Shown here one piece after another: positions 1 to 39,772 of a DNA stretch of 39,772 nucleotides (position 1 is the stretch's first letter; each line of letters opens with the position of its first letter). The stretch is from an uncultured bacterium (GTDB taxonomy: Bacteria > Bacillota > Clostridia > Lachnospirales > Lachnospiraceae): the NCBI GenBank assembly GCA_947643595.1, contig CANRWP010000029.1:1-39772 (forward strand), read 5' to 3'. The notes beneath the pieces were generated by a model. It did not search any database and was not told the DNA's origin. It saw only the letters and a list, made by a program, of their open reading frames with translations. Made by a program: the position numbers and the translations under genes.

Positions 1-863
1 TCTCCCTGATGATCCGCAACACCTCCCAGAAGTCTTCCGACTACTCCCAGATCGCCTCCTGCTACAGACCCGGGCACGCGGACTATTCTTTCGACGCCAA
101 GTACGGCTTCCGGGACTACCGGGGCGGCGGCCGCTCCTCCGGCAGGGAGACGGCAGGGCGTGTCGCGGCAGGCGCCGTCGCGCTGAAGATCCTGTCCAGG
201 CTGGGGATCTCCGTCTGCGCCTACACGGAAGCAATCGGCCCTGTCTCCATCGATTACGGTCGCTTTGATCCTGCCGCCATCCTGACAACCCCTACCTGTA
301 TGCCCGATGCGGAGGCCTCCGCCAAAGCCGAAAGTTACCTGCGGGATTGCCAGATGGAAAAAGATTCCGCCGGCGGTGTAATCGCGTGCCGCGTGAAAGG
401 GCTTCCCGCCGGGGTAGGGGAACCGGTCTTCGAAAAGCTGGATGCCACTCTCGCCAGGGCCACGCTCTCCATCGGCGCGGTCAAGTCCTTTGAGATGGGG
501 GACGGCACCCTCGCCGCGGGAAGCAAAGGCAGCGAAAACAACGACGCCTTCGTCATGGAAAACGGCTCTGTGCGCAAAAAAACAAACCACAGCGGCGGCA
601 CCCTGGGCGGGCTCTCCGACGGCAGTGATCTGTTTTTTAAAGCCTGTATCAAACCTACCCCCTCCATCTTTAAACCTCAGGAAACGGTAAACAGAGATGG
701 GCAGAACGTCACCATCCAGATCCAGGGCAGACACGATCCCGTGATCGTGCCGCGCGCTGTGGTTGTCGTGGAATCCATGGCGGCGCTCGCCATTCTGGAT
801 CTGATGATGCTCAATATGAATTCCCGGATGGAATATCTGGAAAATTTTTACCGCGATAAATAG
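1..863 (+). CDS. aroC: Chorismate synthase, 3' part (5' end outside window)
   Basis: Chorismate synthase converts 5-enolpyruvylshikimate-3-phosphate to chorismate, the last common step of aromatic amino acid synthesis, using reduced FMN in the cytoplasm. The reading frame is open to the left edge of the window (codons for Ser-Leu precede the first internal Met at base 9), so the gene is cut by the window and the start lies outside. Recognisable family blocks are RPGHAD near the left edge, GGGRSSGRETAGRVAAGA, GSKGSENNDAF, NHSGGTLGG and the C-terminal DPVIVPRAVVVVESMAALA. About 285 residues are present against the usual 360-370, so roughly the first 80 are missing. Its stop lies 8 bases from the convergent stop of the beta-propeller gene, with no room for a terminator between them. 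Confidence 0.97.
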   Translation, partial: SLMIRNTSQKSSDYSQIASCYRPGHADYSFDAKYGFRDYRGGGRSSGRETAGRVAAGAVALKILSRLGISVCAYTEAIGPVSIDYGRFDPAAILTTPTCMPDAEASAKAESYLRDCQMEKDSAGGVIACRVKGLPAGVGEPVFEKLDATLARATLSIGAVKSFEMGDGTLAAGSKGSENNDAFVMENGSVRKKTNHSGGTLGGLSDGSDLFFKACIKPTPSIFKPQETVNRDGQNVTIQIQGRHDPVIVPRAVVVVESMAALAILDLMMLNMNSRMEYLENFYRDK

Positions 864-871
864 GGCGATAA

Positions 872-2977
872 TTATTTTGGCTGGAACGTCTGTCTCAAAT
901 GATAGTCCGCCCTGTCGTAACAGCGCACGATCTCCGGATGGGCGATATAGAAGTTATCTTCTATATACAGCCCTCTGTAGTTTGCGTTGTCATAGCCGTC
1001 GTCGGTCAGCTTCTCGGAGAGTATTTTCTCAAACCTGTCTCCGTTCCAGCGGTACACTTCGTAATCCCGCGTGACTCCTCTGTCGTAGGATTCCACTACA
1101 AAGCCGATCAGATTCTCCTTCGGTTCTGCCAGTATCGTCTTATAGTCGTAGAGCGCCGGGCTGTAACTTGTCTCCTGCAAAACTTTCGTGCCGAGTATCT
1201 TCAATTCCGTTGGATTCGACATGTCGAACATTACCAGTTTCAATCCCTTCTGCTCCCCGGTCTTCGGATCCGTCTCAAACCCTAACCCCAGCAGTTTATC
1301 TTCCCCCCAGAAGTGGAGATACTCCGAGAAACCTGTGATCTCCAGCTCCCCGACCAGTCGGGGATTCTTCTCGTCGGACAGATCCACCGCAAAGAGCGGA
1401 TCCATATTCCGGTAGGTGATAAAATATGCCATATCTCCCAGATATCTCGCCGCGTAAATGCTCTCCCCCACCGCAATGTGCGTGAGTTCTCCCGTCATTT
1501 TCAGATTTTCATCCAGCAGAAACAGACAGTTATCCTCATCCGCCCCGGAAAAATCCGTCGTCAGCACCCGAAGTTTTTTATCCTTCTCGTGGATGGCAAA
1601 GGTATCCCGCACCATGCCGCGCACAGACGCAGCCGCCTCCCCGTTTAAAAATCCCCCGGTCAGAGAGAATTTCGCGATCTCCGTCGTCTCCATCCTGTTC
1701 CGGTAATTCGTCCGGTACAGATACAGGGAATCCTCCCCCATATAGATGCTGGAACCCTCGTCCAACAGCATCACCGTATCTTTCGCCTCCCCGGGTCTGC
1801 TCGTGGAGAGACTGGATATGATAAGCCCTCTGTCTCCCTGCTCTCCCATATAAATACAGTCTGCAGACACCTTCCTCGCATTTACCTCCGGTATGGCGTC
1901 CTCCGGATTCTTTCCGTAGTCTTCCAGCAGATACTTTCCGGTAAACAGATACACGATATTGCCGTCCTTTCTGGAGGTCACGTAACCGCCATCCTGCGTC
2001 ACCCGGCCGAGCAGAACGGGTTTTTTCTTATCGCTGATATCGTAGGTGAGGACAGATACCATTTCGTCCGTATCGATATAATCGATATCATACGCCGCAA
2101 AGCTGCCGTCATCCCGCTCAGAACCCTTCTCCTCCTGCCCGAAGCTGCTGGAGTACTCCTGTACCATCAGGACCATCCTGTCGTCGTCCACATACATCGC
2201 GCAGATATCCGCCGCCGCAGTCTCTGTATCCGCTTTCACCTCGCCGACCTGTTCCATGGTATCTCCCGCGGAGACAATGCTGACGGATGTTCCCCTGAGC
2301 AGATAGAGATATTCCCCGTCCGTCTTCACTATATCGCTCTCATCGATGCCGAATGTCTGCACATTGGTCTCAGAATAGCTTTTCGCCTCCTCCTCCGCTT
2401 CCATCTTCACGCTTTCCACAGCCAGATCTTCCACGCCGGTGGTGAAAGCCGGCGCATCCTCCATCACAGCTCCTGTGTCAGCCGCCCCGTCTACCGTACT
2501 CCCGGCGCCCCTGGAGAGATCATCCCTGGCCGTCTTCAGCTCGTTTAACCTCTCATAGACCGCATCGTAACTCTCAGCCAGCGTGTAGATCTCCCCGGCA
2601 TTTTTCCGTTCCACGCCCCGGTCTTCCACAGCTCCGCCTTCCGCCGCCAGCGCTTCATCCATCTCCTCCTCCGTATATTCCGATACAATTTGTGCCTCTG
2701 TCACTGCGGCCATATCCATCGCAGCTCCCTCACCGGACGCATTGCCGGACAGTTTGGAATCATTCATCCCTCTTAGAGAGATACAACAGATAATAAAAAC
2801 GGCAGCCGCCGAAAGTGACCCGATCACCCTCGGATCCCGGATGCGGAACTTTTTTCTCTCTTTCTCCTGTTTCCTCTCCCGACATTTCTTCTCTATATTT
2901 TCCGGCGAAAGACTCTCCGGTACTTCCACCAGCTCCGCCGACTGTTTTATTTTGTTCAACAATTCTTTCTCCGTCAT
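872..2977 (-). CDS. Membrane-anchored beta-propeller domain protein, ECF-sigma partner
   Basis: This 701-residue protein has a basic cytoplasmic N-terminus (1-50), one membrane segment (about 51-69), an acidic Ala/Glu-rich stalk (about 80-200) and an extracytoplasmic domain that matches the secreted beta-propeller family (PF09826 type). The family hallmark NVQTFGIDESDIVKTDG begins at about residue 205. Propeller-blade-like segments run to the C-terminus. The start codon overlaps the stop of the upstream ECF sigma gene as ATGA, and AGGAGGTG stands six bases before it, so the two are translationally coupled. A membrane protein with a short cytoplasmic tail coupled to an ECF sigma gene suggests an anti-sigma or sensor role. 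That role is inference: I see no recognised anti-sigma zinc-finger motif in the N-terminal 50 residues. Confidence 0.88.
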   Translation of the reverse strand: MTEKELLNKIKQSAELVEVPESLSPENIEKKCRERKQEKERKKFRIRDPRVIGSLSAAAVFIICCISLRGMNDSKLSGNASGEGAAMDMAAVTEAQIVSEYTEEEMDEALAAEGGAVEDRGVERKNAGEIYTLAESYDAVYERLNELKTARDDLSRGAGSTVDGAADTGAVMEDAPAFTTGVEDLAVESVKMEAEEEAKSYSETNVQTFGIDESDIVKTDGEYLYLLRGTSVSIVSAGDTMEQVGEVKADTETAAADICAMYVDDDRMVLMVQEYSSSFGQEEKGSERDDGSFAAYDIDYIDTDEMVSVLTYDISDKKKPVLLGRVTQDGGYVTSRKDGNIVYLFTGKYLLEDYGKNPEDAIPEVNARKVSADCIYMGEQGDRGLIISSLSTSRPGEAKDTVMLLDEGSSIYMGEDSLYLYRTNYRNRMETTEIAKFSLTGGFLNGEAAASVRGMVRDTFAIHEKDKKLRVLTTDFSGADEDNCLFLLDENLKMTGELTHIAVGESIYAARYLGDMAYFITYRNMDPLFAVDLSDEKNPRLVGELEITGFSEYLHFWGEDKLLGLGFETDPKTGEQKGLKLVMFDMSNPTELKILGTKVLQETSYSPALYDYKTILAEPKENLIGFVVESYDRGVTRDYEVYRWNGDRFEKILSEKLTDDGYDNANYRGLYIEDNFYIAHPEIVRCYDRADYHLRQTFQPK

Positions 2978-3498
2978 ATGGACACCTCCTGCCCTTCCAG
3001 TTTCTCCGCCATCTTTTTCAGGGCGCGGCTCTCCCTCGATCGGACCGTGTTCGCGTTCATGCCCGTTATCTCCGAGATCTCCCTGCTGGTATACCCGCCG
3101 AACACATGCATGCCGATGATCATTCTGTCATCCTCGTCCAGCTCCCCGAATATCCTTCGCAGATGGTAGTTCTCCACCAGATCGTCCGCCCCCGAGACGT
3201 CTCCGATCTCCTCCTTCCATTCCAACGGTTTGTTCAGATACTCCTTCCGCTTACGCTTACATTTATTGGACAGGATCCGAAACACCCAGCCGTCAAAAGC
3301 CTCCTCGCTCCTAAGTTTCCCTATCGTTATCCAGGCATCCATCACCGCGTCGCTGACCACATCCTCCGCGTCCGCAGGATTCCCCAGCATGTATAGCGCA
3401 AACCGGTATAAATTCTGATAAATATCCCTGTACAGCTCCGCAAAGGCCTGTGTGTCGCCCTGCTTTGCCGCTCTCACTAACTGCAGTTTCGTATTCAT
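2974..3498 (-). CDS. ECF-type RNA polymerase sigma factor
   Basis: A 174-residue sigma-70 family protein of the extracytoplasmic-function class, which directs RNA polymerase to a stress or envelope regulon. Region 2 is seen in AFAELYRDIYQNLYRFALYM and NPADAEDVVSDAVMDAW. Region 4 is seen as a helix-turn-helix in the last 50 residues (GMHVFGGYTSREISEITGM, then NTVRSRESRALKKM). The frame is open for 23 more codons upstream, but the chosen ATG has AGAGGTGG about six bases before it and begins with the conserved MNTKLQLVRAAKQGD, so I prefer it. It overlaps the beta-propeller gene by 4 bases. ECF factors usually autoregulate; I could not identify a convincing -35/-10 pair in the short upstream region. 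Confidence 0.93.
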   Translation of the reverse strand: MNTKLQLVRAAKQGDTQAFAELYRDIYQNLYRFALYMLGNPADAEDVVSDAVMDAWITIGKLRSEEAFDGWVFRILSNKCKRKRKEYLNKPLEWKEEIGDVSGADDLVENYHLRRIFGELDEDDRMIIGMHVFGGYTSREISEITGMNANTVRSRESRALKKMAEKLEGQEVSI

Positions 3499-3612
3499 GT
3501 CCCACCTCTTTTGCATCCGCCTCCAAATAGTATATGGAAGAGGTTTTCGTCTTATAAGTGTATACAACTGTTCTTATTGTTGCACATCCCGACAAAAATT
3601 TCCACCCAAAGC

Positions 3613-3653
3613 AAAAAGGAAGGAACGCCGCACCAGGCATCTCCTTCCTTTTT
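3613..3653 (-). terminator. Intrinsic terminator, 12-bp perfect stem
   Basis: The arms 3613-3624 (AAAAAGGAAGGA) and 3642-3653 (TCCTTCCTTTTT) are perfect reverse complements, with an extra GCC/GGC pairing inside the loop. Read on the minus strand the hairpin ends in a T run, directly after the stop of the secreted-protein gene at 3669. It therefore closes the MMPL operon before the ECF sigma gene begins. Confidence 0.8.
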
Positions 3654-3668
3654 CTACCCCCTTGCTCT

Positions 3669-4616
3669 CTATTGAAACTCCACCAGCCACTTTCCTTCCG
3701 ACTGAACAGACAGATAATAGCTGTGAGAATCGTTCAGATAGATATTTTTCTTCTTTTTTCCGTAGGTGCCCGCCCCGTTGGCGAGAAGCTGCCTCGTGTC
3801 GCTGTTCAGATCGTAGAGCCAGACGATAAAATTCCCCTTCTCCGCCCAGTTCGCGCAATAGACATCGTGAGTCCCGTCGTCGCCCTTAAAGCGCCCGGAG
3901 ACCGTGTTTCCCGCACCGGACTGTGTCATCGTCGTGAAGTTCAGCACCGGCGTCATCACGATCTGCCAGTGCCCTGTGGCGAGGATCTGGAGCGACGTCG
4001 CGTTCGTCCCCTTTTCGATCGTCGTGCTCCCCTCATAGGCGCCGGTCTTATTCACCAGCATCTTTGTCTCCCCCGCCGCGTTGCTGCAGAGCAGGCCAAA
4101 ATATCCGTCCGCATCCGTGCTCACCACATGCACATCGTAGGGAACCGGCGGCATATTCAACCCGTGGATATTCATGATGCCGTCCCCCTCATAGACGTAA
4201 CTGTCCGCCACATCCCTGTTTGTCACCCGTATCTGGCTCGCGACCGCCGGGTTATCCTTCACAAAGACCGTGACTACCGTCTCGCCCAGCGCAGCTCCTT
4301 TCCGGTAGGTAAGCTGTGTGTAGCCCCGCGAATCAGGCTCCGTCCACTCCACACTGCAGACGCTGCCGTCCGCCACGGAGAACGCGAGTTTTGTCCCCTC
4401 CGGCATATTTCTCGCCGCCACGTTCATTTTCACCTCGTCCGCCTGGGGACTGAGGGAGATCAGATCCGTGGAGATATCCACGAACGGTGCTTCCCCCTCC
4501 GCCCGCACCGTCTCCCCCGGCAGGACCGCGCCGCCCGCCAGAAGCACCACTGTCACTGCGGCAGCCGCCGCACTCTTTCGCCATCTTTTCTTCCATATAT
4601 TTTTTATACTTTTCAT
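3669..4616 (-). CDS. Secreted protein of unknown function (315 aa)
   Basis: The protein begins with a typical signal peptide: a basic start, a hydrophobic Ala/Val-rich core (about residues 13-32) and an Ala-containing cleavage zone near VRAEGEAP. The mature part is beta-rich, with Ig-like or bacterial-surface-like strands (for example LAFSVADGSVCSVEWTEPDS and GETVVTVFVKDNPAV). I do not recognise a named family. The ATG at 4616 is preceded by AGAAGGAGT at good spacing; the upstream extension lacks such a site. It lies 54 bases downstream of the 688-aa secreted protein gene and ends just before the terminator at 3613-3653, so it is the last gene of the MMPL operon. Its product probably acts outside the membrane with the transporter (inference). 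Confidence 0.8.
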   Translation of the reverse strand: MKSIKNIWKKRWRKSAAAAAVTVVLLAGGAVLPGETVRAEGEAPFVDISTDLISLSPQADEVKMNVAARNMPEGTKLAFSVADGSVCSVEWTEPDSRGYTQLTYRKGAALGETVVTVFVKDNPAVASQIRVTNRDVADSYVYEGDGIMNIHGLNMPPVPYDVHVVSTDADGYFGLLCSNAAGETKMLVNKTGAYEGSTTIEKGTNATSLQILATGHWQIVMTPVLNFTTMTQSGAGNTVSGRFKGDDGTHDVYCANWAEKGNFIVWLYDLNSDTRQLLANGAGTYGKKKKNIYLNDSHSYYLSVQSEGKWLVEFQ

Positions 4617-4670
4617 TTCTATACTCCTTCTGTTCTCGTTCCGGATCCTCCGTCCCGCATCTCCTGTCAT

Positions 4671-6737
4671 TTACTGAAACAGACTTAAAATCTTATTCCA
4701 CAGATTCACAAACACCGCTTTAAATCTGCCCCACATACCTATGTCTTCTCCCGGTACTTCGATATCCGTCACATTGTCCGCATCGTCGTCCGCCGAGATC
4801 TCCGCCGTCCTCATGATGATCTGAATGCTGTTCGGCGATTGATTTTTATCCGAGGTGAAGGATGGAAAATCCTCCGTCACATCCATATTCAGGAAATTGT
4901 GCTCCTCCTCGATCTCATCTAACTCCTCGTCCACGGCATCCTTTATCGTGTTCTTTGCGTCCCGCATGATATCCACGCCGTCCGCTATGCCCACGCCGCT
5001 GTGCATCACGCCGGTCAGACCGTTCAACGTCAGCGTCAGGGAGGAGGACAACGTATCTTCCGTCATCTCCATCGTGGCGCGTATGCTGGAGAGCGCCGCC
5101 TGGGTCGCCGAGATCGTCATCTCCGTTGTGCTGACCAAATCAGTCAACTGTGTGATCAGCGTCTGCAGATCCTCCCGCACCTCATCGTCCGTCCATCTGG
5201 CCATCGCCTCCACGGAGTTCATCGCGCTGTTCGCCTTCTGCAGCAGCTCCTGACTGTTGGAGATCAGTGCTTTCCCGGTGTCGCCTGCCTCCACGTCCAG
5301 CCCTTTCAGCGTCTCTATATAGGTGCTTAGCAGCGATTTCAGCCCCACGTCTGCACCGGAGGGATCGCTTATCCGGGTATTCATATCGACAGCTGGGTCG
5401 TAGCCCATAGCCTTTACTGCTTCCGGTATCGCTTTATCCATAGCCGGCTTTATCTCAGGATGTCCCGCCTGATATGCCGCCAAAACTTCCCCCGCTGTCA
5501 TTCCCGTCTTTTCCGCAATAAGTTCCGCAGCCGTTTTCGTTGCCGCCTGCCCTACTGTCACTCCTCCGGCTGCCCCCGCGATCTGTTGCAGCTGCCCGAT
5601 CTTCTCCTGATCGATGGTCCCGTCCGCGATCTCGTTCAACATCCCCAGGGAACCGTTCAGATTGTCCAGATTGGCTCTCATATCCGCCCCGAAACTGCTG
5701 AGGTTCCCGATCGTATACATCATATCCGCCAGACGGTCGATCGTCTCGTCAAGATTGTCCTGATCCGCTTTCGTCTGGGTGTTGATAATCTCCAGATAAG
5801 TCACCATATTTTCCAGGGAGGAAATCGCTGCATCCGCATCCTCCTCCATCGATTCCCTGTTTTTGTCGTAGATCTGATGCGCTTCCTCCGCTCTCTTTAA
5901 GCCCTCCTCCACGCTCGCCAAATCGTCCCGCATTCCGTCGATATTGTCCAGGATGACATCCAGGGCGTCATCCATTGCATCCACAGAGTCCTCCACCGTA
6001 TCCCGCACTTCCCGCACGTCGTTGACCAGTTCCAGCGATTCCAGCGTGGCGGGAACCATCATGAAGAATACGCCCATGCTTTCGTAGTTATTTGTTCCCA
6101 CGTTGATGCGAAACTCGCTCTCCTCCCCCGGGAGCGCCAGGAAAATGGCCGCTTTCTCTGTCCCCAGCGTCTGCAGCTGAGCTCCCGGCGCCTCGATGCT
6201 CAAAGTCTCCTTCATATCCACCAGCGTGCCGCACATCAGGATCATATTGTTTTTATAGTAGTCCGCAATGTCTTTCTTCGGCGTCACATGGATGAGCGTG
6301 CTCACCGTCCCCTGCGCGCCGCCAAGATCTTCCCCTCTCGCCTCCACGCCGTTCAGTTTGTAGGACACATCGATATCCCAGGGGACTCTGGTCTTCAGCT
6401 CCTCCGACTTGCATTCATAGTAGAAATACTGCTTTTCCACATTGTCCAGATTCCACGTGACCTTTCCGTCCTCCACCACCGGCTCGGTGCGGTCGCTCAT
6501 ATTGATGATCTCCTCATAGTTGCCGTAGTCCTCGATCACGGTGTTGCCGTTCAAAAAGCATCCTTTCACCACGCTGATATCGTCGATCTCCCCGTAGTAG
6601 TCCATGTTCACGTACATGGATTCATCGATCTCCACCTTCGGCGCTTTCGCCTGCAGAGGAGTACAAACCGCTCCCGCCGTCAGGATCACAGGCAAAACCG
6701 CCGCCGTTATCTTTATAAATCTTCTATTTTTCCTCAT
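4671..6737 (-). CDS. Secreted coiled-coil protein partnered with MMPL transporter
   Basis: This 688-residue protein has an N-terminal signal peptide (MRKNRRFIKITAAVLPVILT, cleavage near LQAKA), a beta-rich domain (about 30-240) and long helical coiled-coil stretches (about 240-380 and 490-640, rich in Asp, Met, Leu and Asn). It ends in a short amphipathic helix rather than a clear membrane anchor. I do not recognise a named family; a distant resemblance to extracellular parts of YhgE/Pip-type proteins is possible but unproven. An ORF-internal ATG at 6746 touches its AGGAGG, while the ATG at 6737 sits nine bases after the same site, so 6737 is preferred. The gene overlaps the end of the MMPL gene by 14 bases, which argues for coupled expression and a shared export function. 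Confidence 0.8.
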   Translation of the reverse strand: MRKNRRFIKITAAVLPVILTAGAVCTPLQAKAPKVEIDESMYVNMDYYGEIDDISVVKGCFLNGNTVIEDYGNYEEIINMSDRTEPVVEDGKVTWNLDNVEKQYFYYECKSEELKTRVPWDIDVSYKLNGVEARGEDLGGAQGTVSTLIHVTPKKDIADYYKNNMILMCGTLVDMKETLSIEAPGAQLQTLGTEKAAIFLALPGEESEFRINVGTNNYESMGVFFMMVPATLESLELVNDVREVRDTVEDSVDAMDDALDVILDNIDGMRDDLASVEEGLKRAEEAHQIYDKNRESMEEDADAAISSLENMVTYLEIINTQTKADQDNLDETIDRLADMMYTIGNLSSFGADMRANLDNLNGSLGMLNEIADGTIDQEKIGQLQQIAGAAGGVTVGQAATKTAAELIAEKTGMTAGEVLAAYQAGHPEIKPAMDKAIPEAVKAMGYDPAVDMNTRISDPSGADVGLKSLLSTYIETLKGLDVEAGDTGKALISNSQELLQKANSAMNSVEAMARWTDDEVREDLQTLITQLTDLVSTTEMTISATQAALSSIRATMEMTEDTLSSSLTLTLNGLTGVMHSGVGIADGVDIMRDAKNTIKDAVDEELDEIEEEHNFLNMDVTEDFPSFTSDKNQSPNSIQIIMRTAEISADDDADNVTDIEVPGEDIGMWGRFKAVFVNLWNKILSLFQ

Positions 6738-9219
6738 GGTCCGCATCCTCCTGCCTTCTTTCGCTTCCCTCTGTTTCCGTTTCCCGAACCTCCCGCTGTT
6801 CGTCCGCCGTCTCATCCGTCAGAGTCTCCTGCAGCTCCAGTTCCTTCCTCTTCTTCTCCTCCTGCAGTCTGTCGAGCTTCTCCTTCTTCTTCTCTTCCTT
6901 CCTTTTCCGCACAATGATCCGATACTCTATCTTCTCAAGCCGCTTCACGATCAGGGAATCCTCTTTCTCCCTCTCTCTCAGCCTCTTCGCGATACGACCC
7001 TCATCCTTCTGTCTTTTTTCCTTCCGCTCCAGCTTCTTCGCGTCAGCTTTCTCCTTCCATCTGCCTCTGATCTCCCGTTCCTTCATGATCTGCTTATCCA
7101 GCATCGTCATCAGCCCCGGCACCGCCAGCAGGACAAAACCCATGCTCAGGATGGCTCCGCGCCCCAGCATATGTCCGATATCCTTGATCGCCTCCACGGA
7201 GACCACAAAATAGATCGCATAGCCGGCAACGGTCAGGATCGTGCCCGACGTCAGGATCGAGAGCATGCTCGCCTGCAACGCCCCCAGCGCCGCTTTCTTC
7301 GGTTTCATCTTCTCTCTTCTGTCCAGATAGTTGTTGATCAGAAGGATGGAGTAATCCACCGTCGCGCCGAGCTGGATACAGCTCACCACCACCATCGCCG
7401 CAAACATGAACACCCTTCCCTGCAGGTAGGGAATCGCCAGATTGATGCAGATCGCCGCGCTGATCGGCACGATAGCGACCACCGCCAAAAGTAACGACTG
7501 AAAGGCGAGAATCACGACCAGCGCCACGCCCACCAGCGAGAAGGCGTTGACCATCGCGTAATCCGCATCGCAGATGACCTTTAAGTCCTGCGTGGACGGC
7601 GTATTGCCCACCACATAGGCGTTGTCCGGATAATAAGCCTTCACGATCGCCTGGATCTCATCCGACGTCTCGAAGGCGAGGTCGCTCTCCGACTTCGTCC
7701 TGGTGAACACCAGCATCCTCGTATAGTGCTCCTTCCGGAGCAGATCCGTCACGCTCGACGGCACGATCTGCTCCGGCACGCCACGCGGCAGAATATCCGC
7801 CAGCGCCGTCACGCTCCTGACATAGTAAAGCTCCTTCAGCTCCCCCGCCAGCTCCCGCTCTGTCACCGGGGAGCCGTTGGGCACCATCACCAGGTAGAGG
7901 TTGCTGCGCCCAAATTTCGATTCTATCAGCTGCTCGTCGTCATAGACCACCGTTCCCTCGCTGGCGCCCAGCGCGCTGTTCCCGTAGGTGTTGACGTTGG
8001 AATTCTGCATCAGGTAGGTTGGCAGAAACACGACCGCGATAAATGCGACAACGACGTAGCGGAGCCGAAACACCACCTGGGATGCCCGCTTGAAGGACGG
8101 CATGATGATCTTATGCTGCGTCCTCTCTATCAGAGAATCAAACCGCAGGATCAACGCCGGCATGAACAGAAGCACCGTCACGATACTGCTGATAATGCTC
8201 TTGCCCAGCACAAATCCCAGATCCTGACCGATCAGGAAGTGCATGAAAAACAGCGCCATAAATCCCACAAAAGTCGTCATCCCGCTGGAGAGTACTGACA
8301 CCGCCGCGTGCCGTATGGAGTTTGCCATCGCCTTCTCCTTGTCGGGCTCCTTCTCCTTCTCCCGCATGAACGTATGTAACAGGAAAATCGAATAATCGAT
8401 GGAGATGGCGAGCTGCAGCACCGCCGCCACCGAGTTGCTGATAAACGAGATCTCCCCGCGCAGGATGTTGGTTCCCATATTGATCACGATCGCCACGCCC
8501 ATGACGATCAGGAACAGAAACGGTTCCGCCCAGGAATCCGTCGTGGCGCACAGGATAAAGAAGATCAGCACTATCGCGATGACCGTTATGATCGCGATCT
8601 GTACGTTCAACGTCTCCTGCAGGGATTTGTTCTCCACCGCCGGTCCGCCGTAGTGTCCCTTCTCCCCCAGGATCGCACTGATCTCATCCAGCGCGCCGTT
8701 TGTCAGCTCCGAGGTATCCCCCTCCGTGAACGTCACGTCCATCACCGCGCAGTTGTCCTTGTAATAGTCCGTCTGCCCCGCGATATCTATGAACTCTCCC
8801 GACATGTAGACGTCGCTGCTGATCCAGGACACCATATCCACCCCGTCCACGTTCTCCAGCATCTCCTTGTAGAGCTGCGCCTCGTAGGGCGTGACGTTCT
8901 CGATCATGATCCGCGCCGTCCCCGGATAGCCGAACTCCTCCTCCATGATGTCGATCGCCTTCTTGGAAATCATGTCGTCCGGCAGGTACGCCGTCAGATC
9001 ATAGTTGACTTTGATAAAGGGGATGCAGAAGCCACAGATCACCGCCAGCAGGAGAAAGACTGACATGATCTTTTCCCTGTACCTGACGATCCACTCAGGC
9101 AGAGACGTCTTCCCTTTCCTGAGATCCTCCAGGCGCTTCTCCCTGTTCTCCAGTTTCTCTTTTACTCTGCGGACCGCCTCTTCCCTCGCGATCCTGTTCT
9201 CCTCTTCCGATAACTTCAT
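6724..9219 (-). CDS. MMPL/RND-family transporter with long charged C-terminal tail
   Basis: An 831-residue inner-membrane protein with the duplicated RND layout: a membrane helix (51-70), a large extracytoplasmic domain (about 70-200), a six-helix bundle, a second extracytoplasmic domain and a second bundle. The proton-relay helix motif appears twice, as SIDYSIF at about 273-279 and GATVDYS at about 618-624, as in MMPL/YdfJ-type exporters. Such proteins move lipids, siderophores or drugs; the substrate here is unknown. Residues of about 709-831 form an unusually long, very charged (Lys/Arg/Glu) cytoplasmic tail predicted to be helical. The ATG has GAGGTG ten bases upstream. Two secreted proteins follow in the same operon, and a TetR gene lies upstream beyond a repeat-rich gap. 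Confidence 0.93.
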   Translation of the reverse strand: MKLSEEENRIAREEAVRRVKEKLENREKRLEDLRKGKTSLPEWIVRYREKIMSVFLLLAVICGFCIPFIKVNYDLTAYLPDDMISKKAIDIMEEEFGYPGTARIMIENVTPYEAQLYKEMLENVDGVDMVSWISSDVYMSGEFIDIAGQTDYYKDNCAVMDVTFTEGDTSELTNGALDEISAILGEKGHYGGPAVENKSLQETLNVQIAIITVIAIVLIFFILCATTDSWAEPFLFLIVMGVAIVINMGTNILRGEISFISNSVAAVLQLAISIDYSIFLLHTFMREKEKEPDKEKAMANSIRHAAVSVLSSGMTTFVGFMALFFMHFLIGQDLGFVLGKSIISSIVTVLLFMPALILRFDSLIERTQHKIIMPSFKRASQVVFRLRYVVVAFIAVVFLPTYLMQNSNVNTYGNSALGASEGTVVYDDEQLIESKFGRSNLYLVMVPNGSPVTERELAGELKELYYVRSVTALADILPRGVPEQIVPSSVTDLLRKEHYTRMLVFTRTKSESDLAFETSDEIQAIVKAYYPDNAYVVGNTPSTQDLKVICDADYAMVNAFSLVGVALVVILAFQSLLLAVVAIVPISAAICINLAIPYLQGRVFMFAAMVVVSCIQLGATVDYSILLINNYLDRREKMKPKKAALGALQASMLSILTSGTILTVAGYAIYFVVSVEAIKDIGHMLGRGAILSMGFVLLAVPGLMTMLDKQIMKEREIRGRWKEKADAKKLERKEKRQKDEGRIAKRLREREKEDSLIVKRLEKIEYRIIVRKRKEEKKKEKLDRLQEEKKRKELELQETLTDETADEQREVRETETEGSERRQEDADHEEK

Positions 9220-9243
9220 ACGCCGTTTTCACCTCGCAAATGC

Positions 9244-9338
9244 TTTTGTCTTTTAACAAGATATCTCTTTCCCACCCCTGTGTCTTTAGACAAAATTTTC
9301 CTTTTGTTCTGAATTAAGACAAATCAAAGATTTTGTCT
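9244..9338. repeat. Cluster of TTTTGTC/GACAAA repeats, candidate operator
   Basis: The gap between the MMPL gene and the small plus-strand ORF carries repeated copies of one motif in both directions. These are TTTTGTCT at 9244-9251, TGTCTTTAGACA (5+2+5 dyad) at 9281-9292, AGACAAAAT at 9288-9296, TTTTGT at 9302-9307, GACAAA at 9318-9323 and ATTTTGTCT at 9330-9338. GACAAA at 9318 and TTTGTC at 9332 form a dyad with an 8-base spacer. Binding by the nearby TetR protein is an inference. Confidence 0.45.
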
Positions 9339-9354
9339 ATTTCTCAAACGGAGG

Positions 9355-9382
9355 TTGTCGGATATGGTATAGATACGATAAT
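9355..9382 (+). promoter_or_regulatory. Candidate promoter for the small plus-strand ORF
   Basis: TTGTCG at 9355-9360 and GATAAT at 9377-9382 are separated by 16 bases. This is an acceptable sigma-A-type promoter about 35 bases upstream of the ATG at 9418. A short dyad, GTAT-AG-ATAC, lies at 9367-9376 in the spacer. Confidence 0.35.
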
Positions 9383-9417
9383 CGGACATCACGAGATGAC
9401 GAAACGAGGGAAAAGAC

Positions 9418-9660
9418 ATGAGTTTAAACCGGGATATGAAAACTTCTTTTTTCGAGACGCAGCTTGCGCGCCTGAAACAGCGCAAAAAAGGCCCGCTCAC
9501 CACAAAGGCGGCAGACCACATCTTAAAAAACTATAAGAGAATGTTCTATCTCGACAGCTCCGTCTCCTTCACGAAGGAGACCTGCGAGAATTTTATGCTT
9601 CTCTTTTCGGAGAAATCTCCGGCGGAACTGGTAAAGTGGATAGAATCTCTGTTTCCCTGA
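9418..9660 (+). CDS. Small protein of unknown function (80 aa)
   Basis: A small, Lys-rich, mostly helical ORF beginning MSLNRDMKTSFFETQLARLK, with no membrane segment and no family I recognise. Support comes from a GAGGG ribosome site eight bases before the ATG, a plausible promoter at 9355-9382, and a protein composition that looks real rather than like a shadow frame. Against it, the last 68 bases overlap the 3' end of the convergent TetR gene. It lies between TetR and the divergent MMPL operon, so a link to that regulation is possible but unproven. A second in-frame ATG (MKTSFF) is six codons further in. Confidence 0.45.
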   Translation: MSLNRDMKTSFFETQLARLKQRKKGPLTTKAADHILKNYKRMFYLDSSVSFTKETCENFMLLFSEKSPAELVKWIESLFP

Positions 9661-10228
9661 CCATATCATTTTTATACTGATATATGTAGTATGACAATCG
9701 TTCGATATTCTCCACAAGCTCCTTCATATTCTCGGCGAGGACTTTTTCGTCCGCTTTCATGCCGCCCATCGCCCATTCTATGACCACTCCGGTCAATCCG
9801 TGGGCAAATATTTTGGACGCCAGCCGTTTCTTTTCGAGCGTCAACTGCTTCCGAACATCCAGATCCTCCACAGCCGTCTCAAACAGCGTGGTCAGCATCT
9901 TCAGCAGATACTCCTCAAAAAAGTTGTTGGAGCATTTGATCGTATTCATATAAAATGCCCTGTTGTTCCGCATGATCTGCAGCAGCTCATAGAGCTTTTC
10001 ATCCCAGTTTCCAAAGGAAATGTCCGCCGTCAGCGGCACGAAAGTCTCGTTGTAATAGATCCAGTCAAGCAGCTCGTACTTATCGCTGAAATGATAGTAG
10101 AAAGTCTGCCGGTTCACGCCGCATTCTTTCACGATATCTCCCACCGTAACCTGCTCAAAAAGCTTTCCGGAAGCCAGTCTTTTCAGACTCTTTGCCAGCT
10201 CTCTTTTCGTGATGTTCGCATTTGACAT
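9593..10228 (-). CDS. TetR/AcrR-family transcriptional regulator
   Basis: A 211-residue one-component regulator. The N-terminal helix-turn-helix is clear: ITKRELAKSLKRLASGKLFE, then VTVGDIVKECGVNRQTFYYHFSDKY in two parts at residues about 27-51. The C-terminal ligand domain resembles the DhaS-like TetR subgroup (TetR_C_8 type), with FYMNTIKCSNNFFEEYL and a final helical region. GGGAGGGG and AAAGGAG precede the ATG. It is the last gene of the long minus-strand cluster and sits upstream of the MMPL operon, so it may control that operon through the repeats at 9244-9338, as many TetR proteins control RND exporters. That link is inference. Confidence 0.9.
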   Translation of the reverse strand: MSNANITKRELAKSLKRLASGKLFEQVTVGDIVKECGVNRQTFYYHFSDKYELLDWIYYNETFVPLTADISFGNWDEKLYELLQIMRNNRAFYMNTIKCSNNFFEEYLLKMLTTLFETAVEDLDVRKQLTLEKKRLASKIFAHGLTGVVIEWAMGGMKADEKVLAENMKELVENIERLSYYIYQYKNDMVRETEILSTLPVPPEISPKREA

Positions 10229-10283
10229 CTCCTTTGCCCCTCCCTGCGTTCCGTCTCCCGACCCCTGTCCCCGGACAGCTCCT

Positions 10284-12074
10284 TCAACGCCTGTACAATT
10301 TCATGTAGGGCGCGTCCAGCGCTTCCCGGTATCCCGCCTGCTCCATCCACTCATACAGAATATGATTCTGCGGGGAATTGTAGTACGCCGGGTTCTCTCC
10401 CAGCTCCTTGTCGAGCGCGATCACCGTTGGCGTCTTCTCCGGGTGCTCCTCGTAGTAGCGGATAAACATCTCATTGTAGGCGTTGGTCCCCTGCGTGGAG
10501 GGCGTCGCGATCTGCGCATCCGTCCAGAGGTAGACGATATTTTCACTGCCGATGTACAGAAGCTTATCCGCCGCCGTCAGCTCCCCTGTCAGCACCCGGT
10601 AATCATCCTCCAGCACAAGAGCCGTATCCTCCAGCATATAGACGCCCTTCGCAGGCCCCTCCCCGATCCTCTTCATCGGCGCCAGCACCGTGACTTCCAT
10701 ACAGCCGGAAACCCGCATCTGCACCAGTTTACAGACAAACAGCCCCGTCAGGAAGAAAAGCATTCCCGCCCAAAGAAGGCACTTTTCCCACACTTCCGTC
10801 TCCCGGACATTCCAGACTTTTACGGTTCCTCTCCTGGAGACCGGCATGTCCGGCACTTCCTCCTCCATCTCATAGTGCTTTCCCAGCATCCACACCGTCG
10901 CGATCACGCCGATATACATTTTCGCCATAGAGGTGTTGACATCCATATTGGTCATAATCAGCACTGACACAAGTGTCATAAATCCGGGCAGTATTCCAAA
11001 CCAGAGACATCTCCTGTTCTCCTCCGTCTTTTCCGCCAGACACATCCATATTCCCAGCGCGGAGACGGCGAAAAAGCGCCACAGCATATAAAACTGGTTT
11101 TCATCTCCAAACAGACACCCTGCCGCCTGCAGGCCACCCAGCAAAAGAAAGGAGATCGGCAGCGCATAATAGATTCCCGCCCGTTTCCGACTCAGGCGGG
11201 CAACCACGGTTCCCGCCGCGGTGGAGATCCCCAGGACGATACAGAGCGGAAGCAATATCTCCAGAAACTGCGCGCCGAAGATCTTCCACTTCACTGCCGT
11301 GCTCACCAGCGTGTGGGATTCATCCTGAAAAATATAAGACACATATCGCAGAAATTTCTCCGGCGTAATATAACTTCCCAGGTACGCCAGAAACAGGATG
11401 CCCGTCAGCGCGGATCCCGCCGTGAACCACAGGGCTTCCCCCGGCGTTTTCTTCTTTTCCGCATACTCTTTTCTGCACCGAATGATTCCGGTCAGGTAGA
11501 CCGGATAGAGAAAGATTAACGAAGGGTAGGAGAACATCTGTCCCACCAGCAGCACACCGGAAACCGCCAGATAGCCCCTCCTTTTCCTCTCCCCCTGATA
11601 ATAACGGTAAAAACACAAAAAAATCAGCAGCACAAACCAATACTGCTGCAGTTCAAACTCCGGGCACTGTACCCACTTGGGCAGAAAATTCACATGCAGA
11701 AAAAATAACAGTGCCGAAAAAAGCTCGCTTATCTTTCCGACATTCACTGCCGTTTTATATAAAAATATACCTGTCAGTATATGAATCAGCGTACCCGCGA
11801 CCCGTGAGTAGATTACGAGATACGTCGTCGTACCCGCGAGCTTTAAATACAGCCACAAAAAGGGAGCGAGCACGATGCCGCCAAGCTGATGGGATTCCCA
11901 CAGATCCGAAAACAGTCTCTCCCCCGTCGCCAGCCGGTACGCAACCGCCAGAGCATAGCTCTCATCGATATCCAGGCTGATCCAGATCGTCTTGACAGCC
12001 GCCAGCGCGGAGAGAACGAAAAGGACCGCGCAAACCATACTAATTTTCTGTCTTTTCATCCTTATTTTTTTCAT
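10284..12074 (-). CDS. GT-C (GT39-like) membrane glycosyltransferase
   Basis: A 596-residue protein with about 10-12 membrane helices. Just after the first helix, in the first extracytoplasmic loop, is the acidic motif DIDESY (about residues 35-40) followed by WESHQLGG near 59-66. This is the arrangement in GT-C enzymes such as ArnT/PMT-like glycosyltransferases, which take sugars from undecaprenyl-phosphate carriers. The last 160 residues are a soluble extracytoplasmic domain. The start overlaps the upstream GtrB-like gene by 35 bases; a second Met five codons in (12059) is an alternative because neither start has a strong ribosome site. With the GT2 gene it probably forms a two-step pathway: carrier loading inside, sugar transfer outside. 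The acceptor is unknown. Confidence 0.8.
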   Translation of the reverse strand: MKKIRMKRQKISMVCAVLFVLSALAAVKTIWISLDIDESYALAVAYRLATGERLFSDLWESHQLGGIVLAPFLWLYLKLAGTTTYLVIYSRVAGTLIHILTGIFLYKTAVNVGKISELFSALLFFLHVNFLPKWVQCPEFELQQYWFVLLIFLCFYRYYQGERKRRGYLAVSGVLLVGQMFSYPSLIFLYPVYLTGIIRCRKEYAEKKKTPGEALWFTAGSALTGILFLAYLGSYITPEKFLRYVSYIFQDESHTLVSTAVKWKIFGAQFLEILLPLCIVLGISTAAGTVVARLSRKRAGIYYALPISFLLLGGLQAAGCLFGDENQFYMLWRFFAVSALGIWMCLAEKTEENRRCLWFGILPGFMTLVSVLIMTNMDVNTSMAKMYIGVIATVWMLGKHYEMEEEVPDMPVSRRGTVKVWNVRETEVWEKCLLWAGMLFFLTGLFVCKLVQMRVSGCMEVTVLAPMKRIGEGPAKGVYMLEDTALVLEDDYRVLTGELTAADKLLYIGSENIVYLWTDAQIATPSTQGTNAYNEMFIRYYEEHPEKTPTVIALDKELGENPAYYNSPQNHILYEWMEQAGYREALDAPYMKLYRR

Positions 12075-13002
12075 CTCTCTGTTTCATCATTTCCACCAGA
12101 TTCAGCTGGAATTCAAAATCCCGCCTGCTCTTGATCGCAAAGCTGGACAGGATCAGCCCCGAAAAAAAGGACTGCAGAGCCGCCAGCATCACAAAACAGC
12201 AGACAAACAGCGTGGGAAACCGCTCCACCAGCCCGGTCTCGAAATAAGTCACCAGCACCGGGATCAGAAAGCCGACGGACAACGCCGCCAACACCGCGCT
12301 GATGATCGTGAAAAATTTAAACGGCTGATAGTTTCTGAACAATCTGACGATCGTCGCAAGCACTTTCATCCCGTCCGAGTAGGTGTTGAGTTTGGACACA
12401 CTCCCCTCCGGCCTGTCCCGGTATTCCACGATCACGTTGTCTATCGCCATATTATTGTTGACTGCGTGGATCGTCATCTCCGTCTCTATCTCGAACCCTC
12501 TGGACAAAATCGGAAACGTCTTCGCAAAATTGTAGCTGAACGCGCGGTATCCTGTCATAATATCCTTGATGTCACAGGAAAAAACTTTGTTGATCGCCAT
12601 CCGCACAAGAGAGTTTCCCATATTGTGAAACGGTCTCTTATTCTCTGTGAAGTAGGTGGAGGAAAGTCTGTCCCCCACCACCATATCCATCTGTCTTTGC
12701 AGAACTTTGTCCGCCATCTCCCTGGCGAACTCCAGCGGGTAGGTATCGTCTCCGTCCGTCATGATATAGCACCTGGCGTCGATCTCCCGGAACATCCGTC
12801 TTATCACGTTCCCTTTGCCCTGGCGGTATTCATGCCGCACCACAGCGCCGGCCTCCCCGGCGATCTTTGCTGTATCGTCCGTGGAATTGTTGTCGTACAC
12901 ATAGATCACCGCTTCCGGAATGTACTTCTTCGCGTCCGCGATCACTTTTCCGATGGTCTTCGCCTCGTTGTAGCATGGAATCAAAAGCGCTATTCTGTCC
13001 AT
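12040..13002 (-). CDS. GT2 glycosyltransferase, GtrB/ArnC-like polyprenyl-phosphate sugar synthase
   Basis: The 320-residue protein starts with MDRIALLIPCYNEAKTIGKV, a GT-A nucleotide-sugar fold. It contains the DGDDTYP metal-binding motif at about 83-89, the acceptor region MTGYRAFSYNF, and two C-terminal membrane helices (about 235-300). This layout is that of enzymes that load a sugar onto undecaprenyl phosphate at the cytoplasmic face (GtrB, ArnC, DPM1 relatives). The frame extends 37 codons upstream into tyrS, but GGAGGAG stands before the ATG at 13002 and the conserved fold begins there. It follows tyrS by 34 bases, in which CGGAT-ATG-ATCCG forms a small hairpin before the ribosome site. 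The downstream GT-C gene overlaps it. Confidence 0.9.
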   Translation of the reverse strand: MDRIALLIPCYNEAKTIGKVIADAKKYIPEAVIYVYDNNSTDDTAKIAGEAGAVVRHEYRQGKGNVIRRMFREIDARCYIMTDGDDTYPLEFAREMADKVLQRQMDMVVGDRLSSTYFTENKRPFHNMGNSLVRMAINKVFSCDIKDIMTGYRAFSYNFAKTFPILSRGFEIETEMTIHAVNNNMAIDNVIVEYRDRPEGSVSKLNTYSDGMKVLATIVRLFRNYQPFKFFTIISAVLAALSVGFLIPVLVTYFETGLVERFPTLFVCCFVMLAALQSFFSGLILSSFAIKSRRDFEFQLNLVEMMKQRDEKNKDEKTEN

Positions 13003-13036
13003 TCTCCGTTCTCTCCTCCACGGATCATATCCGCCC

Positions 13037-14260
13037 CTACAGTACCAGTTTCTTAAAATTCTTCTTGCCTCTCCTGAGGATGATGCCGTCCCCGTCAAAA
13101 GCGTTCCTGTCATAGACGGCTCTGACGTCCGTCACCTTCTCGTCGTTCACGCTGACGCCGCCCTGCTCGATGGCGCGCCTTCCCTCCGACCGGGAGGACA
13201 CCAGACCGGAGACGGTCAGCATACTGATCAGGTCGATCTTTCCGTCCCTGAAATCCTCTTCCGTCAACTGCGCTTTGGGCATATTTTCTATGCTGCCGCT
13301 TCCGCCGAAGAGCCCTTTCGACGCCTCTCTAGCCTTTCCGGCCTCCTCCTCACCGTGCACCAGATTGGTCAGCTCGTAAGCCAGAATATCTTTCGCCTCG
13401 TTCAGCTTACTGCCCTCCCACTTATCCATCTCGTCGATCTGTTCTAACGGTAAAAAGGTCAGCATCCGCAGGCATTTCAGCACATCCGCATCCCCGATGT
13501 TGCGCCAGTACTGGTAAAACTCGTAGGGCGTCGTCTTCTTCGGGTCCAGCCACACCGCCCCCTTCTGGGTCTTGCCCATCTTCTTCCCCTCCGAGTTCAT
13601 CAGGAGAGTGATCGTCATGGCGTACGCGTCTTTCCCCAGCTTCTTGCGGATCAGCTCCGTACCGCCCAGCATATTGCTCCACTGGTCGTCTCCGCCGAAC
13701 TGCATGTTGCAGCCGTAGCGCTTGTACAGCTCCAGAAAATCGTAGGACTGCATGATCATGTAGTTGAACTCCAGGAAGCTTAAGCCCTTCTCCATCCTCT
13801 GTTTATAGCACTCCGCCCGCAGCATCGTATTCACCGAGAAGCAGGCGCCGATGTCCCGGATAAACTCGATATAGTTCAGATCCCTGAGCCACTCCGCATT
13901 GTTCACCATCATGGCCTTGTCTTCCCCGAACTCGATAAAACGGCTCATCTGCTTTCTGAAACACTCGCAGTTGTGATCGATCATCTCCGTCGTCATCATG
14001 CTGCGCATATCCGTTCTGCCGGAAGGATCCCCGATCATGCCCGTGCCGCCGCCGATCAGCGCGATCGGCTTATTTCCGGCCATCTGCAGCCTTTTCATCA
14101 GGCACAGCGCCATAAAATGTCCTACATGCAGGGAATCCGCCGTGGGGTCAAACCCGATATAAAATGTAGCTTTTCCGCCGTTCACGAGTTCCCTGATCTC
14201 CTCCTCGTCTGTCAGCTGCGCCAGCAGGCCTCTCGCCTGCAGTTCTTCAAATATTTTCAT
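13037..14260 (-). CDS. tyrS: Tyrosyl-tRNA synthetase
   Basis: A 407-residue class I aminoacyl-tRNA synthetase that charges tRNA-Tyr. The HIGH-type signature is HVGH at 45-48 and the KMSKS-type signature is KMGKT at 227-231; the tyrosine pocket is visible in QSYDFLELY and GGDDQWSNM. The C-terminal part (about 335-407) is an S4-like RNA-binding domain ([20 protein letters not shown]). AAGGAG stands six bases before the ATG. Unlike many Firmicutes tyrS genes it has no room for a T-box leader: the upstream acyltransferase stops only 15 bases before the start codon, so it appears to be transcribed within a longer operon. Confidence 0.97.
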
Positions 14261-14275
14261 AATATTCTCCTTCTA

Positions 14276-15355
14276 TCACTTTCTAATCTTCCATTTTTGA
14301 AATATCTTCGGCAGGTTCTCCACCAGAAATATCATGGGCAGGGACAGGATCAGCCCTCCGATAAACGTAAACAGGATCCGAAGCGGGTAGGCGTACTCTC
14401 CCAGATATACCTGCACGATCTGTCCGACCCACCAGTGGACACAGTAGATCGGCAAAGTCAGTTTTCCGAGCCACTCCCACACTATGCCATGTATTTTCGC
14501 CGTATAGCTCACGCCGCTCAATGTGATCGCCAGCGACGCCGCGAGAAAAAGGATCACTGCCTCGAAACTGTATGTCTCCGGCGAAGAGGCCGCGAACGCA
14601 AAGCAGAGCGCCACCGCTCCGACTTCGCAGACCGTAAGCAGGATTCTGGCAATCGCGCCAAACTTTTTTCCTGCCAGCCTCTCCGCCACCAGATAGACGC
14701 CAAACCCCATCGTCATATTGGAGAAGGCGACCAGAAGCCCCGAAAACCCGACGGGCGTCACTTCGCCCCAGCCCCAGGATGCCCCCATGTGCAGGATCAT
14801 CCATCCATGTATCAAAAAGGGGACAAACCAGACGATATAATGTTTAAACACATCCTCCGCTCTCAGGCACAGATATACGATCAGCGGCAGTGTGATAAAC
14901 ATCGCCGACACATACCATAACGGCGCATTCATGTAGCGGTCCAGTCTGGTGGGCACCAACCCGGTCATCGGCAAAAAGAACAGCTCAAAGGGCAGAACCG
15001 CCAGCTCCTGCCAGGTCTGCGCCGTGTAATCCCTCACCGTGGCAATGCGCCAGATATAGGCGATCAGCGTCCCGCACGCGGCATAGGGAAAAATCCTTTT
15101 TATCTTGTGCAGCGTGTAGAACACGGCGTACTGCATCTTCTGCGGGATATCCCTCTTCTCCTTTGCCAGATGCTTCATCGCCATGGCACCGGACAGGAAA
15201 AAGAAAAACTCCACCGCTATAAAACCTCCCGGCAGGATCGTCCCGGTCTCCGGATCGATGGCCGTGTGGTGTATCAAGATCATCGCGCAGAACAAAAATC
15301 TGCACAACTCGATGTATCCGTTCTTTGCTTTTTCTATGTCCCTTTTTCTGTTCAT
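14276..15355 (-). CDS. Acyltransferase family 3 (OafA-like) membrane protein
   Basis: A 359-residue polytopic protein with about ten membrane helices. The start is typical of the Acyl_transf_3 family: GYIELCRFLFCAMILIHH places the catalytic-type histidines at the end of the first helix, followed by FFFFLSGAMAM. These enzymes O-acetylate or otherwise acylate surface glycans, lipids or peptidoglycan. Here the gene lies between tyrS and the VWA gene, close to the GT2/GT-C pair, so a role in decorating the same glycan is plausible (inference). The ATG has AGAGG at a rather long spacing of 12 bases. Confidence 0.88.
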   Translation of the reverse strand: MNRKRDIEKAKNGYIELCRFLFCAMILIHHTAIDPETGTILPGGFIAVEFFFFLSGAMAMKHLAKEKRDIPQKMQYAVFYTLHKIKRIFPYAACGTLIAYIWRIATVRDYTAQTWQELAVLPFELFFLPMTGLVPTRLDRYMNAPLWYVSAMFITLPLIVYLCLRAEDVFKHYIVWFVPFLIHGWMILHMGASWGWGEVTPVGFSGLLVAFSNMTMGFGVYLVAERLAGKKFGAIARILLTVCEVGAVALCFAFAASSPETYSFEAVILFLAASLAITLSGVSYTAKIHGIVWEWLGKLTLPIYCVHWWVGQIVQVYLGEYAYPLRILFTFIGGLILSLPMIFLVENLPKIFQKWKIRK

Positions 15356-15370
15356 ATCAACGTATGTCCT

Positions 15371-16594
15371 CTATTCGTAACGGGAGTCTCCCTTATTTGC
15401 CATCAGTTTTATCATGCCCTCGTTGAGCCCTTTCACCGTCAGCTTGTACATCGGAAGCATCTCCTTGATCGCCGTCTCCGCCTCCCGCCAGGGCGCTCTG
15501 CCCGGCGCCATCTTCGGGTTCATCCAGACGATCTTCTTATAGTGCTTTTTCATCAGCTGCAGCCACTTATAGCCGGAGAGCCCGCCGTTGGGTCCCCTGT
15601 AATTTCCGCTGGTGGAATACAGTTCCTCGGGCGCCATCGCCGCGTCGCCCACGATGATCACCTTGTAATCGCTGTCCAGATTGCGGAACATCCACTCCGT
15701 GTCCACCCACTCGCCGTTCTCGCACTCCGGCGTCTTGTAGAGCTTGCTGTAGATGCAGTTGTGGAAATAGTAGCACTTCACATCCTTGAAATGGTTCGAC
15801 TTGTTCACCGCCTGGAACAGGTCGTTCATCAGGGAGCTGTAGGGGATCATCGTCCCGCCCGAGTCAAACAACAGCAGAAGCTTCACCGCGTTCTTTCTCG
15901 GCTTCTCCATCACGATCTGCAGACAGCCGCCGTTGTTGCAGGTCTTGTCCACGGTGCCCGGGATGTCCAACTCCGTCTTCGGGATATCCAGCTTCGTGGA
16001 AAACTGGCGAAGCCGTCTAAACGCCAGCTGGAACTGCCTGTTGTCTAACACCCGGTCGTCCCGGAAATCCTTGTATTTTCTGGCGCCGATCACCGAGAAG
16101 GCGGACTGGTAACCGGTCCTTCCGCCGACTCTGACGCCGCCCACGTTGCCGCCCATATTGCCAAACGACGTCTTGCCCATCGTGCCGATCCAGAAAGAGC
16201 CGCCGTTGTGCTCCTCGTTCTGGTCCCGCAGCCTGTCCTTGAAGGTCTGCTCCACGTCCTCCTTGTCGATGACTGTGTTGTCCTCCATCTGATTTAAGTG
16301 CGCCCTCGCCTCCTCGTGGGCGAGCTCCATCATATCGGACTTGTCAAGCCACCGCAGCATCTGCGCCGTGACCTCGTTCTCCGACTTCACACCCTTGAAG
16401 CACTCCTCGAACGCCATATCGAATTTATCGAACTCCGTCTCGCTCTTGACGAGGATCATTCTCGCGAGATAGTAAAACTGCGTCAGACTGCTGCCCGCCA
16501 TGCCCTGTTCCAGCGCGTCCTGCAGCGTCAGCCACTCGCTCATCGTGATAGAAAGCCCCTTCGCCTTGCATATCTGAAAAAAGGGATAAAACAT
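15371..16594 (-). CDS. VWA-domain protein, MoxR partner (CoxE-like)
   Basis: A 407-residue soluble protein with a helical N-terminal half and a von Willebrand A domain in the C-terminal half. The metal-site loop reads FDSGGTM (Asp at about residue 244) instead of the classic DxSxS; a GG in this loop is known from the CoxE-like/COG3825 subgroup. The region GNMGGNVGGVRVGGRTG before it is glycine-rich. It lies 13 bases after the stop of the MoxR ATPase gene, and AAGGAG precedes its ATG. MoxR/VWA pairs act as metal-dependent chaperones for assembly or cofactor insertion; no obvious client enzyme is next to this pair, so its target is unknown. Confidence 0.88.
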   Translation of the reverse strand: MFYPFFQICKAKGLSITMSEWLTLQDALEQGMAGSSLTQFYYLARMILVKSETEFDKFDMAFEECFKGVKSENEVTAQMLRWLDKSDMMELAHEEARAHLNQMEDNTVIDKEDVEQTFKDRLRDQNEEHNGGSFWIGTMGKTSFGNMGGNVGGVRVGGRTGYQSAFSVIGARKYKDFRDDRVLDNRQFQLAFRRLRQFSTKLDIPKTELDIPGTVDKTCNNGGCLQIVMEKPRKNAVKLLLLFDSGGTMIPYSSLMNDLFQAVNKSNHFKDVKCYYFHNCIYSKLYKTPECENGEWVDTEWMFRNLDSDYKVIIVGDAAMAPEELYSTSGNYRGPNGGLSGYKWLQLMKKHYKKIVWMNPKMAPGRAPWREAETAIKEMLPMYKLTVKGLNEGMIKLMANKGDSRYE

Positions 16595-16607
16595 ACTCTG
16601 TCTCCTT

Positions 16608-17420
16608 TTAAATGCCGTGCTGTCTGACCGTCTCCAGATCCTCATCCTTCTTCACGACGACGCCGAGGAACGGCATCCTCGCACGCAGCACATCCGCCGG
16701 GATGCCGCCGATCTGCAGCGCGTTGATCCAGTCGATCAGCTCCGAGGTGCTGGGTTTTTTGCGGATATCGCGCATCGCGCGGATATCATAGAAGATCTCC
16801 ATCGCCTGCCGCATCAGATTCTCCTCCACGTCGGGATAATGGGTCTTCACGATCTCCTCCATCAACTCCTTATCCGGGAAGTCGATATAGTGGAAGATGC
16901 ATCTGCGCAAAAACGCGTCCGGCAGCTCCTTCTCCGCGTTGGACGTGATGATCACGATCGGGCGGTGTTTCGCTTTGACCGTGCGCTTCGTCTCGTGGAT
17001 ATAAAATTCCATCTGATCGAGCTCCCAGAGCAGGTCGTTGGGGAACTCCAGATCCGCCTTGTCGATCTCGTCGATCAGAAGCACCACCTGTTCCTCCGAG
17101 TCGAAAGCCTCCCCCAGCTTGCCCAACTTGATATAGCGGGCGATATCGTCCACGCCCTCCTCGCCGAACTGTCCATCGTAGAGACGCTGGATCGTGTCGT
17201 ACATGTAGAGCCCGTCCTGCGCTTTCGTGGTGGACTTGATGTTCCAGATAATCAGCTTCTTGCCCAGCGACTGCGCCACTGCCTCCGCCAACATCGTCTT
17301 GCCCGTGCCCGGCTCCCCCTTGATCAGAAGGGGTTTCTGCAGCGCGATCGCCACGTTCACGCCGTCCATCAGCTCCCTCGAAGCCACATACTGGTTGGTA
17401 CTGTTAAATCCCTGATTCAT
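16608..17420 (-). CDS. MoxR-family AAA+ ATPase
   Basis: A 270-residue ATPase with Walker A GEPGTGKT at 35-42, Walker B VVLLIDEIDKADLEF at about 112-126 followed by LLWELDQMEFYI, and a sensor-type PIVIITSNAEKELPDAFLRRC segment read in two adjacent parts. MoxR proteins remodel partner proteins together with VWA proteins such as the one encoded next. GGAGG stands six bases before the ATG at 17420. The two genes form a short unit inside the long minus-strand cluster; the upstream neighbour is a membrane protein gene of unknown function. Confidence 0.94.
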   Translation of the reverse strand: MNQGFNSTNQYVASRELMDGVNVAIALQKPLLIKGEPGTGKTMLAEAVAQSLGKKLIIWNIKSTTKAQDGLYMYDTIQRLYDGQFGEEGVDDIARYIKLGKLGEAFDSEEQVVLLIDEIDKADLEFPNDLLWELDQMEFYIHETKRTVKAKHRPIVIITSNAEKELPDAFLRRCIFHYIDFPDKELMEEIVKTHYPDVEENLMRQAMEIFYDIRAMRDIRKKPSTSELIDWINALQIGGIPADVLRARMPFLGVVVKKDEDLETVRQHGI

Positions 17421-17439
17421 TCTCTTCCTCCATCTGCGT

Positions 17440-17934
17440 TTATAATTCTATAATCAGCTCCTCGTTCTCCCCCATCGTCCTCTGAGCGCTGAATGTCTTC
17501 ATCCCTCTCGGCACCAGCACATACTCTCTCCAGAGCACACTCTCCCCGGGCGGTATGATATTGTAACTGTCGGAGCGCGCCTCGCCCCAGTAGTCATCGT
17601 CCTTCTCCAGGATATCGATCCATTCGCCGTTCTCCCCGTAATAATAGCAGAGATTTCCAATGATCCCCAGCGATTCATTCACCACACCTGTCAGTTCCCA
17701 GGTGATCTCCACCACCTGCATCTCCTCCATGACCGCATATTCGGAAATATGGTACTCATACCCCTCGGGAATTTCCTCCAGCACCTTCGCCTCATACCCC
17801 GTGATCGGGGAATACCCGTAAGGTGTACAGACCTCATAGTACTGCTGGCTGACATAGCCGGAATAACAGATCAGGCACATCAGCACAACGATTGCGCAGG
17901 AAACGCAGGAAATTATTTTCATCTTGCCCATCAT
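17440..17934 (-). CDS. Membrane-anchored protein of unknown function (164 aa)
   Basis: One N-terminal membrane segment (about residues 6-26, rich in Cys, Val and Leu) is followed by an extracytoplasmic beta-rich domain of about 135 residues. It contains EITWELTGVVN and a final IPPGESVLWREYVLVP, a pattern seen in Ig-like DUF4352-type folds. I do not recognise a named family. The gene overlaps the upstream zinc-ribbon gene by four bases (ATGA), so the two products are probably made together and work together at the membrane. Confidence 0.75.
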   Translation of the reverse strand: MMGKMKIISCVSCAIVVLMCLICYSGYVSQQYYEVCTPYGYSPITGYEAKVLEEIPEGYEYHISEYAVMEEMQVVEITWELTGVVNESLGIIGNLCYYYGENGEWIDILEKDDDYWGEARSDSYNIIPPGESVLWREYVLVPRGMKTFSAQRTMGENEELIIEL

Positions 17935-18896
17935 GATACCTCCCCCAGCACAAGCGGGACGCTCACCCTCTTTTCCAGAATGGAAACCCCGTTCTTCGTC
18001 CCCTCCTGATCGAAAGAGATCGTGACATTCCCGGCCCCTTTATCTATCAGAAAATAAAATGTTCCTGTTTTCCCTTCCCCATAGTCGTAATTCAGATAAT
18101 CCGATCCTGTCAGGATATCCTCCACCATGGATTGCCGCATGTCATAAATCTTCTCCATGATATCATAGGGATCTCCCGAAGCCGGGAACTCATCCAGACT
18201 TACGATGCTCTCCAGTGCATAACTGTCCAGACACTGTCTGCATGCGCTGCCGTCCGACAGGTAGACCGTATGGTACGCCCAGTCGCTGTCCCATTCCTCC
18301 GAGGGGAGTATCTCCACCGTCACCGCAACCAGTTTTTCCGCCTCCGCTATGCCGCTCATCATCGACGTATCGACCACTTCCGCTCCCTCCACCAGAAGAA
18401 GCCTTCCGTTCACCTCGAAGACCTGCCCCGCCTCCGCGGTCTCCTGATCAAAATCCACGGTCCGATAGATCTCCTCTATCTCCCGTTTTTTCAGATTGCC
18501 GGCAATCACCGTGACCGCGATCGCGAACACCGCCAGGATCGCACAGATCGGCGTGACGATGTTTCTCTCCCTCTCCTTTTCACGCGGCTTTGTCTGAGTA
18601 ACGTTCCGCTGGTACGGATTCGGCTGCGCCGGCCGGTTCGCCTGATGATAATTCCCGGTTCCGCCCTGCCTTGCTGCCGGCCTGTGCATATTATATTTAT
18701 CATACATCTCATGCAGTTTCTCGTGCTGCTTCGCCTCCTGCGCTCCGGTGGAAGTCTTCCCCCCATCGTCAAATTTAGCGCTGAAATATTTGCTTACATC
18801 GTACTCCGCCTGCCGGTTATTAAAATGTCCGCACTTCGGGCATATCCCGCTGTACATCTCCTCGTCAAAATGCTTTCCGCATCTTCCGCATCTCAT
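17931..18896 (-). CDS. Zinc-ribbon membrane protein of unknown function
   Basis: The 321-residue protein opens with a zinc ribbon: C3 and C6, then C19 and C22, in MRCGRCGKHF and GICPKCGHFN. A Gln/Pro/Asn-rich linker and a membrane helix (about 105-125, IVTPICAILAVFAIAVTVIA) follow. The rest is an extracytoplasmic domain with a Cys pair near SACRQCLDS. The ATG at 18896 is preferred over an upstream start because GGAG stands seven bases before it and the ribbon begins there. It lies 23 bases after gpsA and overlaps the 164-aa gene. Proteins of this layout are common in Lachnospiraceae, but I know of no assigned function. Confidence 0.8.
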   Translation of the reverse strand: MRCGRCGKHFDEEMYSGICPKCGHFNNRQAEYDVSKYFSAKFDDGGKTSTGAQEAKQHEKLHEMYDKYNMHRPAARQGGTGNYHQANRPAQPNPYQRNVTQTKPREKERERNIVTPICAILAVFAIAVTVIAGNLKKREIEEIYRTVDFDQETAEAGQVFEVNGRLLLVEGAEVVDTSMMSGIAEAEKLVAVTVEILPSEEWDSDWAYHTVYLSDGSACRQCLDSYALESIVSLDEFPASGDPYDIMEKIYDMRQSMVEDILTGSDYLNYDYGEGKTGTFYFLIDKGAGNVTISFDQEGTKNGVSILEKRVSVPLVLGEVS

Positions 18897-18919
18897 ACTG
18901 TATCTCCAACTTTTCTGTA

Positions 18920-19924
18920 TTACCACCCGGTGCTGATCTCGATCTTCCGATCCCGCAGCATCAGCTCATCCAACGCCTGCGCCGCCGGTTTTCCCTCAAA
19001 CAATACAAGGTTCACCTGCTCGATGATGGGTATCTCCACCGCATACTTCTTCGCCAGCCCCATGGCTGCCTTCGCGGAGTAGACGCCCTCCACCACCTGC
19101 TTCACCTCGTCCATCGCCTCCTTCATGGACTTTCCCTGTCCGATCAGGATGCCGGCCCGCCGGTTGCGGGAGTGCATGGAGGCACAGGTCACGATCAGGT
19201 CGCCGATGCCGGTGAGCCCGCAGAAAGTCTCCAGCTTTCCGCCCATGGCAAGCCCAAGTCTGCCGATCTCGGTGATCCCCCGGGTGATCAGCGCCGCCTT
19301 CGTGTTGTCGCCGCAGCCCAGTCCGTCGGCTATGCCCGCCGCCAGCGCGATCACGTTTTTCAGGGCGCCGCCCAGCTCGATCCCCAGCATATCCGGGCTG
19401 GTGTACACCCGGAACACTTTGTTCATCAGCAGATTCTGGATATACTCCGCCGTCTCCTTCGATTTTGCCCCGGCCACGATCGTCGTGGGCATTCCCTTCC
19501 CCACCTCCTCTGCGTGGGAAGGACCGGACAGCACCGCCACATCCGCCTGCGGGATCTCCTCCTCGATGATCTCCGACAGCGTCATCAGCGTTTTCTCCTC
19601 CACTCCTTTTGCCACATTGACGATGATCTGCCGCTCTCCCACAAAGGGTTTCATCATCGCCGCCGTGTTTCTCGTAAAGGGTGAGGGCACCGCAAGGATG
19701 CACAGATCCATCCCCTCGATCGCCTCCGACAACTCCGTCGTATAGGAAATATTCTCCGGCAGCTTTACACCCGGCAGTTTGTCCAGATGTTCCCTGTTCT
19801 CCCGCAACATTTCAATCTCTTCCTTCACGATGGACCAGACTGTCACCTCATGTCCGTTGTCCGCCGCCAGTTTCGATAATGCCGTCCCCCAGCTTCCCGC
19901 TCCGATCAATCCTATTTTTGCCAT
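18920..19924 (-). CDS. gpsA: NAD(P)-dependent glycerol-3-phosphate dehydrogenase
   Basis: A 334-residue cytoplasmic enzyme that reduces dihydroxyacetone phosphate to sn-glycerol-3-phosphate, the backbone for phospholipids. The nucleotide-binding motif GAGSWGTAL is at 8-16. Further family blocks are NVAKGVEE, VLSGPSHAEEV, the catalytic-lysine segment GALKNVIALAAGI, and SRNRRAG near the substrate site. The length is normal. It lies just after plsY, whose product uses the glycerol-3-phosphate, so der-plsY-gpsA is a functional neighbourhood conserved in Clostridia. AAGGGA precedes the ATG. Confidence 0.97.
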   Translation of the reverse strand: MAKIGLIGAGSWGTALSKLAADNGHEVTVWSIVKEEIEMLRENREHLDKLPGVKLPENISYTTELSEAIEGMDLCILAVPSPFTRNTAAMMKPFVGERQIIVNVAKGVEEKTLMTLSEIIEEEIPQADVAVLSGPSHAEEVGKGMPTTIVAGAKSKETAEYIQNLLMNKVFRVYTSPDMLGIELGGALKNVIALAAGIADGLGCGDNTKAALITRGITEIGRLGLAMGGKLETFCGLTGIGDLIVTCASMHSRNRRAGILIGQGKSMKEAMDEVKQVVEGVYSAKAAMGLAKKYAVEIPIIEQVNLVLFEGKPAAQALDELMLRDRKIEISTGW

Positions 19925-19967
19925 ATTCCGTCCCTTCTCTCCGTCTTTGCTATATATTTTATTCTGT

Positions 19968-20615
19968 CTATTCCTTCTTTTTCAGATACGTCTTCCGCTC
20001 CTGCCCTTTCAGCAGCCGCTTTATATTCTCCCGGTGCTTATAGTAGGCCATGACCGCTAAAAGCGCCGATATGATATACATCTCGTTTAACGCCGCCTGA
20101 GACATCCCGAACACGCCCATCTGTCCCTCGACGATGATCTGGATCAGAAAACCCGCGTAGACAAGAAGCGACCCCAGAGACACATAGTGGGTCGTAAAGA
20201 ACGTCCCGAAGAACACGATCACGCCCATGATAAAAAAGCTCCAGTGGAAACAGATGATCAGCCCCGCGGTCGCCGCGATCCCTTTTCCGCCCCGGAAATT
20301 CATATAGAAAGGAAAATTATGCCCCAAAATCGCGCCCGCCGCCGCGTACAGGACAAACAGATAGTTCAGGTCCGGCGCCATCCCCGGCGCAATGACAAAC
20401 CGCGCCAGAAGACACGCCACCGCGCACTTTAAGATATCCCCGAGCAGCACCAGGACGCCGGCCTTCACGCCGAACGTCCGCAGAGTGTTCGTCGTGCCCG
20501 CGTTGCCGCTGCCCTTTTCCCTGATGTCGATTCCCTTTGATTTTCCGTAAATATAAGCCGTCTGGAACAGCCCGCACAGATATCCCACAGCCAGACAGAT
20601 GCTACGTCCCAACAT
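19968..20615 (-). CDS. plsY: Acyl-phosphate:glycerol-3-phosphate acyltransferase
   Basis: A 215-residue membrane enzyme that transfers the acyl group from acyl-phosphate to glycerol-3-phosphate, giving lysophosphatidic acid in the first step of phospholipid synthesis. The family motifs are GSGNAGTTN (about 36-44) and GHNFPFYMNFRGGKGIA (about 98-114), in a protein with five or so membrane helices and a basic C-terminal tail. The start codon lies two bases after the stop of der, so the genes are transcribed together; gpsA, which supplies its substrate, follows 43 bases downstream. Confidence 0.97.
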   Translation of the reverse strand: MLGRSICLAVGYLCGLFQTAYIYGKSKGIDIREKGSGNAGTTNTLRTFGVKAGVLVLLGDILKCAVACLLARFVIAPGMAPDLNYLFVLYAAAGAILGHNFPFYMNFRGGKGIAATAGLIICFHWSFFIMGVIVFFGTFFTTHYVSLGSLLVYAGFLIQIIVEGQMGVFGMSQAALNEMYIISALLAVMAYYKHRENIKRLLKGQERKTYLKKKE

Positions 20616-20617
20616 AA

Positions 20618-21955
20618 TTATTTATCTCCCTTTCGTTCCCGGATAAAGAATTTCAGCGGCGTTCCGCGGAAGCCGAAAGTCTCCCGGATCTGGTTTTCTA
20701 TATACCTCGTATAGGAAAAATGCATCAATTCCTTATCGTTCACAAAGATCACAAAAGTCGGCGGCTTCACCGCCACCTGCGTGATATAGTAGAGCCGCAG
20801 ACGCTTGCCCTTGTCCGTCGGCGGCTGCTGCATCGCCACCGCCTCCGACATGATCTCGTTCAAAACACCCGTCGCCACGCGCATCGCGTGATTTTCGTGT
20901 ACTATCTCTATTATATCATATAATTTCGGTAATCTCTGCCCCGTCAGCGCAGAAATATATAAAATTTCCGCGTAGGGCATGAAGGACAGTATCTGCCTGA
21001 TCTTCTTCTCGTACTCTCCCGTCGTCTTATTGTCCTTCTCGATCGCGTCCCACTTGTTGACCGCAATGATTATTCCCTTGCCCCGGTCATGGGCAATGCC
21101 GGCGATCTTGGCATCCTGCTCCGTCACACCGTCCACCGCGTCGATCACCAGGACCACGATATCCGCCCGCTCCACCGCGCTGACCGTGCGGATGATCATA
21201 AAGCGCTCCAGTTCTTCCTTTATCTTATTTTTTCTGCGCAGCCCCGCCGTATCGATGAACACATATTCCCTGCCGTGGTACGTCAGTTCCGTGTCCACCG
21301 CGTCCCTGGTGGTCCCCGCGATATCGGAGACGATCAGACGGTTTTCCCCGAGCAGCCGGTTAATGATCGAGGATTTTCCCACGTTGGGCTTGCCAACGAT
21401 CGCCACTCTGATCTTGTCATCCTCCTCATCCTCCTTCGCGCTTTCCGGAAAATGGGAGATGACGACATCCAGCATATCGCCGATCCCGGTTCTGTTCGCC
21501 GCGGAGACGGCATGGGGTTCTCCGATCCCCAGATTGTAGAACTCATAGACGGCAATCATATCCCGCTCGTAGCTGTCCACCTTGTTCACCACCAGGACCA
21601 CTGGCTTCCCCGCCTTGCGCAGCATATCCGCCACCTTGGAATCGGCGTCCACCAGCCCCTGCTTCACATCCACCAGAAACAGGATGACATCCGCCGTGTC
21701 GATGGCGATCTGCGCCTGTTCGCGCATCTGGGACAAAAGGATGTCCCTGCTCTCCGGCTCGATGCCGCCCGTATCAATCAGCGTAAATTTACGCCCCGAC
21801 CATTCCGTGTCCGCATAGATCCGGTCTCTGGTGATGCCAGGCGTATCCTTAACGATCGATATTCTCTCCCCGGCAAGTGCATTAAACAAGGTAGACTTTC
21901 CCACATTGGGTCTGCCCACCACCGCCACCACCGGTTTTCCTTTTTTCTTTGCCAT
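20618..21955 (-). CDS. der: Ribosome-assembly GTPase Der (EngA)
   Basis: A 445-residue GTPase with two G domains in tandem, needed for maturation of the 50S ribosomal subunit. The first G1 loop is GRPNVGKST at 14-22, with TGGI and NKVD further on. The second G1 loop is GKPNVGKSS at 188-196, with DTAGLRRK and NKWD. A C-terminal KH-like domain ends with FVIFVNDKELMHFSYTRYIE and a basic tail. The gene lies 33 bases after the DUF512 gene and two bases before plsY; the DUF512-der-plsY-gpsA order is typical of Clostridia. Confidence 0.98.
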   Translation of the reverse strand: MAKKKGKPVVAVVGRPNVGKSTLFNALAGERISIVKDTPGITRDRIYADTEWSGRKFTLIDTGGIEPESRDILLSQMREQAQIAIDTADVILFLVDVKQGLVDADSKVADMLRKAGKPVVLVVNKVDSYERDMIAVYEFYNLGIGEPHAVSAANRTGIGDMLDVVISHFPESAKEDEEDDKIRVAIVGKPNVGKSSIINRLLGENRLIVSDIAGTTRDAVDTELTYHGREYVFIDTAGLRRKNKIKEELERFMIIRTVSAVERADIVVLVIDAVDGVTEQDAKIAGIAHDRGKGIIIAVNKWDAIEKDNKTTGEYEKKIRQILSFMPYAEILYISALTGQRLPKLYDIIEIVHENHAMRVATGVLNEIMSEAVAMQQPPTDKGKRLRLYYITQVAVKPPTFVIFVNDKELMHFSYTRYIENQIRETFGFRGTPLKFFIRERKGDK

Positions 21956-21988
21956 AACTTCTATCTTATCCTTTACTGTAGTAAACTT

Positions 21989-23341
21989 TTATTCCCGCCC
22001 TGCCGGCTTTCCGGATGTCCCGCTTTCCCCCAACATGCAGGAGAGCAGATCATACCCGCTTGATTTTACAATATCTACCGGCACTTGTAAAGTTTTTTCC
22101 ACTTCCCCCACGGTCACATCGTCCAGAAAAACATCCGTTCCGCTGCGCAGCATATTGACCGGCAGAAGAAGCCTCGAACCCAGCTCTTTTCCCCGCAGCT
22201 GCCCCATGATATCCTGCCCCGTCAAAAGCCCCGAGACCGTGATCTTCTCCCCAAAAAAGTGATTGATGATCTCATACATATGTACCGTAAGATTCGGACA
22301 GAGCGCCTCCGCCTGTCCGGCCATTTTTTTCAATATCGGATAGGCCAGTTTTCCCGTCGCGATGGAGATTTCGCGTCTCTGTCTTAAGACATACCCCCGC
22401 TTTCTTTGCAGCGCGTCCTCAAACTCATCCGTCAGCAGTCTCAGCATTCCCACGCCGTTTTCCAGCTGCAGGTATCCGTCGTATCGCTCCGCCTCGGGCA
22501 GCTCCCTCTCCGCCAGCAGATACCACTCATCGGAGGCGTGCACAAAGTGAACGCCGTACTGCCCTTTTATCTTTCTCTGCCAGTTTTCGATGCAGTCTAT
22601 GACTTCCTCCGCCTCCCCCTTTGTAAAAGGTTTTAGAGGATAAAGTCCCTCCCTGTGATCCGAGAGTCCCACCGGCACAACCGACACACTTGTCAGATAC
22701 GGGAGATACCCGGTCAGATCCGAGATGGTCCTCTGAAGCTCCTCCCCGTCGTTCACTCCCCTGCAGAGCACGATCTGTCCGTTCATCTCGATCTCCGCCT
22801 CGAAAAGCCTGTCCGCCTTCTGGAGCGCCTCCCCGGCGAAGCGGTTGTTCAGCATCATACAGCGCAGCGCCGGGTTCGTTGTCTGAAAAGAGATATTGAT
22901 GGGCTCCAGACGATAGCGGATGATCCTGTCGATATCATGGTCCGACATATTTGTCAGGGTCACATAATTCCCCTGCAAAAAGGACAATCTGGAATCGTCG
23001 TCCTTAAAATACAGCGTCTCCCGCATTCCCTTCGGCATCTGGTCGATAAAACAGAAGATGCACTTGTTGTGGCAGCTTCTGTACTCATCCATCAGGCCGT
23101 TTTCAAACTCCAGCCCCAGATCTTCCCCGGCGTCCTTCTCGATCTCTAAAACGCATTCCTCTCCGCTCTTTGCCAGGATCGCGACCTCGACGTAATCATC
23201 CTGCAGCAGATACTGGTAATCAAAAATGTCGTCGATCTCCTGACCGTTTATGGCCAGGACAGCGTCACCGCTCTCAAGTCCCATCTCCTCAGCGATGCTG
23301 TCCGGCAATACTTTTTGTATAATATGTCCTCTTTTTTCCAC
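21989..23341 (-). CDS. DUF512 family protein, PDZ plus radical-SAM-like cysteine motif
   Basis: A 450-residue protein. Residues 1-70 form a PDZ-like domain (IIQKVLPDSIAEEMGLESGD, then VLAINGQEI). A Cx3CxxC cluster, CHNKCIFC at about residues 90-97, is followed by a conserved block FIDQMPKGMRETLYFKDDD that typifies the DUF512 family, with a TIM-barrel-like middle and the DUF512 C-terminal domain. The cysteines resemble a radical-SAM iron-sulfur site. The function is unknown to me. The start codon is GTG with AGGGG seven bases upstream. It is the first gene of the long minus-strand cluster, with its own promoter at 23367-23395. Confidence 0.92.
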   Translation of the reverse strand: MEKRGHIIQKVLPDSIAEEMGLESGDAVLAINGQEIDDIFDYQYLLQDDYVEVAILAKSGEECVLEIEKDAGEDLGLEFENGLMDEYRSCHNKCIFCFIDQMPKGMRETLYFKDDDSRLSFLQGNYVTLTNMSDHDIDRIIRYRLEPINISFQTTNPALRCMMLNNRFAGEALQKADRLFEAEIEMNGQIVLCRGVNDGEELQRTISDLTGYLPYLTSVSVVPVGLSDHREGLYPLKPFTKGEAEEVIDCIENWQRKIKGQYGVHFVHASDEWYLLAERELPEAERYDGYLQLENGVGMLRLLTDEFEDALQRKRGYVLRQRREISIATGKLAYPILKKMAGQAEALCPNLTVHMYEIINHFFGEKITVSGLLTGQDIMGQLRGKELGSRLLLPVNMLRSGTDVFLDDVTVGEVEKTLQVPVDIVKSSGYDLLSCMLGESGTSGKPAGRE

Positions 23342-23366
23342 TTTTTACCCCTATCCTTTTACAATC

Positions 23367-23395
23367 ATTCTACTAGAATTCCCTTGACGTGTCAC
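23367..23395 (-). promoter_or_regulatory. Sigma-A-type promoter for DUF512-der-plsY-gpsA
   Basis: On the minus strand GTGACA (23390-23395) and TAGAAT (23367-23372) are separated by exactly 17 bases, 26 bases upstream of the GTG start at 23341. Its -35 directly abuts the -35 of the divergent prs promoter. Confidence 0.6.
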
Positions 23396-23410
23396 GAAGA
23401 ATGTTATAAA
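23384..23410 (+). promoter_or_regulatory. Promoter for prs
   Basis: TTGACG (23384-23389) and TATAAA (23405-23410) are spaced by 15 bases, shorter than usual. A TG dinucleotide at 23402-23403 gives an extended -10 (TGTTATAAA), which can compensate. The leader to the ATG at 23486 is about 65-70 bases. Confidence 0.5.
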
Positions 23411-23485
23411 TTTAAAATGTATTTGGATTTCGACAATCTTCTACAAAATGCTGTTTTTCATCGATTTGACATCAGGAGATATTTC

Positions 23486-24703
23486 ATGGCAGACGTTACG
23501 AAACTGGAACAGGCGCTTCCTGTTGCGCCTCTGAAAATTGTAGCTCTCGACTCCGCTGCGGAAATGGGCAGAGTCATCAACGAATTTCTCGTTAATTTTC
23601 GCAAAGAAACCCACAAAGACTTGACAAACGATCCTGCTTTTCAGGGATATCACGAAGACAACTTTCTCGCCGATGCGGACTGTCCGCGTTTCGGCAGCGG
23701 CGAAAGCAAAGGCATCTTCCGGGAATCCATCCGCGGCAAGGATCTTTATATTTTACTGGACGTCTGTAACCACAGTATCACCTATGAAATGAACGGTTAT
23801 ACAAACCATAAGTCCCCCGACGACCACTATCAGGATCTGAAACGGGTCATCGCGGCCGCCGGCGGAAAGGCAAACCGCATCACGGTCATCATGCCCTTCC
23901 TCTATGAGAGCAGACAGCATAAACGAAACGGCAGAGAATCTCTGGACTGTGCCTACGCCCTGAAAGAACTTTCCGACATGGGTGTCAGCAACATTGTCAC
24001 CTTCGACGCTCACGATCCCCGGGTGCAGAACTCGGTGCCGTTATGCGGCTTCGACAGCTTCATGCCCACCTACCAGTTCACGAAAGCTCTGCTGCGCGCG
24101 GAGCCGGATATCATCATCGACAAGGACCACACGATCGTTTTAAGCCCCGATGAGGGCGCTTTAGACCGCGCCGTCTATTTTGCAAACGTACTCGGTGTTG
24201 ATATGGGGATGTTCTATAAGAGAAGAGATTATTCCACCGTCGTAAACGGAAAAAATCCCATCGTGGCGCACGAATTTCTGGGGGACAATATCGCCGGGAA
24301 AGACGCCATCATCGTGGACGACATGATCTCCTCCGGGGAGAGTATGATCGACACTGCCCGCATCCTGAAAACCTTTAAGGTAAACAGAGTGTTCATCTGC
24401 ACCACTTTCGGGCTGTTCACCAACGGCCTCGAGCACTTTGACGCCGCCTACGAAAAAGGTTATTTCGACAGGCTGATCACCACCAATCTCACCTATCAGA
24501 CGCCGGAGCTTTTAGCCCGTCCTTATTATATGACTGCAGATATGAATAAATTTCTGGCGTCCATCATCGATTTTATGAACCACAATGTTTCCATGAATTT
24601 TGTCCGGACGCCCACCGAAAAGATCCGTAACCTGATGGAAGAACACAACCGGAAACGGATGGAAACGGCAGACGCCGCGCGGGTGGATGACAACACGAAT
24701 TGA
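23486..24703 (+). CDS. prs: Ribose-phosphate pyrophosphokinase (long form)
   Basis: PRPP synthetase makes 5-phosphoribosyl-1-pyrophosphate from ribose-5-phosphate and ATP for nucleotide, histidine and tryptophan synthesis. The PRPP-binding loop is AIIVDDMISSGESM; other family sites are MPFLYESRQHKRNGRES (flexible ATP loop), VTFDAHDP and VLSPDEGALDRA. At 405 residues it is about 90 longer than the classic enzyme, with extra sequence after residue 20 and at the C-terminus; long forms like this occur in Lachnospiraceae. AGGAGA stands seven bases before the ATG at 23486; a longer open frame upstream overlaps the DUF512 start and is not used. It converges on the sigma-like gene, with only nine bases between the stops. 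Confidence 0.95.
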   Translation: MADVTKLEQALPVAPLKIVALDSAAEMGRVINEFLVNFRKETHKDLTNDPAFQGYHEDNFLADADCPRFGSGESKGIFRESIRGKDLYILLDVCNHSITYEMNGYTNHKSPDDHYQDLKRVIAAAGGKANRITVIMPFLYESRQHKRNGRESLDCAYALKELSDMGVSNIVTFDAHDPRVQNSVPLCGFDSFMPTYQFTKALLRAEPDIIIDKDHTIVLSPDEGALDRAVYFANVLGVDMGMFYKRRDYSTVVNGKNPIVAHEFLGDNIAGKDAIIVDDMISSGESMIDTARILKTFKVNRVFICTTFGLFTNGLEHFDAAYEKGYFDRLITTNLTYQTPELLARPYYMTADMNKFLASIIDFMNHNVSMNFVRTPTEKIRNLMEEHNRKRMETADAARVDDNTN

Positions 24704-24712
24704 CCTCGCCAG

Positions 24713-25648
24713 TCAATCTGTAAACCCTCTCGGGAACAACTCTTCTCTGTCCCGGGCGTACATCATCTTTTCAAGCGCTCGCTTTTCCATCTTCTCTATC
24801 TCCCACTCTTTGCGGTTCAGTCTGGCGCCAATTTCTTCGTATCCGTCCCCATCCGCGATTCCTCTCATCACCATCTGTTCGCTTGCTGTCAGAAATCCGC
24901 TGTCTGTTAAAAATTCTTCCGGCGCTGCGTTAAATCTGGTGTCGCCTTCGTTTTTAAGCCATAGATCAGAAGAATACCGGGCGGCATATTCCGGGAACAG
25001 CTCTTCCCATTCTCCGGCGTACATCACCTTTTCAAGCGCCCGTTTTTTCATCTTCTCTATCTCCCACGCTCTGCGGTTCAGTCCGGCGCCGATCTCCTTC
25101 ATTTCCTTTCCCCTCACGATTCCCCTTATCACCGCCTGTTCACCTGCCGTCAGGAAACCGTCTCCTATAAATTTTTCCAACTCCGCGTCATATTCCCTGC
25201 GCAGCACGGTATTCTCCGGATTTCCCCCCTTCTCCGCCGGTATATTGTCCATGTCCGCCTCTTCCATGGAGATCACGTTTTGTGTTTTTTCTTCAGCCCC
25301 TTCTTCCTGTCTTATCTTTGTTTTCTTTCTCAGTTGTCCGTCCGAATTTCTGTCCGCAATATCATACATCTTCCAAAATGCATGGTCGGAAACATAGGAG
25401 CTGAATTTAGCCTTGTCCTGCTGTAAATCAAAATCCTCCACCATCCTGGTCACCATTTCCAGCCTGGCTTCCTGCAGAAGATCCTCCTCCATATATCGGA
25501 ACCCTTTCATCCTGTTGACAGCCTTCTTCAGCAGCCCGTCATTCTCCTTCAGCAGAAGATTCAAGGCCTCCTTATCGCCTTCCCGAAACCGCCTGATCAA
25601 CTCTCTGTTGCGCACATCCCTCTCATCCATTTTTCCTTCCGATCCCAT
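24713..25648 (-). CDS. Sigma-70-like factor with tandemly duplicated region-4-like module
   Basis: A 311-residue protein. Residues 15-100 match sigma-70 region 2 (EALNLLLKENDGLLKKAVNR; DLLQEARLEMVTRMVEDFD; FSSYVSDHAFWKMYDIADRN). A charged linker (105-160) follows. Two copies of one helix-turn-helix module start at residues 164 and 251 (GFLTA..., ending ...EELFP). I count 39 identities in 56 positions, about 70%. The copies are also visible in the DNA, offset by 261 bases (24732 on and 24993 on). Single sigma factors normally carry one region 4. The start may be 25648, or 25630, where AAGGA lies close before the ATG. It overlaps the upstream 397-aa gene and ends the MazF/ClpX-like cluster. A role as a dedicated sigma factor for the cluster is inference. 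Confidence 0.82.
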   Translation of the reverse strand: MGSEGKMDERDVRNRELIRRFREGDKEALNLLLKENDGLLKKAVNRMKGFRYMEEDLLQEARLEMVTRMVEDFDLQQDKAKFSSYVSDHAFWKMYDIADRNSDGQLRKKTKIRQEEGAEEKTQNVISMEEADMDNIPAEKGGNPENTVLRREYDAELEKFIGDGFLTAGEQAVIRGIVRGKEMKEIGAGLNRRAWEIEKMKKRALEKVMYAGEWEELFPEYAARYSSDLWLKNEGDTRFNAAPEEFLTDSGFLTASEQMVMRGIADGDGYEEIGARLNRKEWEIEKMEKRALEKMMYARDREELFPRGFTD

Positions 25649-26816
25649 ATCTGAAACGATCTCCTCTCCTACTGGTCATACCGTCCTCCGGCTCTTTCCC
25701 GGCGCTCTTTTCTCTGCGCCTGAGAGCCTCCTCTTCTCTGTCTTCTCTCTCCAAGATCTCCCGCTCCTCTTTGCTCAGGTTCTTTTTGCTCAAAATCTGC
25801 CGACTATTTTCTGCATAGAAGAACGAAGAAAACTCCGTGTCCAGCTCCTCCGGCGGCACATCAAATCTCATCGCCGCGTTATCCATCCGATAACCTTTTT
25901 TCAGGCTGCCGTTTTCTTTCAGACCCATCAAGTACCCCACAGCTTCCTCCACTCTGAAAAATCCTTTCACCGACAGGTAAAAGATCATCCGCCGATCGTC
26001 CATCGGGATCCGATTGATGCTGGTGCTGCCCCATTTGATCTTTCTCTCTCTGGCACACTCCTCATACCAGACAACACAGGGATAACAGGGAAATTTGCTG
26101 TGGGCCCTGGGAATCTTCGTCTCCGGGATATTATCGCGTCCCATAAGATAGATGCCAGCGCCTGTGCTTTCCTCCACATACAACGGTAAAATGACTCTGG
26201 TCTGCTCCTTTTCCAGCATATCATCCCGCAGCAGACGGCATATCTTTTCACACTTCTTTATAAATGCTTCGTCGAGCTTTCTCCCCTCCTGGGCCTCCGG
26301 CCTGCCCGCATCCCGGGCAGGGATGTTCCCCTGCCCGCTATTCTGCTCAAAAAAGCGCAGCAGTTTCACGTCGTCGCTCTCTTTCTTTGAACTGCGCTCC
26401 CTTTTTTCATTGTCGACAAAGTCGGCCGCCTGCTTTTTCAGCAGGCGATCCTCCAACTCCTCCTGTGACGCGCCAGGCAGGCTTTTCTTTGTCTTTGCCG
26501 ACATCTTTTTTTGTCGAAGCAGCTGATCCACCAGCGCATCCCTGACCTCCTGATACTCGTCCCGGGTAATATATTGATATTCATCACCCGCAGCCAGATA
26601 CGCGACTCTCAGACGCAGATAATACTCTTTTTCTTCCCCTTTATCCGCCAGAAATTCCCGCGCCGATTCTTTCGACTGCAGTTTTCCTTCCGCGCGGCGC
26701 TCTTCCCTCTCTCTAAAATACCGGTAGAGCAGGCTCTCTTTATAAGACTCGTCAGCCTTGTGCGCTTCATATTCCTCCACCAGTTTCCTGCCCAGTTCTT
26801 CACGGCTCTCTATCAT
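25623..26816 (-). CDS. Protein of unknown function, charged helical (397 aa)
   Basis: I do not recognise a family. Residues 1-190 are very rich in Lys, Glu and Arg and probably form long helices. The middle (about 195-335) looks globular, with VILPLYVEESTGAGIYLMG, KFPCYPCVVWYEEC (three Cys) and RIPMDDRRMIFYLSVKGFF. The last 50 residues are again charged and probably disordered. There is no signal peptide or membrane segment. The ATG overlaps the stop of the upstream paralog gene by four bases (ATGA), and its own end overlaps the sigma-like gene, so these three genes are tightly coupled. Co-regulation with the sigma factor suggests a cytoplasmic partner, perhaps a modulator of it (inference). 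Confidence 0.78.
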   Translation of the reverse strand: MIESREELGRKLVEEYEAHKADESYKESLLYRYFREREERRAEGKLQSKESAREFLADKGEEKEYYLRLRVAYLAAGDEYQYITRDEYQEVRDALVDQLLRQKKMSAKTKKSLPGASQEELEDRLLKKQAADFVDNEKRERSSKKESDDVKLLRFFEQNSGQGNIPARDAGRPEAQEGRKLDEAFIKKCEKICRLLRDDMLEKEQTRVILPLYVEESTGAGIYLMGRDNIPETKIPRAHSKFPCYPCVVWYEECARERKIKWGSTSINRIPMDDRRMIFYLSVKGFFRVEEAVGYLMGLKENGSLKKGYRMDNAAMRFDVPPEELDTEFSSFFYAENSRQILSKKNLSKEEREILEREDREEEALRRREKSAGKEPEDGMTSRRGDRFRYGIGRKNG

Positions 26817-27892
26817 TTATCGTACCTCCTCGCCTTCCGCACCGCCTCCCTTACAATACCGGGCAGCTGCTTTACGCGGTCAGTCACAAGCCCATAGGTT
26901 TCCTCCAGCGAATAGGCGGACAGCCTCTGCTCATAGAGATAGAGATCGACCATCTTCTCTATGGCGCCGGCAAACGCCTCCCCATCCCAGGTGAGTTTCC
27001 CCTCTGTGCCCTCCGTATAGGACATTTCCCTGAAGCGCAGATAATACCTCTTATACTTTTCAGCATCCGGAATACGTTGCAGGACTGCCGTCTCCCCCGC
27101 TTCGAGCTGTCTGGTTAATTCCTCCCACCACGGTTCTTCTTCCTCTTCCTCCATGCTGCCGTAAAGAATATCATACACATCCTCTCCGCTTTCCAGCCTG
27201 TCGGCCAGCTCCTCATCCGCAGCGTCTGAAAGTTCTTTTTTCAGCCTGACTTCTTCCGCATAGAGAGGATCCTCAGCCATCCGGACTTTTTTCATCTCTT
27301 CTTCCTTCGCATAAAATTCTTCTGCCGCTTTGACACTTCTTTTATTGAAAAGCTCTATTTCCCGCTTAAGAAACGCATTTTCTTCCTCCGTAAAAAGAGA
27401 ACTCTCCATGTCTCCGTCCAGCAAAAGGAACACTTCCTGTGCATATGCAAAAAAGTCGTGGAATCTGTGTGAGAAATAACCGCACTCCGCTTTCAGCAGA
27501 TCCGCCCTGCTTCTGCATGCCGAACGCCCTGTATCGCGCGCCATGCGAACGATGTCGCCGTAGGTCTGCGCCGGCTCGTACGGCTCCCTCGCAAAATCTT
27601 CCATAGAAGAAATATGATTCTTCCACGCGATTCCAAGTATCGTGCAGTAGAGAAAACTGCGGTACAGTTCCTCCTTTTCCGGGCTGTAATCTTCATGCGC
27701 GGCGGACATGATCTGCGTGATCAGCTCCTCGAGGCGCGCATCATCCACAACCCCTTCGTCATTTATGATTTTATTCTCATAGGTTTTATCATATCCTTTT
27801 ATCACGTCTCCCACCTGTCCCAACAGATCTTCCATACGTGTCTGGCGCTCATAAAGTGTTCTTTTTTCCTCTCTGATTTCATTCTGATTCAT
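26813..27892 (-). CDS. Paralog B of an unrecognised acidic protein family (359 aa)
   Basis: A soluble, acidic protein with no motif that I can assign to a known family. It is clearly related to the product of the gene upstream (27994-28962). Both share PEKxELYxSFLYCTxxGIAW, GDxVRMARDTGRS, FTEEExAF-type, RIPDxEKYxRxYLRFRE and YSLxE.xGxVTD blocks in the same order. Paralog B has an extra Glu/Lys-rich insert of about 60 residues (around 205-265, with a run of Glu before PWWEEL). The ATG at 27892 has AAGGAG seven bases before it; the open frame continues upstream but without such a site. It has its own promoter at 27955-27983 and overlaps the next gene by four bases. Confidence 0.78.
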   Translation of the reverse strand: MNQNEIREEKRTLYERQTRMEDLLGQVGDVIKGYDKTYENKIINDEGVVDDARLEELITQIMSAAHEDYSPEKEELYRSFLYCTILGIAWKNHISSMEDFAREPYEPAQTYGDIVRMARDTGRSACRSRADLLKAECGYFSHRFHDFFAYAQEVFLLLDGDMESSLFTEEENAFLKREIELFNKRSVKAAEEFYAKEEEMKKVRMAEDPLYAEEVRLKKELSDAADEELADRLESGEDVYDILYGSMEEEEEEPWWEELTRQLEAGETAVLQRIPDAEKYKRYYLRFREMSYTEGTEGKLTWDGEAFAGAIEKMVDLYLYEQRLSAYSLEETYGLVTDRVKQLPGIVREAVRKARRYDK

Positions 27893-27914
27893 GATTTTTC
27901 TCCTTTTTTCTGGT

Positions 27915-27942
27915 CGCGGACATACTTCCTTTTTTGTCCGCG
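27915..27942 (-). other. Hairpin in the 5' leader of paralog B
   Basis: CGCGGACA (27915-27922) and TGTCCGCG (27935-27942) are perfect 8-bp arms around a 12-base purine-rich loop. On the minus strand the hairpin lies right after the expected transcription start of the internal promoter and before the ribosome site. It is not followed by a T run, so it is not an intrinsic terminator. The loop contains an AAGGAAG stretch that resembles the real ribosome site downstream. RNA stabilisation or translational control is possible. Confidence 0.55.
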
Positions 27943-27954
27943 GTGCATTGTTAA

Positions 27955-27983
27955 ATTGTAACATACAGCCTGTCTGTCGTCAA
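27955..27983 (-). promoter_or_regulatory. Internal sigma-A-type promoter before paralog B
   Basis: On the minus strand TTGACG (27978-27983) and TACAAT (27955-27960) are spaced by exactly 17 bases, with TG one base before the -10 (extended -10). The spacer contains the dyad ACAG-G-CTGT (9 bp), a possible operator. This would let paralog B, the 397-aa protein and the sigma-like factor be transcribed separately from the upstream toxin/ATPase genes. Confidence 0.65.
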
Positions 27984-27993
27984 AACTTATCCC

Positions 27994-28962
27994 TTACATA
28001 TTTTCATCACCTCCTCCGGTTTCCAGCCAATGCTTATAGTCCTTTCCTATCTGCATCGTCCAGTACATCTCATTTGTCACCTTCCTCAGACAGTCCGTCA
28101 CCATCCCGCAAAGCTCCCCAAGCGAATAGACGCAGTACTCGTTTCGATAGAGATAACAGTCTACCATCTCTTCTATCTCGTTTATGAATTCCTCTCTGTC
28201 CCAGGTAAGCTCTCCTTCTACAGCGCCTGTATAGGACAATTCCCGAAAACGTAGATAATTTCGGATATATTTTTCGGGATCGGGGATACGCCCCACAATA
28301 CCCTCTTTCGCGCGCTCTATTGCGCTGCCCGCATCCTCCCAGAACAGGGCGTCGGATTCTTCCTCATCCTCCGCTGCGCGCGGCTCCCCAAAATCCGTCG
28401 GACATGCCGTCCTGTTCCTTTTTTCTAACGTTATCCTGTCCCGCCCGACAAACGCTTTTTCTTCCTCGGTATACAGAGAATACACTTCCTGTCCCCGCAG
28501 CAGAAAATACACTTCCGGCATATATCCGAAAAATCCCTGTATTTCGTCCGTGTAGTTTACGCTCTCCATAAAGAGCAGATCCTCCTTGCGCCCCGGCGTC
28601 GATCTGCCCGTGTCGCGCGCCATGCGCACCACATCCCCCCATACCTCCGCCGGTCTGTAATCGCCGTAATCCATGGACAGATGACACAGGTCCCTGTCCC
28701 ACGCGATCCCAGGCAGCGTACAGTAGAGAAAACTGTAATAAAGCTCTTTTTTCTCAGGCTCATACTGCTTCTGCGTTGACGAGAAAAGTTCTGCGATTAT
28801 CCCTTCCAGCCACCTGTCATCACGCTCACCTGCATGAGGCCGTAAATAGTCATAATCATAACCATCGGTCATATCGGCGATCTTCCGGAGCAGATCGTTC
28901 CTGTGCGACCTCCGGTTGCGGATCTCTTCCACCATCTCTCCACCTGTTTTTTTCTGTCCCAC
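27994..28962 (-). CDS. Paralog A of an unrecognised acidic protein family (322 aa)
   Basis: A soluble acidic protein of unknown family, the sister of paralog B. Strongly conserved segments are ELYYSFLYCTLPGIAWDR, WGDVVRMARDTGRS and RIPDPEKYIRNYLRFRELSY. There is no membrane helix or signal peptide. The start is uncertain among three codons. I choose GTG at 28962 because AAAGGAGG (28970-28977) stands seven bases before it. A GTG at 28980 would overlap the upstream stop as GTGA but has no ribosome site, and the ATG at 28935 touches its purine tract. It follows the 103-aa gene by 14 bases, in the same transcript as the ClpX-like ATPase. Confidence 0.78.
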   Translation of the reverse strand: MGQKKTGGEMVEEIRNRRSHRNDLLRKIADMTDGYDYDYLRPHAGERDDRWLEGIIAELFSSTQKQYEPEKKELYYSFLYCTLPGIAWDRDLCHLSMDYGDYRPAEVWGDVVRMARDTGRSTPGRKEDLLFMESVNYTDEIQGFFGYMPEVYFLLRGQEVYSLYTEEEKAFVGRDRITLEKRNRTACPTDFGEPRAAEDEEESDALFWEDAGSAIERAKEGIVGRIPDPEKYIRNYLRFRELSYTGAVEGELTWDREEFINEIEEMVDCYLYRNEYCVYSLGELCGMVTDCLRKVTNEMYWTMQIGKDYKHWLETGGGDENM

Positions 28963-28976
28963 ACGCGTTCCTCCTT

Positions 28977-29288
28977 TCACCTTACCCGCTTCAACTCTGC
29001 CTGCAGCACACTGATCCGCTCAAGAGCTGCCGCAAGAAGCAGTAAAACATTCATCTCCGGACCATGCCAGAGCGAGCTGATCTGTTTCACCGCCTCAAGC
29101 ACCGGCTCCAGCTCTTCATCCTGATAGCGTCCCTTTTTTATGTCTTCGCGGAGGCCCGCCACAGGATTTTCAATTTTGAGGAAAGCTAACGCCTCCTTCA
29201 AAGAACCGGCGAACTCCTGCCCGCTCAATCCCTCAAACGAGACGTCTTCCATACAAAATCCTTCCGTAAATTGGTAATTCATTTTCAT
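28977..29288 (-). CDS. Small helical protein of unknown function (103 aa)
   Basis: A 103-residue, mostly helical, acidic protein with no recognised family. It contains SFEGLSGQEFAGSLKEALAF, a central Glu/Asp-rich stretch and a Leu/Ala-rich C-terminal helix (NVLLLLAAALERISVLQAEL) that could be a coiled coil or a partner-binding helix. AAGGAGG stands five bases before the ATG at 29288; a second Met two codons on has poorer spacing. It lies 20 bases after the ClpX-like gene, within the same operon, so it may be an adaptor for that ATPase (inference only). Confidence 0.7.
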   Translation of the reverse strand: MKMNYQFTEGFCMEDVSFEGLSGQEFAGSLKEALAFLKIENPVAGLREDIKKGRYQDEELEPVLEAVKQISSLWHGPEMNVLLLLAAALERISVLQAELKRVR

Positions 29289-29308
29289 AAAAACCTCCTT
29301 TTTAGCAC

Positions 29309-30358
29309 TCAAAAAACAAAGTGCCGCCTGTCTTCCTCTTCATACAGCGCGTCCTCCAGCATGACACAGAGTTTATTCTCCATCCCCCGGATCCCCTCCC
29401 CGTCTTCTGCCGCCTCCGCGACCAGCTTCTTACAGGTTTCAGGCATCAGGCTGATCTCGACGCCAAACTCTTCCTCCAGCTTCTTCACCGGGCTGCAGGC
29501 GGCGCCTATCATATGAAAGAAATCCTCCTCCGTCATGGGCTTTAAATTGACGATCCGTCGGATCCTGCCCAGAATTTCCGTCATGATCCCAAAGTCATGC
29601 AGATTCTTCCTCTCGATCGGCGCGTCGTACGCTTTCATCTCCCGGCTGCTTTTGACAAAACCAATACTGCCGCCCCGCTTTTTCTCCGCAAGTTCTTCCG
29701 ACTTCACGGAAAACGCGCCGCAGAATATAAAACTGATCCTGGAAGTGTCAACCCAGACGCCTCCTCCTAAATCCACCTGTGTTCCTTCCAACATTTTCAG
29801 AACCTCCCCCTGGATGATCTCGCTCCAGTTTTCTCCCTTGGAGTTCGTCTTGGGCGTGAACATCTTATCCGCTTCGTCTATGACGAGAATGGTCTGTCTG
29901 TCTCCCAGAAATTTTTCAGAGATCAGCAGGCTTGCCCACTTCTTTTTCCCGCTCCAGCCGTCCGGGGTGATATTGCTCCCATCAACGATCTCGATCCTCT
30001 CAGGAAAAAGCTCCTGTAAGCATCTCCAGATATATGTTTTGCCGCAGCCGCTCGGACCTATGAACATGGCGTTGGAGCGCCTGCCCCTGTGCAGACAGTT
30101 AAAGAGTATGATGGAAGCCGCCCGCTTCGCTTCGTTCTGCTTCCAGATACGCTTGTCAAGGTAGTCATACAGCTTCTCTCCCCTGTCAAAATACCGCAGC
30201 AGATCGGCCTCCTCCACAAATTCCTCAGAAACGCCATCGTCGTCCACATCATTCGCACCATCGCCGTTATGGCGATCATCCGCAAAATTTTCCTGCTGTT
30301 TCTCATCACGGTCGTCATACCATGGTCTTTCTCCCGCTGTCCGGTTATCGTATTGCAT
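29309..30358 (-). CDS. ClpX-like AAA+ ATPase lacking the zinc-binding domain
   Basis: A 349-residue AAA+ protein resembling the ATPase core of the unfoldase ClpX. It has Walker A GPSGCGKT (101-108), a pore-loop-like DGWSGKK (133-139), Walker B ILVIDEAD (157-164), the sensor region ISFIFCGAFS, SIGF at 231-234 in the position of ClpX's ClpP-docking IGF loop, FGIMTEILGRI (256-266, like ClpX FGLIPEFIGRL) and a sensor-2-type GIRGMENKL (322-330). Instead of the C4 zinc domain it has 50 acidic, Asp-rich, probably disordered residues. AAAGGAGG precedes the ATG and the gene follows mazF by 23 bases. It probably unfolds a protein substrate, possibly for ClpP; the substrate is unknown. Confidence 0.85.
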   Translation of the reverse strand: MQYDNRTAGERPWYDDRDEKQQENFADDRHNGDGANDVDDDGVSEEFVEEADLLRYFDRGEKLYDYLDKRIWKQNEAKRAASIILFNCLHRGRRSNAMFIGPSGCGKTYIWRCLQELFPERIEIVDGSNITPDGWSGKKKWASLLISEKFLGDRQTILVIDEADKMFTPKTNSKGENWSEIIQGEVLKMLEGTQVDLGGGVWVDTSRISFIFCGAFSVKSEELAEKKRGGSIGFVKSSREMKAYDAPIERKNLHDFGIMTEILGRIRRIVNLKPMTEEDFFHMIGAACSPVKKLEEEFGVEISLMPETCKKLVAEAAEDGEGIRGMENKLCVMLEDALYEEEDRRHFVF

Positions 30359-30381
30359 TGTGAAACCTCCTTTCGTATATT

Positions 30382-30786
30382 TCAGGCGGAAAACTCACCC
30401 TGTTTTGAGGGAATCATCGGTTCAATTCCTATCTGTATCAGGACGCCCTTTGTAACCCGCTCCAGGGTATCTTTGTTAAGCCTTCCCTGCTTCCTGAGGA
30501 TCCTCACGGCGTCAAGGGACCTTGTCTGTGCGCACAGGGCAACCGCATCGCGAGTCAATCCCTCCTCCCTGTTTGCGGGGATGAGGACGTTCGTCGGCAG
30601 TTCAAGCCTGTATATCTGGGTCGTCAGCGGCACTACGGTGTATACATGATTGTGACGGTTCACCCAGTCATTGCTCACAACGACCACCGGACGTCTCCCC
30701 GCCTGCTCGCTCCCATGCTCCGGTGCGCCAAGGTCCACCAATAAAACGTCGCCTCTTTTAATGCTCTTTTTGCCTGTTCTGCTCAT
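30382..30786 (-). CDS. MazF/PemK-family endoribonuclease toxin
   Basis: A 134-residue type II toxin relative that cleaves RNA at short sequences. Family marks are the N-terminal RGDVLLVDLG (11-20), GSEQAGRRPVVVVSND (25-40) carrying the catalytic-type Arg, VVPLTTQ with its Thr at about 55-56, and ALCAQTRSLDAVRI near 83-96. The catalytic set looks intact. The frame extends upstream but AAAGGAG points to the ATG at 30786. No normal MazE-type antitoxin of 70-95 residues precedes it; only the 36-aa acidic ORF (30926-31036) does, with a terminator-like hairpin in between. The ClpX-like gene follows by 23 bases, so toxin and ATPase are co-transcribed. Confidence 0.92.
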   Translation of the reverse strand: MSRTGKKSIKRGDVLLVDLGAPEHGSEQAGRRPVVVVSNDWVNRHNHVYTVVPLTTQIYRLELPTNVLIPANREEGLTRDAVALCAQTRSLDAVRILRKQGRLNKDTLERVTKGVLIQIGIEPMIPSKQGEFSA

Positions 30787-30814
30787 CCTTGCTTTTCTCC
30801 TTTCTTTGTGCATC

Positions 30815-30852
30815 AAAAAGACGCATGGTTTCCATTTTTCCATGCGCCTTTT
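30815..30852 (-). terminator. Terminator or attenuator hairpin upstream of mazF
   Basis: On the minus strand the arms 30852-30840 (AAAAGGCGCATGG) and 30828-30816 (CCATGCGTCTTTT) pair over 13 bp, with one G-U wobble, around an 11-base loop, and run into TTTTT. The wobble is an A-C mismatch if read on the plus strand, so the structure fits minus-strand RNA. It lies between the 36-aa ORF and mazF, where it would end most transcripts or set the level of read-through into the toxin. Confidence 0.7.
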
Positions 30853-30925
30853 CGGTGTTTTTCTTCTTTACAGGTTATCATTCCGAATAGCTGGACTGCC
30901 TTCGCCCGAAATTCCGACTGCTCTC

Positions 30926-31036
30926 TCAGTCATCGTGCCCCTCCAGCCACCATTCCGCGTCAGCCAACGCCTCATCGTAAGCGTCGTCAAGATCTTCGCC
31001 TTCTGCTCCGAGAAGCTCTTCCCAGTCAATACTCAT
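30926..31036 (-). CDS. 36-aa extremely acidic peptide upstream of MazF
   Basis: This ORF is too short for most gene finders. It begins MSIDWEELLGAEGEDL and ends in EWWLEGHDD. I count 15 Asp/Glu, no Lys or Arg and three Trp among 36 residues. AGGAGG lies eight bases before the ATG, one of the best ribosome sites in this region, which argues that it is translated. Its position before mazF and its charge recall the acidic C-terminal tail of MazE antitoxins that occupies the RNA groove of MazF, but there is no DNA-binding part. A mini-antitoxin role is inference. Confidence 0.6.
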   Translation of the reverse strand: MSIDWEELLGAEGEDLDDAYDEALADAEWWLEGHDD

Positions 31037-31101
31037 TTTCCGTTCCTCCTTTTCATCCTGTGGTTTGCCGTGTTCAGCGTTTTGTTTTCTGTGCGAGACA
31101 T
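31033..31101 (-). CDS. 22-aa basic leader peptide coupled to the acidic ORF
   Basis: A tiny ORF starting MSRTENKTLNTANHR with seven Lys/Arg and one Glu. AAAGGAG stands six to seven bases before its ATG, and its stop overlaps the start of the 36-aa ORF as ATGA, the usual sign of translational coupling. It may be a leader peptide or a true small protein. The evidence is only the ribosome site and the overlap. Confidence 0.4.
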   Translation of the reverse strand: MSRTENKTLNTANHRMKRRNGK

Positions 31102-31187
31102 CCGCAGCTCCTTTCTCTGCTGTCTCTGTATGTACTTACATGATATGCACGTGCCGTTTTCTTCCGTATTTTTTACGTCACCATGAA

Positions 31188-32474
31188 TCAGGCTATTTTC
31201 TGTTTAAATGCACTCAAAATTTTTTGAGCCATGATGTTTACCTGTGGATACCCCTGTTCCTCAAGGATTGTCCCGGCTTTGTACAGAGCCGCTTCAAAAC
31301 TGTCTGCCATTTTATCTAATCTTTGCATCGCTATCTTTTCTCCGATGCCCACAGATCTTGCCTCTCTTTTAAAGGAATCTCTCTTTACATCATGAATATT
31401 CAGAACTCCTCCAATGCTGAGAGACATATTTTCTGAACTGTTCTCATAGACCATTGTACTTACAATATCATAGACCGGTGCCAGACGAATTGTTTTCAAA
31501 TCTTCTCCATAAAGCAGTGAAAGATTTTTAATATGATTGTCCGTATTTCCGATCAGAAAATTAAAAATACAGATATCCCACAATTTTAACTGATCCTCAA
31601 TCGGATCGGAAGAATAATTTCGAAGGACAGAAAACATCTTCCGGAGATAGTGCTCCCGGTTTCTTTCATATTTAAAACTGGCCGCAACTCCCATAGCCTG
31701 CGCAAAATCTTCCTGATGTAATCTGCGGGGAACAGGCAGTCCATCTACCAGCTTCTCATCTTCAGAAAACTTTCTGTCGTATCTTCTTGTGGCGAATAAA
31801 ATACTCTCTTCATCCCGATCATCTGCATTTATAATGAAACTGTCCGGAATCTCTATCCCCAAATTTCCGGCAGTTAAAAGGCAAAGCTGTTCATTTGTCA
31901 CTATCTGTTTCAACCTCACATGGCTCTGCTTAACAATATGCGTACTCGGAGCTGTCCCGAACGGCAAATACCACTCCCTTTCTTTCTCATGGTAATAAAG
32001 TCCTGCTTTCCCGGATGCCCCGGCAAGAGAAAGATGCGCTTTCGTCACAAGTTCGGCCGATTTTGTCGCCCCCTCTCTCGCAAGATTCAACACTTCCACA
32101 GCGTTTAATTTTCGATAACCCGGCAAACTGTTGCCTGTTTTCGCAGTTTCATCGATAATTTTAATCGCTCCCAGACACTCGCTTCCCAACCCCTCCAAGA
32201 TAGCAAGATAGTCATTTTCATCCGCACGTATCCATTCGGCAACACACTTTCTGCTGAATCCCTCAGGCAGCAATCCCTCAAAATAATTTCTGGTTCTGAC
32301 TGCATCAAAGCTTTTCTGCTCCAACGGCATACTGAGAGATATCGGCCTGCTCTCCGAATCCGAAAGATAACTGTCCGCATAGGAAAAGCTTGCGTTTTCT
32401 GAATTTTCGCCGGTTATTTTTCCGACAAATACATCTTGCCCACCCACCTCAATCATTACTGATAAATCTTTCAA
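31188..32474 (-). CDS. hipA: HipA-family serine/threonine kinase toxin
   Basis: A 428-residue HipA-like kinase. In E. coli HipA phosphorylates glutamyl-tRNA synthetase and induces dormancy. The HipA N-terminal subdomain runs to about residue 105. The P-loop-like GASGK is at 152-156 and the ATP-binding Lys is in THIVK (182). The catalytic segment IGNTDNHIKN has Asp312 and Asn317, and APVYDIVS has the metal-binding Asp336. All key residues look intact. hipB ends two bases upstream. The region reads visibly richer in A and T than the housekeeping genes beside it, which suggests a separate origin. The gene symbol is by homology. Confidence 0.94.
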   Translation of the reverse strand: MKDLSVMIEVGGQDVFVGKITGENSENASFSYADSYLSDSESRPISLSMPLEQKSFDAVRTRNYFEGLLPEGFSRKCVAEWIRADENDYLAILEGLGSECLGAIKIIDETAKTGNSLPGYRKLNAVEVLNLAREGATKSAELVTKAHLSLAGASGKAGLYYHEKEREWYLPFGTAPSTHIVKQSHVRLKQIVTNEQLCLLTAGNLGIEIPDSFIINADDRDEESILFATRRYDRKFSEDEKLVDGLPVPRRLHQEDFAQAMGVAASFKYERNREHYLRKMFSVLRNYSSDPIEDQLKLWDICIFNFLIGNTDNHIKNLSLLYGEDLKTIRLAPVYDIVSTMVYENSSENMSLSIGGVLNIHDVKRDSFKREARSVGIGEKIAMQRLDKMADSFEAALYKAGTILEEQGYPQVNIMAQKILSAFKQKIA

Positions 32475-32476
32475 TT

Positions 32477-32689
32477 TTACTCCCTCTTCGTGATAACCAA
32501 ATCCAGACCCAAAATATTGATAAGTTTAATTGCTTTCTCTATCTCCGCAGTCGGTTTTCCCCGCTCCAGATCAGAAATAAAAGTGACGCTCAAACCGGTA
32601 AATTCTGATAAAAACGCCTGTGTATATTTCAATTCCTTTCGCCTTGCCCGAACCGCCTGTCCAAGAGAAGCAGAATCTGTAATTTTCAT
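32477..32689 (-). CDS. hipB: HipB-like XRE-family antitoxin
   Basis: A 70-residue protein made almost wholly of one XRE helix-turn-helix (LGQAVRARRKELKYTQAFL, then GLSVTFISDLERGK) with a short C-terminal beta segment (LGLDLVITKRE). It should bind operator DNA and neutralise HipA. GAGGGG stands four to five bases before the ATG at 32689, so this start is preferred to an in-frame ATG at 32701, which lies inside the operator region. hipA follows after two bases. Two identical palindromes upstream are the likely operators for autorepression. Confidence 0.9.
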   Translation of the reverse strand: MKITDSASLGQAVRARRKELKYTQAFLSEFTGLSVTFISDLERGKPTAEIEKAIKLINILGLDLVITKRE

Positions 32690-32704
32690 ACAACCCCTCA
32701 TTTC

Positions 32705-32716
32705 TGCCGTACGGCA
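32705..32716. promoter_or_regulatory. HipB operator palindrome O1
   Basis: TGCCGTACGGCA is a perfect 12-bp palindrome, 15 bases upstream of the hipB start. The same core is repeated at 32745-32754. The AT-rich interval between the two copies holds -10-like sequences (GATACT, TAATAT on the minus strand), so a bound repressor would cover the promoter. Confidence 0.75.
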
Positions 32717-32744
32717 AAATATATTAGTATCACCTCAAAATTTT

Positions 32745-32754
32745 GCCGTACGGC
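32745..32754. promoter_or_regulatory. HipB operator palindrome O2
   Basis: GCCGTACGGC is a perfect palindrome identical to the core of O1, 39 bases away centre to centre. It touches the stop codon of the PAP2-like gene. Two spaced palindromes are the arrangement known for hipBA autoregulation. Confidence 0.75.
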
Positions 32755-33209
32755 TATTTTTTCTTTTCCTTGTATCGTTCCGTTACCTCCACTATTTTAT
32801 AGCCGACATATCCGAATACAGTGCCAATCGCCATGCCTCCCTCAATATCCGTCGGGCTTAACGCATGATTTCCGGAAAAGACAATGATGCAGACAATCGC
32901 CAGAGCCGCTTTCCAGAATCTGCTCTCCCTGGAAAAACAGAGCGCTGTCAGCGCGGTAAAAGCCGCTGCTGCAGATCCCGAAGGAAGACGAAACCGGATT
33001 CCCATCCACAGCCAGGCCCCCGTATGGAGATCCTGCACAGCCAGATGCTTCAAAATTCCGTCGCAAAACAGTACATCCAGTCCCAGCCCGACCAGCATCA
33101 TCATTCCGGTCTTTCTCGTCTCCGGAATCGCAGTCATAGCACATGCCAGCGGGATCCAGATGACCCCGTAATCTATCAAAAACAATACGAAATGAATGAA
33201 TCCGTTCAT
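32754..33209 (-). CDS. PAP2-like membrane protein with degenerate catalytic motifs
   Basis: A 151-residue protein with about five membrane helices that fits the PAP2 (lipid phosphatase/undecaprenyl-pyrophosphatase) fold: RFRLPSGS at 72-79 stands where PSGH is expected, and FSGNHALSPTDIEGGM stands where SRxxxxxHxxxD is expected. The second-motif His is Ser79, the third-motif Arg is Gly113, and the position of the third-motif His is Leu117. Only Asp121 remains. It is therefore probably not an active phosphatase, though it may bind lipid. AGGAG lies five bases before the ATG. It follows pgeF by 9 bases, at the end of the housekeeping run and next to the hipBA operators. Confidence 0.7.
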   Translation of the reverse strand: MNGFIHFVLFLIDYGVIWIPLACAMTAIPETRKTGMMMLVGLGLDVLFCDGILKHLAVQDLHTGAWLWMGIRFRLPSGSAAAAFTALTALCFSRESRFWKAALAIVCIIVFSGNHALSPTDIEGGMAIGTVFGYVGYKIVEVTERYKEKKK

Positions 33210-33218
33210 GCTCTCTCC

Positions 33219-34058
33219 TCACACCAGCTTCATACACGCCGCAAGATTCCCTCTCTGCCCGTGACTTGCCCGGTGGGAAAACAGAAAATCCGGGTTACAG
33301 CAGGTGCAGAGATCCGTCACCTCTATATGCTCCGCCGGGATCCCCGCCTCCAGCATGACAAGCCGGTTTGCCTCCCAGAGATCCAACTGGTATTTTCCGG
33401 GTTTCGTCTCATAAAACAATTCCCCCGCCGGAAAGCTCTTCCCAAACTCCTCCGCCACATCCTCGCTCACCTCATAGCAATCCTGACAGATGGACGGTCC
33501 GATCGCCGCATAGACATCCTTCGGATCTGTCCCGAAAGCCTCCTTCATCCTCTCCACCGTCTTCCTGCCGATCTTTTGCACGGTTCCCCGCCAGCCGGAG
33601 TGGGACAGGCCAATCGCCCTCCTCACCGGGTCCACAAAAAACAGGGGCACACAGTCCGCAAAAAAAGTGCAGAGCACGATCCCCTTCTCCTGTGTGATAA
33701 GTCCGTCCACATCCGTATAATCCTTCGGCCTCGTAACGCCCTTCCCCCTGTCCTTCGCCGTGACAAGGCGGATGTGATCCGTATGGGTCTGATCCGAGCA
33801 GACCATATCCTCCACACTGCTCCCCAGCACCTCCGCGATCCGACGGTAGTTCTCATCCACCGCTTCCTTATCGTCCCCTCTCGCATAGCTGAGATTCATC
33901 GATCGATAGATCCCCTCGCTGACACCGCCCTCCCTGGTGGAAAAAAGATGGCGCACCACCCCTGTCCTCTCCAATCCTGGAAAGGTGAGGTATGTCACGC
34001 CATTTTCCGCCGTATGTACTGCCAGGGCTTCCCGCCCCGCTTTTCTTTTTATCTCCAT
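33219..34058 (-). CDS. pgeF: YfiH/PgeF-family protein (purine nucleoside phosphorylase, laccase domain)
   Basis: A 279-residue protein of the multicopper-polyphenol-oxidase-like (DUF152) family. Members act as copper- or zinc-dependent enzymes on purine nucleosides, and E. coli PgeF (YfiH) prevents misincorporation in peptidoglycan. Motifs are QTHTDH, TFFADCVPLFF, LSHSGWRGT (metal-binding His and Cys) and GPSICQDCYEV, with CTCCNPDFLFSHR near the end. A GTG at 34067 overlaps yraN, but the ATG at 34058 has GGGTG six bases before it, so I use it. It lies in the conserved rplS-rbgA-rnhB-yraN neighbourhood. Confidence 0.92.
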   Translation of the reverse strand: MEIKRKAGREALAVHTAENGVTYLTFPGLERTGVVRHLFSTREGGVSEGIYRSMNLSYARGDDKEAVDENYRRIAEVLGSSVEDMVCSDQTHTDHIRLVTAKDRGKGVTRPKDYTDVDGLITQEKGIVLCTFFADCVPLFFVDPVRRAIGLSHSGWRGTVQKIGRKTVERMKEAFGTDPKDVYAAIGPSICQDCYEVSEDVAEEFGKSFPAGELFYETKPGKYQLDLWEANRLVMLEAGIPAEHIEVTDLCTCCNPDFLFSHRASHGQRGNLAACMKLV

Positions 34059-34063
34059 AATTG

Positions 34064-34417
34064 TCACCCGATATAATCAAACGCATTCCGAAACCAGCTG
34101 ATCTCCTCCCCGCAGATCGCCACCACATCGAACCGCACCGGCGAAAAATCTCCCATTTTGTGCATCATCCGGTAGTAGTCCGACACCCGGCATATCTTCC
34201 TCTGTTTCCGGTAATCCACCGCCTCCTGCGGCGTGCCCTTTCCAGCATCCCTGCGGTACTTCACCTCCACAAAAACAGTGGTCTCACCATCCCTTGCCAC
34301 AATATCGATCTCCCCGTACCGGTTTCGGAAATTGCGGCACAGGATCCGAAGCCCCCGCTCCTCCAGAAACGCTTCCGCTCTCCTCTCGTAGATTTCTCCT
34401 ACTCTCCTCTTATTCAC
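34064..34417 (-). CDS. YraN family protein (UPF0102, nuclease-like fold)
   Basis: A 117-residue protein of the YraN/UPF0102 family, which has a restriction-endonuclease-like fold. The family core is RNFRNRYGEIDIVARDG (Asp and Glu of the nuclease-type site) followed by TVFVEVKYRR (Glu-x-Lys). It probably acts in DNA processing; the exact role is not known. It follows the FlhB-like gene by 31 bases and slightly overlaps the possible GTG start of pgeF. Confidence 0.94.
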   Translation of the reverse strand: MNKRRVGEIYERRAEAFLEERGLRILCRNFRNRYGEIDIVARDGETTVFVEVKYRRDAGKGTPQEAVDYRKQRKICRVSDYYRMMHKMGDFSPVRFDVVAICGEEISWFRNAFDYIG

Positions 34418-34448
34418 AAAGCCTCCTCCCTCTCTCCGGGCAGGGCTT

Positions 34449-34742
34449 CTATTTCTTCATCTTCGCCCGAATCTTATCCATCGCATCCACAAACACCAGT
34501 ATCTCCGCCACGACCTCATAGAGCTCCGGCGGGATCATTTCCCCGATATCCAGCCGGGACAGCGTGTTTGCCAGCTCATTGTCCTGGTGCAGCGGCACAT
34601 TTGCCTCCTTCGCCTTCTCGATGATCTTCTCCGCCAGAACCCCCTTGCCGGTGGCAATGATCCGGGGTGCCTCATCGTTGGGGTCGTACTCCAGCGCCAC
34701 CGCCGTCTTTGGTTTCTTATCTTTCCCATTCACCTGCGCCAT
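34449..34742 (-). CDS. FlhB C-terminal domain homologue (YlqH-like)
   Basis: A 97-residue protein that resembles only the cytoplasmic C-terminal domain of the flagellar export switch FlhB. The core is TAVALEYDPNDEAPRIIATG, then VPLHQDNELANTL and the end VAEILVFVDAMDK. The FlhB self-cleavage motif NPTH is replaced by KPKT, and all membrane helices are missing. Such free-standing YlqH proteins accompany a FliK-like gene next to rnhB in Bacillota, including species without flagella. GAGG lies nine bases before the ATG, inside the end of the FliK-like gene. Confidence 0.9.
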   Translation of the reverse strand: MAQVNGKDKKPKTAVALEYDPNDEAPRIIATGKGVLAEKIIEKAKEANVPLHQDNELANTLSRLDIGEMIPPELYEVVAEILVFVDAMDKIRAKMKK

Positions 34743-34745
34743 ACA

Positions 34746-36347
34746 CTATGCCCTCACATCAAAAGCCGTGTAAGAGACCATCGTATCACTCTCCTCAATT
34801 CCCCGGATACGGGACATGACGTTCTCCTCCTGCTCCTTCTCCTTATATTTCATCTCCGCCTGCATATGATATCCCTTCTTCTCCAGCCGCTCATTCAGGA
34901 GATGAATATGATCCGCCAGAAAATCCAGTACGCCCTCGTTCGCCAGTGTAAACTGCGTGGAGACATCGTAATCTTTCATCTTCACGTAGATATCCAGATC
35001 TCCCAAATGCTCCATCTCCAGGTGAAGCAGCGCGCTGGTCGAACCGTCCTCGGAAACTTTTCCCTTCTTTTTCTGATAGACATACAACTCTCCGTGCGCG
35101 TTCTCCATGGATGTTTTTAACGGTATCTGGAGATAGGGAAACATCTGATTCACATTCTGCATAAACTGCAGATTCTGATTCAGCTGATGTACCGCCTGCC
35201 CTGCCTGCGTATCCGCTTTTCCGGCCGCGGAAAAGATCTCCTGCAACTGCCCGGACTGGTTTTTTATCTTCTGATAAAAATTCTTCACTTCCTCTTTATC
35301 AGCAAAACTTTCCGGTTTTATTGTCCATTGTTCCGACAGCAGACTTCTCACCTGCGCCGTGAAATCTTTCTGCATCCCCTGCAGACGCTCCTCCAGGCCT
35401 TCCGGCAGCTTAAGTCTTCCCTGCTCCGCCAGTTTCGCGCCGTCCTTCAACAGCACCGCGCCGTCCTCGTCCGCCAGCTGCTGCAACACTCTCGTCGTCA
35501 CCTGGTTTAAATCCGTCCCGCTCTGTCCGTTTATCCGACCCTCGCCGAGATCTCCCCCCTCCGAGATCTCTTTCATCAATCCGTCCAGCTCCCGCATAAG
35601 CGACGTCACAGAAGCCTTCTCTCCGCCGGTTTCCCCGCCCTGAAGCGCCTCCAGCATATCTTTCATAAACTGAACCCCGGCCAGCGGCTTCCCTTCCCCG
35701 TCAAAAGAAGAAAGCACTCCGGGCAAGGCATCCGTTATGTGATCCATCGTGTGTAAAAGCTGATGCTGCATGTTCTTTGTCGCCTCATACTGCATCACAT
35801 TGGTCTCGTTGATCTCCAGCCCCATCGCGGTTAATCTGACAATCGTGTCAGGTGATGCCTGCGGAAAATCCGCGACTGCCTTTCCCATCTGCCACAGACT
35901 GCTCTTATCGATCGGCAGCCCCTCCTCCATCATACTGTTTACCATCGCGATATTCTCGCCGGTAAGCGGCATTCCCGCCGCGTTCAGCGCGCCCATGGCA
36001 GCGCTTTTTCCCGCGGAAAGATTGGTATACAGAGGACTCAGCGTCAACTTATCATCCGAATTTCCTTTTACTTCAAAGAGCATCTGTTGTCCGACGGAGG
36101 CTTTGATATCCCCGTCCAACCTGGCCCCTATCTCCACGCCGCTTCCGATATCCAGCAGAATCTGACTACCCTGCATGGAGCTGATCCTGCCTCCGACGGT
36201 CTGCCCGGCCACCAGAGAATTTAAGACCGCGCTGGCGTGGAGCTGCTTTGCGACAGCGGAAGCGGACGCCACATTGCCCGCCGCGCCTGTCTGATTTGTC
36301 TGTCCTGAAGTTACTCTGGATAAAATATCCGTAAGTGTGATATTCAT
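34746..36347 (-). CDS. FliK-like protein (flagellar hook-length control C-terminal domain)
   Basis: A 533-residue protein. The N-terminal 120 residues carry a low-complexity start and a beta domain (VGGRISSMQGSQILLDIGSG). A long helical middle follows, and residues of about 415-515 resemble the FliK C-terminal domain (LLHLEMEHLGDLDIYVKMKD; FLADHIHLLNERLEKKGYHM). It overlaps rnhB by four bases (ATGA) and is followed after three bases by the FlhB-like gene, as in B. subtilis ylqG-ylqH. No other flagellar gene is in the window, so its role may not be in hook building. Confidence 0.85.
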   Translation of the reverse strand: MNITLTDILSRVTSGQTNQTGAAGNVASASAVAKQLHASAVLNSLVAGQTVGGRISSMQGSQILLDIGSGVEIGARLDGDIKASVGQQMLFEVKGNSDDKLTLSPLYTNLSAGKSAAMGALNAAGMPLTGENIAMVNSMMEEGLPIDKSSLWQMGKAVADFPQASPDTIVRLTAMGLEINETNVMQYEATKNMQHQLLHTMDHITDALPGVLSSFDGEGKPLAGVQFMKDMLEALQGGETGGEKASVTSLMRELDGLMKEISEGGDLGEGRINGQSGTDLNQVTTRVLQQLADEDGAVLLKDGAKLAEQGRLKLPEGLEERLQGMQKDFTAQVRSLLSEQWTIKPESFADKEEVKNFYQKIKNQSGQLQEIFSAAGKADTQAGQAVHQLNQNLQFMQNVNQMFPYLQIPLKTSMENAHGELYVYQKKKGKVSEDGSTSALLHLEMEHLGDLDIYVKMKDYDVSTQFTLANEGVLDFLADHIHLLNERLEKKGYHMQAEMKYKEKEQEENVMSRIRGIEESDTMVSYTAFDVRA

Positions 36348-37096
36348 AGATTTTTAATGAAACTCTTCCTGTGAATGGGCGTCGGCCCGTATTTTCTGAT
36401 CGCTTCTATATGCATGGCGGAACCATACCCCTTATGGGAGGCAAAACCGTACTCCGGATAGACCTCGTCATATCGGACCATCAGCCGGTCTCTCGTCACC
36501 TTCGCCACGATGCTGGCCGCCGCTATGGAAATGCTTTTCGCATCCCCCTTGATGATCGGCACCTGCCTGATCTCTATGCCCGGAATCGTGACCGCGTCGT
36601 TGAGCAGCAGATCCGGTTCCGTGGAGAGAGCGCGCACCGCCTCCCGCATCGCCTCGTAAGTCGCCTGCAGAATATTGATCTCGTCGATCCGCGCCGGCGT
36701 ATTGAAACCAATGCCCACCGCAAGGGCGATCTCCATGATCTCGTCGTATAACTCTTCTCTCTTTTTTTCGGATAATTTCTTGGAATCGTTTAGATACAGA
36801 AGACTGCAATTTTTTGGCAGGATAACGGCTCCGGCCACCACCGGTCCCGCCAGAGGTCCCCGGCCCACCTCGTCGATGCCGCAGATATAAGAATACGCAT
36901 CATACTGCCTCTCATACCGTTTCATCTCCTCCGTGCGCCGCACTTCCCTCTCGTATGACTCGATCCGCTTTCTCGCGGAAGCGACCGCCGCCTGCACCCC
37001 GCTTCTCGCATCCCCTTCATAGGAAGCGATAAGCTGCGGCAGACCGGCGATCCCGCACTCCGAAAATTTCTGTCTTATCTCCGCCGTCTTTTCCAT
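36344..37096 (-). CDS. rnhB: Ribonuclease HII
   Basis: A 250-residue enzyme that nicks RNA in RNA-DNA hybrids and removes misincorporated ribonucleotides. The first catalytic pair is in GIDEVGRGPLAGPVVAGA (Asp-Glu at about 74-75). The third acidic residue is in LLLNDAVTIPG and the last in the conserved SIAAASIVAKVTRD block, with YGFASHKGYG following. A 70-residue helical N-terminal extension precedes the catalytic core, as in Bacillota RNase HII. AGGGGA lies just before the ATG. It is 16 bases after the lepB gene and overlaps the FliK-like gene. Confidence 0.97.
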   Translation of the reverse strand: MEKTAEIRQKFSECGIAGLPQLIASYEGDARSGVQAAVASARKRIESYEREVRRTEEMKRYERQYDAYSYICGIDEVGRGPLAGPVVAGAVILPKNCSLLYLNDSKKLSEKKREELYDEIMEIALAVGIGFNTPARIDEINILQATYEAMREAVRALSTEPDLLLNDAVTIPGIEIRQVPIIKGDAKSISIAAASIVAKVTRDRLMVRYDEVYPEYGFASHKGYGSAMHIEAIRKYGPTPIHRKSFIKNL

Positions 37097-37112
37097 ACTT
37101 CCCCTTTTGTCT

Positions 37113-37655
37113 CTACTGATGTTTCAGCTTCCCGAATTTTTCAAACGGATAGATCCGCACCCAAGCCCTGCCAATAATATCATCCTTATGGATATTTCCC
37201 ACCAGCTCGGCCCTGCCGTCGGTACTGTTGTTCCGGTTATCTCCCAGCACAAAATATTCATCCTCGCCCAGAAGTATCTCATCCTCCGCCCTGCCAGGGT
37301 CCTGGATGACCTCCAACCCGTAACTTTCCTCGAGCTGTTCTCCGTCGATATAGATATTGCCGTCCCAATCGATCCTCACCGTCTCTCCCGGCATACCAAT
37401 GATCCGTTTGATGTAGTAGGTCTCCTCCTCATACTGGAACGGAAAGACGATGATGTCAAAGCGCTGGGGCTCATGAAAGCGGTAGGAAATTTTATCTACG
37501 ATCAGATTGTCCGCATCCTGCAGCGTCGGCTCCATGGAGCTGCCCTGCACCTCGGTCCTCTGCCCCACATAGTGAATGATCAGATACGTCGCCAACAGCA
37601 CCACCAGCAGATAGATACTCGTACTCAATATTTCCTTTACAACACTCTTTTTCAT
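37113..37655 (-). CDS. lepB: Signal peptidase I
   Basis: A 180-residue type I signal peptidase with one N-terminal membrane anchor (about 11-30) and the Ser-Lys catalytic pair: Ser40 in QGSSMEPTL and Lys83 in YYIKRIIG. The box-E motif GDNRNNSTD follows. It cleaves signal peptides from exported proteins at the outer membrane face. A GTG at 37664 has no ribosome site, whereas AGAGGTG lies six bases before the ATG at 37655. It is the second of two signal peptidase genes flanking rbgA; both have the short form typical of Bacillota. Confidence 0.96.
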   Translation of the reverse strand: MKKSVVKEILSTSIYLLVVLLATYLIIHYVGQRTEVQGSSMEPTLQDADNLIVDKISYRFHEPQRFDIIVFPFQYEEETYYIKRIIGMPGETVRIDWDGNIYIDGEQLEESYGLEVIQDPGRAEDEILLGEDEYFVLGDNRNNSTDGRAELVGNIHKDDIIGRAWVRIYPFEKFGKLKHQ

Positions 37656-37667
37656 CTCCGTCACCTC

Positions 37668-38522
37668 TTACGCATTGTCTGTCTGCGGCAGCTCCAGAGT
37701 AATTCTCCCCAGCCTGCCGCTCCTGAAATCATCCAGCAAAAGAGCCGCTGCCTTCTCCGTATCCAGCTCTTCGCCTTTCAAAAGGCATCCACGCTTTCCC
37801 GCAATATCTCTCAAAAGCTCAAACGCTTCTCTGTCCTCCTCCACGCCGTAGCGCTTCGCAAGCGCTCCTCCATACCTTTCGCGCAGCATTTTTATCAGGT
37901 CCTCCGCCATCTCCTCCACCTGAATCACATTGTCATTCATGGACCCGATCAGCGCCAGCTTCAGACCCACTTCCTGGCTCTCAAACTTCGGCCACAAAAT
38001 ACCGGGCGTATCCAGAAGTTCCAGGGACTTATTCAGGCGGATCCACTGCTTTCCCTTCGTGACCCCCGGCTTATTCCCGGTCTTCGTGCAGGCTTTCCCC
38101 GCAAAAGAATTGATAAACGTAGATTTTCCCACATTGGGAATTCCCACCACCATCGCGCGGACCGGCCTGTTCAAGATGCCCCGCTTTCTGTCCCGCTCGA
38201 TCTTTTCCCTGCACGCCTCCTGCACAAGACCGTGTATAGCCTTCATGCCGCCGCCGTTCTGGGAATTGACTTCCAGCACATACATTCCCTGCCCCCGAAA
38301 ATATTCCTTCCACAGTTTACCCGCGCGCTCATCCGCCAGATCAGACTTGTTTAACAAAATCAGCCTGGACTTATTTCTTCCCAGCGCGTCGATATCCGGG
38401 TTCCTGCTGGCGGCCGGAATCCTCGCGTCCACAAGTTCTATCACAAGATCGATAAGCTTTATATTCTCTTCCATCATCCTCCGGGCTTTTGTCATATGTC
38501 CCGGATACCATTGATAATTCAT
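37668..38522 (-). CDS. rbgA: Ribosome biogenesis GTPase RbgA (YlqF)
   Basis: A 284-residue circularly permuted GTPase needed for late 50S subunit assembly. The G4 motif NKSD (58-61) comes before the G1 motif GIPNVGKST (127-135), and DTPG (171-174) follows, the order typical of the YlqF/YawG group. The N-terminus WYPGHMTKA is characteristic. The C-terminal helical domain binds rRNA. It lies between two signal peptidase genes and 12 bases before the second of them, in the classic rplS neighbourhood. Confidence 0.97.
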   Translation of the reverse strand: MNYQWYPGHMTKARRMMEENIKLIDLVIELVDARIPAASRNPDIDALGRNKSRLILLNKSDLADERAGKLWKEYFRGQGMYVLEVNSQNGGGMKAIHGLVQEACREKIERDRKRGILNRPVRAMVVGIPNVGKSTFINSFAGKACTKTGNKPGVTKGKQWIRLNKSLELLDTPGILWPKFESQEVGLKLALIGSMNDNVIQVEEMAEDLIKMLRERYGGALAKRYGVEEDREAFELLRDIAGKRGCLLKGEELDTEKAAALLLDDFRSGRLGRITLELPQTDNA

Positions 38523-38539
38523 ACTCTCCGACTTCCCGT

Positions 38540-39127
38540 CTACTCGATAAATCCTATTCTGTCAATGCTGTTTCCCAGCTTGAACCACGCCTTCCCCGCG
38601 ATCGTCTCCGCTTTCACCGCCCCCACGTTGGCGGAACGGCTGTCCTCGCTGTTGTTTCGGTTATCCCCCAATACAAAATATTCCTCTTCCCCCAGGGTGA
38701 TGCCTTTCTCGGCAATTCCTCCGTCCTCTATCGTATCATAACTGTCATCTTCCTCGTAGAAATAACCGTCCAGATATATCCTGCCGTCGCTGATGGTGAT
38801 AGTCTCCCCCGGAAGTCCCACCACGCGCTTGATATAGTAATGCGTATTCTCATTTCCGTTCGGCAGGAAAACGATCACATCGCCTCTCTTCGGCGCGCCG
38901 AAACTGTAACTGATCTTGTTGATCAGGACACTCTGGCCATTGTACAGGCAGGGTTCCATCGAGGCACCGATCACACTTGTCTTCAATCCCACGGAATAGA
39001 CAAACACAAAGGCGATCAAAACGGCAAGCACAAAAAAGAAGCCCCAGCTTCCGATTTCTTTCAGCAATTCCACACTGATCGTCTTTCGTTTCTTATAAAA
39101 ATGAAGTCCCTTGCTTTTTCTGGACAT
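38540..39127 (-). CDS. lepB: Signal peptidase I (first copy)
   Basis: A 195-residue type I signal peptidase with a basic N-terminus, one membrane anchor (about 27-47) and the catalytic pair Ser56 in IGASMEPCL and Lys100 in YYIKRVVG, followed by GDNRNNSED. It is related to the copy at 37113-37655 but clearly diverged, so substrate preference may differ. I choose the ATG at 39127 (GGCGGG upstream) because an upstream extension of 18 residues runs into the promoter at 39158-39186. It ends 17 bases before rbgA. Confidence 0.95.
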   Translation of the reverse strand: MSRKSKGLHFYKKRKTISVELLKEIGSWGFFFVLAVLIAFVFVYSVGLKTSVIGASMEPCLYNGQSVLINKISYSFGAPKRGDVIVFLPNGNENTHYYIKRVVGLPGETITISDGRIYLDGYFYEEDDSYDTIEDGGIAEKGITLGEEEYFVLGDNRNNSEDSRSANVGAVKAETIAGKAWFKLGNSIDRIGFIE

Positions 39128-39157
39128 AATTTTCCCGCCTGTGTAAGTGATAAAATC

Positions 39158-39186
39158 AGTATAACAAAAAAGGAGAACCATTACAA
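39158..39186 (-). promoter_or_regulatory. Candidate promoter for lepB-rbgA-lepB-rnhB run
   Basis: On the minus strand TTGTAA (39181-39186) and TATACT (39158-39163) are separated by 17 bases, between rplS and the first lepB. It would allow the downstream genes to be made independently of ribosomal protein L19. Confidence 0.5.
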
Positions 39187-39207
39187 CCGTAACAGTCCCC
39201 CCTGTTT

Positions 39208-39555
39208 TTACCGAACAGCTTCTTTTACTTTTGCCTTCTTACCGGAAAGATTTCTCAAGTAGAACAGTTTCGCTCTTCTCACTTTACCTCTTCTCACTAC
39301 TTCGACTTTTACTACGTTGGGAGAATGAAGCGGCCATGTCTTTTCTACGCCGATACCGCCGGAAGATTTTCTGACTGTGAATGTCTCGCGGTTTCCGCCG
39401 TTCTGTCTCTTAATGACAGTCCCCTCAAAAACCTGAACCCTCTCGCGGTTTCCTTCCTTGATCTTACCGTGTACTCTCACGGTATCGCCGACATTAAACT
39501 CATCTACCGTCTCTTTTAACTGAGCCTGTTCAATTTCTCTGATTACATCATTCAT
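39208..39555 (-). CDS. rplS: 50S ribosomal protein L19
   Basis: A 115-residue ribosomal protein of the large subunit at the 30S/50S interface. The family signature is seen in [49 protein letters not shown] and the basic end [27 protein letters not shown] lies nine bases before the ATG. It heads the minus-strand run with lepB and rbgA and has its own strong promoter at 39633-39661, with a leader of about 70 bases in which GATGG and CCATC could pair. A regulatory L19 leader is possible but not shown. Confidence 0.98.
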
Positions 39556-39632
39556 TTATTTCTGCCTCCTTATTGATGGGATGTTCTTAATACCTTTGTA
39601 ACAGAGGACCATCTCTTTATCGCAACGGTAGT

Positions 39633-39661
39633 ATTTTATCACAAAGAAGTGACTATTGCAA
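39633..39661 (-). promoter_or_regulatory. Strong promoter for rplS
   Basis: On the minus strand TTGCAA (39656-39661) and TAAAAT (39633-39638) are spaced by exactly 17 bases, with TGA before the -10 (extended -10). It lies about 78 bases upstream of the rplS ATG. The -35 overlaps the edge of the inverted-repeat element that begins at 39660. Confidence 0.75.
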
Positions 39662-39765
39662 GGAAAATTTTATTTATTTGCCGCGTCCCCCCGAAATACG
39701 ATGCGCCCTGTCTTTTCATCCCGAGTTTGCCACTTGCTAAATAAAACTAAATAAAAAATTTCCTT
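39660..39765. repeat. Inverted-repeat-bounded element, AT-rich ends, GC-rich core
   Basis: The left arm 39660-39679 (AAGGAAAATTTTATTTATTT) and the right arm ending at 39765 (AAATAAAAAATTTCCTT from 39749) are near-perfect reverse complements, with about one mismatch and one indel. They enclose a GC-richer core of about 70 bases (39680-39748). The right side also holds two tandem copies of CTAAATAAAA (39737-39756). No ORF fits inside. It could be a small non-coding repeat (MITE- or REP-like) or a very large hairpin downstream of the unseen upstream gene. Confidence 0.5.
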
Positions 39766-39772
39766 ATTTTAC

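Follow-up and report, generated by a model that had tools for sequence, protein, structure and literature searches.

Gene content of the cassette

The window is the whole stretch of DNA that was analysed, 39,772 nucleotides in length. Our analysis showed that its minus strand carries, between 24713 and 30843, a cassette of seven genes encoding MazF, a ClpX-like AAA+ ATPase, the proteins U111, U328, U383 and U397, and a sigma-70-type factor. All seven are co-directional and lie where the initial annotation had placed them, and the conserved region extends upstream of mazF to ~31178. That annotation had also described several 4-base overlaps between the genes. Ribosome-binding sites and conservation indicated likely starts at 30786 for mazF, 29288 for U111, 28962 (GTG) for U328 and 27892 for U383. 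After this correction a single 4-base ATGA overlap was kept (U383/U397) and an overlap of 26 bases between U397 and the sigma gene is possible; the other reported overlaps were partly due to upstream start codons. The uncorrected open frame of mazF begins at 30843, within the hairpin described below.

The hipBA pair (31188–32701) was considered as a further member and rejected, since none of the other three loci with the cassette has it and its GC content is low (42.4%, against 50.8% for the cassette).

MazF and the ClpX-like ATPase

The mazF gene (30382–30786, minus strand) encodes 134 aa from its likely start and is conserved at all four loci. Its identity was confirmed by a match to PF02452 with an E-value of 3.7e-27 (95.1 bits; cut-off 23.1), as expected of an intact PemK/MazF-type toxin gene. 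The protein aligned with solved MazF proteins over residues 26–143 (E about 4e-18), the nearest being of the S. aureus and Bacillus types.

The ATPase (29309–30358, minus strand, 349 aa) was found to have the ClpX-type unfoldase core ascribed to it earlier, with an AAA_2 match of 38.6 bits (cut-off 27) and ClpX as the nearest NCBIfam model. However, with the NCBIfam ClpX models it scored 91.4 bits (curated cut-off 359) and 68.7 (cut-off 370.75), and because of the former we call the protein ClpX-like and not ClpX. When aligned with ClpX, its AAA+ core keeps Walker A, Walker B, the GR arginine-finger motif and a sensor-2-like motif, and the ClpP-docking IGF tripeptide is present as SIGF in all four copies. 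It differs from ClpX in that its N-terminus, short and acidic, has neither the zinc-binding domain nor the CxxC motifs of the aligned ClpX proteins, the RKH loop is deleted in all four copies, and the pore-1 loop reads GW-S/K-G instead of GYVG. ClpX-like ATPases of ~500 aa from the same family were examined as orthologues and rejected, since they share 27–33% identity with it and have other neighbours; those aligned have a zinc-finger-like N-terminus, except for the divergent G012 copies.

U proteins and sigma factor

None of the four U proteins could be placed in a known family: they did not match Pfam with an E-value better than 0.3 or NCBIfam up to an E-value of 0.1, and no domain, Rsb-type included, was recognisable in them with these two libraries, by which a remote fold could be missed. 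Matches in PADLOC and PHROGs were stray at most (U111 to RmrA, E 0.0033; U328 to phrog_15273, E 0.069). U111 (28977–29288, minus strand), ~103 aa from a conserved ATG, is present at all four loci and is a possible adaptor of the ATPase. U328 (27994–28962, minus strand) and U383 (26813–27892, minus strand) are indeed paralogues, as had been noted, with 128 of 286 aligned residues identical. The structure model of U383 is all-helical (pLDDT 68.9, pTM 0.63), whereas structure prediction gave no useful model for U397 (25623–26816, minus strand; conserved at all four loci).

The sigma factor (24713–25648, minus strand) scored 52.8 bits against TIGR02937, above the cut-off of 42.9, and 15.2 against Pfam Sigma70_r4, below the cut-off of 24.1. 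The duplicated helix-turn-helix reported earlier is a tandem repeat of region 4, with 43 of 67 aligned residues identical and a score of 204, compared with a best score of 54 in 500 shuffles. Region 2 resembles the PDB 1l0o sigma factor (E 2.3e-8), and further matches were to spore_sigH over residues 11–208 (E 3.7e-9) and to the SigF/SigG models over region 2. An anti-sigma factor could not be recognised among the proteins of the cassette.

These matches to SigH- and SigF-type models, the nearest ones, would suit a developmental or sporulation module in which the sigma factor drives a lineage-specific programme and MazF reshapes the mRNA pool. MazF-mx of Myxococcus xanthus is described as acting in development with the transcription factor MrpC (PMC4803016), so that there, too, a MazF is tied to a transcription factor and not to a MazE. 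However, MrpC is no sigma factor, its gene is distant, and no operon with an ATPase exists there. The cassette sigma factor also scores far below the equivalog cut-offs (for example 36.3 against 294.8), and most of the genus does not carry the module (four carriers out of nine). We consider a developmental role very unlikely.

Small gene and hairpin upstream of mazF

MazF had been described in the initial annotation as lacking a normal antitoxin. This overlooked a conserved gene at 30926–31036 (minus strand), which encodes an acidic protein of 36 aa (MSIDWEELLGAEGEDLDDAYDEALADAEWWLEGHDD) and is a candidate MazF mini-antitoxin. The cassette still differs from type II MazEF systems in that no MazE-type antitoxin with a DNA-binding domain was found between hipA and mazF in the window, and the 36-aa protein matched neither MazE nor any other antitoxin in the libraries searched or in PDB. 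The gene is open at all four loci with equal length and a good ribosome-binding site (with a TTG start in G006). Its dN/dS was 0.08–0.13 in three comparisons with the window and 0.57 between G006 and G003; silent changes were in excess in three of the four comparisons (P = 0.0009, 0.005 and 0.009) and not in the fourth (P = 0.42). Two unrelated longer proteins from other genera, with no cassette gene near them, start with the motif of the 36-aa protein and share 12 positions with it, and this suggests that the motif has a more general role. We also looked for the same small gene beside MazF relatives elsewhere, but it was present at none of the 26 loci of the best other matches.

A terminator-like hairpin with a T run (30816–30852, minus strand), a putative attenuator, lies between the 36-aa gene and mazF. 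It folds at all four loci (z −4.8 to −6.1) and was missed by a terminator scan whose loop limit was 8 bases. Its 13 pairs are paired in 52 of 52 cells with one pair changed on both sides, and 247 of 500 shuffles do as well; the covariation is thus no better than that of shuffles. Since this conserved acidic gene and the hairpin precede it, MazF probably has a partner, for which the 36-aa protein is the candidate.

The same arrangement, a short gene followed in the window by a terminator-like hairpin ~70 bases on, could be that of a leader peptide, in which case ribosome movement would decide whether the hairpin forms and mazF would be under attenuation with no peptide antitoxin. We regard this as quite unlikely, given that selection acts on the amino-acid sequence in three of the four comparisons, that the shared positions recur at the N-termini of longer proteins elsewhere, and that the gene contains no run of repeated codons.

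Promoter-like element and upstream repeats

A bipartite element at 31137–31178 (minus strand) is a candidate promoter for a dedicated sigma factor. It consists of CGTAAAAAATACGGAAGAAAA, 11 variable bases and TATCATGTArGT, and forms a partial palindrome. Eight copies with fixed spacing were found, one to four per locus and all directly upstream of the cassette, and the four of nine genus genomes that bear them are exactly those that carry the cassette. A scan of the nine genomes with the 22-base left part found no copy elsewhere at up to two mismatches (0 for a reversed-pattern control), and the bipartite pattern, checked over 136 loci, occurred in 27 of them, all belonging to the four cassette sites. 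The element was not listed by a sigma-70 consensus scan. It is the sole distinctive cis element and precedes the 36-aa gene and mazF, not the sigma gene. A sigma-70-like promoter match, TTGACG-17-TACAAT (10/12), lies before U383 at 27983–27955.

The window and G005 have a single copy of the element, while G006 has a tandem repeat of 3.5 copies of a 107-base unit that can fold (z −4.5). In type III (ToxIN-like) toxin-antitoxin systems, repeats and a hairpin likewise precede a ribonuclease gene, and the tandem units here might be antitoxin RNAs with the hairpin as the usual terminator before the toxin gene. However, two of the four loci have one copy only, the conserved part is the bipartite element with its variable spacer rather than a folded repeat, between repeat and hairpin stands a conserved protein gene, and the unit matched no Rfam family. 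An RNA antitoxin is therefore highly improbable.

Distribution, selection and history

The seven genes were found in the same order in four of nine genomes from one genus of gut bacteria (the window, G003, G005 and G006), always between yfiH and prs, and the cassette is intact in every locus with any ortholog (n = 4). A collection-wide genome scan with two exact U328/U383 peptide patterns gave three loci, which were those of G006, G005 and G003. In G004 both contigs end at the site, so that it is unreadable, and neither the ATPase nor the element was found in that genome. In the four of six genome pairs computed, dN/dS of the seven genes was 0.14–0.50 in all comparisons with dS of at least 0.2, and the genes are thus under purifying selection at dS around 0.3–0.8. 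The conserved order and this constraint bear out the view that the cluster is more than a chance arrangement. The value of 0.76 for U383 between the window and G005 (dS 0.03) is inflated because the open frame includes a non-homologous upstream extension.

Searches of other genomes covered MazF, the ATPase, U328/U383, U397 and the sigma factor. Outside their own genome, U328/U383 and U397 had no match among 348 genomes of the family, a single partial match was found for the sigma factor, and MazF and the ATPase had distant relatives only. The expectation that the set would stay together therefore held insofar as the genes were not seen to occur regularly apart, but neither another site nor another genus was found to have the set. 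Because of this the linkage reflects one history, descent at a single site, and is not independent evidence.

Between the window and G005, identity is ~99% from prs through U383 and then 84–88% from U328 to mazF; between G006 and the window, U383 is 97% identical and the remaining cassette genes 79–88%. The prs tree fits a single gain; its grouping finds no support in the tree of yfiH.

Such a history would also be expected if mazF and its small partner merely stood beside an unrelated operon of ATPase, U and sigma genes, the two having been joined by one insertion and common descent with no joint function. The single site in all carriers, the prs tree, the hairpin between the 36-aa gene and mazF, and the promoter match before U383 are consistent with this. 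But all seven genes have stayed intact and constrained, their spacing is tight, and the cis element stands before the 36-aa gene and mazF instead of the sigma gene, and we consider the absence of a joint function unlikely.

The mosaic identities, the varying presence within the genus, and the sharing of an operon by a toxin-type effector and an ATPase could also indicate anti-phage abortive infection, in which U328, U383, U397 and the ATPase would sense infection and release MazF, and gene conversion or exchange would reflect an arms race. The match of the ATPase in the defence library (DolB in PADLOC, E 6e-5) is generic, however; no defence or phage neighbours were recognised apart from the hipBA pair, in the window only; and the cassette keeps to one stable site in one clade. 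No link of the set to defence islands was seen. Pattern-seeded scans found no viral-contig relative of U328/U383, U397, the sigma factor, the ATPase or the 36-aa gene. No relative of U397 was found in phages and none of U383 in plasmids, and among the matches listed for the ATPase there were solely ClpX-type proteins of <30% identity; for the proteins covered, no phage or plasmid module was found. To our knowledge, defence systems do not usually have a sigma factor of their own, which also counts against an anti-phage role; we judge such a role unlikely.

Proposed regulation and comparison with known systems

The reading that we tentatively favour, at rather less than an even chance, is a self-contained MazF growth-arrest operon that transcribes and regulates itself. 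From the anatomy of the cassette and the selection on its genes, we infer the following regulatory steps. The sigma factor, once free, would guide RNA polymerase to the element in front of the operon that encodes it, giving positive feedback. Most transcripts would stop at the hairpin past the 36-aa gene, leaving a surplus of the small protein to cover MazF, while read-through would yield MazF and the remaining gene products. The ClpX-like ring may dock on the host ClpP through its IGF loop, and U111, perhaps with the helical U328 and U383, may serve as adaptors or anti-sigma factors. Under stress, the ring and its adaptors would destroy whatever inhibits MazF or the sigma factor. The outcome would be a switch that cuts mRNA, arrests growth and raises its own expression.

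IGF loops are reported to bind ClpP (PMC7112952), and the retained tripeptide, together with the confinement of the element to the cassette, fits proteolysis and self-transcription as far as anatomy goes. The MazE tail is described as disordered and wrapping over MazF (PMC4803016), and a short acidic peptide could by analogy do the same job. Against the growth-arrest operon stand the lack of an antitoxin-family match for the 36-aa protein, the recurrence of its motif in two unrelated longer proteins, the one comparison without an excess of silent changes, hairpin covariation no better than in shuffles, linkage at one site in one genus, and the absence of a recognisable anti-sigma factor.

The mazEF operon of S. 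aureus also includes rsb genes and sigB (mazEF-rsbUVW-sigB). There, mazEF is reported to be coupled to the sigB operon through read-through of a weak terminator (PMC3920265), and in the cassette, too, a MazF gene, a putative weak terminator and a downstream sigma gene lie together as a co-directional unit. The hairpin, however, follows mazF in S. aureus and precedes it in the cassette. The S. aureus sigma factor is under Rsb partner-switching proteins; in the cassette none was recognised by the sequence searches, the ClpX-like ATPase and the four U proteins would take their place, and the sigma factor differs in its duplicated region 4. The best reading is that the cassette may be similar in plan to mazEF-sigB and built of other proteins. 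As had been suggested, no described system with this gene set was found in Pfam, NCBIfam, PADLOC, PHROGs or the literature searched.

If this is correct, MazF would here be coupled to a dedicated sigma factor for a second time, independently of mazEF-sigB, with private ClpX-like proteolysis replacing partner switching. The cassette would then illustrate how a feedback switch contained in a single operon can incorporate a growth-arrest toxin, and the 36-aa protein would rank among the smallest protein antitoxins proposed for a MazF. The fullest form of the proposal, which we put forward as a possibility well short of likely, is an eight-gene regulatory machine new to biology and including four new protein families. 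In it, the sigma factor with its doubled region 4 would be private and transcribe no operon but its own, its activity would be set by an equally private ClpXP-like unfoldase, and a 36-residue peptide, of an N-terminal 'IDWE-AEG' module family elsewhere fused to other proteins, would restrain the MazF ribonuclease. In the collection-wide scan, the carriers included the record 'Bacterium 1XD8-76 strain 1XD8-76', and the idea may therefore be testable in a living strain.

Gene content of the cassette

Our analysis showed that the seven-gene cluster proposed in the initial annotation, with MazF, a ClpX-like ATPase, a paralogue pair and a sigma factor with a duplicated part, is present in full on the minus strand. 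It lies between yfiH (33219–34067) and the plus-strand prs (23315–24703), and its genes are transcribed in the order mazF, ClpX-like ATPase, U111, U328, U383, U397 and sigma factor. MazF is a clear PemK-type toxin by domain match. The product of the sigma factor gene (24713–25648, minus strand) passes the general sigma-70 model and contains region 4 twice, with 43 of 67 residues identical between the copies. No significant family match was found for U111, U328, U383 or U397 in searches of family, defence and phage libraries; U328 and U383 are paralogues of each other. A sigma-70-like promoter match, TTGACG-17-TACAAT (10/12), before U383 (27955–27983) is a possible second promoter.

Among named models, ClpX comes closest to the ATPase, which contains an AAA_2 domain, but the score falls far short of the ClpX cut-off. 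In an alignment with true ClpX proteins of relatives, Walker A (GPSGxGKT), Walker B (VIDEADK), the GR motif and an IGF tripeptide are all retained. According to passages of PMC7112952 on the loops of ClpX, IGF is the tripeptide by which ClpX binds ClpP, and RKH is the substrate loop. Unlike ClpX, the cassette ATPase has neither the zinc-binding domain nor the RKH loop, and it shows GW-S/K-G where ClpX has GYVG. The retained IGF, together with these differences, suggests that it would deliver substrates to ClpP, though other ones than ClpX selects. Three divergent ClpX-like ATPases of 511–517 aa were seen close together, two of them adjacent, at one locus of another genome (G012, L036:4101–12374), and other relatives each have one zinc-finger-like ClpX paralogue of about 500 aa in a recurring neighbourhood.

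Conservation and distribution

The cassette is a conserved unit. ATPase orthologues (84–100% identity) were found in four of the nine genomes of the genus sample, namely the own genome, G003, G005 and G006, and all four carrier loci have the seven genes in identical order between yfiH and prs. Wherever dS was at least 0.2, dN/dS of the seven genes was 0.14–0.50, lowest in the ATPase (0.14–0.20) and highest in U328 (0.39–0.50).

In three non-carriers (G001, G002 and G007), yfiH faces prs with 36–53 bases between the matched stretches, and the site is therefore empty. In G008 it holds 6.7 kb of unrelated genes (L084:3860–10570), by eye DegV-like and MarR-like ones among them, so the site takes insertions repeatedly. 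In G004, both contigs end at this site. When the most divergent pair (G002/G004) is taken as the root, the prs tree unites G008 with the four carriers (0.986), a pattern consistent with a single gain of the cassette and a single loss or replacement; this grouping was absent from the yfiH tree. All nine genomes also have a second prs copy, 56–59% identical to the cassette-side one (23483–24703).

The set stays together at the four intact carrier loci. The U328/U383 profile and the U397 profile each matched the own genome only among 348 family genomes, nearly all of other genera. The sigma profile matched one other genome, over residues 16–207 only, and the ATPase profile at E 1e-25 matched one other among 341 genomes of the class. 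Lesser ClpX-type relatives (27–33% identity) are common. Relatives of MazF were found in 109 of 145 genomes, with at most 44% identity outside the genus. Scans of viral contigs found no relative of U328/U383, U397, the sigma factor, the ATPase or the 36-aa gene described below; neither was U397 found in phages or U383 in plasmids. Within the range of these searches, the cassette is thus restricted to some members of a single genus.

The region upstream of mazF

Besides the seven genes, the locus holds a small gene, a hairpin and a bipartite promoter-like element, which the initial annotation had missed. The gene has 36 codons and a good ribosome-binding site, and in all four loci it precedes the likely start of mazF by some 140 bases. 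Its product is acidic, with 25 of 36 positions invariant. Against the window, each of the other three loci showed an excess of silent changes (P 0.0009, 0.005 and 0.009), and no excess was found between G006 and G003 (P 0.42).

The initial annotation described MazF as lacking a normal antitoxin and had overlooked this conserved acidic gene. The 36-aa protein showed no similarity to any MazE. Two unrelated proteins of other genera, of 264 aa (L124:1501–2295, genome G229) and 349 aa (L125:1501–2550, genome G107), carry at their N-termini the M-G-IDWE..LGAEGAD...AYED motif of the 36-aa protein (12 invariant positions), and no cassette gene was found near them. The motif is possibly an N-terminal module shared with these proteins, one that may have a wider role in binding. 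An antitoxin role is weakened because MazE likeness is missing and the motif occurs in two unrelated proteins.

The 36-aa gene and mazF are separated by a hairpin followed by a T run, with z from −4.8 to −6.1 across the carriers. Its pairing is kept in 52 of 52 cells even though the window carries a large deletion in the loop. One pair has changed on both sides, which was equalled in 247 of 500 shuffles, so the support comes from conservation and stability, not covariation.

The element, upstream of the 36-aa gene, consists of TACGGAAGAAA and TATCATGTA at a fixed distance with a variable spacer. There is one copy in the window, one in G005, two in G003 and four in G006, in units 107–108 bases apart. 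Its 22-base left part was found in exactly the four carriers of the nine genomes and nowhere else in them, while the reversed pattern, used as control, gave zero matches. In G006 (L033:11498–11867) a 107-base unit is repeated 3.5 times in a tandem array; each unit carries the element along with a stable hairpin, and the units are possibly tandem promoters or small RNAs.

Proposed function

Judged from its sequence, the cassette is most readily interpreted as a putative switch for growth arrest that would transcribe itself, because of its layout: a promoter-like element of its own, a small acidic gene, a hairpin, a ribonuclease toxin, an unfoldase with a ClpP-docking motif and a sigma factor. 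The sigma factor would use the element upstream of its own operon, the 36-aa protein would be the MazF antitoxin, and the ATPase would remove an inhibitor. The nearest precedent for this layout is mazEF-sigB of S. aureus, where read-through of a weak terminator links mazEF to sigB, as stated in passages of PMC3920265. The parts are of known kinds, except the four families with no recognised relatives; within the range of the searches, their assembly is new. No description of the gene combination was found in the literature searches made, and one paper that they returned concerns, judging from its listing, toxin-antitoxin systems and proteases in a different organism. The narrow range and the lack of independent occurrences limit the weight of the finding.

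Insertion and exchange at the locus

A hipBA pair (31188–32701) lies directly upstream of the element; none of the other three carriers has it at this locus. With 50.8% GC, the cassette differs little from the window as a whole (52.6%), whereas hipBA has 42.4%. In the window, the left palindrome arm of the element is altered next to the hipA end, and it was the arrival of hipBA that altered it.

The window and G005 are 98–100% identical from prs through U383 and 84–88% identical from U328 to mazF. U383 of G006 is 97% identical to that of the window, the other G006 cassette genes 79–88%. Such uneven identity along the cassette means that relatives have exchanged segments of it, and a breakpoint lies close to the U383/U328 border. 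The sharp change at this border between the window and G005 (26813–28000), and the separate exchange of U383 in G006, read as gene conversion within the cassette. Residues around 85–135 of the sigma factor are strongly divergent between the genome pairs window/G005 and G006/G003, as if this stretch had been swapped.
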